From positions 186,001 through 250,000 of the forward strand of contig NZ_JACSDK010000001.1 in NCBI RefSeq assembly GCF_014925385.1: a stretch of 64,000 bases of DNA. Direction: 5' to 3'. Numbering within the stretch: the stretch's first letter is position 1; the number at the start of each line of letters is the position of its first letter. Under the pieces are notes generated by a model that was not told where the DNA came from, ran no database searches, and saw nothing but the letters and a program-made list of their open reading frames with translations. The translations under genes were made by a program, and so were the position numbers. Positions 1-64,000 of the stretch are shown one piece after another. The stretch is from Pelagibius marinus. GTDB lineage: Bacteria; Pseudomonadota; Alphaproteobacteria; Kiloniellales; Kiloniellaceae.

Positions 1-1
1 C

Positions 2-241
2 CGGACCCTGACCGTGCGGCGCATCTGGCCCGGCGGGCGCAGCCGCAGCTGGGAGTTCCAGCCCGCCTGGCTGCAGGTCGACCTAGCCGACCCGCCGCGC
101 CACGACAGCCCGCTGGTGCTGCGCTCCCACGGGCGCAGCCTTTCTATCGGCAGCTTCCTGACCAAGGAGGAGCGCGCCGAGGTGGCCGAGGCTCTGCGCG
201 CGGCCCTCGTGCGCGCCCGCGCCGCCTGTAAGCCCGCCTGA
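2..241 (+). CDS. DUF2244 domain protein, C-terminal part
   Basis: This reading frame is open from the left edge of the window, so only the last 79 codons are present and the start lies outside. The visible residues match the end of the DUF2244 family, a small alphaproteobacterial membrane-associated family with no established function. The signature pieces are a Trp-containing 'FQPAWLQVDL' strand, the 'LRSHGRSLSIGSFL' motif and a final helix 'ERAEVAEALRAAL'. The preceding two-helix membrane part would be upstream. The call rests on pattern recognition of this motif. An internal GTG at position 14 is not a plausible start because the conserved domain continues upstream of it. Confidence 0.7.
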   Translation, partial: RTLTVRRIWPGGRSRSWEFQPAWLQVDLADPPRHDSPLVLRSHGRSLSIGSFLTKEERAEVAEALRAALVRARAACKPA

Positions 242-253
242 GCAAGTTTTTCG

Positions 254-361
254 CCTCGCCCTTCGAGACGCGGGCCTTATGGCCCGCTCCTCAGGGTGAG
301 GCTCATTGGATAAATTGACCTCATGCTGAGGAGCCCCGAAGGGGCGTCTCAAAGCACGAGG
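254..361. repeat. Intergenic inverted-repeat element (family 1)
   Basis: The gap between the DUF2244 gene and dapB is almost filled by one large imperfect palindrome. The left arm begins CCTCGCCCTTCGAGACGC and ends CTCCTCAGGGTGAGG; the right arm is the near reverse complement, from CCTCATGCTGAGGAG to GCGTCTCAAAGCACGAGG. Smaller hairpins (GCGGGCC/GGCCCGC, CCCCGAAGGGG) are nested inside each arm. The two flanking genes converge on it, so it could act as a two-way terminator. Elements of this look are scattered through many alphaproteobacterial genomes; that statement is from general knowledge. Confidence 0.75.
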
Positions 362-372
362 TCAACTGCGCT

Positions 373-1188
373 TCAGTCCGCCAGCCCCAGCACGTCGCGC
401 ATGGAATAGAGCCCCGGGTGGCGGCCGCGCCCCCAGAGGGCGGCCTTCAGCGCGCCCTTGGCGAAGATCTCGCGGCTGCCTGCCTTGTGGCTCAGCTCCA
501 GGCGCTCGCCCTCGGTGGCGAAGATCACCGCGTGCTCGCCCGGCACGTCGCCGCCGCGCAGGGTGGCGAAGCCGATCTCGCCGCGCGGACGCGCGCCGAC
601 CTGGCCGTCGCGCGCCTTGCAGGCCACGTCGTCCAGGTTCACGCCGCGCCCGGCGGCGGCGGCCTGCCCCAGCATCAGCGCCGTGCCCGAGGGCGAGTCC
701 ACCTTGTGGCGGTGGTGCATCTCCACGATCTCGATGTCGTAGTCCGCGTCGAGGGCCTTGGCCACCTGCTCGGTGAGGATCTGCAGCAGGTTCACCCCCA
801 GGCTCATGTTGGCGGACTGGATGACCACGGTCTGGATCGCCGCCTGCTCGACGACCGCCTGGTCCTCGGGCGCCAGGCCGGTGGTGCCGACCACGTAGAC
901 CACCTCCGCCTGGGCGGCCAGCCCGGCATGGCGGCGGGTCGCCTCCGGCGTCGTAAAGTCGATCACCGCGTCGGCCTGGGCGAAGAGCTCCACCGGGTCG
1001 TCGGTGACGGTGACGCCCAGCGGCTCGACACCGATCAGGCCGCCGATGTCGGCGCCGATGGCCGGGCTGCCCGGCTGGTCGCTGCCGCCGGCGACGACGC
1101 AGCCCTCGGTGGCGTGGATGGTCGCCAGGTTCATGCGGCCCATGCGGCCGGCGCAGCCGACCACGGCCACGCGATAGGGGGGGTTCAT
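373..1188 (-). CDS. dapB: 4-hydroxy-tetrahydrodipicolinate reductase
   Basis: DapB reduces 4-hydroxy-tetrahydrodipicolinate with NAD(P)H in the diaminopimelate/lysine pathway, feeding both lysine and peptidoglycan. The 271-residue length is normal for the family. The N-terminal nucleotide-binding loop GCAGRMG sits at residues 11-17. The family hallmark around the catalytic His pair (H158/H159), the following basic residue K162 and the substrate-binding 'DSPSGTA' stretch are all present. In many alphaproteobacteria dapB directly follows dnaK-dnaJ; here it is about 9.5 kb from dnaJ, separated by an accessory block. The ATG start is followed by a short lead into the Rossmann strand, as expected. 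Confidence 0.96.
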   Translation of the reverse strand: MNPPYRVAVVGCAGRMGRMNLATIHATEGCVVAGGSDQPGSPAIGADIGGLIGVEPLGVTVTDDPVELFAQADAVIDFTTPEATRRHAGLAAQAEVVYVVGTTGLAPEDQAVVEQAAIQTVVIQSANMSLGVNLLQILTEQVAKALDADYDIEIVEMHHRHKVDSPSGTALMLGQAAAAGRGVNLDDVACKARDGQVGARPRGEIGFATLRGGDVPGEHAVIFATEGERLELSHKAGSREIFAKGALKAALWGRGRHPGLYSMRDVLGLAD

Positions 1189-1335
1189 TTCGCCTCTCCC
1201 GAGGAAATCTCTTACGCGGCAGCCGGTTTAGCACGGCTCACGCCCGGGACAAAGGCGCCAGGGTACTCTTGACGGCGGGGGCCGGGCGATGGCTTGCTCG
1301 CCCCTCCAGCGGTTTAGCCCGAGAGAGTCCCCGCC

Positions 1336-2001
1336 ATGCCCGCGCCCAGTTTCGATTCCGACGGTTTCGTCCGGCTCTGGCCGACGACCCTGCTGCGCCG
1401 CAGTCTGCCAAGCCACGACCTGGCCAATGCGGAGCTGCTGCGCCTGGTGACGGAGATGGAGGCCGGGAAGACCGGCGAGGGAAAGCAGGACTTCACCACC
1501 GACTACCGCTCCGGCAACATCCTGACCGTCGACAACCCGGCCATCGGCTGGCTGCGCGACTGCATCAACAAGACCATCATCGACTACCTGAAGCAGGCCG
1601 GACTGACCTACCCGGTGAACTGGGGCCTGCAGGGCTGGGCCAACGTGAACCGGCGCGGCGACTACCACGACCCGCACAACCATCCCCACGCCTATCTGAG
1701 CGGCACTTACTACGTGGCGGTGCCGCCGGGCAGGGAGGCGCCGCCGGAGAACCGGCCGGACCTGCGCCCCGGCGCCATCACCTTCTACGACCCGCGCGGC
1801 TTCGCCAACATGACGGCGATCCGCGGCGACCGGCAGATCGAGGCCGAGTTCACCCACCGCCCGCAGGCCGGCGACCTGCTGCTGTGGCCGGCCTTCCTGA
1901 TGCACTTCGTCCACCCCAACCTCTCCGATGAGAAGCGGGTCAGCATCTCCTTCAACGCCACCCTGAAGTGGTCGGACGACTACCTGCCACGCCAGGGTTA
2001 G
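1336..2001 (+). CDS. Putative 2OG-Fe(II) oxygenase (TIGR02466-like)
   Basis: A 221-residue protein resembling the TIGR02466 family of predicted 2-oxoglutarate/Fe(II)-dependent oxygenases, whose substrates are unknown. The core 'GDYHDPHNHPHAYLSGTYYV' (residues 109-128) and 'PAFLMHFVHPN' (185-195) supply candidate metal-binding histidines such as H114/H118 and H190/H193. R201 in the next strand is the candidate 2OG-binding residue. The pattern fits a double-stranded beta-helix; the ligand assignment is inferred. It is divergent from dapB and convergent with the dehydratase gene that ends just downstream. No signal peptide is seen, so it should be cytoplasmic. Confidence 0.75.
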   Translation: MPAPSFDSDGFVRLWPTTLLRRSLPSHDLANAELLRLVTEMEAGKTGEGKQDFTTDYRSGNILTVDNPAIGWLRDCINKTIIDYLKQAGLTYPVNWGLQGWANVNRRGDYHDPHNHPHAYLSGTYYVAVPPGREAPPENRPDLRPGAITFYDPRGFANMTAIRGDRQIEAEFTHRPQAGDLLLWPAFLMHFVHPNLSDEKRVSISFNATLKWSDDYLPRQG

Positions 2002-2032
2002 CGCAGGGGCAATGCAATGCGGCGTGGCCGCC

Positions 2033-3922
2033 TCAGGGGATTGGCGGCGAGACCGCCTCGATGGCGCGCTTCTGCGCGGCAATGCGGAACTGTGCATTGG
2101 CCGCGCCGTAGCCGCTATAGCCGCCCTGCCGCTCGACGACTTCGAAGAAGAAACCTTCGCCGTAGTGCGGGCTGTAGAGCTGGAAGTATTCGCCGTGGTT
2201 GTCGCGGTCGTAGAGGATGTTGCCTGCCCGCAAACGGTTGATAAGCGCCCCGTCCAGCGCGAAGCGGGCCTCCAGGTCGTCGTAGTAGTTGGAGGGAATC
2301 TCCAGGGGCGTGAAGCCGCCTTCCGCCAGGCGCGCCGCCGTGGCGAAAATGTCGTTGCTGCGAAAGGCGATGTGCTGCACCGCCGAACCGAAGCTTTCGG
2401 TGATGAAGCGCCCGGCCAGGGTACGGCGGTTTTCGGCCCCGTTCAGAGTGATCCGGAGCGAGCCCTCGGCGTTCTCAATGACCTGGCTGCGCACCAGGCC
2501 GGCGGGGTCGACCACGTCGACCATCGGGGTCTTATGGGTGGCGAAGATCGAGGTATAGAAGAGCAGCCAAGTTAGCATCTCCTCATAGTTCATGGTCTGG
2601 GCCAGGTGATCGACGGAAAGAAGCCCCGCTTCCCCGCCGGCTTCTTCGGCGGTCGGATCGAACTCGATCTCCCAGACGCGGGAGAGTTCGCTGCGGTCGT
2701 CGAGGAAATAAATCACGCCGCCGCCGACCCCGCGGATCGCCGGGATCTTCAGCTCGCCCGGGCCGACCGGTTGCTCGAAGAGGTCAGCGCCCAGGGCACG
2801 GGCCCGCTCCACGGTTGCCTGCGCGTCCTCCACCTTCAGTCCGACGGCGCAGACCGTGGTGCCGTGCACCAGGTAGGAGGAATGGGCGAAGCCCTCGCGT
2901 TCGGTATTGATGACGATATTGATTTTGCCCTGCCGCCAGACCTCGACGTCCTTGGAGATATGCCTGCCGGCGCGCCGGAAGCCGAGGTGACGCAGCTGTG
3001 CCGCGAGTTCCCCCGCCTCGCGCTCGTCGGCGGCGAATTCCAGGAATTCGATGCCGGTGACCGGAACACGATCGGGCATAGCGGGCACCGAAAGGGCGAT
3101 GCCGGGCTCCTGGCGCGAGACCTGGTCCATCAGGTAGAGCAGGGAGCGGTGGCCATCCACGGAAATGGTCTTGGGCGAGCCGCCGCGGAACTGGTCGTTG
3201 AAAATCTCGAGAGAAACCACGCCGTCGTAGCCGGTCGCCGCCACCGCACGCATGAAGCCGATGACATCCAGATCGCCTTCGCCGGGCATGTTGCGGAAGT
3301 GCCGGCTCCAGTAGAGCGGATCCATGTCGATCAGCGGGGCGTCGGCGAGCTGCACGAAGAAGATTCGGTCACCGGGAATCGCGCGGATGCTGTTGAGATC
3401 GACTTTGCGGGCGAGGGTATGGAAGGAATCCAGAATCAGGCCGACGTTGGGGTGGTCGGCGCGGCGCACGATTTCCCAGGCATCGCGGTGATCGTTGACG
3501 TGACGCCCCCAAGCCAGAGCCTCGTAGCCGACGCGCAGGCCGCGCTTGGCGGCACGCTCGCCCAATTCGGCGAAGTCCGCCGCGGCACGGTCAATGCCAC
3601 CCAGCGACAGCGGCGAGACGTTGGAACAGACGAGCATAAGGTCGGTGCCCAGCTCCTCCATCAGGTCGAACTTGCGCTCGGCCCGATCAAAGGTGCGGCT
3701 GCGCTGCGGTTCCGGCATACCTTCGAAATCGCGGAAGGGCTGGAACAGCACAATCTCCAGACCATAGTCGCGAACCAGCTGCCCGATCTCCCGCGGTGAG
3801 CCGGCGGAGGCCAGGAAGTCGTTCTCGAAGATTTCAATGCCGTTGAAGCCCGCCGCGGCAATGGCCGAGAGCTTCTCTTCAAGGTCGCCGCTGATCGATA
3901 CGGTTGCGATTGCCGTCTTCAT
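2033..3922 (-). CDS. 3-dehydroshikimate dehydratase, fused TIM-barrel/HPPD-like
   Basis: A 629-residue two-domain protein. The N-terminal half (about 1-275) is a sugar-phosphate-isomerase-type TIM barrel with candidate metal ligands E134, D165, Q191 and E239. The C-terminal half (about 285-629) is a vicinal-oxygen-chelate domain like 4-hydroxyphenylpyruvate dioxygenase, keeping the facial triad H439, H517 and E594. This architecture is that of bacterial QuiC1-type 3-dehydroshikimate dehydratases, which make protocatechuate from 3-dehydroshikimate. Its ATG overlaps the stop of the AroE-type gene by four bases, so the two are probably translationally coupled. An upstream extension of the frame exists but lies inside the aroE-like gene. 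What the second domain does is not settled by sequence. Confidence 0.85.
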   Translation of the reverse strand: MKTAIATVSISGDLEEKLSAIAAAGFNGIEIFENDFLASAGSPREIGQLVRDYGLEIVLFQPFRDFEGMPEPQRSRTFDRAERKFDLMEELGTDLMLVCSNVSPLSLGGIDRAAADFAELGERAAKRGLRVGYEALAWGRHVNDHRDAWEIVRRADHPNVGLILDSFHTLARKVDLNSIRAIPGDRIFFVQLADAPLIDMDPLYWSRHFRNMPGEGDLDVIGFMRAVAATGYDGVVSLEIFNDQFRGGSPKTISVDGHRSLLYLMDQVSRQEPGIALSVPAMPDRVPVTGIEFLEFAADEREAGELAAQLRHLGFRRAGRHISKDVEVWRQGKINIVINTEREGFAHSSYLVHGTTVCAVGLKVEDAQATVERARALGADLFEQPVGPGELKIPAIRGVGGGVIYFLDDRSELSRVWEIEFDPTAEEAGGEAGLLSVDHLAQTMNYEEMLTWLLFYTSIFATHKTPMVDVVDPAGLVRSQVIENAEGSLRITLNGAENRRTLAGRFITESFGSAVQHIAFRSNDIFATAARLAEGGFTPLEIPSNYYDDLEARFALDGALINRLRAGNILYDRDNHGEYFQLYSPHYGEGFFFEVVERQGGYSGYGAANAQFRIAAQKRAIEAVSPPIP

Positions 3923-4740
3923 AGGGATGCCACCTCCGCACTGGCGCTGTCGCCGGACCACAGCCCCAGGTGCCGCATCTGAAACGGCAGCTGCGCGTCC
4001 GCCATGTCGTTGCCGGTCTGGATGGTCAGGCCGCTCTCGGCCGCCCGCTGCAGCAGCGGAGTCATCACCGGCTTGGTGACCACGTCGGCGACGATGCCGC
4101 CGGAACACAACCACGCTGGATCGAAAGGCAAGGGATCGTCCGGACGCATGCCGAGAGGCGAGGCATTGACGGCAAGGTCGAAGCCGGCCTCATGCTTCGC
4201 CAGGCTCAGCGCTGGAAACGTGCCGGCCAACAGCGCCGCTGCTTTCGCGCGCCGTGCGGCATCCGGCTCCAGCAGGGTGAGACCGGCGACACCCGCTTCG
4301 GCCAGCGCCGCCGCGATGGCGAGACCGGCCCCACCCCCGGCCCCGGCCAGCAGCACCGAAGCACCCTTGAGTTTGATGCCCTTCGTCTGCAAGGCGGCGA
4401 CGAACGCCAGGCCGTCGGTCATGTCGCCGCTCAGTCGGCCGTCGGGTCTGCGGCGGACGATGTTCACCGCACCCACCTGGCGCGCCCGTGCGGTCACTTC
4501 GTCCATCGCATGAAAAGCCGCCTGCTTATGGGGGACCGTCACCGAACAGCCGCCGCAGTTGCCCCAGCCGCGCAGGCTGGCGAAGAACGCCTCGACGGCC
4601 GCCGGAACGATATCGGCCGGGAACATTGCCGCGTCCACCCCTTGCGCCGAGAACCAGGCGTTGATTGCCGGCGGCGTGCGCACCTGGGCGACAGGGTGGC
4701 CTATGAGCGGGTAGCAGATCGTCGTTCCGCTGATCGTCAT
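3919..4740 (-). CDS. Shikimate/quinate dehydrogenase paralogue
   Basis: A 273-residue member of the AroE family, which interconverts shikimate (or quinate) and its 3-dehydro form using NAD(P). The catalytic lysine region 'TVPHKQAAF' (about residue 71), 'GAVNIV' and the nucleotide-binding loop 'LLAGAGGGAGLAIA' are present. Two family motifs deviate: the usual 'HSxSP' substrate loop reads 'AQVRTP', and the usual 'NTDG' reads 'MTDG'. A canonical AroE is encoded at about 49 kb, so this copy is unlikely to be the biosynthetic enzyme. Four-base ATGA overlaps on both sides (with tctA and the dehydratase) place it in a catabolic operon. Quinate and shikimate are equally possible substrates. Confidence 0.83.
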   Translation of the reverse strand: MTISGTTICYPLIGHPVAQVRTPPAINAWFSAQGVDAAMFPADIVPAAVEAFFASLRGWGNCGGCSVTVPHKQAAFHAMDEVTARARQVGAVNIVRRRPDGRLSGDMTDGLAFVAALQTKGIKLKGASVLLAGAGGGAGLAIAAALAEAGVAGLTLLEPDAARRAKAAALLAGTFPALSLAKHEAGFDLAVNASPLGMRPDDPLPFDPAWLCSGGIVADVVTKPVMTPLLQRAAESGLTIQTGNDMADAQLPFQMRHLGLWSGDSASAEVASL

Positions 4741-6260
4741 ACCTGGGCGGCATCCGGCCGTTTCGCGAAGAGCCGGGCCTTGGCCCAGGGGCCCAACGGC
4801 GTCTGCGACAGCAGCATGAAAATGAAGAAAACCGTCAACACCAGCGAGATCGGGTGGGAGACGAAGTCCCAGAGGAAGAGGCCGATGTCGCTCTGGGCGC
4901 CGATCATCGCGCGGCGGTAGTTGGCGTCCATCATCGGCCCCAGGATCACGCCCAGGATCACCGGGCCGACCTGGAAGCCGTAGATCTTCATGAAGTAGCC
5001 GACCACGCCGAAGCCCAGCATCCAGTAGATATGGGCCGGGTTGTTCTGGATCGCGTAGGTGCCGACGGCGGAGAGCACGACGATCAGCGGAAAGAGGATG
5101 GCCTTGGGACACTCGACGATCTTAGCGAAGAGGCGGATGCCGGTAAGCCCGAAGATCAGCAGAAAGATGTTGGCCAGCACCAGGTTGCCGACGGTAAACC
5201 AGAACAGGTGCGGCGTTTCCACCAGCAGCAGCGGACCCGGCTTCAGGCCATGGATGAAGAGGGCGCCGATGATCACCGCGGTGACCGCGTCGCCGGGAAT
5301 GCCGAGTGTCAGCATGGGGATGAAGGCGCCGCCGACCGCCGCGTTGTTCGCCGCCTCCGGCGCGACTAGGCCCTCCTTGCAGCCTTGGCCGAAGGGCACC
5401 TCCGGCCTCTTGGTCGACCGCTTGGCATGATCGTAGGCCAGCAGCGCGGCAATGTCGCCGCCGGTGCCGGGCAGGGCACCGATGATGGTGCCGATGCCCG
5501 AAGCACGCATCGCTAAGCCAAAGTACCGCTTCACGTCGGCGGGATGCGGGATGATACGCTCGACCTTTTGCTTGATCGCGGGCACATGAAGGCTGTGCAG
5601 CTGGACCAGCGCCTCGGCAACGCCGAAGAAGCCGATCATCGCGGCCACGTAAGGGATGCCGCCCATCAGTGTGATCGAGCCGAAGGTGAAGCGGCCCTCC
5701 GCCGTCATGGGATCGAGCCCGACCATGCCGATGAGCACACCCAGCGCGCCGGCAAAGACGCCCCTGGCGAAACTCTCGCCGGACAGCGTGCCGACCAGCA
5801 GGATACCGATAAGGCCCAGCAGCAGGTAGTCGCGCGAATTGAACTGCAGTGCGAAGCTGGAGATCACCGGCGCGAAGAGCGCCAGCGCCAGGATGCCGAT
5901 GAAACCGCCGAAGACCGACATCACGGTGGTCAGGCCGATTGCCTCGCCGGCCTCGCCGCGCTGGGCCATGGGGTAGCCTTCCAGGGCGGTGGCGATGGCG
6001 CTGGGCGCGCCGGGGATGTTGAGGAGGATCGCCGTACGCGAGCCGCCGTAGACGCCACCCATGAAGATACCGGCAATCAGCGCCAGGGCCTCGTTGACCT
6101 CCCACTTGAAAGTGAAGGAGATGAGAATTGAGACGGCCATGGTGACCGAGAGCCCCGGAATCGCGCCGACATAGATGCCGGCGAAAGTCCCGGCGCCGGT
6201 CAGAAACAGCAGCCAGGGATCGAACCAGGAGATCGAGAGGTTGGCCAGCGCGTCGGTCAT
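4737..6260 (-). CDS. tctA: Tripartite tricarboxylate transporter large subunit
   Basis: A 507-residue TctA-family integral membrane protein with about a dozen hydrophobic segments. Family motifs are clear: 'GAIPGLSVTMAVSIL' near the N-terminus, 'GGVYGGSRTAILLNIPGAPSA' (about 70-90) and the repeated counterpart 'GALPGTGGDIAALLAYDHAK', where glycine- and proline-rich loops line the substrate path. TctA is the channel subunit of TTT secondary transporters and works with TctB and a periplasmic TctC. It sits two bases after tctB in the transcript and overlaps the aroE-like gene by four bases. The substrate cannot be read from sequence; the operon suggests shikimate, quinate or a related hydroxy-acid. 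Confidence 0.94.
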   Translation of the reverse strand: MTDALANLSISWFDPWLLFLTGAGTFAGIYVGAIPGLSVTMAVSILISFTFKWEVNEALALIAGIFMGGVYGGSRTAILLNIPGAPSAIATALEGYPMAQRGEAGEAIGLTTVMSVFGGFIGILALALFAPVISSFALQFNSRDYLLLGLIGILLVGTLSGESFARGVFAGALGVLIGMVGLDPMTAEGRFTFGSITLMGGIPYVAAMIGFFGVAEALVQLHSLHVPAIKQKVERIIPHPADVKRYFGLAMRASGIGTIIGALPGTGGDIAALLAYDHAKRSTKRPEVPFGQGCKEGLVAPEAANNAAVGGAFIPMLTLGIPGDAVTAVIIGALFIHGLKPGPLLLVETPHLFWFTVGNLVLANIFLLIFGLTGIRLFAKIVECPKAILFPLIVVLSAVGTYAIQNNPAHIYWMLGFGVVGYFMKIYGFQVGPVILGVILGPMMDANYRRAMIGAQSDIGLFLWDFVSHPISLVLTVFFIFMLLSQTPLGPWAKARLFAKRPDAAQV

Positions 6261-6261
6261 C

Positions 6262-6756
6262 TCAGAACACCCCTTGCAGCAGGCTGCCTTGGGGCAGCAC
6301 CACCTGGAAGACGACGCGGAAGATCACATAAATCGCTCCCAGGGAGACGGCCGTCAGCAGCAGCGAGACAAGAAAGCTGCGCCGCCAGAGATAGGCGAAG
6401 GAGACGAAGAGGAAGCAGCCGGAGCTGGCGGTGAAGCCCAGCCAGGGCATGGCCACCAGGTAGACGAGAATAAGCGCCAGCATGGCCGCGTGGCGCAGCG
6501 GCGTCACTTCGCGCAGGAAACGGCCGAGCAGCGCTGCGGCGCCGCCTTCGGATCCCCGTCGACCGGCGGTGCGCATAAGGATGACGAGCGCGGCGAGCAC
6601 CATGGTGCCGGAAGCCAACATCGGAAAGACGCCGGCGGTGGTGAGGCCGCTGAAACCGGAAATCTCATAAGCCTGCCAGAAAGCGGCAAGACTGAAGGCC
6701 AAAAGCACTACAGCAAAGACCAATTCGCCTGGCCGCCGTGAGGAGCCGCTCTGCAT
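6262..6756 (-). CDS. tctB: Tripartite tricarboxylate transporter small subunit
   Basis: A 164-residue, four-helix TctB-type membrane protein: hydrophobic segments near residues 12-30, 45-62, 90-120 and 128-150. TctB sequences are poorly conserved, so the call leans on length, topology and position between tctC and tctA. The ATG chosen has a GGAGA ribosome-binding site eight bases ahead; a GTG seven codons upstream is possible but has no better signal. It forms the small membrane subunit beside TctA. Confidence 0.88.
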   Translation of the reverse strand: MQSGSSRRPGELVFAVVLLAFSLAAFWQAYEISGFSGLTTAGVFPMLASGTMVLAALVILMRTAGRRGSEGGAAALLGRFLREVTPLRHAAMLALILVYLVAMPWLGFTASSGCFLFVSFAYLWRRSFLVSLLLTAVSLGAIYVIFRVVFQVVLPQGSLLQGVF

Positions 6757-6829
6757 GACGCGCTTCTCCGCTCTCACTCTGATGCCGGAGCCGGCCCCCG
6801 AGGCGAGGGGGCCGGCTCTCTCGGCCCCG

Positions 6830-7840
6830 TCAGGGACGGGGAATGCCCAGGCTCTCCGGGCTGACCTTGGCCGCGCCGGTATCCTGCAGCGCCCAGGCGG
6901 TGACCTGCTGCCACTTCGTCAGGAACGCCTCCGCCTCGTCGCCGGAGATGTTCATCACGACGTTGCCGCGGTTCCCCATCAGGGTTTGGAACTCCGCGCT
7001 CTTCGCCGCCGTGGCGAAAGCGGAAACCAGCTTCGACTTCACGTCGTCCGGCACGTCCTTTTTCACGAAGACGCCGTAGAAGGGACCCCAGGGCAGGAAC
7101 TTCGCCATCGAGGGCACCGCGTCGGTGATCGCCGGCACGCCGGGCAGGGAGTCCACCGGCTCGCCGTTCACCACCGCCAGGGCGCGCATCTTGCCGGCCT
7201 TGATGTGCTCGGCCGCCGCAGAGATCCCGGCGGGCATGAAGGCGACCTCGCCGCCCAGCATCGCGGTGAGTCCCGGCCCTTCACCGTCGAAGGGGATCGG
7301 GATCACGTCGAAGGGAATGGCGTTCTTCACCAGCGCGCCGACCGTGCTGGGCAGGCCGCCCGGCCCGGTGGAGCCCATCTTCACCTGGCCGGGATTGGCC
7401 TTGATGTCGGCCAGCAGATCTTCCATCGACTGGTACTTGGAGTCCGCCGGGACGACGATGACCGCCACGCCACGGCCCAGGATGTTGACCGGGTAGAAGG
7501 CTGAGTAGTCCAGCTGGGAAACACCCATCACCGGGTGAAGCTGCGGGTTCTCCGCACCGTAGAGGAAGGTATAGCCGTCGGCCGGAGCCGCGTTCACATA
7601 GGCGGTGGAGATTGCGCCGGCACCGCCGGACTTGTTCAGCACCACGATGGGCTTGCCGAGCGCTTCTTCGGCAGCCGGGTTGACCGCCCGCGCAACGGTG
7701 TCGGTGGCGCCGCCGGCGCCCCACATGACGACGCCCAGGACTTCACGTTCGGGATAGTCGGCCGCCAGGGCCAGGCTGGACGCAGCCATGCCAGCCGCAA
7801 GGGTGAGCGCAGCAAGCGCTCCGAAAAGCTTACAGGTCAT
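6830..7840 (-). CDS. tctC: TTT substrate-binding protein, periplasmic
   Basis: A 336-residue periplasmic binding protein of the TctC/Bug family. Residues 1-27 form a Sec signal peptide with cleavage likely after 'SLALA'. The mature protein begins 'DYPEREVLGVVMWGAGGATDTVAR', the family's typical first ligand loop, and later has 'GSTGPGGLPSTVGAL', which lines the carboxylate site. It captures an organic acid outside the inner membrane and hands it to TctAB. The ATG is preceded by a strong GGAGGAAAAC ribosome-binding site. It is the first gene of the transporter/enzyme operon; the palindrome-rich 172-base gap upstream is the likely control region. Confidence 0.94.
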   Translation of the reverse strand: MTCKLFGALAALTLAAGMAASSLALAADYPEREVLGVVMWGAGGATDTVARAVNPAAEEALGKPIVVLNKSGGAGAISTAYVNAAPADGYTFLYGAENPQLHPVMGVSQLDYSAFYPVNILGRGVAVIVVPADSKYQSMEDLLADIKANPGQVKMGSTGPGGLPSTVGALVKNAIPFDVIPIPFDGEGPGLTAMLGGEVAFMPAGISAAAEHIKAGKMRALAVVNGEPVDSLPGVPAITDAVPSMAKFLPWGPFYGVFVKKDVPDDVKSKLVSAFATAAKSAEFQTLMGNRGNVVMNISGDEAEAFLTKWQQVTAWALQDTGAAKVSPESLGIPRP

Positions 7841-7952
7841 GTTTTCCTCCCAGTGGCGGCTTCGCCGCCCTATTCGTTGACCGGCTCCATGGGAAAGGAT
7901 CCCGGTGCGCCAGCGCGGCTCCAATGAGAGTCAGCGCCATCTGAGCGTCCAT

Positions 7953-7967
7953 AGATGGCAAACATCT
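7953..7967. promoter_or_regulatory. Palindrome in the tctC upstream region
   Basis: AGATG-GCAAA-CATCT is a perfect 5-bp inverted repeat with a 5-base spacer, lying 113 bases ahead of tctC. The word CATCTGA recurs in direct orientation at 7938-7944 and 7963-7969. The symmetry and AT-rich setting fit half-sites for the adjacent LysR-type regulator, but no experiment or genome comparison supports this here. Confidence 0.4.
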
Positions 7968-7998
7968 GAAATTAACTCAAATACCAAAATATCACCAA

Positions 7999-8014
7999 AA
8001 CATACCATTATGTT
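7999..8014. promoter_or_regulatory. AACATA/TATGTT palindrome, candidate LysR operator
   Basis: AACATA-CCAT-TATGTT is a perfect 6-bp inverted repeat with a 4-base spacer. It overlaps the last codons of the lysR gene and lies about 160 bases upstream of tctC, where a LysR regulator's primary recognition site could sit. The segment from about 7968 to 8020 is strikingly AT-rich for this genome. A weak -35 (TTGGTG) and -10 (TTAATT) 17 bases apart can be read toward tctC within it. Confidence 0.45.
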
Positions 8015-8963
8015 ATAGATGTTCTGCCGTCGGCGGTCCCCCCCTGGCCATCTCTGCCTTCAAAAACGCCACGAACCGTTCGGCAAAGCCCGAGAGCTCC
8101 ACGTCCTTGCGCACGGCCACGTAGGTTTCGAAATCAGTCTGCGCGCGGATCGGCAGCACTGCCACCCCTGAAACGCCGTCGCCATCTTCCTGCTGTTCAA
8201 GGACGTCGGCGATGGTAAAGCTGTCGATGACGGCGATCCCCAGGTTCTGCTTGACCAGTTGCACCACCGTGGTGCCGAAGCGGGCGCGGATACCGATGTC
8301 GTAGTCGAGGCCGTGTTCGTCGAAGATCCGCGCCATGATCGCACCATAGGGATCCTTGGGATCGATGCCGATGAGGGGATGCTGCACGATGTCCGCCGGC
8401 GTGACCGAATCCAACTTGGCCAGCGCGCTTTCGCGCCCGGCGATGCAGACCAGGCGGCCGGTCGCCAAGGGCAGAAAATCGATGGAGGGGTGGTCGAAGC
8501 GATAACTCATGCAGACCAGCTCTCCGCGGTCCAGCATCAGGAAATCGATCGCCTCCTCGATCTTCAGCAGTTCGATGTTCAAGCGGATGTCCGGAAAGAG
8601 CCGCTTGAGGGTTGCCGTGGCCCGCGGAACCATCACATGGGCAATGCTGGGTACCGAGCCGATGGAGAGTTCGACGTCCTGGCCGCGGCCGAGCTGCGTC
8701 AAGGCGAACTGCAGGTCATTGAGCTTCTTGTGCACCTCCTGCAACTGCGTGAAGACGCCGAGCGCCTCAGGCGTCGGTACGAAACGACCGCCCTGGCGCA
8801 TGAAGAGCTTTATGCCGAGGACCGAGTCCAGATGCTTGATGGTGCGGCTGACACCGGGCTGCGAGACGTTCAGCAGCCGCGCTGCACCGGCGATGGACCC
8901 GCTGACCATGACCGCGCGAATGACCTCGATCTGCCTCAACGTCAGGGATTTCTCCAAGGGCAT
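8013..8963 (-). CDS. LysR-family transcriptional regulator
   Basis: A 316-residue LysR-type regulator. The winged helix-turn-helix occupies roughly residues 6-65 ('LRQIEVIRAVMVSGSIAGAA...LNVSQPGVSRTIKHLDSVLG'), followed by a linker helix and a two-lobed co-inducer domain. LysR proteins usually activate a nearby operon when a pathway metabolite binds. Here the gene lies immediately upstream of, and in the same direction as, tctC. That differs from the common divergent layout but still makes it the probable controller of the transporter/dehydroshikimate operon. The chosen ATG has GGAGGA 12 bases upstream; the longer frame adds an unlikely Cys/Pro-rich N-terminus. Confidence 0.92.
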   Translation of the reverse strand: MPLEKSLTLRQIEVIRAVMVSGSIAGAARLLNVSQPGVSRTIKHLDSVLGIKLFMRQGGRFVPTPEALGVFTQLQEVHKKLNDLQFALTQLGRGQDVELSIGSVPSIAHVMVPRATATLKRLFPDIRLNIELLKIEEAIDFLMLDRGELVCMSYRFDHPSIDFLPLATGRLVCIAGRESALAKLDSVTPADIVQHPLIGIDPKDPYGAIMARIFDEHGLDYDIGIRARFGTTVVQLVKQNLGIAVIDSFTIADVLEQQEDGDGVSGVAVLPIRAQTDFETYVAVRKDVELSGFAERFVAFLKAEMARGGPPTAEHL

Positions 8964-9191
8964 GCGGTATCCGGCTCCTCCCTCGCCCCCTGCTGCCGCG
9001 TGTCCTGCGGTCTCCGGCGGCCTTGGCGCCATGGTAAGGGGGCAACGGCAGGAGGGACAAGAATGCGGCGTGGTACGCAGCTCGCAGCTTGGTCCGGCGA
9101 GCAGACCAAGTATATGAAAAAGCAGGCATTGTCGCCTCAATGTCGGCTAGACTGGCCGGCAGGCGCCCCGGACGAAAGGAAGCCCCCTTCA

Positions 9192-9587
9192 GTGGACAAG
9201 ATCGAGCCTGGACTGACCGGCCACGCGGAGATGGTGGTGGGGACGAGCGACACCGCGCCGCGCATCGGCTCGGGCCGCATCGCCGTGCTGGCGACACCCA
9301 AGATGATCACCCTGATCGAGGAGGCCGCGCTGGCCGCGATCGAGCACCTGCTGCCCGAGGGCAAGCAGTCGCTGGGCACGCACCTGGACGTGACGCACAT
9401 CGCGGCGACGCCGGTCGGCATGACGGTGAAGGCAGAGGCCAAACTGATCGAGGTCGACGGCCGCAAGCTGCTCTTCGCCGTCGAGGCGCGCGACGAGATG
9501 GACCTGATCGGCGAGGGCAAGCACGAGCGCGTCGTCGTCACCGGCGCGTCCTTCCAGAAGCGCGTTGATGAAAAGGCGAAACGCTGA
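9192..9587 (+). CDS. Thioesterase, hotdog fold (FlK-like)
   Basis: A 131-residue single hotdog-domain protein closest in pattern to fluoroacetyl-CoA-thioesterase-like proteins. It shows 'PGLTGHAEMVVGTSDTAPRIGSG', 'LATPKMITLIEEAALAAIEHLLPEG', 'SLGTHLDVTHIAATPVGM' and the C-terminal 'GEGKHERVVV'. The TPxMxxLxEEA stretch carries the family's catalytic Thr/Glu region, and the His of 'VTHIAATP' is the usual third residue. Members hydrolyse short acyl-CoAs; the true substrate is not readable. The GTG start has AAAGGAAG nine bases before it; an in-frame ATG at 9114 is the alternative. Divergent from the lysR gene, with 228 bases between them. Confidence 0.85.
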   Translation: MDKIEPGLTGHAEMVVGTSDTAPRIGSGRIAVLATPKMITLIEEAALAAIEHLLPEGKQSLGTHLDVTHIAATPVGMTVKAEAKLIEVDGRKLLFAVEARDEMDLIGEGKHERVVVTGASFQKRVDEKAKR

Positions 9588-9667
9588 AGGCTGAATTGGT
9601 CAAACATTTGCTTGCCTCCCCAAGGCTGGCTGGGTCGCCTAGAGTGGCGTTCAGGATCGATTGAGTG

Positions 9668-10681
9668 ATGAGTGCCAACGAAGTCATGGGTCCCAGGTGC
9701 GAGGCTTGCCGCACGGAGGTCGCGATGGTCCTTGTGGGAGACGACGACCCTTCGCAGCCGTATCGCCTATGCGCAGGGTGCAGCAAGAGACTCAGGCAGA
9801 AAGCGTTGCGCCCGCTTGAGTGGTTCAATCTTGCCGCCATTCACGGTCAGTGGAAATACCTGCTGCACGACGACTTCTATGACGAACAAGGAACTGCCCT
9901 TCAGTCAGAGGCATCCGAGCACTCTGCGGTTGGACCTCCCGCCCCTTCTCTCGCTCTCGCTGCCAGATCACTCGAGCGATTAGTTGACTACTGCGTGACG
10001 CGCTGGTGGGTTGATGCAGAGGTCTATGAAGAGTTTGCGGCGTTTGCCAGTGAGGCCATTCTCAAAGAGCTTGAGCGCCGAACCGAAGTCCGTAACTGGC
10101 AGGTATTGAGTACATGCCTCGGTATTTGCGCCAACGCCCTTGGAAATCATGCTGGAGAATGGGTGCGATGCAAGTTTGGGCGAGCAACCGAAGAGGGCAT
10201 CTTATCTGCTTGGGCCAAAGCAGCTGCTAGTTGCCTGCCCCATCCAGAGGGTCTGCATATGGCAATGCAAGCGCTCGGAAAGCTCAATAATCGAGACCTG
10301 CGGGAGCAGAAGATGGCGCTGATGTGGTTTCGATCTCCTGATGTCTTGGACTGGATTGAGGCCCATGTGCCAAGCACGAACATTTCTGAGGATTGGGGCC
10401 GCCTGGCCGCACTCTCGGCTCTTGAGTGGAGCAGGGCGCAGAAATGGCTGGAGCGCGGCAGACCTTTGAGTCTGGTTACAATCGACGCGCTTTCTGAGTT
10501 CATCCCACGGCCCGGCCAGGCGCCTATCATTGGTCAACTGGCGCCGGCTTTGCAGGGCTGCGATGTCAGATCAGAGATCGGCCAAGAGCTCCGACGCTAT
10601 ATGACCGTGGATGACGTGCCTCGGGTTACTCGGAAATGCAGCTTTATCATTGAGCAGCTTGGTCAACTGCGATTGGCATGA
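9668..10681 (+). CDS. Unrecognised protein with N-terminal CxxC pairs
   Basis: I do not recognise this 337-residue protein. Its start carries two Cys pairs, C11-x2-C14 and C35-x2-C38, in a 'CEACRTEV...YRLCAGCSKRL' arrangement that looks like a small zinc-ribbon. The remainder is soluble, helix-rich and Trp-rich with no signal peptide or membrane segment. Some features recall HEAT-like helical repeats, but no repeat is clear. Base composition is visibly less GC-rich than its neighbours and codon use is less biased, which suggests acquisition. It converges on dnaJ with an 18-base gap. A GTG sits directly before the ATG. The frame is long and free of stops, so I take it as a real gene. Confidence 0.8.
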   Translation: MSANEVMGPRCEACRTEVAMVLVGDDDPSQPYRLCAGCSKRLRQKALRPLEWFNLAAIHGQWKYLLHDDFYDEQGTALQSEASEHSAVGPPAPSLALAARSLERLVDYCVTRWWVDAEVYEEFAAFASEAILKELERRTEVRNWQVLSTCLGICANALGNHAGEWVRCKFGRATEEGILSAWAKAAASCLPHPEGLHMAMQALGKLNNRDLREQKMALMWFRSPDVLDWIEAHVPSTNISEDWGRLAALSALEWSRAQKWLERGRPLSLVTIDALSEFIPRPGQAPIIGQLAPALQGCDVRSEIGQELRRYMTVDDVPRVTRKCSFIIEQLGQLRLA

Positions 10682-10699
10682 AACAGCCAGTTCCCGATC

Positions 10700-11851
10700 T
10701 CAGTCCGTTAGGTCTTCCCAGAATTCCTTCACGCGGCTGAAGAAGCCGGAAGACTCGGGCGAGGTGTCGCGGCCTTCGCCGGCCTCGTCGAATTCCTTCA
10801 GCAGTTCCTTCTGGCGCTTGGTCATGTTGACCGGCGTCTCCACCCCGACCTCTACGTACATGTCGCCCACGGCCTTGGAGCGCAGCACCGGCATGCCCTT
10901 GCCCTTGAGGCGGAACTGCTGGTTGGTCTGGGTGCCGGCGGGCACGGTGATCTTGGCGCGGCCGCCGGAGATGGTCGGCACCTCCACCGCGCCGCCCAGC
11001 GCCGCCGTGGTCATGGGCAACGGCACGCGGCAGTAAATGTTGGCGCCGTCGCGCTGAAACAGGCGATGGGGCGCCACCGAGAGGAAGATGTAGAGGTCGC
11101 CCGGCGGCGCGCCGCGCATCCCGGCCTCGCCCTCGCCGGCGAGACGGATGCGGGTGCCGTCCTCGACGCCCTCGGGGATGTTCACCTGCAGCGACTTCTC
11201 GCGGTGTACGCGCCCGGCGCCTTCGCAGGAGCGGCAGGGTTTGTCGATCACCTGGCCCGCTCCCTGGCAGGCGGGGCAGGTGCGCTCGATGGTGAAGAAG
11301 CCCTGCTGGGCGCGCACGCGCCCGTTGCCGCTGCAGGTCTGGCAGGAGACCGGCTGGGCGCCGCCTTCCGCGCCGGTACCGCTGCAATCGTCGCAGGTGA
11401 CCGAGGTCGGCACGCGGATCTGTGCGGTCTTGCCGTGGAAAGCGTCCTCCAGCGAGATTTCCATGTTGTAGCGCAGGTCGGCGCCGCGCGCCGCGGCGTT
11501 GCCGCGCCGTCCGCCCATGAGGTCGCCGAACATCTCGTCGAAGATGTCGGCGAAGCCGCCGGCGGAGAAACCGCCGAAGCCGGCGGCGCCCGGATGCCCG
11601 CCGCCGCCATTGGTGAAAGCCTCGGAACCGAAACGGTCGTAGGTCGCCCGCTTCTCCGAGTCCTTCAGGATCTCGTAGGCCTCGTTGATTTCCTTGAACT
11701 TCGCTTCGGCCTCGGCGTCGCCCGGATTGCGGTCCGGGTGATACTGCATGGCCAGCTTACGGTAGGCGGACTTCAGCGCGCCGGCATCGGCATCGCGCGC
11801 CACGCCCAGTGTTTCGTAATAGTCTTTCACGGCTTCGTCTGCTGCCCCCAC
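10700..11851 (-). CDS. dnaJ: Chaperone DnaJ (Hsp40)
   Basis: Type I DnaJ, 383 residues. The J-domain is at about 8-75 with the HPD tripeptide in '[10 protein letters not shown]'. A Gly/Phe-rich linker (about 78-115) and four zinc-binding CxxCxGxG repeats ([32 protein letters not shown]) follow, then the C-terminal substrate-binding domains. It stimulates DnaK ATPase activity and delivers unfolded clients. The start is a GTG; a second GTG seven codons later (position 11830) gives an N-terminus closer to the family norm, and neither has a strong ribosome-binding site. It lies downstream of dnaK with a large hairpin between them. Confidence 0.96.
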
Positions 11852-11889
11852 AGCTCGGGTCGCACGCTAGGCCTCCGGCATCGGTCACC

Positions 11890-11959
11890 GACAAAGCAAA
11901 GGCCGGACAGGGAGGGGCGCAAGGAGCGCAGCGGTCGCCTCTGTCCGGCCTGCTTTGTC
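11890..11959. other. Large hairpin between dnaK and dnaJ
   Basis: GACAAAGCAAAGGCCGGACAG on the left pairs with CTGTCCGGCCTGCTTTGTC on the right: 19 base pairs interrupted only by a two-base AA bulge, with a 30-base loop. It lies entirely in the dnaK-dnaJ intergenic space on the transcribed path. There is no following T-run, so it is not a standard terminator. It could slow or trim transcription into dnaJ or protect the dnaK message end. Confidence 0.75.
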
Positions 11960-11973
11960 ATAGCCGGCGCTCT

Positions 11974-13911
<1,938 letters not shown>

Positions 13912-14013
13912 CTTTGCTCCTCACTTCGATCAGCAGACCCCTTGGACAGCCCGCTGCAACGGCACCGCCCGGCGGATCCCCGCCAATGAGAGTTCATGAC
14001 CATGGGTTCTGGG

Positions 14014-14044
14014 CTTATATAAGCAGCCGGCGCCCCGCTGCAAG
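14014..14044 (-). promoter_or_regulatory. RpoH (sigma-32) promoter of dnaK
   Basis: Read on the minus strand, CTTG, 17 bases, then CTTATATAAG. This fits the alphaproteobacterial heat-shock consensus CTTG-N(16-18)-CYTATNTNNG at every fixed position. Transcription would start near 14007, giving a dnaK leader of about 95 bases. The -10 box is itself a 10-bp palindrome. Confidence 0.8.
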
Positions 14045-14136
14045 TCGCAATGGGGGCAGATTTCGGGCCCTAAAGCCCTGTTTTTGAGGGTTAAGGGGCT
14101 CCCGGCGCCCGCGCAGAGGCAACGAAAGCAGAACCT

Positions 14137-14403
14137 ATGGCAGACCCCCCGGAAAACCGCCCTTCTCCCCAGGGGCCCCGGCCGGACCCCCGGCAAGACC
14201 CCCTCTACCGCATGATCCTGGCGGTTCTGGCCGCCAGCGTGATCGTCGGGGCGCTCGTCACCCTGACCGGCGAGAGCCTTTTCGGCAGCCGCGCCCTGGC
14301 CAACGCGGGCCTGGGCATGGCGGTGCTCTGCCTGGTGCTGTACTGGGTTTTCCGCCTGCTGGGCCGCCGCGCCGCGCGCCGGCGGGAGGACGGGCGGGAC
14401 TGA
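14137..14403 (+). CDS. Small two-helix membrane protein
   Basis: An 88-residue protein of unknown function. A Pro/Arg-rich cytoplasmic-looking N-terminus (1-24) is followed by two hydrophobic segments (about 25-46 and 56-75) and a strongly basic tail 'RRAARRREDGRD', which predicts both ends inside the cell. No family is recognised. It ends six bases before alkB and shares its direction, so the two are probably cotranscribed. Confidence 0.65.
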   Translation: MADPPENRPSPQGPRPDPRQDPLYRMILAVLAASVIVGALVTLTGESLFGSRALANAGLGMAVLCLVLYWVFRLLGRRAARRREDGRD

Positions 14404-14409
14404 GCCGCA

Positions 14410-15036
14410 ATGACCGAAACCGATTTGGCCGAAGGTTTTCGCTACCTGCCGGGCTACCTCGGGCCCGAGGCCCAGGCCGCCCTGGTGGCCGAGCTGCGCG
14501 CCCTGCTGGCCGAGGCGCCGCTCTACCGCCCGACCATGCCCAAGAGCGGACGGCCCTTTTCGGTGCGCATGACCAACGCCGGCAGCCACGGCTGGCTCTC
14601 CGACAGGCAAGGCTACCGCTACGCGCCGCGCCACCCGCAGACCGGGCGGCCCTGGCCGGCGATCCCGGCGGTGATGGAGCGGATCTGGGCCGAGGTGGCG
14701 GACTATCCCGCCGGGCCCGAGTGCTGCCTGATCAACTTCTACGCCCCCGAGGCCCGCATGGGCCTGCACCGGGACCAGGACGAGGAGACCTTCGAGGCTC
14801 CGGTGGTCTCCCTCTCCCTGGGCGATTCCGCGGTTTTCCGCCTGGGCGGGCCGACACGGCACGGGCCGACCCGCTCCCTGAAGCTTCATTCCGGTGACGT
14901 AATGATCCTCAGCGGCCCGGCCCGCCTGGCCTACCACGGCATCGACCGAGTGCTGGGCGGCTCCAGCCGCCTGTTGCCGGATGGCGGGCGGATCAACCTC
15001 ACCCTGCGCCGGGTCACGCGCCCGGCGGGGGAGTGA
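14410..15036 (+). CDS. alkB: Alpha-ketoglutarate-dependent DNA repair dioxygenase
   Basis: A 208-residue AlkB homologue that removes alkyl groups from damaged DNA bases (1-methyladenine, 3-methylcytosine) by 2OG/Fe(II) oxidation. The iron ligands are H120 and D122 in 'GLHRDQDE' and H176 in 'AYHGIDR'. The 2OG-binding arginines R194 and R200 lie in 'GGRINLTLRR'. The nucleotide-recognition lid 'FSVRMTNAGSHGW' is also present. Length matches the bacterial family. It converges on grpE with 10 bases between stops. Confidence 0.95.
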   Translation: MTETDLAEGFRYLPGYLGPEAQAALVAELRALLAEAPLYRPTMPKSGRPFSVRMTNAGSHGWLSDRQGYRYAPRHPQTGRPWPAIPAVMERIWAEVADYPAGPECCLINFYAPEARMGLHRDQDEETFEAPVVSLSLGDSAVFRLGGPTRHGPTRSLKLHSGDVMILSGPARLAYHGIDRVLGGSSRLLPDGGRINLTLRRVTRPAGE

Positions 15037-15046
15037 AGCCTGGGCT

Positions 15047-15751
15047 CTAGGCCGAGGTGTCGACGGTGCCGCCGGGCTCGGCGTCCCCCTCCGGCGCGCC
15101 GTTCGACCCACTGCTCGACTTGGCCCCGCCCTTGGAGATACCGACCCGGGCCGGGCGCAGCAGGCGGTCGTGCAGGCGGTAGCCGGCCTGGATCACCTGA
15201 ACCACGGTGCCGGCGGGCTTGTCCGGGTCCTCGACCTCGAACATGGCTTCGTGCAGGTGCGGATCCAGCTTCTCGCCCAGGGGCTCGATCACCCGGATGT
15301 TGTGGCGTTCGAAGACGGTCTGCAGCTCCTTCTGGGTCATCTCGACGCCGAGGCGCAGGTTCTTCACCGCCTCGTTCTGCTCGGCCAGCTCGGCCGGCAC
15401 GCTCTCCAGCGCGCGCTGCAGGTTGTCGGCGACGCCCAGCAGGTCCTTCACCACCGCGGCGGCGGCGTACTTCACGCCGTCCTCGCGCTCGCGCTGGGCG
15501 CGGCGGCGCACGTTCTCCGTCTCCGCCATGGCGCGCAGCAGCTGGTCCTTCAACGAGGCGACCTCGCCTTCCAGCACCGTCACCGGGTCTTCGTCCGGCG
15601 ACAGGTCGTGGGCGTGCTTGACGTTGGAGAGATCGACCAGCGGCTCGTCACTGACATCGACGGGGCTGCTGTCCGCCGGGCTGTCGGCGGCGGTCGTTTG
15701 ATCTTCGGCCTCGGGGCCGGTTTCCTGGTCCTGCTTCTTATCCTGAGCCAT
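15047..15751 (-). CDS. grpE: Nucleotide exchange factor GrpE
   Basis: A 234-residue GrpE. An acidic, low-complexity N-terminus (1-60) is followed by the long dimerisation coiled coil (about 65-130, 'LEGEVASLKDQLLRAMAETENVRRRAQRE'). The C-terminal beta domain carries the family signature 'GYRLHDRLLRPARVGIS', and a Ser/Gly-rich tail ends the protein. GrpE releases ADP from DnaK. ATG is preferred; GTG and TTG codons lie one and eight codons upstream, with AGGAG between them. It directly follows hrcA in the same direction. Confidence 0.96.
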   Translation of the reverse strand: MAQDKKQDQETGPEAEDQTTAADSPADSSPVDVSDEPLVDLSNVKHAHDLSPDEDPVTVLEGEVASLKDQLLRAMAETENVRRRAQREREDGVKYAAAAVVKDLLGVADNLQRALESVPAELAEQNEAVKNLRLGVEMTQKELQTVFERHNIRVIEPLGEKLDPHLHEAMFEVEDPDKPAGTVVQVIQAGYRLHDRLLRPARVGISKGGAKSSSGSNGAPEGDAEPGGTVDTSA

Positions 15752-15820
15752 CACGGGACGGCTGCTCCTTTCCAAACTTACGCTTCTCGTTCTTTGGGGC
15801 GATCGCGACGCGGCGGGGGC

Positions 15821-16897
15821 TTAGCCGACCAGCCGGCCGATCAACTTGGCGGTGTAGTCGACCATGGGAATGATGCGGGCATAGTCGATGCGCGTCGGGC
15901 CGATGACGCCGATGGCGCCGACGACCTTCTGCTGCGAGTTGCTGTAGGGCGCGATGACCATCGAGCAGCCGGCCAGGCCGAAGAGCTCGTTTTCCGCGCC
16001 GATGAAGATCTGCACGCCTTCCGCGCCGCCGGTCAGGTCCAGCAGCCGGATGAGGGCGTCCTTGGTTTCGAGCATGGCGAAGAGCTGGCGGATGCGCTCC
16101 AGGTCCTCCAGCGCGTTCACATCCTCCAGCAGCTGCGACTGGCCGCGCAGGATGAGCGCGCCGCTCTTGCCGCCCTGACTGCCGCCCCAGCTCGCCAGGC
16201 CGCGTTCGATGACCCGCGAGGTGAGCTGATCCAATTCGGCGCGCTGCTGATCCAGCTCCTTCAGGATGTCCGAATGCGCCTCTTCCAGGGTGCGGCCGGT
16301 CAGGCGCGCGGAGAGGTAGTTGCTGGCCTCCACCAGGGAGGAAGCGGGCAGGCCCGCCGGCACGTCGATGATGCGGTTCTCGACCACGCCGGAGACGGTG
16401 ATCAGCACCACCAGGGCGCGCCCGGGTCCGAGGGAGACGAACTCGATGTGCTTCAGCGGGTCGCTGAGCTTGGGCGCCACCACCAGCCCGGCGCAGCGCG
16501 ACAGGCCGGAGATGGTCTCCGAAGCCTCTTCCAGCACCTCGGAGAGCGAGCGGCCCTCGGCGGCCACCTGGCCTTCGATATGCGCGCGCTCGTCCTGGGT
16601 CAGGTTGCCGATCTCCAGGAGGCCGTCGACGAAGAGGCGCAGGCCCATGTCGGTGGGCAGCCGCCCGGCGGAGGTATGCGGCGCGAAGAGCAGGCCGAGG
16701 TCCTCCAGGTCCGCCATGACGTTGCGGATGGTCGCCGGCGACAGCCCCAGGCCGAGGCTGCGCGAGAGCGTGCGCGAGCCGACGGGGGCGCCGGTATCCA
16801 CGTAGGCGTCCACGATGTGCCGCAGGACCTCGCGCGAACGGTCGTTCAGGCCCTGGAGGGCTGCGGCTTTGGCGGCGGCGTCGAGCGGTTTGGTCAT
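15821..16897 (-). CDS. hrcA: Heat-inducible transcription repressor HrcA
   Basis: A 358-residue HrcA. The N-terminal winged helix is 'LNDRSREVLRHIVDAYVDTGAPVGSRTLS...SPATIRNVMADLEDLGLL' (about 17-70), with 'HTSAGRLPTDMGLRLFVD' next. A GAF-like sensing domain makes up the rest. HrcA represses CIRCE-controlled chaperone operons (usually groESL in alphaproteobacteria); no CIRCE inverted repeat is visible in this window, so its targets lie elsewhere. The gene is followed by grpE. The longer frame upstream is in the non-coding gap shared with rph. Confidence 0.96.
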   Translation of the reverse strand: MTKPLDAAAKAAALQGLNDRSREVLRHIVDAYVDTGAPVGSRTLSRSLGLGLSPATIRNVMADLEDLGLLFAPHTSAGRLPTDMGLRLFVDGLLEIGNLTQDERAHIEGQVAAEGRSLSEVLEEASETISGLSRCAGLVVAPKLSDPLKHIEFVSLGPGRALVVLITVSGVVENRIIDVPAGLPASSLVEASNYLSARLTGRTLEEAHSDILKELDQQRAELDQLTSRVIERGLASWGGSQGGKSGALILRGQSQLLEDVNALEDLERIRQLFAMLETKDALIRLLDLTGGAEGVQIFIGAENELFGLAGCSMVIAPYSNSQQKVVGAIGVIGPTRIDYARIIPMVDYTAKLIGRLVG

Positions 16898-16906
16898 TGC
16901 CTTCGG

Positions 16907-16935
16907 AATGTAGTGAGGCCCCGGGCGGGGGTCAA
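16907..16935 (-). promoter_or_regulatory. Candidate sigma-70 promoter of hrcA
   Basis: On the minus strand TTGACC is followed after 17 bases by TACATT, a good housekeeping promoter. The predicted start is only a few bases before the hrcA ATG, which would make a nearly leaderless message. Either the true promoter is different or hrcA is translated with very little leader. Confidence 0.4.
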
Positions 16936-17108
16936 CGCGGGCCGCAAGGCGCGAAATCGCCGGCCGGCCGCCCGCCCAACTGGACGATGCCGGCCGCATG
17001 GTCTAGCTTGCGCGCCGCTGGAGGGCCCAATCCGACCGCCGAACGGCGCTCCCGCAGCCCAAATCCCGCCGCAAACGCCCCGGAAGGGGCCCCAAAGAGG
17101 TAGATTTC

Positions 17109-17828
<720 letters not shown>

Positions 17829-17867
17829 ACCGGAAGGGCCAAAGAGAGAGGCCCGAGAGAGGAGAAG

Positions 17868-18476
17868 ATGTCCCCGCGCCCTTTTCAACCCGGCGACAAG
17901 CTGGTGCTGGCAACCCACAACAAGGGCAAGTACCGCGAGAACGCCGCCCTCCTGGCGCCCTTCCGCCTGGAGGTGCTCTCGGCCGGCGACCTGGGCCTGC
18001 CGGAGCCGGAGGAGACCGGCTCGACCTTCCAGGAAAACGCGGTGCTGAAGGCCCGCGCCGCCTGCGAAGCCACCGGCCTGCCGGCCATCGCCGACGATTC
18101 CGGCCTGGAAGTGCCGGCCTTGAACGGCCAGCCGGGCATCTACACCGCGCGCTGGGCCGGGCCCGGCCGCGACTTTTTTGTCGCCATGAAGCGGGTGCAC
18201 GAGGAACTGGGCGACAACCTCGACCGCCGCGGCTTCTTCTGCTGCAACCTTTCGGTCGCCTGGCCGGACGGCGCGACGGCATCCTACGAGGGTCGCGTGG
18301 AAGGGACACTGGTCTGGCCGATCCGCGGCGAGCGCGGCTTCGGCTTCGACCCCATGTTCCAGCCCCAGGGCTTCGACATCACCTTCGGCGAGATGGACCC
18401 GGACAAAAAGGAACGGATGAGCCACCGCGCCCGGGCCTTCGCCCAGCTCGCCGAGGCCCTGCTGGAAAAGGCCTGA
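17868..18476 (+). CDS. rdgB: XTP/dITP diphosphatase (RdgB/HAM1)
   Basis: A 202-residue house-cleaning pyrophosphatase that hydrolyses non-canonical purine triphosphates to keep them out of DNA and RNA. Signature '[13 protein letters not shown]' lies at the N-terminus, '[24 protein letters not shown]' in the middle and '[34 protein letters not shown]' near the end. All are characteristic of the Ham1 fold, including the catalytic acidic pair in ADDSG. A GAGAGGAGA site precedes the ATG. It ends four bases before hemW. Confidence 0.97.
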
Positions 18477-18480
18477 GAGC

Positions 18481-19677
18481 ATGACGGGCGCCCCAGCGGT
18501 CACGCGGCCGGAAACCGGCGCGCAGGGGGAAGCCGGCTTCGGCATCTACCTGCACTGGCCCTTCTGCCGGTCCAAGTGCCCCTACTGCGACTTCAACAGC
18601 CATGTGCGCGAGGCCGTGGACCAGGACCGCTGGCGGGCCGCCCTGCTGGCCGACCTGGCGCACGCGGCGGAAAAGAGCGGGCCGCGCGAGGTCACCTCGG
18701 TCTTCTTCGGCGGCGGCACCCCCTCGCTGATGCCGCCGGAGACCGTGGCCGCGCTGATCGAGAAGATCGACGCGCTCTGGGGCCTCGCCCCCGGCACCGA
18801 GATCACTCTGGAAGCCAACCCGACCTCGGCGGAGGCGGAGAGCTTCGCCGGCTTCGCGCGCGCCGGGGTCAACCGCCTGTCGCTGGGCGTGCAGGCGCTG
18901 GGCGACGAAGCCCTGAAGTTCCTCGGCCGCCAGCATACGGCCGCCGAGGCGCTGGGCGCCCTGGAACTGGCGCGCGCCGCCTTTCCGCGCATCTCCTTCG
19001 ACCTGATCTATGCCCGGCCCGGCCAGAGCCTGGCGGCCTGGCAGGCGGAGCTGGCCGAGGCCCTGGCCCTGGGGCCGGAGCACATCTCGCTCTACCAGCT
19101 GACCATCGAGGAGGGCACGGTCTTCCACGGCGCCTGGCGGCGCGGCGAGCTGCGCCTGCCGGAGGAAGAGGCGGCGGCGGCGCTGTTCGAGGCCACCGCT
19201 GGGCAGCTGGAAGACGCCGGGCTGCCGGCCTACGAGATCTCCAACCACGCCCGCCCCGGCGCGCAGTGCCGCCACAACCTGACCTACTGGCGCTACGGCG
19301 ACTACGTCGGCGTCGGTCCCGGCGCCCACGGCCGCCTGACCTTCGGCGGCACCAAGCAGGCGACGCGCGAGCACCGCGCCCCGGAAGCCTGGCTCGACCT
19401 GGTGGAGCGCCAGGGCCACGGCTGGCGCCAGGTCGAGGCGGTCACGCCCGAGCAGCGCCTGGCCGAGATGGTGATGATGGGCCTGCGCCTGACCGAGGGC
19501 ATCTCCCGTGCCGCCCTGGCGCGCGAACTGCAAGGCGCGCCGGAAGAGCTGCTGCCGGTCGAGCGGCTGCAGCGGCTGAGCGGGGAGGGCTATCTGGAGG
19601 TCGACGAGACCGGACTGCGCGCCACCGCCGCCGGGCGGCAACGCCTCGACGCCCTGCTGGGCTACCTGCTGGCTTAA
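18481..19677 (+). CDS. hemW: Radical SAM heme chaperone HemW
   Basis: A 398-residue HemW-type protein, formerly annotated as oxygen-independent coproporphyrinogen oxidase. The radical-SAM cluster motif is C29-x3-C33-x2-C36 in 'FCRSKCPYCDFN'. It is followed by 'SVFFGGGTPSLM' (SAM binding) and the C-terminal HemN domain with 'NLTYWRYGDYVGVGPGAHG'. The N-terminus has CxxxCxxC without the extra cysteine typical of true HemN, so insertion of heme into respiratory enzymes is the likelier role. It forms the end of the rph-rdgB-hemW run and converges on the LpoA-like gene with six bases between stops. Confidence 0.94.
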   Translation: MTGAPAVTRPETGAQGEAGFGIYLHWPFCRSKCPYCDFNSHVREAVDQDRWRAALLADLAHAAEKSGPREVTSVFFGGGTPSLMPPETVAALIEKIDALWGLAPGTEITLEANPTSAEAESFAGFARAGVNRLSLGVQALGDEALKFLGRQHTAAEALGALELARAAFPRISFDLIYARPGQSLAAWQAELAEALALGPEHISLYQLTIEEGTVFHGAWRRGELRLPEEEAAAALFEATAGQLEDAGLPAYEISNHARPGAQCRHNLTYWRYGDYVGVGPGAHGRLTFGGTKQATREHRAPEAWLDLVERQGHGWRQVEAVTPEQRLAEMVMMGLRLTEGISRAALARELQGAPEELLPVERLQRLSGEGYLEVDETGLRATAAGRQRLDALLGYLLA

Positions 19678-19683
19678 GTTTCT

Positions 19684-21090
19684 CTAGTTGATGCCGGCGG
19701 GGAAGGAGCGCGGCGCGGGATCGCGCTCGACGAAGCCGGCCTGCCGGATTTCCAGCACCGCCAGGCCGCGCTGCACCGTGCCGCCGGGCAGGAAGCGGAA
19801 GATGCCGTCGATGCCGGCAAAGCCCAGCGCCTGGGTGATGGTCTCCGCCGTGTAGGGCAGGAAGGAACCGCCGGCGCCGGTGCGCTGCTCCAGGACGGCG
19901 GCCAGCGCCACGGCGTCGTAGCCCAGCGAAGCGACGCGCGGCGGCGTGTTGCCGAAGCTGTCCTCGTAGCGCTTGCGGAAGGTGTTCCACAGGGCCGGCG
20001 GCGGCGCCGGGAACCAGCCGCCCTGCAGCGTCGGCTCCCTGAGCAGCGTCGGGTCCTCCCACAGCGCGGTGCCGAGGAAGCGCACCTCCGCCGGGTCCAC
20101 GTCGTAGTAGGCCAGCAGCGGCGCCACGGAGAGCAACTGCTGGCCGCTGGCCGGCAGCAGGATGGCGTCGAAGGGCAGCAGGCCGACCGTCTCCACACCC
20201 TGCAGGCGCTGCAGCGCGCGCTGCGCCGCCTCGTCGCTGCGCCCTTCCAGGTCGCGGCGCTGCGCCTCGGCGGCGGCGCGGCGCTGGTTGAAGTCGGCCA
20301 GGACCTGGACCTCGGCGGAGACGTCGGTCGCGCGCGGGTCGTAGTAGACCACGCGGCTGAGCTCGACGCCGTTGCGGAACACCGCTTCCTGCAGGGCGCG
20401 GACCACCACGTTGCCGTATTCGTTCTCCGGCGCCAGCACGGCGAAGCGGCGCAGGCCCTGGGCGACGGCGTAGTCGATCACCCGGTTGACCTGGGTGCTG
20501 GGCGTCACGCCCATGACGAAGGTCTCGGGACCCGCGATGGCGGTGTTGTTGGAGAAGGTGATCATCGGCACCGCGGCGGCGGCGGCCACCGGCTTCACCG
20601 CCTCGGCGGAGGTGGAGAACAGCGGCCCGAGGATCAGCTCGGCGCCTTCATCCAGGGCCGCCTGGGCGGCCGCGGCGGCGCCTTGGGGCGTGCCGCCGGT
20701 GTCCCGGATCACCAGGGCGAAGCGGTCGCCGGCCAGATCGAAGAGGGCCAGCTGGGCGGCATTCAAGATGGCCTGGCCGACGTCGGCGCGCGCGCCGCTC
20801 AAGGGCAGCAGCAGCCCGACCTTCACCTGCTGGTGGCCGATGACTTCTTCCTCGGCCACCTCGGGCAGGGTCTCTTCGGGCAGGTCGCCGGTCTCCGCGG
20901 CCTGCGGGACCTCGGGCACGCTCGGCGGTTGCGCCTGCGGCTCCGGCGTGGGTACGCTGGGCGAGGCGCAAGCGGCCAGCGTGAGGGCCAGCCCTGCCAC
21001 AAGCAAAGACCGCCACCCCAGAAACCCAACAGCTTTCGGCGCGAAGCCCCGGTGCGGCCCTGATGTCAGCAAAACCAAAGAACCATCCAT
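19684..21090 (-). CDS. LpoA-like penicillin-binding-protein activator lipoprotein
   Basis: A 468-residue lipoprotein: hydrophobic segment 'WRSLLVAGLALTLAACAS' with the lipobox LAAC near residue 41, then a Pro/Glu-rich linker. After it comes a periplasmic-binding type I fold resembling the leucine-binding-protein-like half of LpoA ('KVGLLLPLSGARADVGQAILNAAQLALFD', 'LGPLFSTSAEAVKPVAAAA', 'LGYDAVALAAVLEQ'). LpoA activates a bifunctional peptidoglycan synthase from the outer membrane. The neighbouring rsmI (divergent), yraN and BON-domain genes repeat the arrangement known around lpoA in other proteobacteria. The 5' ends of this gene and rsmI overlap by 28 bases. Confidence 0.88.
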   Translation of the reverse strand: MDGSLVLLTSGPHRGFAPKAVGFLGWRSLLVAGLALTLAACASPSVPTPEPQAQPPSVPEVPQAAETGDLPEETLPEVAEEEVIGHQQVKVGLLLPLSGARADVGQAILNAAQLALFDLAGDRFALVIRDTGGTPQGAAAAAQAALDEGAELILGPLFSTSAEAVKPVAAAAAVPMITFSNNTAIAGPETFVMGVTPSTQVNRVIDYAVAQGLRRFAVLAPENEYGNVVVRALQEAVFRNGVELSRVVYYDPRATDVSAEVQVLADFNQRRAAAEAQRRDLEGRSDEAAQRALQRLQGVETVGLLPFDAILLPASGQQLLSVAPLLAYYDVDPAEVRFLGTALWEDPTLLREPTLQGGWFPAPPPALWNTFRKRYEDSFGNTPPRVASLGYDAVALAAVLEQRTGAGGSFLPYTAETITQALGFAGIDGIFRFLPGGTVQRGLAVLEIRQAGFVERDPAPRSFPAGIN

Positions 21091-22076
21091 CCGTCACGGA
21101 GAGCGCTGAGCCTAGCGAGGCGGGAGAGCGAAGTAAACCGCCGCAGGGCGCCCAGGATTCCGCAAATTTGGGGCGGAAAGAAGGCGCCGAACCCGGCACT
21201 CGAGCACGCCTGGCCGCCGGGCTCTACCTGGTGGCGACGCCGATCGGCAACCTGGGTGACATCAGCCGCCGCGCCTTGGAGGTGTTGCGCCGCGCCGACC
21301 GCATCGCCTGCGAGGACACCCGGGTCACCCGCAAGTTGCTGAGCGCCGAGGGCATCGCCACGGCGGTCACCACCTATCACGACCACAGCGGCGCGCGCGA
21401 TCGCCGCCGCCTGCTGGACGGCGTGGCCGCGGGCGAGGCCGTCGCCCTGGTCTCCGACGCCGGCACGCCGCTGGTCTCCGACCCCGGCTTCAAGCTGGTG
21501 CGCGAGGCCATCGCCGAGGGCCTGGCCGTCACCGCGCTGCCCGGCCCCTCGGCGCCGCTGGTGGCGCTGCTGCTCTCCGGCCTGCCCAGCGACCGCTTCT
21601 TCTTCGGCGGCTTCCTGCCGCCCAAGAGCGCCGCGAGGCGCGAGGCGCTGCAGGGCCTGCGCGACCTGGACGCCAGCCTGATCTTTTTCGAGGGCGCCTC
21701 GCGGGTAGCATCCTGCCTGGCGGACATGGCCGCGGTGCTGGGCCCGCGCGAAGCGGCGGTGGCGCGTGAGCTGACCAAGCTGCACGAGGAGGTGCGGCGC
21801 GGGCCGCTGGCGGAACTGGCGGCGCACTACGGCGAGGCCGGGCCGCCGCGCGGCGAGATCGTCATCGTCGTCGGCCCGCCGGCGAAAGGCGCGGCCGAGG
21901 AGGGCTTCGACCTGGACGCCGCCCTCACCGACGCCCTCACCCACGCCAGCCTGCGCGACGCCGCCGCCACGGTGGCCGCGGCCAGCGGCCTGCCCAGGCG
22001 CCAGGTCTACGCCCGGGCCCTCCAGTTGGCAAAGGGCGGCGGGGAAGACCCGGAAGGGGAAGGTGGGGAGTCATGA
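21063..22076 (+). CDS. rsmI: 16S rRNA (cytidine1402-2'-O)-methyltransferase
   Basis: RsmI methylates the ribose of C1402 in the decoding centre of 16S rRNA. The methylase domain begins at about residue 52 with 'GLYLVATPIGNLGDISRRALEVL'. The SAM-pocket motifs 'SDAGTPLVSDPGFKLV' and 'PGPSAPLVALLLSGLPSDRFFFGGFLPPK' follow. The 337-residue protein is longer than usual because of a roughly 50-residue polar N-terminal lead; the ATG used is the first one available, and no later start precedes the conserved domain. It is divergent from and overlaps the LpoA-like gene, and runs into yraN by a four-base overlap. Confidence 0.95.
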   Translation: MSAKPKNHPSVTESAEPSEAGERSKPPQGAQDSANLGRKEGAEPGTRARLAAGLYLVATPIGNLGDISRRALEVLRRADRIACEDTRVTRKLLSAEGIATAVTTYHDHSGARDRRRLLDGVAAGEAVALVSDAGTPLVSDPGFKLVREAIAEGLAVTALPGPSAPLVALLLSGLPSDRFFFGGFLPPKSAARREALQGLRDLDASLIFFEGASRVASCLADMAAVLGPREAAVARELTKLHEEVRRGPLAELAAHYGEAGPPRGEIVIVVGPPAKGAAEEGFDLDAALTDALTHASLRDAAATVAAASGLPRRQVYARALQLAKGGGEDPEGEGGES

Positions 22077-22450
22077 CCCAGGCCGCCCGCCGTCGCGCCT
22101 TGGTGCGGGGCCGGCGCGCCGAGCGTATCGCCGCCTGGTGGCTGCGCCTGCAGGGCTACCGTATCCTGGAGCGGGGCTTCCGCGTGCCGGTGGGGGAGAT
22201 CGACCTCATCGCGCGGCGCGGCGGCACCCTGGCCGTCATCGAGGTGAAGCGCCGGGCCAGGCTGGCGGAGGCCGGGGAAGCGATCCGCCGGCGCCAGCAG
22301 CGCCGGGTCGTCCACGCCGCCCAGGCCTACCTGCAGCGCCACCCGGAATTGTCGAGGCTGCAGCTGCGCTTCGACGCCTTGCTGCTGGTGCCGCGGCGCC
22401 TGCCGCACCATATCAAGGACGCCTGGAAGGCCGACAGCTTCTTGCTATAA
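22073..22450 (+). CDS. YraN family protein (UPF0102)
   Basis: A 125-residue protein of the YraN/UPF0102 family, predicted to have an endonuclease-like fold related to Holliday-junction resolvases. The diagnostic core 'VGEIDLIARRGGTLAVIEVKRR' contains the acidic and lysine residues of such a nuclease site. 'RGRRAERIAAWWLRLQGYRILERGFRV' precedes it as in other members. The function in cells is not established. Overlaps rsmI by four bases, so it is probably translated together with it. Confidence 0.92.
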   Translation: MTQAARRRALVRGRRAERIAAWWLRLQGYRILERGFRVPVGEIDLIARRGGTLAVIEVKRRARLAEAGEAIRRRQQRRVVHAAQAYLQRHPELSRLQLRFDALLLVPRRLPHHIKDAWKADSFLL

Positions 22451-22556
22451 GGCGCGGGCAGTCTTTAGAACGCTCTTTCAACCCGACGCCGGGCGCCCGC
22501 GCCCTGGGTCCGGCGTCTGCTTCGGAGTTTCCCGACATACGAGGTTGCCGTCCTTC

Positions 22557-23162
22557 ATGAGATTTCGCCTTTCCTTCCTCACCCTTCTTGCCCTGCTGGC
22601 GCTTCTCGCCGCGGGCGGCTGCAGCTTCTGGGGCGCGGCCGCCGGCGGCGCCGCGGCCGGTGTCACGGCGGCGCAGAAGGAAAAAGGGTTCCGGCGCAGC
22701 ATTACCGACACCGAGATCCGCATTGCCATCAACGACCTTTGGCTGCAAGCCGACGAGGAGGTATTCCGCAAGGTGAACCTTCAGGTGCAGGAAGGCCGGG
22801 TGCTGCTGAGCGGCAACGTGCGCCGGCCCGAGCAGCGCATCGAGGCGTTGCGCCTGGCCTGGCAGGCGCCGGGGGTGCGCGAGGTGATCAACGAGATCGA
22901 GATCAACGACACCTCGACCCTGGCCGACGCCGCCCGCGACACCTGGATCACGACGGAATTGGAGACTACCCTGCTGTTCGACCAGGACGTTTCCTCCATC
23001 GATTATTCCGTCGAAACCGTGAACCAGGTGGTCTACCTCATGGGCGTGGCGCAGTCGCAAGCCGAACTGGACCGGGTGGTCGGCCACGCCAAGGACATTT
23101 CCTACGTGCGCCGCGTCGTCAGCTATGTCCTGCTGAAGGACGACCCGGCGCGGCCTTCGTGA
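22557..23162 (+). CDS. Lipoprotein with two BON domains
   Basis: A 201-residue lipoprotein: signal 'RLSFLTLLALLALLAAGGCS' with the lipobox cysteine near residue 22 and a Gly/Ala-rich spacer. Two BON modules (about 50-120 and 125-195) follow, the first with 'LQVQEGRVLLSGNVRRPEQRIEAL' and the second with 'VETVNQVVYLMGVAQSQAELDRVV'. BON domains bind phospholipid; the relatives DolP/YraP maintain outer-membrane integrity and lie near yraN and lpoA in gammaproteobacteria, as here. The first ATG after a TTG was taken as start because it gives a standard signal peptide. Confidence 0.88.
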   Translation: MRFRLSFLTLLALLALLAAGGCSFWGAAAGGAAAGVTAAQKEKGFRRSITDTEIRIAINDLWLQADEEVFRKVNLQVQEGRVLLSGNVRRPEQRIEALRLAWQAPGVREVINEIEINDTSTLADAARDTWITTELETTLLFDQDVSSIDYSVETVNQVVYLMGVAQSQAELDRVVGHAKDISYVRRVVSYVLLKDDPARPS

Positions 23163-23205
23163 CGCCTTCTTTCGTGAACCAGAACAGCGAGCCTCAAGCC
23201 CCCTC

Positions 23206-24060
23206 ATGAGTTGGTCGAGCGCAAGCAACCGCCGGGACCTGGAAAGCCGCCTGCGCCGCATCGGCGGCCAGGAGGATGCGGAGATCGACATCGCCCAGGC
23301 CGCGTTGCTGCTGGCGGCACTGGACCGGCCGCAGCTGGGCCTGGAGCGCTACTACCATCACCTGTCGCTACTGGAGCGCGACGTCGCCGATATGGCGGCC
23401 AAGGAAGGCGCGGAGACCTCGCTGGAGCAGCGCGTGGCGGTGCTGAACGCGGTGCTGGTCGACCGCTACGGCTACCAGGGCGACAGCGAGACCTACGACG
23501 ACCTGATGAACGCCAACCTGATGCGCGTCATCGACCGCCGCCGCGGCCTGCCGGTTGCGCTCGGCATCCTCTACCTGCACGCGGCGCGCGCCCAGGGCTG
23601 GGAAATCTACGGCCTCAACTTCCCGGGCCGCTTCCTGCTGCGCCTCGACCTGGGCGGGCAGCGCCTCATCATCGACCCCTTCAACGGCGGCGAGACGCGC
23701 GACGCCGCGGCGCTGCGCTCCATGCTGAAGGCCATGGCCGGCAGCACCGCCGAGCTGAAGCCCGAGCACACCGCGCCGGTCGAAACCCGTGACATCCTTC
23801 TGCGCCTGCAGAACAACATCAAGCTGCGCCTCATCCAGGAAGAGCGTTCGGGCGACGCCCTGGAGGTGGTCGAGTCCATGCTGATGATCGCCCCCGACCG
23901 GGGGGAGCTGTGGCGCGAGGCGGGGATCCTGCACTCCCACTTCGACAACATGCGTGCAGCCATCATGGCCTTCGAGCATTATCTGGAACTGTCCGGGCCG
24001 GAGCCGGGCCGCGAGGAAATCGCCGAACTGCTGGCGCAGCTTCGCACGCAGCTCAACTGA
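23206..24060 (+). CDS. SirB1 family transglutaminase-like/TPR protein
   Basis: A 284-residue protein of the SirB1 family: an N-terminal transglutaminase-like fold (about 30-180, with '[37 protein letters not shown]') and a C-terminal tetratricopeptide-like part. The biochemical role is unknown; related genes often sit near prmC/hemK or glutathione genes. No secretion signal. It precedes gshB by 31 bases in the same direction. Confidence 0.85.
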
Positions 24061-24091
24061 CCCCCACGAGACACGACACGGGAACAAAGCA

Positions 24092-25057
24092 ATGAGTCTG
24101 GCGGTCGCCATTCAGATGGACCCCATCGAGGCCATCGACATCGAGGGGGACAGCACCTTCGTCCTGGCGCTGGAGGCGCAGCGCCGCGGCCACGGCCTCT
24201 ATCACTACCTGCCGCAGCATCTGAGCCTGAAGGACAGCCGTATCTACGCGCAGATGCAGCCGCTGGAGGTGCGCCGCGAGAAGGGCAACCACTTCTCCCT
24301 GGGCAGCCCGCAGAGCGTCGACCTGGCGGCCATGGACGTGGTGCTGATGCGCCAGGACCCGCCCTTCGACATGTCCTACATCACCGCCACGCACCTGCTG
24401 GAGCACGTGCACCCGGAGACCCTGGTGGTGAACGATCCCGTGCAGGTGCGCAACGCGCCGGAGAAGCTCTTCGTCACCCACTTCCCCGAGCTCATGCCGC
24501 CGACGCTGATCACCAGCGACAAGCGCGAGGTCGTCGCCTTCCGCGCCGAGCACCAGGACATCATCGTGAAGCCGCTGTTCGGCAACGGCGGGGCCGGCGT
24601 CTTCCACCTCGGCCCCGAGGACGAGAACCTGAACGCACTGCTGGAGCTCTTCACCGACCTCTATCGCGAGCCCATCATCGTGCAGCGCTACCTGCCCGAG
24701 GTGCGCCAGGGCGACAAGCGCATCATCCTGATCGACGGCCACCCGGCCGGCGCCATCAACCGGGTGCCGCCCCAGGGCGAGGCGCGTTCCAACATGCATG
24801 CCGGCGGCCGCGCGGAGCCGGCCAAGCTGACGGGCCGCGAGATGGAGATCTGCGAGGCCATCGGCCCGACCCTGCAGGAGCGCGGCCTGATCTTCGTCGG
24901 CATCGACGTCATCGGCGACTACATGACCGAGATCAACGTCACCTCGCCGACCGGCCTGCAGGAAATCAACCGCTTCGACGACGCCTGCCTGGAAGCGCAG
25001 ATCTGGGACGTCATCGAGCGCCGCTACGGCGCCGGCCACACCGCGCCGAGCGCGTGA
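24092..25057 (+). CDS. gshB: Glutathione synthetase
   Basis: A 321-residue ATP-grasp enzyme joining gamma-glutamylcysteine and glycine. Family stretches include '[29 protein letters not shown]' at the N-terminus, '[21 protein letters not shown]', the ATP-binding '[17 protein letters not shown]' and the C-terminal '[25 protein letters not shown]'. The ATG used has a purine-rich GGAACAAAGC leader; the longer frame runs back into the SirB1-like gene and was rejected. Confidence 0.98.
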
Positions 25058-25073
25058 GGCGGCGCGGGCGCCG

Positions 25074-25182
25074 CTCACCCCCACCCTGACCCTCCCCCAT
25101 CAAGGGGGAGGGGGTGATTTGTTGAAGCTGCCCAAGATCAGTTCCTCCCCCCTTGATGGGGGGAGGTTAGGAGGGGGGTGAA
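25074..25182. repeat. Intergenic inverted-repeat element (family 2)
   Basis: Two near-identical arms of about 38 bases face each other. The left runs CTCACCCCCACCCTGACC to CATCAAGGGGGAGG. The reverse complement of the right runs TTCACCCCCCTCCTAACC to CATCAAGGGGGGAGG. Each arm holds its own CCTCCCCC/GGGGGAGG hairpin, and about 30 unrelated bases separate them. It fills the space between the convergent gshB and phasin genes. Confidence 0.8.
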
Positions 25183-25192
25183 CCCCCGCAGC

Positions 25193-25714
25193 CTACTTCC
25201 CGGCTTCTTCTTCCTCGCCGTTGAGGCCGTGCAGCGTTTCCTTGGTGCGCGCCTGCACCGGCGCCCAGCAGGACTGCTGGATGCGCGCGAACATGGCGAT
25301 CAGCTTGCTGGTCTCCTCGGCGTACTGTTCGGCGGCGCGCTGGGCGAAGGAGCATTGCTTCTCGAACAGCTCCTCCGGCGACGTGGCGCGGGCGAAGTCC
25401 TCGGCCACCTCCATGTCCTGGCGCAGCCGGTCGCCGGCGAAGGTCATCATCTCCTGGCTGACCTCGGCCATGCCCGCCAGCACGGCCTCGCCGGCGCTCA
25501 TCACCGCCGAGACGTTCTCGCCGTTCTTGCCGACCAGGGCCTCGTAGGCGGTGTCGCGGTAGCGCTCGGCGATAATCTGGCCCGGGCTCTCGACGGGTGC
25601 CTTCTTCGCAGCGCTCTCGGGCGCGGCTTTCGCAGCGGCCTTCTTCGGCGCCGTCTTGGCGGGCGCGGCTTTCTTGGTGGTGGTGGGTTCGTTCGGGGTA
25701 GGGGTGCTGGCCAT
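25193..25714 (-). CDS. Phasin family protein
   Basis: A 173-residue phasin, a small amphipathic protein that coats polyhydroxyalkanoate granules. Residues 1-45 form a Lys/Ala/Pro-rich tail ('KKAAPAKTAPKKAAAKAAPES'). The rest is the helical phasin domain, including 'LVGKNGENVSAVMSAGEAVLAGMAEVSQEMM' and 'SPEELFEKQCSFAQRAAEQYAEETSKLIAMFARI'. The basic tail resembles PhaF/histone-like extensions and may bind DNA, which is inference. The ATG excludes a Pro-rich upstream stretch of the open frame. No PHA synthase is in the window. Confidence 0.88.
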   Translation of the reverse strand: MASTPTPNEPTTTKKAAPAKTAPKKAAAKAAPESAAKKAPVESPGQIIAERYRDTAYEALVGKNGENVSAVMSAGEAVLAGMAEVSQEMMTFAGDRLRQDMEVAEDFARATSPEELFEKQCSFAQRAAEQYAEETSKLIAMFARIQQSCWAPVQARTKETLHGLNGEEEEAGK

Positions 25715-26167
25715 CTCGAGCAGTCTCCTGCTTCCATAGGGTTGCGCTGGGCCGGCGCGGCGCGCCGGTCCACTCTGGTCCCCCCAGAAATTTAAGAAAA
25801 ATCCCAAACCGCGGCTGCGTTCCGCCGCTTTGGCCCTGCCGGCAAGCTGCGGTACCCCCTGCGGGCGACCGCACGGCAAAGGCGAGGCGCGGAACTCCCC
25901 AACAGCCGTATCACTGCGGACGCTAACATAGTCCCGCCTAGGTTAACCATAATTGATCTGTGACAGTTTGGCGGAGAATCGCAGGAGATTTTTCCGCTGC
26001 CCGGGCGCCAGGAGGAAATCCCTTTGGCCGCGCGGCGGCTTCTACCTATGATTGACCATCCCGCCCCTTTCCAGAACCTTGGGGAAGCCGGCGCGGCCGA
26101 CAGGAAACCAGCGAAAGAGGCCCGCCTTCGCCATGGGATGGTCGAAATGTCCGGACAAGATCGTCCC
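25715..26167. other. 453-base non-coding gap between divergent genes
   Basis: No gene is supportable here. It must hold the promoters of the phasin (leftward) and the small lipoprotein (rightward). The only conspicuous elements are an AT-rich patch at about 25788-25805 near the phasin start and a GGTTAACC palindrome at 25941-25948. The latter continues into TTAACCAT (25943-25950), a word matching the alphaproteobacterial CtrA half-site. Confidence 0.5.
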
Positions 26168-26704
26168 ATGATGAAACGCGGCTTCGACATTGTCGGGATT
26201 CTCGCCCTCGCAGCCCTGCTGGCCGGGTGCGACAACACTCCGCCATCGGATCAACAGATGATCGATCTGTTTAAGGCTCAAAGGTCTGCTTTCGAGGAAA
26301 TCCGCATGAGGATTTGCGAGAAGACCCGCCGCGACGGATTGGAAGCAGACATAGGTTCCGCTCAAGAGATCCTGCGCTCTCAGGTGGTCATGATGGACCC
26401 GGAGTGGTCCCGCCCAATGGTCAGTGATGCAGAGCGGGGCCGATATTACGCCCTGTTCGAGCAGATCGACGCCAAGGGAGTGCAAGCGGTAGTCGACGCA
26501 AACAACCACTGTGAAGTGTCGATCGAATATTGGAGTGTCGGTTGGGCCGGAGACGCCGACTACAAGAAGTTCGTGTTTGGGGCGCCTCAACATCGGGAGC
26601 AAATCGTCGATTCGCTGGATGACGCTCAGATGGGGACTGAGATCGTATTCTATCGACGCCGGCTGGAAGCGGGGTGGTGGCTGGCCCTGCAGCATTGGCC
26701 ATGA
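26168..26704 (+). CDS. Small lipoprotein of unknown function
   Basis: A 178-residue predicted lipoprotein: signal 'RGFDIVGILALAALLAGCDN' with the lipobox LAGC at about residues 20-23, then a soluble domain with no family that I recognise. Base composition is noticeably lower in GC than the flanking comM and phasin genes. Two adjacent ATGs are possible starts. Its stop overlaps the comM ATG in an ATGA junction, which usually means translational coupling even though the products seem unrelated. Confidence 0.7.
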   Translation: MMKRGFDIVGILALAALLAGCDNTPPSDQQMIDLFKAQRSAFEEIRMRICEKTRRDGLEADIGSAQEILRSQVVMMDPEWSRPMVSDAERGRYYALFEQIDAKGVQAVVDANNHCEVSIEYWSVGWAGDADYKKFVFGAPQHREQIVDSLDDAQMGTEIVFYRRRLEAGWWLALQHWP

Positions 26705-28221
26705 CCGCCCGCATCACCACTGTCGCCTTCGCCGGGGTCGAGGTCCTGGACATCGACGTGCAGGTGCAGATGGGCAGCGGCCTGCCGGCCTTCACCGTCG
26801 TCGGCCTGCCCGACAAGGCGGTGGCCGAAAGCCGCGAGCGGGTGCGCGCGGCGCTGACCGCCCTGGGCCTCGCCCTGCCGCCCAAGCGCATCACCGTGAA
26901 CCTGGCCCCCGCCGACCTGCAGAAGGAAGGCAGCCACTTCGACCTGCCTATCGCCCTCGGCCTCTTGACCGCCATGGGCGTGCTGCCCGGCGACGAGCTG
27001 GCCGGCTACACGGCGCTGGGCGAGCTCTCTCTCGACGCCCGCATCTCCCCGGTCGCCGGGGTGCTGCCCGCGGCGATCCACGCCCTGACCCGCGAGCGTG
27101 GTCTGATCTGCCCGGCCGCCCAGGGCGGCGAGGCGGCCTGGGCCGAGGGGCTGGAGGTCCTGGCCCCGGCCTCGCTGCTGGCCCTGGTGAACCACTTCAA
27201 GGGCAGCCAGGTGCTGACGCCCCCGAAGCCCGCCCTGCAGGAAGTCGAGCCGGGCGGCCCGGACCTGAAGGACATCAAGGGGCAGGAGAGCGCCAAGCGG
27301 GCGCTCGAGATCGCGGCCGCCGGCGGCCACAACCTGCTGATGGCCGGGCCCCCGGGGGCCGGCAAGTCGATGCTGGCCGCGCGCCTGCCCGGCATCCTGC
27401 CGCCGCTCTCGCCCGCCGAGGCGCTGGAAGTCTCGATGATCCATTCCGTCGCCGGAAGTCTCACCGGCGGCAAGCTGCTGCGCCAGCGCCCCTTCCGCGA
27501 CCCGCACCACTCGGCCTCCCTACCGGCGCTGGCCGGCGGCGGTCTGCGCGCCAAGCCGGGGGAGATTTCGCTCGCCCACCTGGGTGTGCTCTTCCTCGAC
27601 GAGCTGCCGGAGTTCCAGCGCGGCGCCCTGGAAGCCCTGCGCCAGCCGCTGGAGGCGGGCCGCGTCTCCGTCGCCCGCGCCAACGCGCACGTCACCTATC
27701 CGGCGCGCGTGCAGCTGGTCGCCGCCATGAACCCCTGCCGCTGCGGCTACCTGGACGACCCCTCGCGCGCCTGCGCCCGCGCGCCGCGCTGCGCCGCCGA
27801 CTACCAGGCCAAGATCTCCGGCCCGCTGTTCGACCGCATCGACCTACACGTGGACGTGCCGGCGGTCTCAGCCTCCGACCTCTCGCTGCCGCCGGCGGCG
27901 GAGGATTCCAGCGTGGTCGCCGCGCGCGTCGCCGCCGCCCGCGCCCGCCAGAGCGCGCGCTTTGCCGCCCTGCCGGAAGAGAACCGCCCGCGCAGCAATG
28001 CCGAGGCCGACGGCCGGCTGCTGGAGGAGGTCGCCGCGCCCGACGCCGAGGGCCGCAAGCTGCTGACCCAGGCCGCCGAAGCGCTGAAGCTCTCCGCCCG
28101 CGGCTACCACCGCGTCCTGCGCGTCGCCCGCACCCTGGCGGACCTGGAAGGGGTCGAGAATGTCCGCCGCCCGCAGATCGCCGAGGCGCTGACCTACCGG
28201 CGCACGCTGCCGGGGCGGTGA
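26701..28221 (+). CDS. comM: YifB/ComM family Mg-chelatase-like AAA ATPase
   Basis: A 506-residue ComM homologue. The N-terminal Lon-like ChlI domain (about 15-140) is followed by an AAA+ module with Walker A 'GPPGAGKSMLAARLPGI' and Walker B 'LGVLFLDELPEF'. A zinc-like 'CRCGYLDDPSRACARAPRCA' loop comes next, and then the C-terminal Mg-chelatase subdomain. ComM is a hexameric helicase that extends recombination intermediates during natural transformation in Vibrio; whether this organism is transformable is unknown. The start at the ATGA overlap fits the conserved 'ITTVAFAGVEVLDIDVQVQ' beginning. A decayed copy of its last codons is found 400 bases downstream. Confidence 0.95.
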   Translation: MTARITTVAFAGVEVLDIDVQVQMGSGLPAFTVVGLPDKAVAESRERVRAALTALGLALPPKRITVNLAPADLQKEGSHFDLPIALGLLTAMGVLPGDELAGYTALGELSLDARISPVAGVLPAAIHALTRERGLICPAAQGGEAAWAEGLEVLAPASLLALVNHFKGSQVLTPPKPALQEVEPGGPDLKDIKGQESAKRALEIAAAGGHNLLMAGPPGAGKSMLAARLPGILPPLSPAEALEVSMIHSVAGSLTGGKLLRQRPFRDPHHSASLPALAGGGLRAKPGEISLAHLGVLFLDELPEFQRGALEALRQPLEAGRVSVARANAHVTYPARVQLVAAMNPCRCGYLDDPSRACARAPRCAADYQAKISGPLFDRIDLHVDVPAVSASDLSLPPAAEDSSVVAARVAAARARQSARFAALPEENRPRSNAEADGRLLEEVAAPDAEGRKLLTQAAEALKLSARGYHRVLRVARTLADLEGVENVRRPQIAEALTYRRTLPGR

Positions 28222-28350
28222 GGTCGTAGCTGCGGCTCTCACGCCCGAACAACCCGAACCGTCCGGCATGACAAAGCCGGCCAGGCGGCGCAGAATTGGC
28301 GCCGAGGCCGGAGCGGGGCCATCCGCGACACCCGCGCAACGGAGGCCGCC

Positions 28351-28554
28351 ATGAAATTCCTTATGCTATGCCTCGTCGCCGCCCTGGTCGTCGGCGGCAT
28401 CCTCTATCACGCTGAAATCGAGGCGTACGTCGCCGACCTCGCCGACGCCTCTTCCGACGCCGGCAGCGGGTCCTCGGTCACGGGGGCGATGAAGAACCTG
28501 GGCGAGGCGGCCAGCGGCGCCATGAACAAGGCCAGCGACGCCCTCAGCCGCTAG
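28351..28554 (+). CDS. Small single-helix membrane or secreted protein
   Basis: A 67-residue protein with a hydrophobic N-terminus 'KFLMLCLVAALVVGGILYHAE' and a short polar, Ala/Ser-rich tail 'GAMKNLGEAASGAMNKASDALSR' with amphipathic character. It could be a one-pass membrane anchor. No family is recognised. A GGAGGCC site lies just ahead of the ATG, which is the main reason to accept it as a gene. Confidence 0.55.
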   Translation: MKFLMLCLVAALVVGGILYHAEIEAYVADLADASSDAGSGSSVTGAMKNLGEAASGAMNKASDALSR

Positions 28555-28618
28555 GCAAATTTCGGAGCGGTTCAAACCTTTCGAGAGTGCGCATTTTGGC
28601 GGCCGGCGACAGGAAGCG

Positions 28619-28662
28619 CGCAGAGCGCCGAGGCGCTGATCTATCGCCGGACGCTGCCGGGA
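28619..28662 (+). pseudogene. Remnant of a second comM 3' end
   Basis: Bases 28626-28662 match comM 28180-28216 at 32 of 37 positions, with weaker similarity just upstream. In frame it reads 'AEALIYRRTLPG' against 'AEALTYRRTLPG' in comM. Four of the five differences fall at third codon positions and one changes Thr to Ile, the signature of a once-coding relative. Nothing else of comM is recognisable around it. Confidence 0.7.
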
Positions 28663-28675
28663 CACCGGCCTGCCG

Positions 28676-28957
28676 TCAGGGCTTGTCAGTCTCTTTTGCT
28701 TCTTCCTCTGCCAAGCGGCGAAGCTTCCGGCGCAGGAAAACCTTGCGCACTTCGCTCTTCAGCCATTCTTCCTCCGAGAGGAGCAGAGCCGACTTCTCGA
28801 TGAGATAGAGATTGAAGCTCAACAGGGCGGCGAAAAAGGCGAGGAAAAGGGCCATGCCGAATTTGCCTTTGCCGAGAGCATACAAAACCAACAACAGCAT
28901 GATCGCGATGGCACCACTGTTGGCAAAGCGGGCGATCAATTTCAGATATTTCGGCAT
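28676..28957 (-). CDS. Small two-helix membrane protein
   Basis: A 93-residue protein with two hydrophobic segments (about 10-28 and 33-52) and a long charged C-terminal helix rich in Glu, Lys and Arg ('SEEEWLKSEVRKVFLRRKLRRLAEEEAKE'). Unknown family. GC is lower than the genome average. It lies alone between the comM remnant and the PAS protein gene; a purine-rich AGGAAGGGATCT leader supports the ATG. Confidence 0.6.
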   Translation of the reverse strand: MPKYLKLIARFANSGAIAIMLLLVLYALGKGKFGMALFLAFFAALLSFNLYLIEKSALLLSEEEWLKSEVRKVFLRRKLRRLAEEEAKETDKP

Positions 28958-29090
28958 AGATCCCTTCCTGCTCGCTCGGTCGACGCAGACTGCGGCAATC
29001 TTACATCAACACGCGCTATCAGGGAGTCAAAGCCGGGCTATGACCGCATCGCGCTTGCCGTCATTGAGCACCCGCTCTGCCGGGGCGGTC

Positions 29091-29624
29091 CTAGTTCAGA
29101 ATCTCGAAGGCCACGATCAGCCGCGAGATCTCGCCGTCGCCGTCCTGCAGCGGCATGACGACGCCTTCCCAGCTCATGCGGCGGCTGTCGGCAGTCAGGA
29201 GTTCCTCGATGAGAACCACCGGCTGTTTGGAGAGGGTGGCGCGGGTGAAGACTTCCCGCACAAAGCCGCGGTATTCGGGATTGGGGTAGTCCTCGATGGA
29301 GCGGCCCGTCAGGTCGCGGCCGACGTAGGTTGCACCGTTGGCCGAGTGAACCCGGAAGACGAAATCGAGCGGATCCCTTTCCACAGCAACTAGGTTGAGG
29401 TTTCCCACGGCAGGGCGGTAATCGAGGATGTCGAAGTCGTCGGCATCGGGCAGACGGTCCGGGCCGCCGCATTTTTCCTGCCAGATCGCGAAAGTTTCCC
29501 TGAGGCGCGGAGAGTTCAGTTCGTCGACGCGCCGCGAAGGAATCTTGACGGGGCCGTCCGCGCCTTCTGAGCGCGCCAACCTCATATCCCCGCCCGTCGG
29601 TCCCTTGTCGCCTGGTCGCGGCAT
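29091..29624 (-). CDS. PAS domain protein (PAS_5-like)
   Basis: A 177-residue single-domain protein resembling the PAS_5 family common in Rhodospirillales. After a polar lead, 'LRETFAIWQEKCGG..RLPDADDFDILDYRPAVGNLNLVAVE' and 'FVFRVHSANGATYVGRDLTGRSIEDYPNPEY' give the expected alternation of helix and sheet. 'ISRLIVAFEIL' is the last strand. No output domain is attached, so it may sense a ligand for a partner. Starts at 29624 or 29585 are both possible. A second member of this family is encoded near 38 kb. Confidence 0.7.
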   Translation of the reverse strand: MPRPGDKGPTGGDMRLARSEGADGPVKIPSRRVDELNSPRLRETFAIWQEKCGGPDRLPDADDFDILDYRPAVGNLNLVAVERDPLDFVFRVHSANGATYVGRDLTGRSIEDYPNPEYRGFVREVFTRATLSKQPVVLIEELLTADSRRMSWEGVVMPLQDGDGEISRLIVAFEILN

Positions 29625-29828
29625 CGTGCCATCCCGTCCAGTCCCCAACACCGCAACTTTGTCGCCGCGCAGCGCGGCAGGCAACCGGCGCGACGGCCAT
29701 TCAGCCCTCAAATGCGGAGAATCCAACCGCAGCGGGAAACCCTGTGCCGATCTTTCGATGAACCAGAGAGTCCGCCAGACGGGTCGAAGGCGATTGCGGC
29801 GCCTTCCGTTCCGCGCTATGGGCATCCC

Positions 29829-30353
29829 ATGGACACGCCCGGGACCCTGACCGACATCACCCTTCAGCTCGTCGACCTGGACGAGACCTTCGAGCTGCGC
29901 CGCGCGGTGCTGCGGCCCTGGCTGACGCCGGCCGAGGCGGCGGCGACCTATGCCGGAGCGGGGGAGCATTTCCATGTCGGCGCGCTGCAGGGCGGCCCCC
30001 AGGGAAAACGTCTGGTCAGCACCGCCGGCTTCATGGCCGAGGCGCAGCCGGACTACGCGGAGGACTTCGGCCCCGAACCTTGGCGGCTGCGCGGCATGGC
30101 CAGCGATCCCGCCGTGCAGGGCCGGGGCCTGGGCGGCCGGGTGCTGGAGTTCGGCATTGCCGAGCTGGCGCGGCGGCTGGCGGCGCGCGGCGAGGACAGC
30201 GCCGTCGTGTGGTGCAACGGGCGCACGGGCGCGCAGACCTTCTACGAACGCCACGGCTTCCGGCCCATCGGCGCGCTCTTCGAGACGCCGGGCACCGGGC
30301 CGCACTACGTCTTCTGGCGGCGGGTCGCCGCGCGGTCTTCTGGCGGAACCTAA
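29829..30353 (+). CDS. GNAT family N-acetyltransferase
   Basis: A 174-residue acetyltransferase of the GNAT superfamily. The acetyl-CoA loop is 'MASDPAVQGRGLGGRVLEF' (about 90-108), matching the Q/RxxGxG/A signature. The following helix-strand 'VVWCNGRTGAQTFYERHGFRPIG' completes motif B. The acceptor substrate is unknown. The start follows the upstream stops of the long frame and is the first good ATG. It converges with the alpha/beta hydrolase gene across an inverted-repeat element. Confidence 0.85.
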   Translation: MDTPGTLTDITLQLVDLDETFELRRAVLRPWLTPAEAAATYAGAGEHFHVGALQGGPQGKRLVSTAGFMAEAQPDYAEDFGPEPWRLRGMASDPAVQGRGLGGRVLEFGIAELARRLAARGEDSAVVWCNGRTGAQTFYERHGFRPIGALFETPGTGPHYVFWRRVAARSSGGT

Positions 30354-30379
30354 AGGCGCGGCAGCGCAGCAACCACGTC

Positions 30380-30464
30380 GTCACCCTCGGGCTTGACCCG
30401 AGGGTCCATGGTGCCACCACCCGGTCGCGGGCCAATGGATGCTCGGATCAAGCCCGAGCATGAC
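30380..30464. repeat. Intergenic inverted-repeat element (family 3)
   Basis: GTCACCCTCGGGCTTGACCC on the left mirrors GGATCAAGCCCGAGCATGAC on the right, with the inner parts CCGAGGGTCCATGG and CCAATGGATGCTCGG also complementary. Each arm contains its own CTCGGG/CCCGAG hairpin, and the central 20 bases are unpaired. It lies between the 3' ends of two convergent genes. Near-identical sequences are familiar from other Rhodospirillales genomes (general knowledge). Confidence 0.78.
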
Positions 30465-30472
30465 AAGTGGTG

Positions 30473-31327
30473 TCAAAGCCCTTCGAGGAAATCCTGCAGC
30501 AGTCCGTTGAAGGCTTCCGGCTGTTCCAGGTTGGGCAGGTGGGCGGTGCCGGGGATGACGCTGCCGGTTGCCTGGGGCATGGCCTGCACCAGATGGACGC
30601 AGCGCTGCTGAATGTGCGGGAAGTCGCCGTCGCCCCAGACCACCTGGGCCGTCATCTGCAGATCGGCAAGGCGGGAGTGGGCCACCGGAAAGGCGGCGGG
30701 GTTGGTCTCGCGCCCCGGGTCCTCGGCATAGAGCGCGGTGGCGTTCATCGTCAGGAAGAGATCGCGGACCGCGCCGCCGACGCGGCCTTCCTCGCTGCCC
30801 GGGCCGTCGAGCCACATCCAGGCTTCCAGCAGGTTCAGGCGCTCGAGGTCTTCGTCCTCTTCGGCTTCCTCCATCAGTTCCAGCAGCGCCTCGACCGGCG
30901 GCGGGAAGTCCTCCGGCGAGGGCGCGCCGGTCACCGCCGGCGCGACCAGGAAGAGCGCCGCCACGCGATCCGGATGGGTCAGCGCAAAGTCGATGGCGAT
31001 GCGCCCGCCCTGGGAACAGCCGACCAGTGCGGCCTTGGCGATGTCGCGTTCGTCCAGCACCGCCAGCAGGTCGTCGACCTGGGAGAAGATCTCGGCGCCG
31101 TAGCGCGTCTCACCGAAGCCGCGGCGATCGTAGGCGACGGCACGATGCGACCCGGCGAGCGCGGCGAGCTGCGCCTCCCACATGCGCCTGTCGGCGACAC
31201 CGGCATGCAGGAAGACCACCGCCGGACCGGCGGCACCGTCGGCTTCAACACCTGCCAGCGTGGCTTTGCCGCTGGCGACCCGGAAATCCGTCAAGAGATG
31301 TGCCTTTGCTGCGGCCGATGCGTCCAT
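30473..31327 (-). CDS. Alpha/beta hydrolase
   Basis: A 284-residue alpha/beta-hydrolase-fold enzyme. The nucleophile elbow is 'GCSQG' with S105. The oxyanion region 'VVFLHAGVADRRMW' lies upstream. The acid and base candidates are in 'VVWGDGDF' and 'GTAHLPNLEQPEAF'. The pattern is that of the epoxide hydrolase/haloperoxidase/menaquinone-lyase-like branch; the substrate is not predictable. It is the last gene of the leftward his-HIT run, 10 bases after the HIT gene. Confidence 0.88.
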   Translation of the reverse strand: MDASAAAKAHLLTDFRVASGKATLAGVEADGAAGPAVVFLHAGVADRRMWEAQLAALAGSHRAVAYDRRGFGETRYGAEIFSQVDDLLAVLDERDIAKAALVGCSQGGRIAIDFALTHPDRVAALFLVAPAVTGAPSPEDFPPPVEALLELMEEAEEDEDLERLNLLEAWMWLDGPGSEEGRVGGAVRDLFLTMNATALYAEDPGRETNPAAFPVAHSRLADLQMTAQVVWGDGDFPHIQQRCVHLVQAMPQATGSVIPGTAHLPNLEQPEAFNGLLQDFLEGL

Positions 31328-31337
31328 GCGAGCGGCC

Positions 31338-31706
31338 TCACACCCGCGGCGGCTTGATCATGCGGCCGAGCGGCTGGCCGCCGAAGAGATGGAGGTGGAA
31401 GTGCGGCACCTCCTGGTGGCCGTGCGCGCCGGTGTTGGCGAGGATGCGGTAGCCGTCGCCGTTGAGGCCCAGGTCCTTGGCGATCTTGCCGGCGGCGCGG
31501 AAGAAGCCGGTGATCTCCGCCTCGCTCGCCTGCTCCGAGAAGTCCGCGAAGGAAACATAGGCCCCCTTGGGGATGACCAGCACGTGGACCTTGGTCTGCG
31601 GCTGGATGTCGTGAAAGGCCAGGACGTGGTCGTCCTCGTAGACCTTGTTGCAGGGAATCTCGCCGCGCAGGATCTTCGCGAAGATGTTGTTGTCGTCGTA
31701 GGCCAT
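31338..31706 (-). CDS. hinT: HIT family (HinT-like) nucleotide hydrolase
   Basis: A 122-residue histidine-triad protein. The triad H102-x-H104-x-H106 is in 'PHFHLHLFGG', preceded by 'NTGAHGHQEV' and the N-terminal 'NIFAKILRGEIPCNKVYEDDHVLAF' typical of HinT. HinT enzymes hydrolyse adenosine phosphoramidates and acyl-adenylates. In alphaproteobacteria the gene commonly follows hisE, as here. Confidence 0.93.
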   Translation of the reverse strand: MAYDDNNIFAKILRGEIPCNKVYEDDHVLAFHDIQPQTKVHVLVIPKGAYVSFADFSEQASEAEITGFFRAAGKIAKDLGLNGDGYRILANTGAHGHQEVPHFHLHLFGGQPLGRMIKPPRV

Positions 31707-31736
31707 GACGCTTCTCCCCTTATCTCGTCGCGCGCT

Positions 31737-32075
31737 TCAATCTTTAGAGCGCGCGGCCTTCTCGGCAATACCGGAAGTGCCCTGGCGCGCTTCCAGCGCC
31801 GCCCAGACCTCGCCCGGCGTGACGCCGCTGGCCGCCCAGAGCACCAGCAGGTGATACAGCAGGTCGGCGGACTCGCCGACCACGCCGTCCTTGTTCCCCT
31901 GCGCGCCCTCGATGATGGTCTCCACCGCTTCCTCGCCGACCTTCTGACAGATCTTGGCCGGGCCGCGGTGCAGCAGCTTCGCGGTGTAGGAGCTTTCCGG
32001 GTCGGCGCCGCGGCGGCTTTCGATCACCTGATAGAGGCTGTCGAGAAGCGCGCCGTTGAGAATTTCCTTGGACAT
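31737..32075 (-). CDS. hisE: Phosphoribosyl-ATP diphosphatase
   Basis: A 112-residue HisE, which hydrolyses phosphoribosyl-ATP to phosphoribosyl-AMP in histidine synthesis. The MazG-like helical fold shows 'SYTAKLLHRGPAKICQKVGEEAVETIIEGAQ', with the acidic metal-binding EExxE pattern, and 'VGESADLLYHLLVLWAASG'. A separate HisE rather than a HisIE fusion is normal for alphaproteobacteria. It follows hisF by 14 bases. Confidence 0.96.
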   Translation of the reverse strand: MSKEILNGALLDSLYQVIESRRGADPESSYTAKLLHRGPAKICQKVGEEAVETIIEGAQGNKDGVVGESADLLYHLLVLWAASGVTPGEVWAALEARQGTSGIAEKAARSKD

Positions 32076-32089
32076 GATTCCGACTTTCT

Positions 32090-32866
32090 CTAGGCGACCT
32101 GCTGTTCGACCGGGCGCACGGGCAGGCCGTGCGCGGCGAGGCAGGCTTTGGCTTCGGCGATGGAATAGGTGCCGAAGTGGAAGATGGAAGCGGCCAGCAC
32201 GGCGGAGGCATGGCCTTCGATGACGCCCTCGGCCAGGTGCTCCAGGGTGCCGACGCCGCCGGAGGCGATGACCGGCACCGGCACCGCGTCGGAGACCGCG
32301 CGGGTCAGCGGCAGGTTATAGCCTTCCTTGGTGCCGTCGCGGTCCATGGAGGTCAGCAGGATCTCGCCGGCGCCCAGCGCGCACATGCGCCGCGACCATT
32401 CCACCGCATCGATGCCGGTTTCCTTGCGCCCGCCGTGGGTGAAGATCTCGAACTTGTCGGGGCCGACCGACTTGGCGTCGACCGCGACGACGATGCACTG
32501 GCTGCCGAACTTTTCCGCCGCCTCGCGCACGAAGTCCGGATTGTGCACGGCGGCGGTGTTGATGGAGACCTTGTCGGCGCCGGCCAGGAGCAGCTGGCGG
32601 ATGTCCTCCAGCTTGCGCACGCCGCCGCCGACGGTCAGCGGCATGAAGCAGTGCTCCGCCGTGCGCCGCACCACGTCCAGCAGGATGCCGCGGTCTTCGT
32701 GGCTGGCGGTGATGTCGAGAAAGCAGAGCTCGTCGGCGCCGGCGGCGTCGTAGACCTGGGCCTGCTCGACCGGATCGCCGGCGTCCACCAGGTCGACGAA
32801 GTTCACGCCCTTGACCACGCGGCCGTCCTTCACGTCCAGGCAGGGGATGACGCGCACGGTGAGCAT
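32090..32866 (-). CDS. hisF: Imidazole glycerol phosphate synthase, cyclase subunit
   Basis: A 258-residue TIM-barrel cyclase that joins ammonia from HisH to PRFAR, giving imidazole glycerol phosphate and AICAR. The two catalytic aspartates lie in '[18 protein letters not shown]' near the start and '[10 protein letters not shown]' mid-chain. '[15 protein letters not shown]' is the phosphate-binding loop. The ATG overlaps the hisA stop by one base (TGATG), making translation coupling likely; a GTG one codon earlier is the alternative. Confidence 0.98.
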
Positions 32867-33609
32867 CACGCGGCTCCTGAAGGTTCTTTGGCCAGAAGGG
32901 CCAGCGCCGAGGCCGGGTCGATACGGCCGTCGTAGATCGCGCGGCCCGAGATCACGCCCTCGATGCCCGAGTCCTCGATGGCGAGGAAGGCGGCGAGGTC
33001 GTCCAGCGAGGCGACGCCGCCCGAGGCGATGACCGGTGTCTCCAGCGCCTCGGCAAGGGCGCGGGTCGCTTCCACGTTGGCGCCCTGCAGCGCGCCGTCG
33101 CGCTCGATGTCAGTGTAGACGATGGCCGCGGCGCCGGCGTCCTCGAAGCGGCGCGCGAGTTCCAGGGCCTCGATCTCGCTGACCTCGGCCCAGCCTTCGG
33201 TCGCGACCCTGCCGCCGCGCGCGTCGATGCCCAGCACCACCCGGCCGGGGAAGGCGCGGCAGGCCTCGCGCACCAGGTCCGGGTTCTTCACCGCCACGGT
33301 GCCCAGGATGACGCGCCTGAGGCCGAGATCCAGCCAACGCTCGATGGTCGCCATGTCGCGGATGCCGCCGCCCAGCTGCGCGGGGATGGCGACGGCCTTG
33401 AGGATCGCCTCCACCGCCGGCGCGTTGACCGGTCGGCCCTCGAAGGCGCCGTTCAGGTCGACCAGGTGCAGCCACTGGAAGCCGGCTTCGACGAAGCTCT
33501 CCGCCTGCGCCGCCGGGTCGTCGTTGAAGACCGTGGCGCTTTCCATCTCGCCGCGCAGCAGGCGCACGGCCTGGCCGTCCTTCAGGTCGATGGCGGGGAA
33601 GAGGATCAT
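32866..33609 (-). CDS. hisA: ProFAR isomerase HisA
   Basis: A 247-residue TIM-barrel isomerase acting just before HisF/HisH in histidine synthesis. '[20 protein letters not shown]' carries the first catalytic Asp and '[17 protein letters not shown]' the second. '[17 protein letters not shown]' and '[14 protein letters not shown]' complete the phosphate sites. It is the typical hisA-hisF pair with a one-base overlap. Confidence 0.98.
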
Positions 33610-33620
33610 TGCTCGTCGTC

Positions 33621-34199
33621 CTAGGCGTCTTGTGGAGCCGTCCCTTCAGGGAGGGCGCCGTTGCCGTGCAGGTCCTTGTAGTAATAGTAGCCGGTGACCC
33701 AACGGTCCTCGACCCAGGCGTAGTGGGGGTGGGTGCCCCAACGCACGAAGCCGGCTTCCTCGACCACCTCGATGGCACGGGCCTGGGTCTCGCGCACGTC
33801 CAGGTTCAGCACGCGCAGGCCATTGGCGCGGGCGGCTTCCTCCACCCGGGCGACCAGCGCCGGGGCGAGGCCGTGGCCGCGCGCCCAGGGTGCCACGAAG
33901 AAAGTGGTGAGCTGGCCGGTCAGGCTCTGGGCCTCGTTGTTGCGCGGCGGGCGCACCAGCTGGGCCGAGCCGGCGATGGTGCCGTCCAGGCGGCCGACGA
34001 AGAGCTCGCGCTCCGGCACCAGCAGCACGCCCTGCCAGTAGGCCTCCATGGTCTGGCGCGGCGGCGGGGTCAGCCAGCCGAAGCCGCCGCCGTGCTGGAT
34101 CGCCGCGTCGGCCGCATCGCAGAGGTCGTGCAGGTCCGGCCCGTGGAAACCGGTCAAGCGATCCATGGTGATGGTTGCGCTCGAATCGTTCACGGTCAT
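33621..34199 (-). CDS. GNAT acetyltransferase inside the his operon
   Basis: A 192-residue GNAT acetyltransferase, with '[29 protein letters not shown]' as the acetyl-CoA loop and '[31 protein letters not shown]' as the following motif. It begins in a four-base overlap with the hisH stop and ends 11 bases before hisA, so it is cotranscribed with, and probably translationally coupled to, the histidine genes. The substrate is unknown and no role in histidine synthesis is established. An upstream GTG would give a slightly longer protein. Confidence 0.88.
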
Positions 34200-34867
34200 G
34201 GACGCCACCTCAAGAAGTTTGCAAGCAGCCGGAGTCCCACGCTTTGGCTTTTCTCCGGGTGGAACTGGGTTCCGGCCAGGTTGTCGTGCGCGACCATGGC
34301 GGTCACCGGCCCGCCGTAGTCGACGCTGGCCAGCAACTGGGCCTCGTGGGTCGGGCGCAGGTGATAGCTGTGCACGAAGTACACATAGGGGGTCTCCCCG
34401 AAGCCTGCTACCAGGGGATGAGTTTTGTCACGCAGGTTCAGCGCGTTCCAGCCCATGTGCGGCACTTTCAGCGGCGCTTCCGCCTCCGATCCCCCTGTAG
34501 CCGACTGGGGGGCAGGGTCGAGGGCCACCACGTCGCCGGGGATCCAGCCGAAGCCCCGGTGCTCGCCGTGCTCCAGCCCGCGCGTCGCCATGAGCTGCAT
34601 GCCCACGCAGATGCCGAGGAAAGGGTGCGCCCTGTGGAGCACCATCTCCTCCAGCGCTTCCACCATGCCCGGCACCGCATGGAGACCGCGCCGGCAGTCG
34701 GCGAAGGCGCCGACGCCCGGCAGCACCACCCTGTCGGCGCGGCGCACGGCCTCGGGGTCGTCGGTCACCAGTACCGGGCCGCCGCCCGCCTCAACGGCGG
34801 CGCGCTCCAGGGACTTGGCGGCCGAGCGCAGATTGCCCGAGCCATAGTCGATGATCGCAACGGTCAT
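34196..34867 (-). CDS. hisH: Imidazole glycerol phosphate synthase, amidotransferase subunit
   Basis: A 223-residue class I glutamine amidotransferase that supplies ammonia to HisF. The nucleophile is in '[12 protein letters not shown]', and the His/Glu pair is in '[10 protein letters not shown]'. The conserved '[18 protein letters not shown]' and '[10 protein letters not shown]' segments are present. The ATG chosen removes a basic upstream lead in the open frame. It lies 79 bases after hisB and overlaps the GNAT gene. Confidence 0.97.
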
Positions 34868-34946
34868 TGAGAGACCTTCTTGATTCTTGCGTTTGGCGAT
34901 CCGGGGCGGCCGCCCCAAGCGGGGGCCGCCCCATCAAGGGGATCGT

Positions 34947-35534
34947 CTAGAGGGAACCCTTGGTCGAAGGCACGGCATCGGCCTTGCGGGGGTCGATCTG
35001 GATGGCCTCGCGCAGCGCGCGGGCCAGGGCCTTGAAGCAGGATTCGACGATATGATGGTTGTTGGTGCCGTAGAGGTTCTCCACGTGCAGCGTCAAACCG
35101 GCGTTCTGGGCGAAGGCCTGGAACCACTCCTTGAACAGCTCGGTATCCATGGTGCCGAGCTTGTCGCGGTTGAAGCCCACCTTCCAGATCAGGTAGGGCC
35201 GGTTGGAGGCGTCCAGCGCCACCCGGGTCAGCGTCTCGTCCATGGGGATGAGGGCCGAGCCGTAGCGCCAGATGCCCTTGCGCTCGCCCAGCGCCTGGGA
35301 GAAGGCCTGGCCCAGGGCGATGCCGCTGTCCTCGGTGGTGTGGTGATAGTCGATATGCAGGTCGCCCTCGGCCTTCAGCGTGATGTCGATCAGGCTGTGG
35401 CGGGAGAGCTGTTCGAGCATGTGATCGAGGAAACCGATGCCGGTCGAGACCTCGTAGGTGCCCGTTCCGTCCAGGTCGATCGTGGCGGTAATCCTGGTTT
35501 CCTGGGTATTTCGCTCAATGGTTGCCCGGCGCAT
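34947..35534 (-). CDS. hisB: Imidazoleglycerol-phosphate dehydratase
   Basis: A 195-residue monofunctional HisB (no phosphatase domain), a manganese enzyme of histidine synthesis. The metal-binding repeats are '[18 protein letters not shown]' and '[20 protein letters not shown]'. '[20 protein letters not shown]' supplies further ligands. It is the first gene of the leftward his operon and is divergent from hslV; the his promoter should lie in that 216-base gap. Confidence 0.98.
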
Positions 35535-35713
35535 ATCGTTCCGACCGCCCGAAAGCGGGTCCTTTGGCTGACAGGTCTTTTAACGAAGGCGCCGTTTTAT
35601 CAGGAAGGGCGGGGGGATGCCAGCGCCGATGACGCCCCGGTCACGGCCCGGTCATACAGGGGGAAAAGCCCCCGATTCCGGTGCTCCGGCGGGGGCCCCG
35701 GCCAGAAATCCGC

Positions 35714-35742
35714 CTTGACCCGGCCGCCCGTTTCGCCCATCT
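35714..35742 (+). promoter_or_regulatory. Weak candidate heat-shock promoter of hslV
   Basis: CTTG, 18 bases, then CCCATCT resembles the RpoH consensus CTTG-N(16-18)-CYTATNT with one mismatch in the -10. The implied start would fall at the hslV ATG itself, so the message would be leaderless. Indeed no ribosome-binding site precedes that ATG. Confidence 0.25.
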
Positions 35743-35750
35743 GACAGTCC

Positions 35751-36338
35751 ATGTCAGAGAATTCCCCTCCCCAGTGGCACGGCACTACGATCCTCTCGGT
35801 CCGCAAGGGCGACAAGGTGGTGGTGGCCGGCGACGGCCAGGTCAGCTTCGGCGACACGGTCATGAAGTCCAACGCCCGCAAGGTCCGCCCCCTGGGCAAG
35901 GGCAACGTGATCGCCGGCTTCGCCGGGGCCACGGCCGACGCCTTCACCCTCTTCGAGCGCCTGGAAGCCAAGCTGGAGACCTATCCCCACCAGCTGACCC
36001 GGGCCTGCGTGGAGCTGGCCAAGGACTGGCGCACCGACCGCTACCTGCGCCGCCTGGAAGCCATGATGGCGGTGGCCGACGGCACCACCTCGCTGGTGCT
36101 GACCGGCAACGGCGACGTGCTGGAGCCCGAAGACGGCCTGATCGGCATCGGCTCGGGCGGGTCTTTCGCGCTGGCGGCGGCCCGCGCCCTGATCGACATC
36201 GACGACCTGGACGCCGAGGCCATCGCCCGCAAGGCCATGAGGATCGCCGGCGACATCTGCATCTATACGAACGAAAACATCACCATCGAGAGCCTGCCCA
36301 GCACCGCTGTCCCCGGCAGCGGCACGTCAGAGGCCTGA
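35751..36338 (+). CDS. hslV: ATP-dependent protease subunit HslV
   Basis: A 195-residue proteasome-like peptidase. The propeptide is removed before T12, so the mature chain starts '[21 protein letters not shown]', giving the N-terminal threonine nucleophile. '[32 protein letters not shown]' follows as in other members. HslV forms a double hexamer capped by HslU and degrades misfolded and regulatory proteins after heat stress. hslU follows after 13 bases. Confidence 0.98.
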
Positions 36339-36351
36339 GGCTCGGAGCACC

Positions 36352-37689
<1,338 letters not shown>

Positions 37690-37713
37690 GATCGCGCCGC
37701 CGAGGGAGCCGTC

Positions 37714-38241
37714 CTACGGCAACCGGAACTCGACTTCTTCGGTGATGGTCGGCGGATTGGCCTTCCAGGCCGACGGCCCCCTGCTGAAGAGGCGATCGGC
37801 GGTCTGGCCGATCAGCATCATGTCGATGGCCAGGCCGTCGCCGGCCAGCGGCATGAAGAGGCGGCTGATGCTGCGCGGCCCCTCGATCTCCGTGTAGGCA
37901 TAGGCGCTGCGGCTGTAGAGCGCGCCGGGCCCCGCCGCGCCGCGCCGGAACAAGGCGCTGATGTGGTCGCGGTAGATGCCCTCGGGCAGTTCCTCGTGCT
38001 GCAGCTTGCCGGTGGGATCGACGCCGATGGCGACGTCGTCGCCGATCAGGCGGAAGCGGAAAAAGCGTCCATCCTGCAAGACGTCGACGATCATGACATA
38101 GGGCAGCAGCGGACCGAGCTCGGCGGTGTCGATATCATCGCCCGCCGGCCAGGACCGGCCGTTGCGCTTGTCGTGCCAGTAGAGATAGAGGTCGCGCAGA
38201 TGCGGTTCGGGAATCCTGCTGGCGTCACCGGGGCGGGTCAT
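37714..38241 (-). CDS. PAS domain protein (PAS_5-like)
   Basis: A 175-residue stand-alone PAS protein of the same family as the one near 29 kb. 'LRDLYLYWHDKRNGRSWPAGDDIDTAELGPLLPYVMIVDVLQDGRFFRFRLIGDDV' is the N-terminal half and 'RLFMPLAGDGLAIDMMLIGQT' the last strand. No catalytic or output domain is attached. It is the last gene of a three-gene leftward run, 8 bases after the XRE regulator. Confidence 0.8.
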   Translation of the reverse strand: MTRPGDASRIPEPHLRDLYLYWHDKRNGRSWPAGDDIDTAELGPLLPYVMIVDVLQDGRFFRFRLIGDDVAIGVDPTGKLQHEELPEGIYRDHISALFRRGAAGPGALYSRSAYAYTEIEGPRSISRLFMPLAGDGLAIDMMLIGQTADRLFSRGPSAWKANPPTITEEVEFRLP

Positions 38242-38249
38242 AGGGAGCC

Positions 38250-38654
38250 TCAGTCCTCCCCGCCGTCGCCGTCGGTCTTCATGAGCGCGTCGCGCCGGCT
38301 GCCCGACGGGTCGACCTGCTCGAGCAGCCGGTCGAGCGCCGCCTCGTCCATCGCCGAAACCCGCTCGGCCAGCAGGTTGGCCAGCAAGGTCGCCTTGGCG
38401 CTGAGGCCTGCGGTGTCCACCACCACGCGCGGATGCGACAGGTCGGCGAGCTGCTGCAGTTCCTCCGCCTCGTCCCAGATGATGCCGAGGAACTGGCAGA
38501 CCCGGTGCACGAAGCGGCGGCTCGGCTTGCCGCGGCGGCCGTGCTCCATGGCGGAGAGGTAGGCCGGCGAGACCTGCAGGCCGGCGGCCATGTCCTTCAG
38601 CGCCAGGCCGCGGGCGGCGCGGATGGCGCGCAACTTTTCCCCGAACGGCGTCAT
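38250..38654 (-). CDS. XRE family transcriptional regulator
   Basis: A 134-residue protein with an N-terminal Cro/C1-type helix-turn-helix: 'FGEKLRAIRAARGLALKDMAAGLQVSPAYLSAMEHGRRGKPS' (about 4-46). The rest is an acidic helical tail ending 'KTDGDGGED'. The ATG directly abuts the stop of the GFA gene. As a small DNA-binding protein cotranscribed with its neighbours it probably regulates its own operon. Confidence 0.9.
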   Translation of the reverse strand: MTPFGEKLRAIRAARGLALKDMAAGLQVSPAYLSAMEHGRRGKPSRRFVHRVCQFLGIIWDEAEELQQLADLSHPRVVVDTAGLSAKATLLANLLAERVSAMDEAALDRLLEQVDPSGSRRDALMKTDGDGGED

Positions 38655-39158
38655 CTAAGGTTCCGACTCGTCATAGAGGCCGTGGGCCTGGTGCCACTCG
38701 GCCAGTGATTCTTCCGGATACTCGGCATAGCGGTTGGTGCTCTTGGCCTCGGGCGGCAGCTTCACCCAGGAGGGCTTGGAATCCAGCATGATGAAGACGC
38801 TCTCCGGCGCCGCCGGCAGGGGCGTGTCGATGGCCGAGGCAAAGGGGTGCACCAGCTCCGGCCAGCGTGGATCGTAGGCATAGAGCGCCGAACCGCAGTG
38901 CTTGCAGAAATGGCGGCGCGCCGGGCTGACCTCGTCCGGCCCGGCCCCGCCGGCGCCGCGCGCCTGGTAGACCGTGACGTGCTCCTCGCCCTCGACCTTC
39001 AGGGTCGCGAAGACCCCCGAGAGGTTGATGGCGTAGCCGCCCCCGCCCGCCGTCTTGCGGCAGATCGAGCAGTAGCAGCGCATGTAGGGCACCGCGGCGC
39101 GTGAGAACACGGAGAACGTGACGGCGCCGCAGTGACAGGATCCTTTCAGGTGCGGCAT
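38655..39158 (-). CDS. GFA/CENP-V family zinc protein
   Basis: A 167-residue member of the glutathione-dependent formaldehyde-activating (GFA) family. The zinc cysteines are C8/C10 in 'GSCHCGAVTF', 'MRCYCSICRKT' and 'HFCKHCGSALYAYDP'. Founding members bind S-hydroxymethylglutathione; most others have no proven activity. It is first in the GFA-XRE-PAS run. A small inverted repeat lies 19 bases upstream of its start. Confidence 0.92.
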   Translation of the reverse strand: MPHLKGSCHCGAVTFSVFSRAAVPYMRCYCSICRKTAGGGGYAINLSGVFATLKVEGEEHVTVYQARGAGGAGPDEVSPARRHFCKHCGSALYAYDPRWPELVHPFASAIDTPLPAAPESVFIMLDSKPSWVKLPPEAKSTNRYAEYPEESLAEWHQAHGLYDESEP

Positions 39159-39176
39159 GGCAGACCCCGCTGTCAC

Positions 39177-39194
39177 CCAGACGAAACTGTCTGG
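39177..39194. promoter_or_regulatory. Small palindrome upstream of the GFA-XRE-PAS run
   Basis: CCAGAC-GAAACT-GTCTGG is a perfect 6-bp inverted repeat with a 6-base spacer, just upstream of the GFA start codon. An XRE regulator usually binds such short dyads, so this is a candidate operator for the regulator encoded downstream. The assignment is by position only. Confidence 0.35.
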
Positions 39195-39281
39195 CGCATA
39201 ACCGGATCGGAGTTTAGCGGGTTCCGCGGCGGAAGGCGATTCCTCGTTGCGGCGCGCAAAAGTGCCGCCGCCCCCGAAAGA

Positions 39282-39878
39282 TCAGCGCCGGCGGCGCAGC
39301 AGGACGTAGAGGGCCCCGGTGCCCCCGTGCTTCTGCTGGGCGTAGTCGAAGGACAGCACCCGCGCCCGGTTCGGCGTCTCGTTCAGCCAGCGCGGCACGT
39401 TGGCGCGCAAGACGCCGCCTTCCTCCTTGTGCAGGCCCTTGCCGGTGACGATGAGGACGCAGCGCTTGCCGGCCGCCTGACAGTCGGCCAGAAAAACCTC
39501 CAGGCGGCGGTGCGCCTCGGCCTGGCGCAGGCCGTGCAGGTCCAGGGTGGCCTCGATGGGCAGCTTGCCGCGGCTGAGGCGCTCGGCCTTGCGGCGGTCG
39601 ATGTCGGCGCGGCTGCCGTGGGTCAACTCCGGCTGCGGGCGGGGACGGGGCGAGGGCGCGGCGGGCACCGGATGGGTCGCGGCGGTACCGGTGGCGCGGC
39701 GTTTCTTTGGCGCGGCCTGGGGCTCGCCGGCCTGGGCCGCCGCCGGGTCGTGCAGCAACTCCGCGGCGCGGGAGTAGAGCCGGTCGCGCCCACTCAGCGG
39801 CTTGATCTGGCCGGCCATGTGATCCCAGAGGCGCCGGTCCTCGGGCGAGAGAACCGGGTCCTTTCGCTTGCCGCTCAT
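39282..39878 (-). CDS. Smr domain protein
   Basis: A 198-residue protein with a Pro/Ala-rich N-terminal half and a C-terminal small MutS-related (Smr) domain: 'ATLDLHGLRQAEAHRRLEVFLADC' (DLHG signature), 'CVLIVTGKGLH' and 'GGTGALYVLLRRRR'. Smr domains are nicking nucleases in some proteins and act on RNA in others; no target is evident. In alphaproteobacteria it is often found beside mltA and timA; here those genes are about 4 kb away. Confidence 0.92.
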   Translation of the reverse strand: MSGKRKDPVLSPEDRRLWDHMAGQIKPLSGRDRLYSRAAELLHDPAAAQAGEPQAAPKKRRATGTAATHPVPAAPSPRPRPQPELTHGSRADIDRRKAERLSRGKLPIEATLDLHGLRQAEAHRRLEVFLADCQAAGKRCVLIVTGKGLHKEEGGVLRANVPRWLNETPNRARVLSFDYAQQKHGGTGALYVLLRRRR

Positions 39879-39911
39879 CGCCCCTCCGCCATCACCTCGC
39901 GCCGTCCCGCC

Positions 39912-40607
39912 TCAGCCCGCGGCGGTGTCGCGGTCGTCCACCAGCAGCACGTGCAGGCGGCGCGGCCCGTGCGCGCCCAGCAGGATGGTCTGCTCGATGT
40001 CGCCGGTGCGCGAGGGGCCGGTGATCATGTTGACCGCGCGCGGCATCTTGCCCGGCCCGACCTCTTGGCGCAGCCGCACCCAGGCCTCCTCGTAGGTGCC
40101 GGTCACCTGCGAGGCGCGCAGCACCACGACGTGGTTCTCCGGCAGGAAGTTGAGGGTGACCGGGGCCTCGGGACCGGAGGCCATCATCAGCGTGCCGGTC
40201 TCGGCGATGCCGGCGAAGGCGCCGGTGACCGAGGTGGCGTCCTCGGCCGCGGCGATGCCCTCGGCGATTTCCAGCAGCGGCTGGCCGTCCCAGGGCAGCT
40301 GGCGCAGATCGTCGCGCGGGGCCATGCGGACCTGCGGCGGCAGGTTCTCGTTCTTCAGGTAGTCGGCGACCGCCTGCGGCACCTGGGCCTCGCTGTCGAG
40401 ACGCACCACCGTCGCCGAGAGTTCCTTCAGCATGCTCTCCATCATGTCGAGCTGTTCGGCGTGCGAGACCTGCGCGCGCTGCGGCACCAGGTTGGCATGC
40501 GGCGCGCCGAGACGCTGCTCCAGCTCGGCCCGCGTCGCCTCATCCGGCTGCTCGCGGCGCAGGGAGCGGCGCACCGCGGCCAGGATCTGCTGCTTGGAAC
40601 TGCTCAT
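39912..40607 (-). CDS. lutC: Lactate utilization protein LutC
   Basis: A 231-residue LUD-domain protein (DUF162) corresponding to LutC/YkgG. 'DATSVTGAFAGIAETGTLMMASGPEAPVTLNFLPENHVVVLRASQVTGTYEEAW' contains the conserved core. With LutA and LutB it forms an iron-sulfur L-lactate dehydrogenase that yields pyruvate. Last gene of lutABC, starting in a four-base overlap with lutB. Confidence 0.93.
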   Translation of the reverse strand: MSSSKQQILAAVRRSLRREQPDEATRAELEQRLGAPHANLVPQRAQVSHAEQLDMMESMLKELSATVVRLDSEAQVPQAVADYLKNENLPPQVRMAPRDDLRQLPWDGQPLLEIAEGIAAAEDATSVTGAFAGIAETGTLMMASGPEAPVTLNFLPENHVVVLRASQVTGTYEEAWVRLRQEVGPGKMPRAVNMITGPSRTGDIEQTILLGAHGPRRLHVLLVDDRDTAAG

Positions 40608-42046
40608 GATGCGGACTTGCCTTTCGCCTGGCTTTCCTGGCGCTCGGCCCAGAGCTGCTGAAAGGTCTTGCCCTCAGGCGCCGGGAAGTCGCGGTGCTTG
40701 GTCCAGCCGCGCGCCAGCGGCAGGGCGTCGAAGCGTCCGCGCGCGCGCCCGAAACGGGCCAGCAGGCGCGCCTGCCAGCCGGTGACGAAGTGGTAGAGCT
40801 TCGGCCGGCGCGCGAGGAAGGCCCAGAGGCCGAGGCCGATCCGCACCGCGGGCGGCGAGAGGTGGCGCTCGAACTCGCGCTCGCGCCAGTGGCGCATCAT
40901 CTTCGGCAGGGGGATGCGCATGGGGCAGACGGCCTCGCAGCGTCCGCAGAAGGTGGAGGCGTTGGGCAGGTGTCCGGCCTCGTCGACGCCGATCAGGTTG
41001 GGCGTCAGCACCGAGCCCATGGGTCCGGGATAGACCCAGCCGTAGGCGTGGCCGCCGACCGCGTGATAGACCGGGCAGTGGTTCATGCAGGCGCCGCAGC
41101 GGATGCAGCGCAGCATGTCCTGGAAGTCGCCGCCCAGCATGTTGGAGCGCCCGTTGTCGAGCAGGATGACGTGGTACTCCTCCGGCCCGTCCAGGTCTTC
41201 CGGGCGGCGCGGCCCGGTCGACAGCGTGGTGTAGGAGGAGAACTCCTGGCCCGTCGCCGAGCGCGCCAGCACGCGCAGGATGGTGGTGGCGTCCTCCAGG
41301 TTGGGGACGACCTTCTCCAGGCTGGCGACCACGATGTGGACCCGCGGCAGGGTCTGGGTCAGATCGCCGTTGCCCTCGTTGGTGACGATGATCGAGGTGC
41401 CGGTCTCGGCCACCAGGAAGTTGGCGCCGGTGATGCCGACGTCGGCTTCCAGGAAGCGGCGGCGCAGCATCTGCCGCGCCTCGGCGACCAGCTGCACCGG
41501 CTCGCTGAGCTGGCGTTCGGAAGGCAGCTCCTGGTGATGGTGGCGGAAGTCGGCCTCGACCTGCTCCTTGGTCAGATGCACCGCCGGCGCGATGATGTGG
41601 CTCGGCGGCTCCTTCCTCAGCTGGATGATGTATTCGCCGAGGTCGGTCTCGACGACGTCCAGCCCGGCGTCCTCCATGGCCTGGTTGAGGGCGATCTCCT
41701 CGGAGATCATCGACTTGCCCTTGGTCACCACCTTGGCGTCGACGCGCCGGCAGATGTCGAGCACCGCCTTCACCGCATCCTCGGCGGTGGCCGTCCAGTG
41801 CACCTCGCCGCCGCTGGCCGTCACTTTCTCCTCGTAGCGTTCCAGGTAGAAGTCCAGGTTGGCCAGGGTGTGGTTCTTGATGTCGCGCGCCTCATCGCGC
41901 AGGGCATCGAACTCCGGCAGGCGGGCGCGGGCCTTGGCGCGCTTGTCGATGAAGCCGCTCTTCACGTGCTTCATCGCCTTCTGCAGCGTCTGGTTGGCGA
42001 GCGCCGCGCGGGCGTTGTCCTTGAAGGCGTGGGAGGTGCTCTGCAT
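40604..42046 (-). CDS. lutB: Lactate utilization iron-sulfur protein LutB
   Basis: A 480-residue LutB/YkgF. The N-terminal two thirds is a LUD domain ('GITGANFLVAETGTSIIVTNEGNGDLTQTLPRVHIVV'). Two [4Fe-4S] motifs follow: 'CIRCGACMNHCPVY' (about 315) and 'CGRCEAVCPMRIP' (about 375). The tail is basic. It should transfer electrons within the LutABC lactate oxidase complex. Between lutA (5 bases away) and lutC (overlap). Confidence 0.95.
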   Translation of the reverse strand: MQSTSHAFKDNARAALANQTLQKAMKHVKSGFIDKRAKARARLPEFDALRDEARDIKNHTLANLDFYLERYEEKVTASGGEVHWTATAEDAVKAVLDICRRVDAKVVTKGKSMISEEIALNQAMEDAGLDVVETDLGEYIIQLRKEPPSHIIAPAVHLTKEQVEADFRHHHQELPSERQLSEPVQLVAEARQMLRRRFLEADVGITGANFLVAETGTSIIVTNEGNGDLTQTLPRVHIVVASLEKVVPNLEDATTILRVLARSATGQEFSSYTTLSTGPRRPEDLDGPEEYHVILLDNGRSNMLGGDFQDMLRCIRCGACMNHCPVYHAVGGHAYGWVYPGPMGSVLTPNLIGVDEAGHLPNASTFCGRCEAVCPMRIPLPKMMRHWREREFERHLSPPAVRIGLGLWAFLARRPKLYHFVTGWQARLLARFGRARGRFDALPLARGWTKHRDFPAPEGKTFQQLWAERQESQAKGKSAS

Positions 42047-42051
42047 GGCGC

Positions 42052-42831
42052 TCAGTCGCTCCCCCCGCTGGCCGCTTCACCTATGGCAGGCTGATCGGTC
42101 ATGTCGGCCAGCACCTCGGCCACGTGGCGCACCTCCACCTCCGCGCCGCGGCGCTGCAGCTTGCCGGCCATGTTCATGAGGCAGCCCAGATCGCCGGCCA
42201 GCAGGGTTCCGGCGCCACTGGCCATGATGTTGTCGGTCTTGGCCGTCACGATCTTGTTGGAGATGTCCGGATACTTCACGCAGAAGGCGCCGCCGAAACC
42301 GCAGCAGACGTCGTGCTCCACCATCTCGGTCAGCTCCACCCCGGGAATGGAGCCCAGCAGCTTGCGCGGCTGGTCCTGCACGCCGAGCTCGCGCAGGCCG
42401 GCGCAGGAATCGTGGTAGGTGACCTTGCCCTCGAACCGGGAGTCCACCGTGGTCATGCCGCGCACATCGGTCAGGAAGGAGACCAGCTCGTAAGTACGCC
42501 CGGCCAGGTCCTCGGCCGCCGCCTGCATCTGCGGATCGTCCTCGAAGAGGGTGGGGTAGTGCTCGCGGATCATGCCCGCGCAGGAGCCCGAGGGCGCCAC
42601 CACGTAGTCGAAGCCCTTGAAGGCCTGGATGGTCTGTTCGGCGAGCGCCCGGGTGTCGGCCCGGTCGCCGGAATTGTAGGCCGGCTGGCCGCAGCAGGTC
42701 TGCGCCTGCGGCACCTCCACAGTGCAGCCCGCCTGTTCCAGCAGCTTCACGGCCGCAAAACCGACTGAGGGCCGCATCAGGTCCACCAGACAGGTCACGA
42801 AAAGTCCGACGCGCGGTTGCCCCTCGGCCAT
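42052..42831 (-). CDS. lutA: Lactate utilization protein LutA
   Basis: A 259-residue LutA/YkgE with two CCG cysteine-rich repeats, 'AQTCCGQPAYNSGD' (about 45) and 'HDVCCGFGGAFCVKYPDIS' (about 170), which bind an unusual iron-sulfur cluster as in glycolate oxidase and heterodisulfide reductase subunits. 'FVTCLVDLMRPSVGFAAVKLLE' is the family's start. First gene of lutABC; GGGAGGATCATCC precedes the ATG. Confidence 0.95.
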   Translation of the reverse strand: MAEGQPRVGLFVTCLVDLMRPSVGFAAVKLLEQAGCTVEVPQAQTCCGQPAYNSGDRADTRALAEQTIQAFKGFDYVVAPSGSCAGMIREHYPTLFEDDPQMQAAAEDLAGRTYELVSFLTDVRGMTTVDSRFEGKVTYHDSCAGLRELGVQDQPRKLLGSIPGVELTEMVEHDVCCGFGGAFCVKYPDISNKIVTAKTDNIMASGAGTLLAGDLGCLMNMAGKLQRRGAEVEVRHVAEVLADMTDQPAIGEAASGGSD

Positions 42832-42870
42832 GGATGATCCTCCCAGATCCCGCCCTTATCGCTTTCGGGG

Positions 42871-42899
42871 ATAATGGTATTACCACTTGGGAAAAGCAA
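42871..42899 (-). promoter_or_regulatory. lutABC promoter with LldR-type operator
   Basis: On the minus strand TTGCTT and CATTAT lie 17 bases apart. Overlapping the spacer and the edge of the -10 is TGGT-ATT-ACCA (42875-42885), a perfect match to the FadR-branch GntR operator TNGTNNNACNA used by LldR-type lactate regulators. Binding there would block polymerase. No GntR gene is in the window, so the regulator must be encoded elsewhere. Confidence 0.6.
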
Positions 42900-42934
42900 G
42901 CGGCGGGAGAGCTTTAGGCACCCCGCAGGAAAGG

Positions 42935-43630
42935 TCAGCGGGAAACCGACTGCGGCGGCCGGGCCGGGTCGAAGGTCTTCATGATGCCGGAAATGCCGGG
43001 ATAGTCCGCCAGCGCCTGCCGGGCTGCGGACGCGTCCTGCTGGTAGTTGATCCCCCGGAGGCTGTCGATGTAGCCCCACTTCACGAACTCGAAGTGCCCG
43101 ATGTAGAGGATTTCTCCCGGCGAGACCGTAAAGAGGTAATTACCACGCGCCACCTCCGCCGCTGGATCGATATGAATGCGGGGATCGACGGTGAAATGCC
43201 AGGACTGCCCGCGGCCCCGGTAGTCCTTCTGCCCTTCTTTGGAGCGGACGAAGGTTGTCATCAGATGGGGAAATCCGGCCCCGATCAACGCATAGGCGCC
43301 GGGATCGACCTCCAGGACCGACACCTTCGGCGTCACGTAGGCGGGCTCTTCGGTGAACGCGCTGGCCACGATTGAGGTCTCAAAGGTCGCACCATCGGGA
43401 ACCAGGCGCTCGGTGGCGGGGTCGTATTCCAACCAGAAGGTCGAGAAACTCCTACCGGCCCTGATCTCCTCCTGCTGCTCTTGGGTCACGCTGGTGCCCA
43501 GGATCACGATGGCCTTGTCGCTCGTGGCATCGAATGTCAGCGAGTGGGAGACACCGGGGGCGCCGCTGCAGCCCGACACCAAGGCGCCGGCAACCGCCAG
43601 CGCCGCCAGCCCGCGCCAAAAAGATCTCAT
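42935..43630 (-). CDS. Lipoprotein of unknown function
   Basis: A 231-residue predicted lipoprotein: 'SFWRGLAALAVAGALVSGCSGAPG' with the lipobox near residue 21. A soluble domain follows, rich in beta-strand patterns: 'KAIVILGTSV', 'PGAYALIGAGF', 'GNYLFTVSPGEILYIGHFEF'. The 'sPGEilYiG' strand recalls small envelope lipoproteins that sense or bind ligands, but I cannot place the family. It lies alone, upstream of lutA's promoter in the opposite transcriptional context (same strand, downstream of mltA). Confidence 0.75.
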   Translation of the reverse strand: MRSFWRGLAALAVAGALVSGCSGAPGVSHSLTFDATSDKAIVILGTSVTQEQQEEIRAGRSFSTFWLEYDPATERLVPDGATFETSIVASAFTEEPAYVTPKVSVLEVDPGAYALIGAGFPHLMTTFVRSKEGQKDYRGRGQSWHFTVDPRIHIDPAAEVARGNYLFTVSPGEILYIGHFEFVKWGYIDSLRGINYQQDASAARQALADYPGISGIMKTFDPARPPQSVSR

Positions 43631-43792
43631 GCCCAACCCCCATCAGGATCTGTCCGACATCACTTCGCGCAGCAAGCCGGAGCGGCCCCTTCGCGCGGAA
43701 TACGATCTTTTTAGCGGCCCGCTCGTCCTTTTGGCTAGGCGCAATGCGCGCGGCTCGTTCAAGAAGGCGGGGGAATTCGCGCGGAAGGCGCG

Positions 43793-45028
43793 TCAGCTCG
43801 CGGTCTCGCGGCGCTCGGCGACGGCCTTGGGCAGGAAGAGGTAGTAGCTGCCCTTCTGCTTCATGCGCCCGGCCTCGGCCAGGGCCTCGTCGCCGGAGCC
43901 CCAGAAGAAGTCGCCGCGCACCGCGCCCTTGATGGCGCTGCCCACGTCCTGGGCCACCATGAGGCGCCGCAGCGGCCTGTCGGTCGCCGGCCAGGTGGTA
44001 TCCAGCCACAGCGGCACGCCCAGCGGCAGCAGGGCGGAGTCCACCGCCAGGCTGCGCCCGGGGGTAAGCGCCACGCCCTGGGCGCCGATCGGCCCCTCAC
44101 CGGTGATTTCGCGGAAGAAGATGTAGCGGGCGTTACGCTGCATGACCTCCTCGGCCTTCTGCGGATGGGCGCGCAGCCAGTCGCGGATCTTCTGCATGGA
44201 GGCGCTCTTGCGGTCGATCACCCCTTCGTCGATCAGCGCCCGGCCGATGGCGTAGAAGGGATGGCCGTTGGAGCCGGCGAAGCCGACCCGCGTCACCCGG
44301 CCGTCGGGGAAGACCACCCGGCCCGAGCCCTGCACGTGGAGGAAGAAGGCGTCCACCGGATCACCCGCCCAGACCAGCTCCAGCCCGCGGTCGGCCAGCG
44401 CGCCGGCATCGATCTCCTTGCGGGTCAGGTAGGGCACCAGGCGGCCGTCCTGGACCCGGCCGACCAGCTTCTCGCCGCGCAGGTCGGCGCGGAAGAGGGC
44501 GAGGTCGACGGTCACCAGGTCATCGGGGACCCGGTAAAGCGGTGTCGCCCCGGGGGCGTCGGGCCCGGCGGCGGCTTTCAATTCGGCTTCGTAATAACCG
44601 GTGAAGAGGCCCTCTCGCGCGCCCGCGTTGGAGACGGCGAAGGGCCGGAAATGCTGCTCCAGCGCGGCCCGCAGCGCCGCGTCATCGCCCGCCGTGATCT
44701 GGCCCAGGGCGTCGCAGGGCACGCGCCAGTCCGCCACGCTGCCGGCCAGGGCATCGGGTCCCACCGCGCGGTCATCGGGCTGAGCGAGCAGGCGCCCGCA
44801 GGAGCGGGTCAGCGCCGGCAGGGCCGCCGCCAGATCGTCCTCCTCCCAGCCGGGCAGGGCCGCGAAGTCCACCGGCTCCAGCAGCAGGGCGGGTTCGGCC
44901 GGCGGCAGCTCGGCCTCGGCCTTGGGGGGTTCGGGAGGCTCCTTCGGGGGCGCGGGCTCCTCGCCGCCGCAGGCCGCCAATAGCAGCCCCGCGAGCAGCA
45001 AGGCGCCGGCCAGCGGCGCGGCTTTCAT
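43793..45028 (-). CDS. mltA: Membrane-bound lytic murein transglycosylase A
   Basis: A 411-residue lipoprotein: 'MKAAPLAGALLLAGLLLAACGGEEP' with lipobox LAAC and a Pro/Glu-rich linker. The MltA domain follows ('GLFTGYYEAELKAA', 'FFLHVQGSGRVVFPDGRVTRVGFAGSNGHPFYAIGRALIDEG'). The 3D region 'RLMVAQDVGSAIKGAVRGDFFWGSGDEA' carries the catalytic aspartate. MltA cleaves glycan strands to 1,6-anhydro ends. An ATG seven codons upstream is possible; the chosen one gives a compact signal peptide. Follows timA by 31 bases. Confidence 0.94.
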   Translation of the reverse strand: MKAAPLAGALLLAGLLLAACGGEEPAPPKEPPEPPKAEAELPPAEPALLLEPVDFAALPGWEEDDLAAALPALTRSCGRLLAQPDDRAVGPDALAGSVADWRVPCDALGQITAGDDAALRAALEQHFRPFAVSNAGAREGLFTGYYEAELKAAAGPDAPGATPLYRVPDDLVTVDLALFRADLRGEKLVGRVQDGRLVPYLTRKEIDAGALADRGLELVWAGDPVDAFFLHVQGSGRVVFPDGRVTRVGFAGSNGHPFYAIGRALIDEGVIDRKSASMQKIRDWLRAHPQKAEEVMQRNARYIFFREITGEGPIGAQGVALTPGRSLAVDSALLPLGVPLWLDTTWPATDRPLRRLMVAQDVGSAIKGAVRGDFFWGSGDEALAEAGRMKQKGSYYLFLPKAVAERRETAS

Positions 45029-45059
45029 TCCGGTCCCGATGCGGCCCATCGGGAAGGGC

Positions 45060-45800
45060 TCAATTGGGGCTGCGCGTGGCAACCAGCGCCCAGTTGGGGT
45101 CGCGGCTGCGGGTATTGCGGGCGAAGGTCCAGATGTCGGTGACCTTGGCGACGTGGTTGGGGTCGCCATCGACGATGCGGCCCTCGGCGTCGCGGGTCAC
45201 GTTGACCTGCTCGGATACGAACTTCACGGTCACGAAGGCCGTCTTCTGCTGCATTTCGGCTTCGATGATCTCGGCCGAGGTGATGCCGATCAGCGTGGTC
45301 TCAAGGGTTTCCTTGTTCTCCTCGCGCTCCTTGATGGCGCCGGCGAAGTCGTCGTAGACCTCGTTGGCCAGCAGCGGGCGCAGGGTCTTCACGTCGGCCT
45401 GGGCGAAGGCGCCGACGATCATCTCGAAGGCGGCGCGCGCACCGCCGACGAACTCGCGCGGATCGAAATTGCGGTCGGCGAGCCTGATCTGGGTGATGCC
45501 GGCAGCCAGGGGGCTGTCGGCGATCTCTTCCTCCAGCGCCTCGGCCTCTTCCGGCGGGGCCTCGAAGACCTCGTCCTCGGCCAGGGGCCGGCCGGCCCCC
45601 CGCTCCCCCGCCCGATCGGGAAGCTGGATGACTTTATCGTCGCCGCTCTCGCCTTTGCGGTCCTCTGCCTGGGTGAAAGGATCATAGTCCGGTCGCTTCT
45701 CGTGACCGGTCCTCTTACCCAACACCGAGCGGAGCTTGAGGATAAAAAAGGCTGCGACCGCAGCGAGAATGACTATTTCTATGAAAGTGCCGTCGCTCAT
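45060..45800 (-). CDS. timA: Tim44-like protein TimA
   Basis: A 246-residue inner-membrane protein. One N-terminal helix ('FIEIVILAAVAAFFILKLRSVLG') is followed by an acidic linker. The Tim44/MBA1-like domain comes last ('FVGGARAAFEMIVGAFAQADVKTLRPLLANEVYDDF' through 'VTDIWTFARNTRSRDPNWALVAT'). This is the bacterial relative of mitochondrial Tim44; its function in bacteria is uncertain. The pairing timA-mltA, divergent from fxsA-secB, is a conserved alphaproteobacterial arrangement. Confidence 0.92.
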   Translation of the reverse strand: MSDGTFIEIVILAAVAAFFILKLRSVLGKRTGHEKRPDYDPFTQAEDRKGESGDDKVIQLPDRAGERGAGRPLAEDEVFEAPPEEAEALEEEIADSPLAAGITQIRLADRNFDPREFVGGARAAFEMIVGAFAQADVKTLRPLLANEVYDDFAGAIKEREENKETLETTLIGITSAEIIEAEMQQKTAFVTVKFVSEQVNVTRDAEGRIVDGDPNHVAKVTDIWTFARNTRSRDPNWALVATRSPN

Positions 45801-45922
45801 CCGTTCACATTCGTTGAGGCGCCCCCACTTATGGTACGCCGGGGCGGGCACTGGCGCGAGCTGGCTGGCGTTACCGCCGGGTGATGCGCATTATGTAGGT
45901 AATTGGTAGGGAAAGAGCAAGC

Positions 45923-46462
45923 ATGGCCCTTATTCTCCTGGCCCTCTTTATCGGCCTGCCGCTGCTGGAAGTGGCGGTTTTCATCCAGGTCGGCGGGGCC
46001 ATCGGTGTCTGGCCGACCATTGCCGCCACCATCGCCACGGCCTTGGCGGGCTCCCTGCTGCTGCGCGCCCAGGGCCTGGCCACGCTGATGCGCGCCCGCG
46101 CCCAGATGGACCAGGGCCAGCTGCCGGCCCGCGAGATGTTCGAGGGCGTCTGCCTGGTGCTGGCCGGCGCCCTGCTGCTGGTGCCGGGCTTCGTCACCGA
46201 CGTGGTCGGTCTGCTTTTGTTCATCCCGCCTTTGCGCGAATTGCTGCGCCTGATGATCGCCCGCTACGTCGACGCCAAGGCCGCCCGCGGGGAGGCCCGG
46301 GTCTTTGTCGACGGCGTCGAGGTGCGGCCGGGCGGTCAGCAAAGGGGCGGTCGGGGGCGCGGCCCGGTGATCGACGGCGACTACCAGGACCTCTCGCCGG
46401 ATGACGACAAAGGCGACGACGACGACCAGAACGGCCCGGATCTCAGGAGAATCGGCCGGTGA
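45923..46462 (+). CDS. fxsA: FxsA family membrane protein
   Basis: A 179-residue FxsA-like protein: four hydrophobic segments within residues 1-115 ('ALILLALFIGLPLLEVAVFIQVG', 'WPTIAATIATALAGSLLLRAQG', 'MFEGVCLVLAGALLLVPGFVTDVVGLLLFIPPLR'). A Gly/Asp-rich cytoplasmic tail ends 'DDDDQNGPDLRRIGR'. FxsA reduces phage T7 exclusion in E. coli; its normal role is unknown. It overlaps the next gene by four bases. Confidence 0.9.
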   Translation: MALILLALFIGLPLLEVAVFIQVGGAIGVWPTIAATIATALAGSLLLRAQGLATLMRARAQMDQGQLPAREMFEGVCLVLAGALLLVPGFVTDVVGLLLFIPPLRELLRLMIARYVDAKAARGEARVFVDGVEVRPGGQQRGGRGRGPVIDGDYQDLSPDDDKGDDDDQNGPDLRRIGR

Positions 46463-47004
46463 TCCTGGTGCGTCATGGTCAGTCCCACTTCAACGTCCAC
46501 TTCGCCAAGAGCCGTATCGACCCCGGCATCGTCGATCCGCGCCTGACCGAGGAGGGCGAGCGCCAGGCCCGCGAAGCCGGCGAAAGCCTGGCGGACTGCG
46601 GTATCCGGCGCATCGTCGCCAGCCCCTACTGGCGCACCCTGCACACCGCGGAGATCATCGCCGAGGCCCTGGGCCTGCCGGTCGATATCGACCCCCGGGT
46701 GCGCGAGCGCTATTCCTACACCTGCGACATCGGCAGCCAGCGCGCCGAATTGGCCCGCCGCTGGCCGCATTTCAGCTTTGGCGACCTGGCGGAACGCTGG
46801 TGGCCGCAGCAAGAGGAGAGCGAAGCCGCCCTGGCCGAGCGCTGCCGCGGCTTTCGCGACAGCCATGTCACCGAGGACAGCTGGGACGGCCTGCTGGTGG
46901 TGAGCCACTGGGGCTTCATCCGCGGATTGACCGGCCAGGCGGTGGGCAACGGCGCCGCCCTGCGTTTCGATCCGGTGGCCGGGGCCGCCGTGCCGGCCTT
47001 CTGA
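46459..47004 (+). CDS. Histidine phosphatase family protein
   Basis: A 181-residue member of the phosphoglycerate-mutase-like histidine phosphatases: catalytic 'LVRHGQS' at residues 3-9, 'DPRLTEEGERQAREAG', 'ASPYWRTLHTAEIIAEALG' and the second histidine in 'LVVSHWGFIRGL'. The substrate is unknown. The GTG start overlaps the fxsA stop by four bases. Short of a cofactor-dependent mutase in length, so a phosphatase role is favoured. Confidence 0.9.
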   Translation: MILVRHGQSHFNVHFAKSRIDPGIVDPRLTEEGERQAREAGESLADCGIRRIVASPYWRTLHTAEIIAEALGLPVDIDPRVRERYSYTCDIGSQRAELARRWPHFSFGDLAERWWPQQEESEAALAERCRGFRDSHVTEDSWDGLLVVSHWGFIRGLTGQAVGNGAALRFDPVAGAAVPAF

Positions 47005-47102
47005 GGCCGCCGCCGGAAGTTGTCAGCCGCCGTTGTCTCGCCCCGTTGTCACCCCGGGCGATACGTGATAGCCAAGCCGCCTCGCGATCAAAGGAGCCGG
47101 AT

Positions 47103-47615
47103 ATGGCCGAAGAAGCCGCTCAGCCGCAGCTGACCATCAACACCCAGTACGTGAAGGATCACTCCTTCGAGAACCCCAATGCGCCGGGCATCTACGGCAG
47201 CATGCGAAACGGCAAGCCGGACATCAACGTCAGCGTCGACGTGACGCCGACGCATCTGCAGGACCAGGTCTACGAGGTGGTGCTGTCGCTGCGCGCCGAG
47301 GCCAAGATCGGCGAGACCGCGGCCTTTCTGGTGGAACTGGACTACGCGGCGGTGGTCAGCCTGGGCGCCGACCTGACCGAGCAGCTGCGCGAGCACCTGA
47401 TCATGATCGAGGTGCCGCGCCACCTCTTCCCCTTCGCCCGCGCGATCCTGGCCGACGACACCCGCGACGGCGGCTTCCCGCCGCTGATGATGGGCCCGAT
47501 CGACTTCGCCCAGCTCTACATGAGCCGCACGCAGGGCAGGGCCGCCAGCGAAGGCGCCGCCGAAGAAACTTCCGGCGAAGAGAGCTCCGTCAACGGGGCC
47601 AACGGCCAGGGTTAA
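47103..47615 (+). CDS. secB: Protein-export chaperone SecB
   Basis: A 170-residue SecB. 'QLTINTQYVKDHSFENPNAPGIY' starts the fold, with 'YEVVLSLRAEAKI', 'AFLVELDYAAVVSLG' and the characteristic 'LFPFARAILADDTRDGGFPPLMMGPIDFAQLY'. It keeps preproteins unfolded for SecA; it works as a tetramer. The secB/dnaQ neighbours facing opposite ways are typical for alphaproteobacteria near the origin. GAGCCGGAT precedes the ATG. Confidence 0.98.
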   Translation: MAEEAAQPQLTINTQYVKDHSFENPNAPGIYGSMRNGKPDINVSVDVTPTHLQDQVYEVVLSLRAEAKIGETAAFLVELDYAAVVSLGADLTEQLREHLIMIEVPRHLFPFARAILADDTRDGGFPPLMMGPIDFAQLYMSRTQGRAASEGAAEETSGEESSVNGANGQG

Positions 47616-47658
47616 GTCCCGCAATCCGGCGCTCAGACGCCACGCGGGGGATCTGCGC

Positions 47659-48330
47659 TCAAGCGCGCCAGAGCGGGTCGCTCAGCTTTTCCAGCATGGT
47701 CTCGTGGGCGGCCTTTTCCTCGGCGCTGGCCGCGTGGGGCCGCGGCGGCCGCACCTCGCGGTCGACCGGGGCGGCGGCGCGGGCCGTCTTGCGTTGGCTT
47801 TCCAGCACCAGGCCCGGCTGGCGGCCGCCGCGCAGTTCCAGGTAAACCTCCGCCAGCAGCTCGCAGTCCAGCAGCGCGCCGTGAAAGGTGCGCGCCGAGT
47901 TGTCGATCTCGAAGCGGCGGCAGAGCGCATCCAGGTTCACCTGGGCGCCGGGAAAGCGCTCGCGCGCCAGGGCCACGGTGTCGATGGCCCGCTCCATGGG
48001 AAGACGCTCCAGACCGGCGCTTTTCAGCTCGGCATTGAGGAACTTCATGTCGAAGCTGGCGTTGTGGATCACCAGCTTGGCGTCGCCAATGAAGTCGAGA
48101 AAGCTCTGGGCGACCTCGGGAAAGACCGGCTTGTCTTTCAGGAACTCCTCGCTGAGGCCGTGAATGCGCTCGGCCTCCGCCGGTATGTCGCGTTCCGGGT
48201 TGATGTATTCGCGGAAGGTGCGCCCGGTCGGGATGTGGTGCAGCAGCTCGAGGCCCGCGATCTCGACGATGCGGTGGCCGGCCGCCGGATCGAGGCCGGT
48301 GGTTTCGGTATCGAGAACGATCTCACGCAT
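47659..48330 (-). CDS. dnaQ: DNA polymerase III epsilon subunit
   Basis: The 223-residue 3'-5' proofreading exonuclease. ExoI '[24 protein letters not shown]', ExoII '[17 protein letters not shown]' and ExoIII '[24 protein letters not shown]' supply the DEDDh residues. The tail contacts the alpha subunit. The gene overlaps coaE by eight bases; the longer frame runs back inside coaE and was discarded. Confidence 0.97.
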
Positions 48331-48976
48331 GGTGCTTTCCCCGACGGTTGGCAGTGGGGCGGATGGCGATGGGGCGGCGGCGCTGGGCCTCTTGCCGCAG
48401 CAGTGTGACGATGGCCGCGAGCTGGCGCAAGCTGTGGCCCTTGGTAAGACCGGTCTGCACCACGAAGTTGGCGCGCCGGCGCTTTTCCGCATCGGGCATC
48501 TGGTGGGCGAGAATGGCCTGCATCTTCGCCTCGGTCATACCCGGGCGCGAGAGCACGCGGGCGCGCTGCACCGCCGCCGGCGCCGAAACCACGATGACCG
48601 CATCGCAGAGCGCATCGCCGCCGGTTTCGAACAGCAGGGGGATGTCGAGCACCGCCAGCGGCAGATGCCGGCGCGCCTGCCTGGCGAGGAAAGCCCGCGC
48701 CTCGGCGCGGACCAGGGGATGCAGAATGGCTTCCAGCCGCTTCAGTTCGGCGTCGTCGCCCAGCACCTTGGCGCCCAGTAGGCCGCGGTCGATCGCACCG
48801 TCCTTCTCGACGCCGGGAAAGGCCGCCGCCACCTTCTTCACCGCAGCGCCGCCCCGCGCCATCAGGCGATGCACCGCCGCGTCGGCGTCGTGCACCGGCA
48901 GGCCGAGGCGCCGCAGCGCGGCCGCGGCCGTCGTCTTGCCCATGCCGATGGAACCGGTGAGGCCGACGACGAGCAT
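48323..48976 (-). CDS. coaE: Dephospho-CoA kinase
   Basis: A 217-residue P-loop kinase making the last step of CoA synthesis. Walker A '[17 protein letters not shown]' is at the N-terminus, and '[14 protein letters not shown]' and '[14 protein letters not shown]' are family hallmarks. The basic tail '[19 protein letters not shown]' overlaps the dnaQ start. It follows aroE by 6 bases in the aroE-coaE-dnaQ run. Confidence 0.97.
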
Positions 48977-48982
48977 GGCGGT

Positions 48983-49837
48983 CTAGTCTCCGCTCAACAC
49001 GTAGGCGCGCAGCTGCGGCGTCACCTGCGGGTCGGTGCCGAACCAGGCGGCAAAGCAGGGCCGGCCCTGGTGCAGCAGCATGCCGAGACCGTCGACGGCG
49101 GTGCAGCCCTTGGCGCGGGCCTCGGCCAGCAGCGCCGTCTCCAGCGGGCTGTAGACCAGGTCGGCGACCACCGCGCCGGCTTCCAGGTCGCCAAGGGACA
49201 TCTCGAGCGCGGGCTGGCCGCTCATCCCCAGGCTGGTGGAGTTGACCAGCAGTCCGGCGCCGTCCAGGGCGGCGCAGCGCTCCTCCCAGGCGCAGACGGT
49301 GACCGCATTGCCGAGATCGGCCGCCAGGCCTTCAGCACGCTCGCGGTTGCGGTTGCAGAGACGCAGCTCGGGCACCCCGGCGTCGAGCAGCCCCACGGCC
49401 ACGGCCCGCGCGCCGCCGCCGGCGCCCAGCAGGACCGCCGGCGCCCGGGTTGCGTCATAGCCGGGCGCGCCCGCTTTCAGGTTCTCCATGAAGCCGAAAG
49501 AGTCCGTATTGGTACCGCTGATCTTCTCGCCGTCGAAAGTCAGCAGGTTGACCGCGCCGATGCGCCGCGCGATGTCGTCCACTTCGTCGCAGAGCCCCAG
49601 CACCGTCTGCTTGTGCGGGATGGTGACATTGACGCCGCGCAGGCCGGCGGCGGCGAGGCCGCGCACCGCCACCTCCACCCTGGCGGGCTGCACCGGCAGC
49701 GGCACATAGGCGCCGTCTATGCCGTGCTCGGCCAGCCAGTAGCCGTGCAGCCGCGGCGAGCGCGAATGGGAGACCGGCCAGCCGATGAGGCCCGCGACCT
49801 TGGCTTTGCCGGAAAGGGGAGGAAGCGAGACGGTCAT
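48983..49837 (-). CDS. aroE: Shikimate dehydrogenase, biosynthetic
   Basis: A 284-residue canonical AroE reducing 3-dehydroshikimate to shikimate for aromatic amino acids. All motifs are intact: 'IGWPVSHSRSPRLHGYW', the catalytic lysine in 'GVNVTIPHKQTVL', 'GTNTDSFGF' and the NADP loop 'LLGAGGGARAVAVGLL'. This contrasts with the paralogue in the transporter operon. It lies in the conserved maf-aroE-coaE-dnaQ string and overlaps maf by four bases. Confidence 0.97.
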   Translation of the reverse strand: MTVSLPPLSGKAKVAGLIGWPVSHSRSPRLHGYWLAEHGIDGAYVPLPVQPARVEVAVRGLAAAGLRGVNVTIPHKQTVLGLCDEVDDIARRIGAVNLLTFDGEKISGTNTDSFGFMENLKAGAPGYDATRAPAVLLGAGGGARAVAVGLLDAGVPELRLCNRNRERAEGLAADLGNAVTVCAWEERCAALDGAGLLVNSTSLGMSGQPALEMSLGDLEAGAVVADLVYSPLETALLAEARAKGCTAVDGLGMLLHQGRPCFAAWFGTDPQVTPQLRAYVLSGD

Positions 49838-50475
49838 GACGGCAGGGCCTTGTTCAGCCTGAGGAAGTCGAGCAGCGGCAGCAGCGGCAGGCCCAGCACT
49901 GTGAAGAAGTCGCCCTCGACCTTGTTGAAGAGCTGCGCGCCCAGGCCCTCAAGCTCATAGCCGCCGACGCTGGCGGTGACCACCGGGCCCGCGGCCTCGA
50001 GGTAGGCGTCGATGAAGGCGTCGCTCAAAGCGCGCATGGTGAGCTGCGCCGCGGCGTTGTGGTGCCACATGCGGCTGCCGTTGCGCACCACGCAGACGGC
50101 GGTCCAAAGGGTGTGGGTCTTGCCGCTCAAGGCGCGCAGCTGAGCGGCGGCGTGATCGCGGTCCGGCGGCTTGTCGAACCAGACATCGTTGCAGGAAAGC
50201 ATCTGATCGGCGCCGATGACCAGCGCGCCGGAGTACTTCGCCGCGACGCGCTGCGCCTTCAGCTCGGCCAGGGTCTCGGCCACCTGGGCCGGAGTCGCGC
50301 CCTCGGCCTTCAGGGAAGCCTTTACGCCTTCCTCGTCCACCGCGGCGGCCTGGCAATGCATCTCCAGCCCGGCGGCCCGCAGCATCCGCGCGCGCGCGGC
50401 GCTGGCCGAGGCCAGCACCAGCGGCGGCGGCGCGGGGGCCATGAGGGCGCCCGGAAGTCCCGCTGCCTCGGCCAT
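49834..50475 (-). CDS. maf: Maf-like nucleotide pyrophosphatase
   Basis: A 213-residue Maf family nucleotide pyrophosphatase: 'LVLASASAARARMLRAAGL' replaces the usual SxSPRR with SASAAR, and 'LVIGADQMLSCNDVWFDKPPD' keeps the catalytic aspartate. 'EAAGPVVTASVGGYELEGLGAQLFNKVEGDFFTVLGLPLLPLLDFL' completes the fold. Maf enzymes remove modified nucleotides (dTTP/UTP-type or m7GTP-type); the subtype is uncertain. ATG overlaps the ppsR stop by one base. Confidence 0.92.
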   Translation of the reverse strand: MAEAAGLPGALMAPAPPPLVLASASAARARMLRAAGLEMHCQAAAVDEEGVKASLKAEGATPAQVAETLAELKAQRVAAKYSGALVIGADQMLSCNDVWFDKPPDRDHAAAQLRALSGKTHTLWTAVCVVRNGSRMWHHNAAAQLTMRALSDAFIDAYLEAAGPVVTASVGGYELEGLGAQLFNKVEGDFFTVLGLPLLPLLDFLRLNKALPS

Positions 50476-51296
50476 CACGCCTCCGCGCCGACGTGCTTGG
50501 CGTAGTAGTTCATGATGGTCGCCGCGGTTTCCTCGATCGAGCGGCGGGTGACGTCGATCAACGGCCAGCCGTGCTCGACGCAGAAGCGCCTGGCCTGGGC
50601 GATTTCCTGGCGCACGGCCTCCAGGTTCACGTAATCGGTTTCCTGGCGGTCGTCCGTCAGCATGCGCAGGCGGTTTTGGCGCACCTGCACCAGGCTGGCG
50701 GCGTCCTTGGTAAGACCGACGATGAGCGGCCCCTTGGCGCGCAGCAATTCCTCGGGCATGGGGCAGCCGGGCACCACCGGCACGTTGGCCGCCTTGATGC
50801 CTCGGTTGGCAAGGTACATGCAGGTCGGCGTCTTCGAGGTGCGCGACACGCCGACCAGGATGATGTCGGCCTTGTCGATGTCGCTGCAGTGCTGGCCGTC
50901 GTCGTGGGCCAGGGCGTAGGTCATGGCGTCCATGCGGCTGAAATATTCCGCATCGAGGACATGCTGCAGCCCCGGGGTGCCGCGGATCTCGACCCCGAAG
51001 TAATTGGCCAGGGCGTGGATCACCGGGTCCAGCACCGGAATGCAGGGCAGGCCCAGCGAGGCGCAGCAGGAGGTGAGCTGGTCGCGCAACTCACGGTTCA
51101 CCATGGTATAGAGCACCGGACCGGGATTGGACTCGATGCCCTGCAGCACCTTGGTCATCATCCCGCGGGTACGCACCAGGCTCCAGACATGCTCGATGGG
51201 CTCGACACCGCCGAACTGCACCAGGCAGGCGCGCGCCACGGAGTTGATGGTCTCGCCCGTCGCATCGGAGACCAGGTGCAGGTGATGGCTCGTCAT
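50475..51296 (-). CDS. ppsR: Pyruvate,phosphate dikinase regulatory protein
   Basis: A 273-residue bifunctional kinase/pyrophosphorylase of the DUF299 family that reversibly phosphorylates a regulatory Thr on PPDK or PEP synthase. P-loop 'ADIILVGVSRTSKTPTCMYLANRG' lies at about 150-172. 'HLVSDATGETINSVARA' opens the protein and 'DVTRRSIEETAATIMNYYAK' closes it. This is the homologue of the RP001-type gene flanking the origin in other alphaproteobacteria. It starts next to the non-coding origin candidate. Confidence 0.96.
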   Translation of the reverse strand: MTSHHLHLVSDATGETINSVARACLVQFGGVEPIEHVWSLVRTRGMMTKVLQGIESNPGPVLYTMVNRELRDQLTSCCASLGLPCIPVLDPVIHALANYFGVEIRGTPGLQHVLDAEYFSRMDAMTYALAHDDGQHCSDIDKADIILVGVSRTSKTPTCMYLANRGIKAANVPVVPGCPMPEELLRAKGPLIVGLTKDAASLVQVRQNRLRMLTDDRQETDYVNLEAVRQEIAQARRFCVEHGWPLIDVTRRSIEETAATIMNYYAKHVGAEA

Positions 51297-51815
51297 GCAG
51301 GCGACTCCGCCCGGCGGCGATCCCCGCCGCCGCACCGGAAGGGCTGTGCATGAATCGCCCCGACTGTGCGAATAACGGGGACAAGCCGCCCCTCGGCCTG
51401 CATCGAGAAAAAAGCCCTCACCTCAGCCTCGCAATGCTCCAGAACCTTCTTTCGTTCCGGACAGTTTCGCCCCACAGGCCGAACCGCTTCGGGATAGAAC
51501 ACCCGCCCCTCGACCTTTTCCCCGTTATCCCCTGCCTGCGGATTTGGCGCAAGGCGTGGGATCACCCTGGTTTTTACCACCCTTCGCCCACAGATAGAGG
51601 AGGCAAGAGCGCGTTTGCGGATGACTCGCGGGATAACCCGAAGGTCATCGGCAATCCCCAGGATTCACAGGGATCAACAGCAATCACAAAAAGCTTTTTA
51701 ATAATTCTTTTAGGAAGAAGGGGGGTTTGCTCGGCCCACGGAAAAGTCCATCTTGTCGGACCTTGAGACCTCCTGAAACGTTCAGGCAGCGACCCGGAAA
51801 ACAGATCTTCCTTCG
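51297..51815. other. Candidate chromosomal replication origin (oriC)
   Basis: A 519-base gap between the divergent ppsR and hemE, with no convincing gene. The same junction holds the origin in Caulobacter crescentus and Rickettsia. Features seen: TTATCC cores at 51525-51530 (TTATCCCCT) and on the minus strand within 51631-51638. A 7/9 DnaA-box match TTCACA lies in GGATTCACA (51661-51669). The AT-rich unwinding-like tract at 51683-51712 contains the 12-bp palindrome AAAAAGCTTTTT (51688-51699) and TTAA-N7-TTTA (51698-51712), close to the CtrA consensus. No perfect TTATCCACA box is present, so box assignments are tentative; synteny carries most weight. Confidence 0.7.
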
Positions 51816-52895
51816 ATGACCCAGAGCCCCGAAACCCTTCCGCTTCCCGAAAAAGCCATGCTGCGCGCCCTGAAGGGCGAGACCCTGGCACGCCCGCCGG
51901 TGTGGCTGATGCGCCAGGCCGGGCGCTACCTGCCGGAGTATCGGGAACTGCGGGCCCGGGCCGAGGGCTTTCTCGATCTCTGCTACACGCCGGACTACGC
52001 GGTGGAGGTGACCCTGCAGCCGATCCGTCGCTACGGCTTCGATGCGGCGATCCTGTTCTCCGACATCCTGGTGGTGCCCCACGCCCTGGGCCAGAAGGTG
52101 TGGTTCGAGGAAGGCGTCGGGCCGCGGCTCGAGGCGCTGGAAAGGGCTGAGGACCTCGACCGGCTGGACCGCGCCGCCCTGCACGATCGCCTGGCCCCGG
52201 TCTATGAGACCGTCGGACGTCTGAGCCGGGAACTGCCGGCCGAGACCACGCTGATCGGCTTTGCCGGAGCGCCCTGGACCGTCGCCAGCTACATGCTGGA
52301 AGGCGGGTCCAGCAAGGACTTCGCCGCCGGCAAGCGTTGGGCCTATGGCGATCCCGCGGCCATGCAGCGGCTCATCGACCTGCTGGTGGCCGCCACCGGC
52401 GACTACCTCATCGCCCAGATCGATGCCGGTGCCGAGGCGTTGCAGATCTTTGATTCCTGGGCCGGGGTCTGGCCGGAGGCGCATCTGCGGCGCTGGTGCC
52501 TGGAGCCGGCCAAGGCGCTGGTGAAGCGCTTGAAGACCGAGCGGCCGGGCGTGCCGGTGATCCTCTTTCCGCGCGGCGCCGGGGTGCTGTACGAGACCTA
52601 TGCCGCCGAGAGCGGCGCCGACGCTCTGGGCCTGGACACCACTGTGCCGCTGGCCTGGGCGCGCGAAACGCTGCAGTCGAAGGTCTGTCTGCAGGGCAAT
52701 CTCGATCCTCTTCTGCTGGTCGCCGGCGGCGAGAGCCTGCGCAGCGGCGTCGACACGATCCTGCGGGAGCTTGGCGGCGGCCCCTTCGTTTTCAACCTGG
52801 GCCACGGCATCGTGCCGCAGACGCCGCCGGAGCATGTCGCCCGGTTGATGGAGCAGCTTCACGCCTGGCCTGGCGCGGGAGGCGGTGCGGGATGA
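51816..52895 (+). CDS. hemE: Uroporphyrinogen decarboxylase
   Basis: A 359-residue HemE converting uroporphyrinogen III to coproporphyrinogen III. '[21 protein letters not shown]' carries the invariant Arg/Gln region, '[16 protein letters not shown]' the catalytic aspartate, and '[22 protein letters not shown]' the second signature. First gene right of the origin candidate. Its stop overlaps the hemH start (ATGA). Confidence 0.98.
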
Positions 52896-53935
52896 GCAAG
52901 ACGGCCGTTGTGCTGTTCAACCTCGGCGGGCCCGATCGCCGGGAAGCGGTGCAGCCCTTCCTCTTCAATCTCTTCTTCGATCCGGCGATCATTCGTCTGC
53001 CGCTGCCCCTGCGCTGGCTGCTGGCAAAGGTCATTTCGAAGAAGCGGGCGCCGCTGGCCGAGGAGATTTATCAGGAGATGGGGGGCGGCTCGCCTCTGCT
53101 GCCCAATACCGAAGCGCAGGCGGCGGCCCTGACCAAGGTCCTGCGCGAGCGCGGTCTGGGCGATGTGCAGGTCTTCATCGCCATGCGCTACTGGCGCCCA
53201 CGGGCGTCGGAAACGGCCAGGCAGGTGGCCGCCTTCGCGCCGGACCAGGTGATCCTGCTGCCGCTCTATCCGCAGTATTCGACCACCACCTCGGCCTCCT
53301 CTCTGAAGGAATGGGAGAGTGAGGCGAGGGTGGCGGGTCTGACGGCGCCGAGCCGCAGCGTCTGCTGCTACCCGCAGGACGCCGGTTTCGTGGAGGCGAC
53401 GGTGGTGCGTCTGCGCGAGGCCCTGCGCGAGGCCGGCCAGGATAAGCCGCCGCGGGTGCTGTTCTCCGCCCACGGCCTGCCCAGGAAGATCGTCGACCAG
53501 GGCGATCCCTACCAGTGGCAGGTGGAGCAGAGCGTCGCCGCGGTGGTGCGCCGGCTGGGCGAGGTGAACCTGGACTACCAGATCTGCTACCAGAGCCGCG
53601 TCGGCCCCCTGGAGTGGATCGGTCCGCCCACCGACGAGGAGATCGAGAAGGCGGCGCGCGAAGGGCGGACGATCGTCGTGGTGCCCATCGCCTTTGTTTC
53701 CGAGCATTCGGAAACCCTGGTGGAGTTGGACATCGAATACCGGAAGCTGGCGGAAAACGCCGGGGCGGCAGGCTATCTGCGGGTGCCGACGGTGATGGCC
53801 GACGCGCCCTTTATCGAAGGCCTGGCCGAGCTTGTGGTGGCCGCCGCCGGGGGGGAGCGGGCCATCTGTTCCCAGGCCGGCGACCGCATCTGCCCGGCGG
53901 AGTGGCGCGGCTGCCCCCAAACGGCGGGCGCCTGA
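52892..53935 (+). CDS. hemH: Ferrochelatase
   Basis: A 347-residue HemH inserting iron into protoporphyrin IX. The N-terminal '[27 protein letters not shown]' and the metal-site histidine in '[21 protein letters not shown]' are clear. '[15 protein letters not shown]' and the glutamate-rich '[21 protein letters not shown]' form the porphyrin pocket. A C-terminal cluster of cysteines ([16 protein letters not shown]) lies in the extreme tail and could ligate a [2Fe-2S] cluster as in some ferrochelatases; that is inference. Followed by hemJ. Confidence 0.97.
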
Positions 53936-53963
53936 GAAGAAAAACGAAGGGTATCAAGGTGTT

Positions 53964-54407
53964 ATGGCGGGGTTTCTGGGCGAAGCCTATCTCTGGGTCA
54001 AGGCGGCGCACATCCTGGCGGTGATCGCCTGGATGGCCGGTTTCCTCTACTTGCCGCGGCTCTTCGTTTACCACTGCCGGGCCGAGCCCGGCTCGGTCCA
54101 GTCCGAGACTTTCAAGGTGATGGAGCGCCGCCTGCTGCGCGGCATCATGAACCCCTCGATGATCCTGGCCTGGATCCTGGGGCTGGCGCTGATGGTGAAC
54201 ATCGAGGCCTGGCAAGGAGGCTGGTTCCACGCCAAGGCGACGATGCTGGTGGTCCTGACCGTGCTGCACATGATGGCGGCGCGCTGGCGCAAGGACTTCG
54301 CGGCCGACGCCAACCGGCATTCCGAGCGCTTCTACCGCATCATGAACGAGGTGCCGGCGGTCCTCATGGTCGGCATCGTGATCATGGCGGTGGTGAAGCC
54401 GTTCTAG
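53964..54407 (+). CDS. hemJ: Protoporphyrinogen oxidase HemJ
   Basis: A 147-residue four-helix membrane protein that oxidises protoporphyrinogen IX. 'LWVKAAHILAVIAWMAGFLYLPRLFVYH' holds the conserved His and the Arg/Tyr motif, and 'MNPSMILAWILGLALMV' and 'FHAKATMLVVLTVLHMM' the next helices. The hemE-hemH-hemJ-rho order is standard for alphaproteobacteria, which lack HemY-type enzymes. The longer frame upstream enters hemH and was rejected. Confidence 0.96.
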   Translation: MAGFLGEAYLWVKAAHILAVIAWMAGFLYLPRLFVYHCRAEPGSVQSETFKVMERRLLRGIMNPSMILAWILGLALMVNIEAWQGGWFHAKATMLVVLTVLHMMAARWRKDFAADANRHSERFYRIMNEVPAVLMVGIVIMAVVKPF

Positions 54408-54719
54408 CGGCTCCGGCCGCGGCCCGCCGCCCGCACCGCTGCTGATCGGGCGCCGATCGGGGCCCAGGCCGCTTGACTTCGGGCGCGCCTTGCATTAACG
54501 GTCTGGAATCTTCTGAACCTTGCCGTCCGGCAAAGTGCGTCCCATATATGGTTAACGAATAGGTAACCAGCCAAGCGTAGGCTGCAGTTTACATACCTCC
54601 CCCGCGTTGCGGTTTTAATCCCGCATTCCTGGCACCTTCTCCAGCAGCATGCGCTCTGGTCCAGGCCCGATCCAAAATCTTCCCCTTTCCGACTAATGCG
54701 AGCACAGGCGTAAGCGCCC
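54408..54719 (+). other. 312-base leader and upstream region of rho
   Basis: No gene is seen. A weak promoter (TTGCCG at 54520-54525, 17 bases, CATATA at 54543-54548) would give a rho leader of about 165 bases. Just after it lies GGTTA-N9-TAACC (54550-54568), an inverted repeat that also contains TTAA-N7-GTAA, one mismatch from a CtrA box. Long leaders are usual for rho, which controls its own expression by early termination. Confidence 0.4.
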
Positions 54720-55976
<1,257 letters not shown>

Positions 55977-56016
55977 GCCTGGGAATCAGTAGTCCGCGAA
56001 AAGATCGCGCGCAAAG

Positions 56017-56051
56017 AAAACCCGGAGCGGATCTCTCGCTCCGGGTTTTTT
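56017..56051. terminator. Intrinsic terminator after rho
   Basis: A 13-bp perfect stem AAAACCCGGAGCG/CGCTCCGGGTTTT with a 7-base loop ends in TTTTTT on the plus strand and is preceded by AAAA, so it reads as a terminator in both directions. It lies between convergent rho and the DUF1330 gene. Confidence 0.9.
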
Positions 56052-56077
56052 CTTGTCCTGGTGAGGCAGGATGCGGA

Positions 56078-56386
56078 TCAGTCGCCGGGCTGCGGGCCGT
56101 CGTAGCCTTCGATGATGACGAGGTCGCTTTCCGAAGCGTTCTGCCGGAACCCCATCGCCTTCTGATAGGCCGGCGAGCGGTAGCAGGCCAGTGCCGCGTC
56201 GTAGCTGGGGAACTCGATCACCACGTTGCGGCTGCGCGACCCGCCTTCGACGGTTTCGAACTGCCCGGCGCGCACCAGGAAGCGCGCGCCGTATTCCTTG
56301 AAGGCTTCCGCGTTGGCGGCGACGTACTTCTTGTAGGCCTCCGCGTCCTGCACGTCGACGCGCGCCACCCAATATCCCTTGGCCAT
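56078..56386 (-). CDS. DUF1330 domain protein
   Basis: A 102-residue dimeric alpha-beta-barrel protein of the DUF1330 family: 'AKGYWVARVDVQDAEAYKKYVAANAEAFKEYGARFLVRAGQFETVEGG...RNVVIEFPSYDAALACYRSPAYQKA'. The fold resembles EthD/NIPSNAP-like proteins that bind small ligands. Function unknown. Follows the quinone oxidoreductase gene by 17 bases in the same direction. Confidence 0.92.
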   Translation of the reverse strand: MAKGYWVARVDVQDAEAYKKYVAANAEAFKEYGARFLVRAGQFETVEGGSRSRNVVIEFPSYDAALACYRSPAYQKAMGFRQNASESDLVIIEGYDGPQPGD

Positions 56387-56403
56387 GTCCTTTTCCTTCT
56401 TGG

Positions 56404-57378
56404 CTACGGCAACAGCACGGTGGAGCCGGTGGTCTTGCGCGCTTCCAGATCGCGGTGCGCCTGGGCGGTTTCGCTCAAGGGGTAGGTCTGGTTCACCTCG
56501 ATCTTCACCTTGCCGGAGGCCACCTTGTCGAAGAGCGCCGCGGCCGAGGCCTCCAGCTCCTCGCGCTTGGCGTTGTAGACCATGAGCGAGGGCCGCGTGA
56601 GATAGAGGCAGCCCTTCTTGGCCAGCACCTGCGGATCGAGCGGCGGCACCGGGCCCGAAGCCGCGCCGAAGAGCACCATCATGCCGCGCGGCCTGAGGCA
56701 GTCGAGCGAGCCGTCGAAGGTGTCCTTGCCGACCGAGTCATAGACGACAGGCACGCCGGCGCCGTCGGTCAGTTCCTTCACCCGCTCGACGAAGTTTTCG
56801 CTGCGGTAGTTGATGGTGTGGTGGCAGCCGTGCGCCTTGGCGAGCTCGGCTTTCTCTTCCGAGCCCACGGTGCCAATGACGGTGGCGCCGATGCTGTTCA
56901 GCCATTGGCAGGCGATGAGGCCGACGCCGCCGGCGGCGGCGTGGAACAGCACCGAGTCGCCCTTCGACACCTTGAAGGTGCGCTGCACGAGATACTCGAC
57001 GGTCATGCCCTGCAGCATCATGGCCGCGGCAGTCTGGTCGTCGATGCTGTCGGGCAGCTTCACCAGGCGGTGCCAGGGCATGATCCGCGCCTCGGCATAG
57101 GCGCCCGGCGGCAGGTCGGCATAGGCGACGCGGTCGCCGGGCTTGAAGGCCGCAACGCCGTCACCGACCGCCTCCACCACGCCCATGCCTTCCATGCCGA
57201 TGGCCGCGGGGTAGTCCAGCGGGTAGGCGCCCATGCGGTGGTAGACGTCGATGTAGTTGAGTCCGCAGGCCTTCTGCTGCAGCAGCACCTCTCCTGGCCC
57301 GGGGGCCGGCACCTCCACGTCTTCGTACTTGAGGACTTCGGGGCCGCCTGGTTCGTGAATGCGGATTGCCTTGGCCAT
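56404..57378 (-). CDS. Quinone oxidoreductase (zeta-crystallin family)
   Basis: A 324-residue medium-chain reductase of the NADPH:quinone oxidoreductase type: 'KACGLNYIDVYHRMGAYPLDYPAAIGMEGMGVVEAVG' and 'LFHAAAGGVGLIACQWLNSIGATVIGTV' (NADP loop). No zinc-binding residues, as expected for this branch. It reduces quinones or enones, or detoxifies aldehydes; the exact substrate is unknown. Its ATG overlaps the preceding stop by one base, so it is cotranscribed with the dienelactone hydrolase gene. Confidence 0.93.
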   Translation of the reverse strand: MAKAIRIHEPGGPEVLKYEDVEVPAPGPGEVLLQQKACGLNYIDVYHRMGAYPLDYPAAIGMEGMGVVEAVGDGVAAFKPGDRVAYADLPPGAYAEARIMPWHRLVKLPDSIDDQTAAAMMLQGMTVEYLVQRTFKVSKGDSVLFHAAAGGVGLIACQWLNSIGATVIGTVGSEEKAELAKAHGCHHTINYRSENFVERVKELTDGAGVPVVYDSVGKDTFDGSLDCLRPRGMMVLFGAASGPVPPLDPQVLAKKGCLYLTRPSLMVYNAKREELEASAAALFDKVASGKVKIEVNQTYPLSETAQAHRDLEARKTTGSTVLLP

Positions 57379-58073
57379 TACGCGAGATGCTCCTTGAAGA
57401 AACTGATCGTGCGGCCATTGGCGAGAGTCGCCGCCGCCCGGTTGTAGTGTTGACCGCCGCGGCGCGCGAAGGCGTGGTCCTGGCCGTTGTAGACATGGAC
57501 GGTGACGTCGGCGTGAGACGCCAGGGTGTCTTTCACCGTGGCGATTTCCTCGGCCGAGGAGAACTGGTCCTGCTCGGCTATGTGCAGCATCAGCGGCTTG
57601 GTGATGTTGCCGGCCTCGCCCAGCAGGTCGCCCAGGCCGACGCCGTAGTAGCCCACGTTGGCGTCGGCATCGGAGCGCGTGGCCATGAGGAAGGCGATCT
57701 TGCCGCCCAGGCAGTAGCCGACGGAGCCGACCTTGCCGTTGCAGGCGTCATGGACGCGCAGCGCCGCCAGTGTCGCCTTCATGTCCTCGATGCCCTTGTC
57801 GACGTTGAACAGACCGAAGAGCTCGAAGGCTCGGTCCCATTCCGCCTGCGTCTTGTCGGTGATGTCGATGCCGGGTTGGATGCGCCAGAAAAGATCGGGG
57901 CAGACGGCGACGAAGCCCTGGCTGGCGAGCCAGTCGCAGGTTTCGCGCATGACCTGATTGACGCCGAAGATCTCCTGGGCGACGACGACGCCCGGCGCCG
58001 CGTCCAACTGCCTGGGCACAGCTAGATAGGCGTTGAAGCTGCCGTCCGGCACTCTGATGGTGAGTTCAGCCAT
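57378..58073 (-). CDS. Dienelactone hydrolase family protein
   Basis: A 231-residue alpha/beta hydrolase with the Cys nucleophile typical of dienelactone hydrolases in 'VGSVGYCLGGKIAFL' and His in 'YNGQDHAFARRG'. Asp is expected near 'LHIAEQDQFS'. In chlorocatechol pathways such enzymes open lactones, but stand-alone members have broad esterase activity, and no such pathway genes are nearby. Cotranscribed with the quinone oxidoreductase. Confidence 0.9.
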   Translation of the reverse strand: MAELTIRVPDGSFNAYLAVPRQLDAAPGVVVAQEIFGVNQVMRETCDWLASQGFVAVCPDLFWRIQPGIDITDKTQAEWDRAFELFGLFNVDKGIEDMKATLAALRVHDACNGKVGSVGYCLGGKIAFLMATRSDADANVGYYGVGLGDLLGEAGNITKPLMLHIAEQDQFSSAEEIATVKDTLASHADVTVHVYNGQDHAFARRGGQHYNRAAATLANGRTISFFKEHLA

Positions 58074-58209
58074 GACCTTCCCCTTGTTTGCTTCCCAAGT
58101 CCTGCATTTCCCTTGGCCGGTCGGGGCGCGCGGGCTTCCCGCCAGCCGTATTGCGAACTTTGCCTTAGCCTAGCCGAAAGCCGGCGCCCGCGCAGCGGCA
58201 GCGCGGGGG

Positions 58210-58703
58210 CTATAGCGGCAGGGCGTGCTGCAGCGGCCAGGCGCCTTCCAGGGTCAGCAGGAAGGCCTTGGTCTCGGGACCCTTGCCGCCGGAGAAACCG
58301 CCGAGCTGACGGTCGGCGGCGAGCACGCGGTGGCAGGGGATGAAGATCGGAATGGGATTGGCCCCGCAGGCGGTGCCGACGGCGCGCGCGATGCCGCCGG
58401 TCGCCTGCGCCAGATCGCCGTAGGACTTTGTCTGGCCGTAAGGGATGGCCAGCATTTCGCGCCACACCGCGCGCTGGAACTCGCTGCCGCGCGGCTTCAG
58501 CGGCAGGTCGAAATCGCGGCGCCCGCCGGCGAAGTACTCGCGCAATTGCTGCGCAGCATTTTGCAGCAGGGGCGTCGCATTATTTTCATGCTGCGATGCA
58601 GCAATACGCCCCGAGGCATCCCATGTGACGGCGATGATGGCGCCGTTTTCCTCGGTGAGGGTCACCGGGCCGGTCTCGGTCTCGACGGTGAGGCGCTGGC
58701 GGG

Positions 58704-58707
<4 letters not shown>
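58210..58707 (-). CDS. ogt: Methylated-DNA-protein-cysteine methyltransferase
   Basis: A 165-residue O6-alkylguanine-DNA alkyltransferase. The acceptor cysteine is in 'IPIFIPCHRVLAADRQLGGFSGG' and the helix-turn-helix in 'FQRAVWREMLAIPYGQTKSYGDLAQATGG'. No AdaA-type N-terminal zinc module, so Ogt rather than Ada. Its ATG overlaps the stop of the thioredoxin-domain gene by four bases, so the two share a transcript. A second alkylation-repair gene, alkB, is in the window at about 14.4 kb. Confidence 0.95.
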
Positions 58708-60806
<2,099 letters not shown>

Positions 60807-61083
60807 CTGCGGGTCTGTCCCTCTGTCGGCGCTGCATCGGCGCTGCGCACTGGCGCGGCGCGGAAAAAAGCAGCCGCCCCCCGGGGCGTGGTCGTGGCTG
60901 GGGATTGCGGCGGCTGGTGGCTGGCATGTAGTCTCAGGTTTTCTATTTGGGCCGTAGGTCCTTGTTGGCTCAACCATAAATGCTGAATGGGTTTGTCTTG
61001 GCGGGACGCGGCGGGGACCGTCCGCGGGAGCGCCGGCCACAGAGTGCCGCTCCGATGATCTTTTGCAGGGAAGGGCGACGGCG

Positions 61084-61341
61084 ATGAAGATTCACATCGA
61101 TATAGAATGCACGCCGGAGGAGGCCCGCGCCTTTCTGGGGCTGCCGGACGTGGCGCCCATGCAGGAGGCGCTGATGGCCGAGCTGCAGAAGCGGATGATG
61201 GCCAACATGCAGGCCATGGAGCCGGAACAGCTGTTCAAGACCTGGCTGCCCGCCGGCCTGCAGGGCTGGGAGCAGCTGCAGAAGGCCTTCTGGGCCCAGA
61301 TGTCAAGCGGGGCATCCGGGAAAACCGAGGAAAAACAATAG
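61084..61341 (+). CDS. DUF6489 family small protein
   Basis: An 85-residue protein: 'KIHIDIECTPEEARAFLGLPDVAPMQEALMAELQKRMMANMQAMEPEQLFKTWLPAGLQGWEQLQKAFW'. This pattern is common in alphaproteobacteria and I place it in DUF6489 (function unknown); its likely helical nature suits granule or membrane association. A purine-rich AAGGGCGACGGCG leader precedes the ATG. Three bases separate it from the ferredoxin gene. Confidence 0.8.
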   Translation: MKIHIDIECTPEEARAFLGLPDVAPMQEALMAELQKRMMANMQAMEPEQLFKTWLPAGLQGWEQLQKAFWAQMSSGASGKTEEKQ

Positions 61342-61344
61342 GGT

Positions 61345-61746
61345 ATGGATGATTCCGTGAAAGAGGAGGGCTTGCGACAGGACGTCGGAGAAAGCCCCGG
61401 CGGCGATCCGGCACCCTATTTCCGCTGCCATGTCTTCTGTTGCATGAACGAGCGCCCGCCGGGCCACGAGCGCGGCTGCTGCAAGGAGAAAGGTGCCGTG
61501 CGCCTGCGCAACTACCTGAAGGCGCGGGCCAAGGAGCTGGGTCTGGAAGGGCTGCGCATCAACCAGTCCGGCTGCCTGGACCGCTGCGAGCTCGGCCCGG
61601 TCATGGTGATCTACCCTGAAGGGGTCTGGTACCACTACCGCAGCATCGAAGACGCCGAGGAGATCCTGCAGACCCATCTGGTCGAGGGCGGCCGGGTGGA
61701 ACGTTTGATGTTGAAGCCCGGCGACGAGACGCCGCCGGGCGATTAG
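61345..61746 (+). CDS. Thioredoxin-like [2Fe-2S] ferredoxin
   Basis: A 133-residue protein of the thioredoxin-fold [2Fe-2S] ferredoxin type. Cysteines are grouped in 'CHVFCCMNERPPGHERGCC' and 'NQSGCLDRCELGPVMVIYPEGVWYH', the Cx~12C/CxxxC layout of that family. A polar N-terminal extension of about 25 residues precedes it. The electron partner is unknown. Cotranscribed with the DUF6489 gene and perhaps mnmE. Confidence 0.92.
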   Translation: MDDSVKEEGLRQDVGESPGGDPAPYFRCHVFCCMNERPPGHERGCCKEKGAVRLRNYLKARAKELGLEGLRINQSGCLDRCELGPVMVIYPEGVWYHYRSIEDAEEILQTHLVEGGRVERLMLKPGDETPPGD

Positions 61747-61803
61747 CGCCCGCGGCGCGCCTGACGCCCCGGGGCGCAGAGGCCCTCCAGAGGCCCCAAT
61801 GTC

Positions 61804-63180
61804 ATGACCGACGACACCATTTTCGCCCCCTCCACGGCCCCGGGCCGCGCGGGCGTCGCGGTGATCCGCATTTCCGGCGCCCAAGCCGGCGCCGCCCTGC
61901 GCGCCCTGGCCGGCGATCCTCTGCCGGCGCCGCGCCGCGCCGTCCTGCGGCGCATCGGCGACCCGGCCTCGGGCGGCGCCATCGACCACGGGCTGCTGCT
62001 GTGGTTTCCCGGGCCGCGCAGTTTCACGGGCGAGGACCTGGGCGAGTTGCAGCTGCACGGCGGGCGCGCCGTCATCGCCGCGGCGCTCGAGGCCCTGGCG
62101 GCGCTGCCGGGGCTGCGCCCGGCCGAGGCCGGGGAGTTCACCCGCCGCGCCTTCGACAACGGCAAGCTGGACTTGAGCGCTGTCGAGGGACTGGCTGACC
62201 TCATCGACGCGGAAACCGAGGCCCAGCGCCGCCAGGCCCTGCGCCAGATGGAAGGCGGCCTGGCGCGGCGCACCGGCGACTGGGCGGCGCGCCTGACCCG
62301 GGTGCTGGCCCATTTTGAGGCGGCCATCGACTTCGTCGAGGAGGAACTGCCCGAGGACCTGGGGGAAGCGGCCCTGGCCGAGGCGGAGGCCGTGGCGGGC
62401 GAGATCGCCGCGGCCCTGGACGACCGCCACCGCGGCGAGCGGCTGCGCGAGGGTCTCTCGGCGGTGATCCTCGGCGCGCCCAACGCAGGCAAGTCGTCGC
62501 TGCTGAACGCCCTGGCGCGGCGCGACGTGGCCATCGTTTCGGAGACCGCGGGCACCACCCGCGACATCGTCGAGGTGCACCTGGACCTGGGCGGCTACCC
62601 AGTGACGCTGGCCGATACCGCGGGACTGCGCGCCCTGGAGAAGGCCGACGACCCGCAAGCCGCCATCGAGCGGGCGGGCATGGCGCGGGCCCGCGAGCGC
62701 GCCGAGCGCGCGGATATCAAGCTGCTGCTGGTCGATCTGGAAGCGGCGCTCTCCGACGAAACGGCGCTGGACGGGGTCGCCGCCCTGCACGACACGCGCT
62801 CCCTGGTATTGCTGAACAAGGCTGATCTCTGCGAGGCGGCGGCGGTGCAAGACCTGGCCCGCCAGATCGGCGATTGGGATCCCATTGCCGTGTCGGCCAG
62901 GACCGGCGCTGGCCTCGATCAGGTGCTGGACCGCCTGGTGGAGTTGGCGGGCGAGAGCTTCGGCGGTGCCGAGGCGGCGGCGGGGATCACCCGTCACCGC
63001 CACCGTCGCGCGCTGGAGGACTGCCGCGACGCCGTGGCGCGGGCGCGGTCGGCGGAGCTGCCGGAGTTGGTGGCCGAGGAATTGCGCCTGTCGCTGCGCG
63101 CCCTGGGCCGGGTGTCCGGGCGGGTCGACGTGGAAGACCTACTAGATATTGTGTTCGCGGACTTCTGTATCGGCAAGTAG
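61804..63180 (+). CDS. mnmE: tRNA modification GTPase MnmE
   Basis: A 458-residue GTPase that with MnmG makes 5-aminomethyl (cmnm5) uridine at tRNA wobble position 34. The N-terminal domain 'DTIFAPSTAPGRAGVAVIRISG' binds folate. The G domain has 'GAPNAGKSSLLNALARRD', 'DTAGLR' and 'NKAD'. The C-terminal 'CIGK' tail is intact. Standard for the mnmE-mnmG-rsmG-parAB block near the alphaproteobacterial origin. Confidence 0.98.
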   Translation: MTDDTIFAPSTAPGRAGVAVIRISGAQAGAALRALAGDPLPAPRRAVLRRIGDPASGGAIDHGLLLWFPGPRSFTGEDLGELQLHGGRAVIAAALEALAALPGLRPAEAGEFTRRAFDNGKLDLSAVEGLADLIDAETEAQRRQALRQMEGGLARRTGDWAARLTRVLAHFEAAIDFVEEELPEDLGEAALAEAEAVAGEIAAALDDRHRGERLREGLSAVILGAPNAGKSSLLNALARRDVAIVSETAGTTRDIVEVHLDLGGYPVTLADTAGLRALEKADDPQAAIERAGMARARERAERADIKLLLVDLEAALSDETALDGVAALHDTRSLVLLNKADLCEAAAVQDLARQIGDWDPIAVSARTGAGLDQVLDRLVELAGESFGGAEAAAGITRHRHRRALEDCRDAVARARSAELPELVAEELRLSLRALGRVSGRVDVEDLLDIVFADFCIGK

Positions 63181-63195
63181 TAGGGGGTCCTACTA
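63178..63195. other. Hairpin at the mnmE stop codon
   Basis: TAGTAGG-GGGT-CCTACTA: a 7-bp perfect stem with a 4-base loop whose first base is the mnmE stop codon. The word CCTACTAGAT ends the hairpin region (63189-63198) and also occurs upstream at 63138-63147 inside mnmE. It lies immediately left of parS. Confidence 0.5.
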
Positions 63196-63197
63196 GA

Positions 63198-63213
63198 TGT
63201 TTCACGTGAAACA
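63198..63213. promoter_or_regulatory. parS centromere site (ParB-binding palindrome)
   Basis: TGTTTCACGTGAAACA is a perfect 16-bp palindrome, extended by A/T to 18 bp, and matches the near-universal bacterial parS consensus TGTTNCACGTGAAACA. It lies between mnmE and mnmG, the usual alphaproteobacterial vicinity of parA/parB and the origin. No second copy was seen in this window. Confidence 0.9.
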
Positions 63214-63316
63214 TTGAGGGCACCGACTGGCTGTATGGCGCGCCTGGCCGGCTATTCCGTCCTTGATCGGGCCCGGCGGCTTGCTATAACCCGCGGCAAC
63301 GTGAGGATGGCCGGAT

Positions 63317-64000
63317 ATGGCTCAGACCAAGACTTTTGAGGTGATCGTCGTGGGTGGCGGGCACGCCGGCTGTGAGGCCGCGGCGGCCGCGGCGCGCCTG
63401 GGCGCGCGCACGGCCCTGGTCACCCACCGCCGCGACAGCATCGGCGTCATGTCCTGCAATCCCGCCATCGGTGGTCTCGGCAAGGGCCACCTGGTGCGGG
63501 AGGTCGACGCCCTGGACGGCGTCATGGGCCGGGTGGCCGACGCCGCCGGCATCCAGTTCCGCCTGCTCAACGCCAGCAAAGGCCCGGCGGTGCGCGGACC
63601 GCGCGCCCAGGCCGACCGGGCGCTGTACCGCGCGGCCATGCAGGATCTGCTCGCCGAGCAGCCGGGCCTGACCATCGTCGAGGCGGCGGTGGAGGACCTG
63701 GTGATCGACGCGGGCGGGACCTGCTGCGGCGTGGTGACGGCGGCGGGCGAGACCCTGGCCGCCGGCGCCGTGGTTTTGACCACCGGCACTTTCCTGCGTG
63801 GACTCATTCATATCGGCGAGGAGCGGATCCCCGCCGGGCGGGTCGGGGAGGCGCCGGCGGTCGGGCTGGCCGCGACTCTGGCGCGGGCCGGCTTCGCCCT
63901 CGGCCGCTTGAAGACCGGAACCCCGCCGCGCCTGGACGGCCGCAGCATCGACTACGCGGGCTTGACCGAGCAGCCGGGCGATCCGGAGCCCGAGCCCTTT
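63317..64000 (+). CDS. mnmG: tRNA uridine modification enzyme MnmG, N-terminal part
   Basis: The frame is open to the right edge (228 codons); the rest lies outside. '[23 protein letters not shown]' near residue 8 is the FAD loop, and '[40 protein letters not shown]' and '[15 protein letters not shown]' are strictly MnmG motifs. '[26 protein letters not shown]' follows. MnmG forms the complex with MnmE. The ATG at 63317 has GAGGATGGCCGGAT upstream. Confidence 0.97.

Follow-up and report, generated by a model that had tools for sequence, protein, structure and literature searches.

Predicted replication origin with degenerate DnaA-box-like words between ppsR and hemE in a Kiloniellaceae-like alphaproteobacterium

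It is very probable that a Kiloniellaceae-like alphaproteobacterium starts replication of its chromosome in the intergenic gap between the divergent ppsR and hemE genes of the DNA analysed here, where DnaA would act on an array of degenerate boxes. The window, namely the whole stretch of 64,000 nucleotides, corresponds to G000:C1:186001-250000 of a 5.44 Mb genome available as 35 contigs. The same assignment had been made in a preliminary description of the sequence, and it is favoured because of the synteny with the Caulobacter and Rickettsia origins, the conservation of the junction, the nearby parB/parS locus, the skew switches of relatives and the cluster of DnaA-box-like words in the gap, which also holds an AT-rich tract. 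That this junction is the origin in Caulobacter and Rickettsia agrees with passages of PMC1914354, which place both the experimentally identified origin of the former and that of the latter between hemE and COG1806. A likely origin is fixed for a poorly studied alphaproteobacterial lineage, on whose origin no title was found among the literature matches listed; a search for TTATCCACA alone would miss it.

The junction and its conservation

The coordinates previously given for the gap are correct, with the ppsR start at 51296 and that of hemE at 51816 (table 1). The description of most transcription as leaving the gap in both directions holds for maf, aroE, coaE and dnaQ, which read leftward, and for rho, which reads rightward (the identity of hemH and hemJ, also on the right, was assigned by eye from the list of open reading frames), but not for an open reading frame at approximately 47090-47615, read by eye as secB, which points toward the gap. 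The gap is also long for its surroundings, as had been remarked, with 4-bp overlaps at ppsR/maf and at maf/aroE, and its G+C content of 58% is within the lowest 3.6% of 519-bp windows over 840 kb of its own contig. Several features of alphaproteobacterial hemE/COG1806 origins are found, namely the position between divergent COG1806 (ppsR) and hemE, an A+T content above that of the genome with an AT-rich tract, and a nearby chromosomal parB/parS locus. The gap occupies the usual place for an origin of this class, but its box set is that of a variant rather than of a typical member, since the strict DnaA box words (TTATNCACA or TGATCCACA) are found neither in the gap nor in any of the eight gaps of the genus.

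Table 1. Coordinates of the gap, its border genes and the elements discussed in the text (positions in the window).
Feature	Position	Strand	Basis or remark
Intergenic gap, predicted oriC	51297..51815	.	divergent ppsR/hemE junction
ppsR (COG1806/DUF299; PEP synthase/PPDK regulator), left border	50475..51296	-	NF003742, 324 bits; PRK05339 family
hemE (uroporphyrinogen decarboxylase), right border	51816..52895	+	TIGR01464, 421 bits
Site Z, DnaA-box candidate TCATGCACA	51345..51353	-	CTGTG-N-ATG in 8/8, full TCATNCACA in 7/8 genus gaps
Site A, TTGTCCCC	51377..51384	-	aligned with perfect TTATCCACA of g2 and g5; TTNTCCCC in 5/8 genus gaps
Site B, abutting tandem TTTTCCCCG-TTATCCCCT	51516..51533	+	TTNTCCCCGTTATCCC in 8/8 genus gaps
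TGATCCC word	51558..51564	-	common at that place to the window and G022 only
Site D, TCATCCGCA	51616..51624	-	exact in 4/8 genus gaps
TTATCCC word	51630..51636	-	lost in this form from most genus gaps
Site F, AATCCCCAG	51653..51661	+	ATCCCC in 8/8 genus gaps
Site G, TTCACAGGGATCAACA, adjoining the AT-rich tract	51664..51679	.	TCACAGGGA in 8/8 genus gaps
AT-rich tract, candidate DNA unwinding element (holds the palindrome at 51688-51699)	51682..51711	.	composition count
Conserved GGAAGAAGGGGGGTTTGC between AT-rich tract and hemE	51713..51730	+	genus alignment
Perfect parS	63198..63213	.	C1:249198; a second copy lies outside the window at C1:251308

A divergent ppsR is found upstream of hemE in 93 of 104 hemE loci (L023-L126) of relatives chosen as the best 80 of 579 hemE matches, a choice by which near relatives are over-represented and the counts are not independent. 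Rhodospirillales bacterium BBD 1991-14, at 80% identity, and MAGs of the Kiloniellaceae are the best named among these matches, and the lineage name used here derives from them. The 104 loci derive from 108 scanned, four being parS loci without hemE; at least four of them repeat a contig, and those tagged OTHER in the junction scan have the same ppsR/hemE arrangement on the reverse strand. Where ppsR was not detected, the contig is cut within 250 bp of hemE in four cases (L036, L061, L113 and L124), and L046 ends 1.5 kb upstream of the gene, on a contig where L056 has ppsR 2.3 kb off, leaving as real exceptions six loci with upstream room but no ppsR match (L084, L093, L104, L111, L112 and L114). 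Reyranella soli has two hemE loci (L084 and L102), with the ppsR junction at L102 only. The contig of L114, whose hemE is 56% identical to that of the window, is labelled Nonomuraea aurantiaca, an actinomycete, and may reflect contamination. The ppsR-hemE distance of 2.3 kb in Rhodospirillales bacterium 47_12_T64 (L056 3652-6001) may correspond to an insertion in the origin gap or to a misassembly.

With L056 and the duplicates L047, L049 and L050 left out, 89 gaps were obtained from the best hemE matches (301-853 bp, median 419), their edges being set by tblastn, so that the hemE-side edge varies by a few codons. A further search of 58 genomes, from which the loci of five matches were taken, yielded no additional gap. 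Eight of the gaps belong to the genus of the window and vary from 491 to 579 bp; they represent fewer than eight independent lineages, since G017 and G020 are near each other.

DnaA-box-like words and the AT-rich tract

The earlier statement that the gap contains no perfect DnaA box was confirmed, and extended to copies of TTATCCACA or TGATCCACA with one mismatch, of which there are none. Perfect TTATCCACA is missing from all eight genus gaps and from the single g3 and single g4 gaps, and is present in 4/4 gaps of g2 and 8/8 gaps of g5, both sister genera (L056 was left out of these counts by group, perfect or with one mismatch, and L047, L049 and L050 were still in). Among the 89 gaps, 34 contain a perfect TTATCCACA and 55 do not; 70 contain it within one mismatch, and ten have nothing within one mismatch of either TTATCCACA or TGATCCACA, four of the ten belonging to this genus. 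Thus, the expression 'lacking consensus boxes' used in the preliminary description is literally true, but conserved degenerate words are present and the lack of a perfect TTATCCACA is common.

Loss of TTATCCACA from the genome as a whole was ruled out, with 12 copies in the own genome versus 7 of the reversed control word. An altered specificity of DnaA is likewise unsupported as the cause of the missing boxes. In an alignment examined over the C-terminal 170 columns, 18 of 19 DnaA sequences of the own and sister genera share one and the same 24-residue DNA-binding signature (in G006 a T takes the place of the first S), and two residues ahead of it both Q and H are found, within genera as well as between them; since the signature is shared with the sister genera that keep TTATCCACA, a changed recognition helix is not the explanation. 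Some short proteins were also observed (L150-L155, from G001-G004, G025 and G016) whose similarity to DnaA is confined to its C-terminal DNA-binding part (profile about 340-436).

Several of the degenerate words of the gap are kept throughout the genus. The tandem TTNTCCCCG-TTATCCC is kept in 8/8 gaps, ATCCCC of site F lies exactly 12 bp before TCACAGGGA of site G in 8/8, and sites Z and B are separated by 170-172 bp in 8/8 despite the differences in gap length. Site A varies, being TTGTCCCC in three genus gaps, TTTTCCCC in two, TTTGCCCC in two and TTTTCCCA in one, and TTATCCCC in four other relatives of the family alignment. The TTATCC words noticed earlier are two (51525, plus strand, and 51631, minus strand), a number reached by 40 of 16,590 519-bp windows; the four copies of TKATCCC are equalled in 7 of the 16,590 windows (840 kb of the own contig). 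In the 840 kb of 5.44 Mb covered, dnaA included, a span of 519 bp with three copies of TKATCCC, or with three of TTNTCCCC, is found at this gap only.

In de novo word counts over the 89 gaps, TTATCCAC and TTATCCCC were the two top-ranking word families, present in 47 gaps (2 expected) and 40 gaps (3 expected), respectively. The former is present in 0/8 genus gaps and the latter in 7/8, as well as in 33 of the 81 non-genus gaps. In these 81 gaps TTATCCAC is approximately 190-fold and TTATCCCC approximately 90-fold denser than in the remaining sequence of those loci (for TTATCCCC, 1.09 versus 0.012 per kb). According to passages of PMC4285127, the Caulobacter W-box is TCCCCA, to which DnaA binding is very weak but detectable, and the Helicobacter pylori DnaA box is TCATTCACA. 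TTATCCCC resembles the W-box, which has one exact copy in the gap, within site F, and the H. pylori box resembles the word at site Z. From these words and from the enrichment, it is plausible that TTNTCCCC and TCATNCACA are DnaA sites. The same comparison suggests that W-box-like TTATCCCC, of the kind described for Caulobacter in the portions of PMC4285127 considered, is present in hemE-side gaps well beyond Caulobacter.

The 30-base AT-rich tract reported earlier is real, with 5 G+C, a count of 5 or fewer being found in 34 of 839,391 30-mers of 840 kb, its own included. In 82 of the 89 gaps, the own gap among them, the 30-mer richest in A+T falls within the 40% nearest to hemE. The 12-bp palindrome AAAAAGCTTTTT is present at 51688 as described, but it is not conserved in the genus alignment, even in G022, and was therefore rejected as a functional element. 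Beside site G, CAA-CNN-CAA was read by eye as a putative DnaA-trio, the general pattern being taken from a passage of PMC8287927. Between the tract and hemE, GGAAGAAG and CATCTT blocks (51713-51759) are conserved in the genus.

Segregation locus, GC skew and rival explanations

The own genome contains just two exact parS sites, both 11-14 kb to the right of the gap, and parB at C1:253067, 15 kb to its right. Of 13 genomes, eight have parB no more than 20 kb from hemE, and in the other five the two genes are on separate contigs. With one mismatch allowed, parS-like sites were sought in nine relatives and found within 20 kb of hemE, on the hemE contig, in six and on the parB contig in the remaining three. 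Each of the eight genus members was also noticed to have, outside the par locus, a single orphan parS with one mismatch (CGTTTCACGTGAAACA, or its reverse; own L129 1501-1516, G000:C16:116471; in G022, C1:2988180). It stands at the end of an AT-rich element that is conserved over some 75 bp, the 16-mer being present in seven of eight aligned rows (the G022 slice, L262, stops short of it), and, since in G022 it is close to where the sampled skew turns negative, it is possibly near the terminus.

The preliminary description expected the cumulative GC skew to reach its minimum at the gap. On the own contig a weak rise across the junction (at 237.5 kb) was found, with means of −0.0046 on the left and +0.0137 in the 200 kb on the right (p = 0.02 for 23 left versus 20 right 10-kb blocks; 0.004 with further right-hand blocks), but within the first 440 kb the minimum is at 174.6 kb, 63 kb left of the gap, and the best split at 220 kb (t = 3.0). 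Skew switches are also seen in relatives, as estimated from sampled rather than continuous blocks in G022, G025 and G036. In G022, the closest relative with a contig of 3.56 Mb, on which hemE is at 692 kb, nine of ten blocks up to 650 kb are negative (exception at 490 kb, +0.0044), nine of ten between 680 and 1280 kb are positive (exception at 980 kb, −0.0007), and later blocks are positive to 3.0 Mb except that at 1490 kb (−0.0096). The means of 0-690 kb and 690 kb-1.4 Mb are −0.0137 and +0.0174, respectively (p = 6e-7); the free circular split begins at 420 kb instead of 690 kb (t = 9.0, against a maximum of 7.7 in 30 permutations), so that the resolution of the skew is coarse. For G036 the best split falls at the start of the block that contains hemE (t = 10.3, against a maximum of 7.8 in 100 permutations). 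It does so in G025 as well, where t = 4.3 does not reach the maximum of 7.7 in 100 permutations and is not significant.

The position of the own-contig skew minimum would suit a gap that is simply a long divergent promoter or leader region for ppsR and hemE, the origin being elsewhere, e.g. near the par locus or near dnaA, which is on the same contig about 136 kb to the left; the conserved blocks extending close to hemE would also be accounted for. Such an arrangement is nevertheless unlikely. The two G022 blocks sampled between dnaA and 650 kb keep the left-arm skew, which has flipped by the 680-700 kb block; TTATCCAC and TTATCCCC are strongly enriched in the non-genus gaps, and no second cluster of three TKATCCC or TTNTCCCC was found in the 840 kb that include dnaA. 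A coding role for the gap, whether for a small protein or for a structured RNA, is scarcely credible. In both the window and G022 a single forward frame stays open over 155 codons, and in G018 the frame of the same number is uninterrupted from end to end (163 codons), but between the window and G022 the frame protein is 68% identical and the DNA 81%, i.e. the protein is not better kept than the DNA. The other six genus members match only parts of the frame (best match of each, 31%-53% identical), with one-base indels and frame changes, and no Rfam match was obtained at E up to 1.

A Caulobacter-style origin repressed by CtrA was also considered, with TTAA-N7-TTTA as the functional site, and is judged very improbable. 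This CtrA-like word is present at 51698-51712 as had been described, but the strict site, TTAA-N7-TTAA, is found in 0/8 genus gaps. The 14 matches to the looser TTWW-N7-TTWW across six of the eight (1.7 expected) may arise from the AT-rich tract alone. In the 89 hemE-side gaps there are 16 strict sites in eight gaps, where 1.5 would be expected, so that CtrA sites do occur in some relatives, which does not wholly agree with the statement, in a passage of the review PMC4468827, that CtrA sites are not seen in other origins. An IHF site was sought as WATCAANNNNTTR, a pattern other than the WATCAN5WTR form given in PMC1914354, and was found in 0/8 genus gaps. Strict words in the genus give no support to an involvement of CtrA or IHF.

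Some findings also speak against the origin reading. Site A is TTNTCCCC in just five of the eight genus gaps, dnaA is some 136 kb distant, and the in silico criterion based on the numbers of DnaA, CtrA and IHF sites, as set out in passages of PMC1914354, fails for the gap as written, because no box at zero or one mismatch, no strict CtrA site and no match to the IHF pattern used are found in it.

Proposed mechanism and comparison with known origins

If the gap is the origin, the predicted DnaA array would comprise TCATNCACA near ppsR, the TTNTCCCC sites and the tandem TTTTCCCCG-TTATCCCCT in the middle of the gap, and the ATCCCC and TCACAGGGATCA elements beside the AT-rich tract. DnaA-ATP would assemble cooperatively on it from Z to G, and site G would anchor the filament that opens the tract on the hemE side, allowing the helicase to be loaded; the replicated origin would then be moved by ParB bound at parS, 11-14 kb rightward. 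We infer DnaA binding, unwinding, initiation and segregation at the gap. Site A is W-box-like in this genus (TTNTCCCC in 5/8 gaps) or more degenerate (3/8), and the TTATCCACA that g2 and g5 keep there would be a high-affinity anchor. It may be, although we hold this with less than even confidence, that the origin of the genus runs on low-affinity DnaA sites alone; as the signature helix of DnaA is unchanged, initiation would then depend on cooperative assembly of DnaA-ATP alone.

Among known systems, the Caulobacter crescentus Cori is similar in its border genes, AT-rich region, linked par operon and weak TCCCCA W-box words, as gathered from passages of PMC1914354, PMC4468827 and PMC4285127. 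It differs in that the G-box TGATCCACA is lacking in the own gap and in 8/8 genus gaps, and in that the own gap has neither a strict CtrA site nor a match to the IHF pattern used. The likeness to the Rickettsia prowazekii origin is one of published position only, at the hemE/COG1806 junction (PMC1914354, in part), the words of the own gap being of the TTNTCCCC and TCATNCACA types. The predicted origin of Neorickettsia sennetsu, as presented in passages of PMC1914354, is also on the side of hemE and was predicted without a TTATNCACA DnaA box, but its border partner has changed, whereas the gap described here keeps the ancestral pair. Within the same family, the origins of g2 and g5 have an alignable gap, the AT-rich tract and sites A, B, F and G, and differ in carrying TTATCCACA at site A, where the own genus has TTGTCCCC, TTTTCCCC, TTTGCCCC or TTTTCCCA. 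Sister genera that share the DnaA signature helix but differ in having a strong box would serve as a natural test of whether any high-affinity DnaA box is required at an origin.
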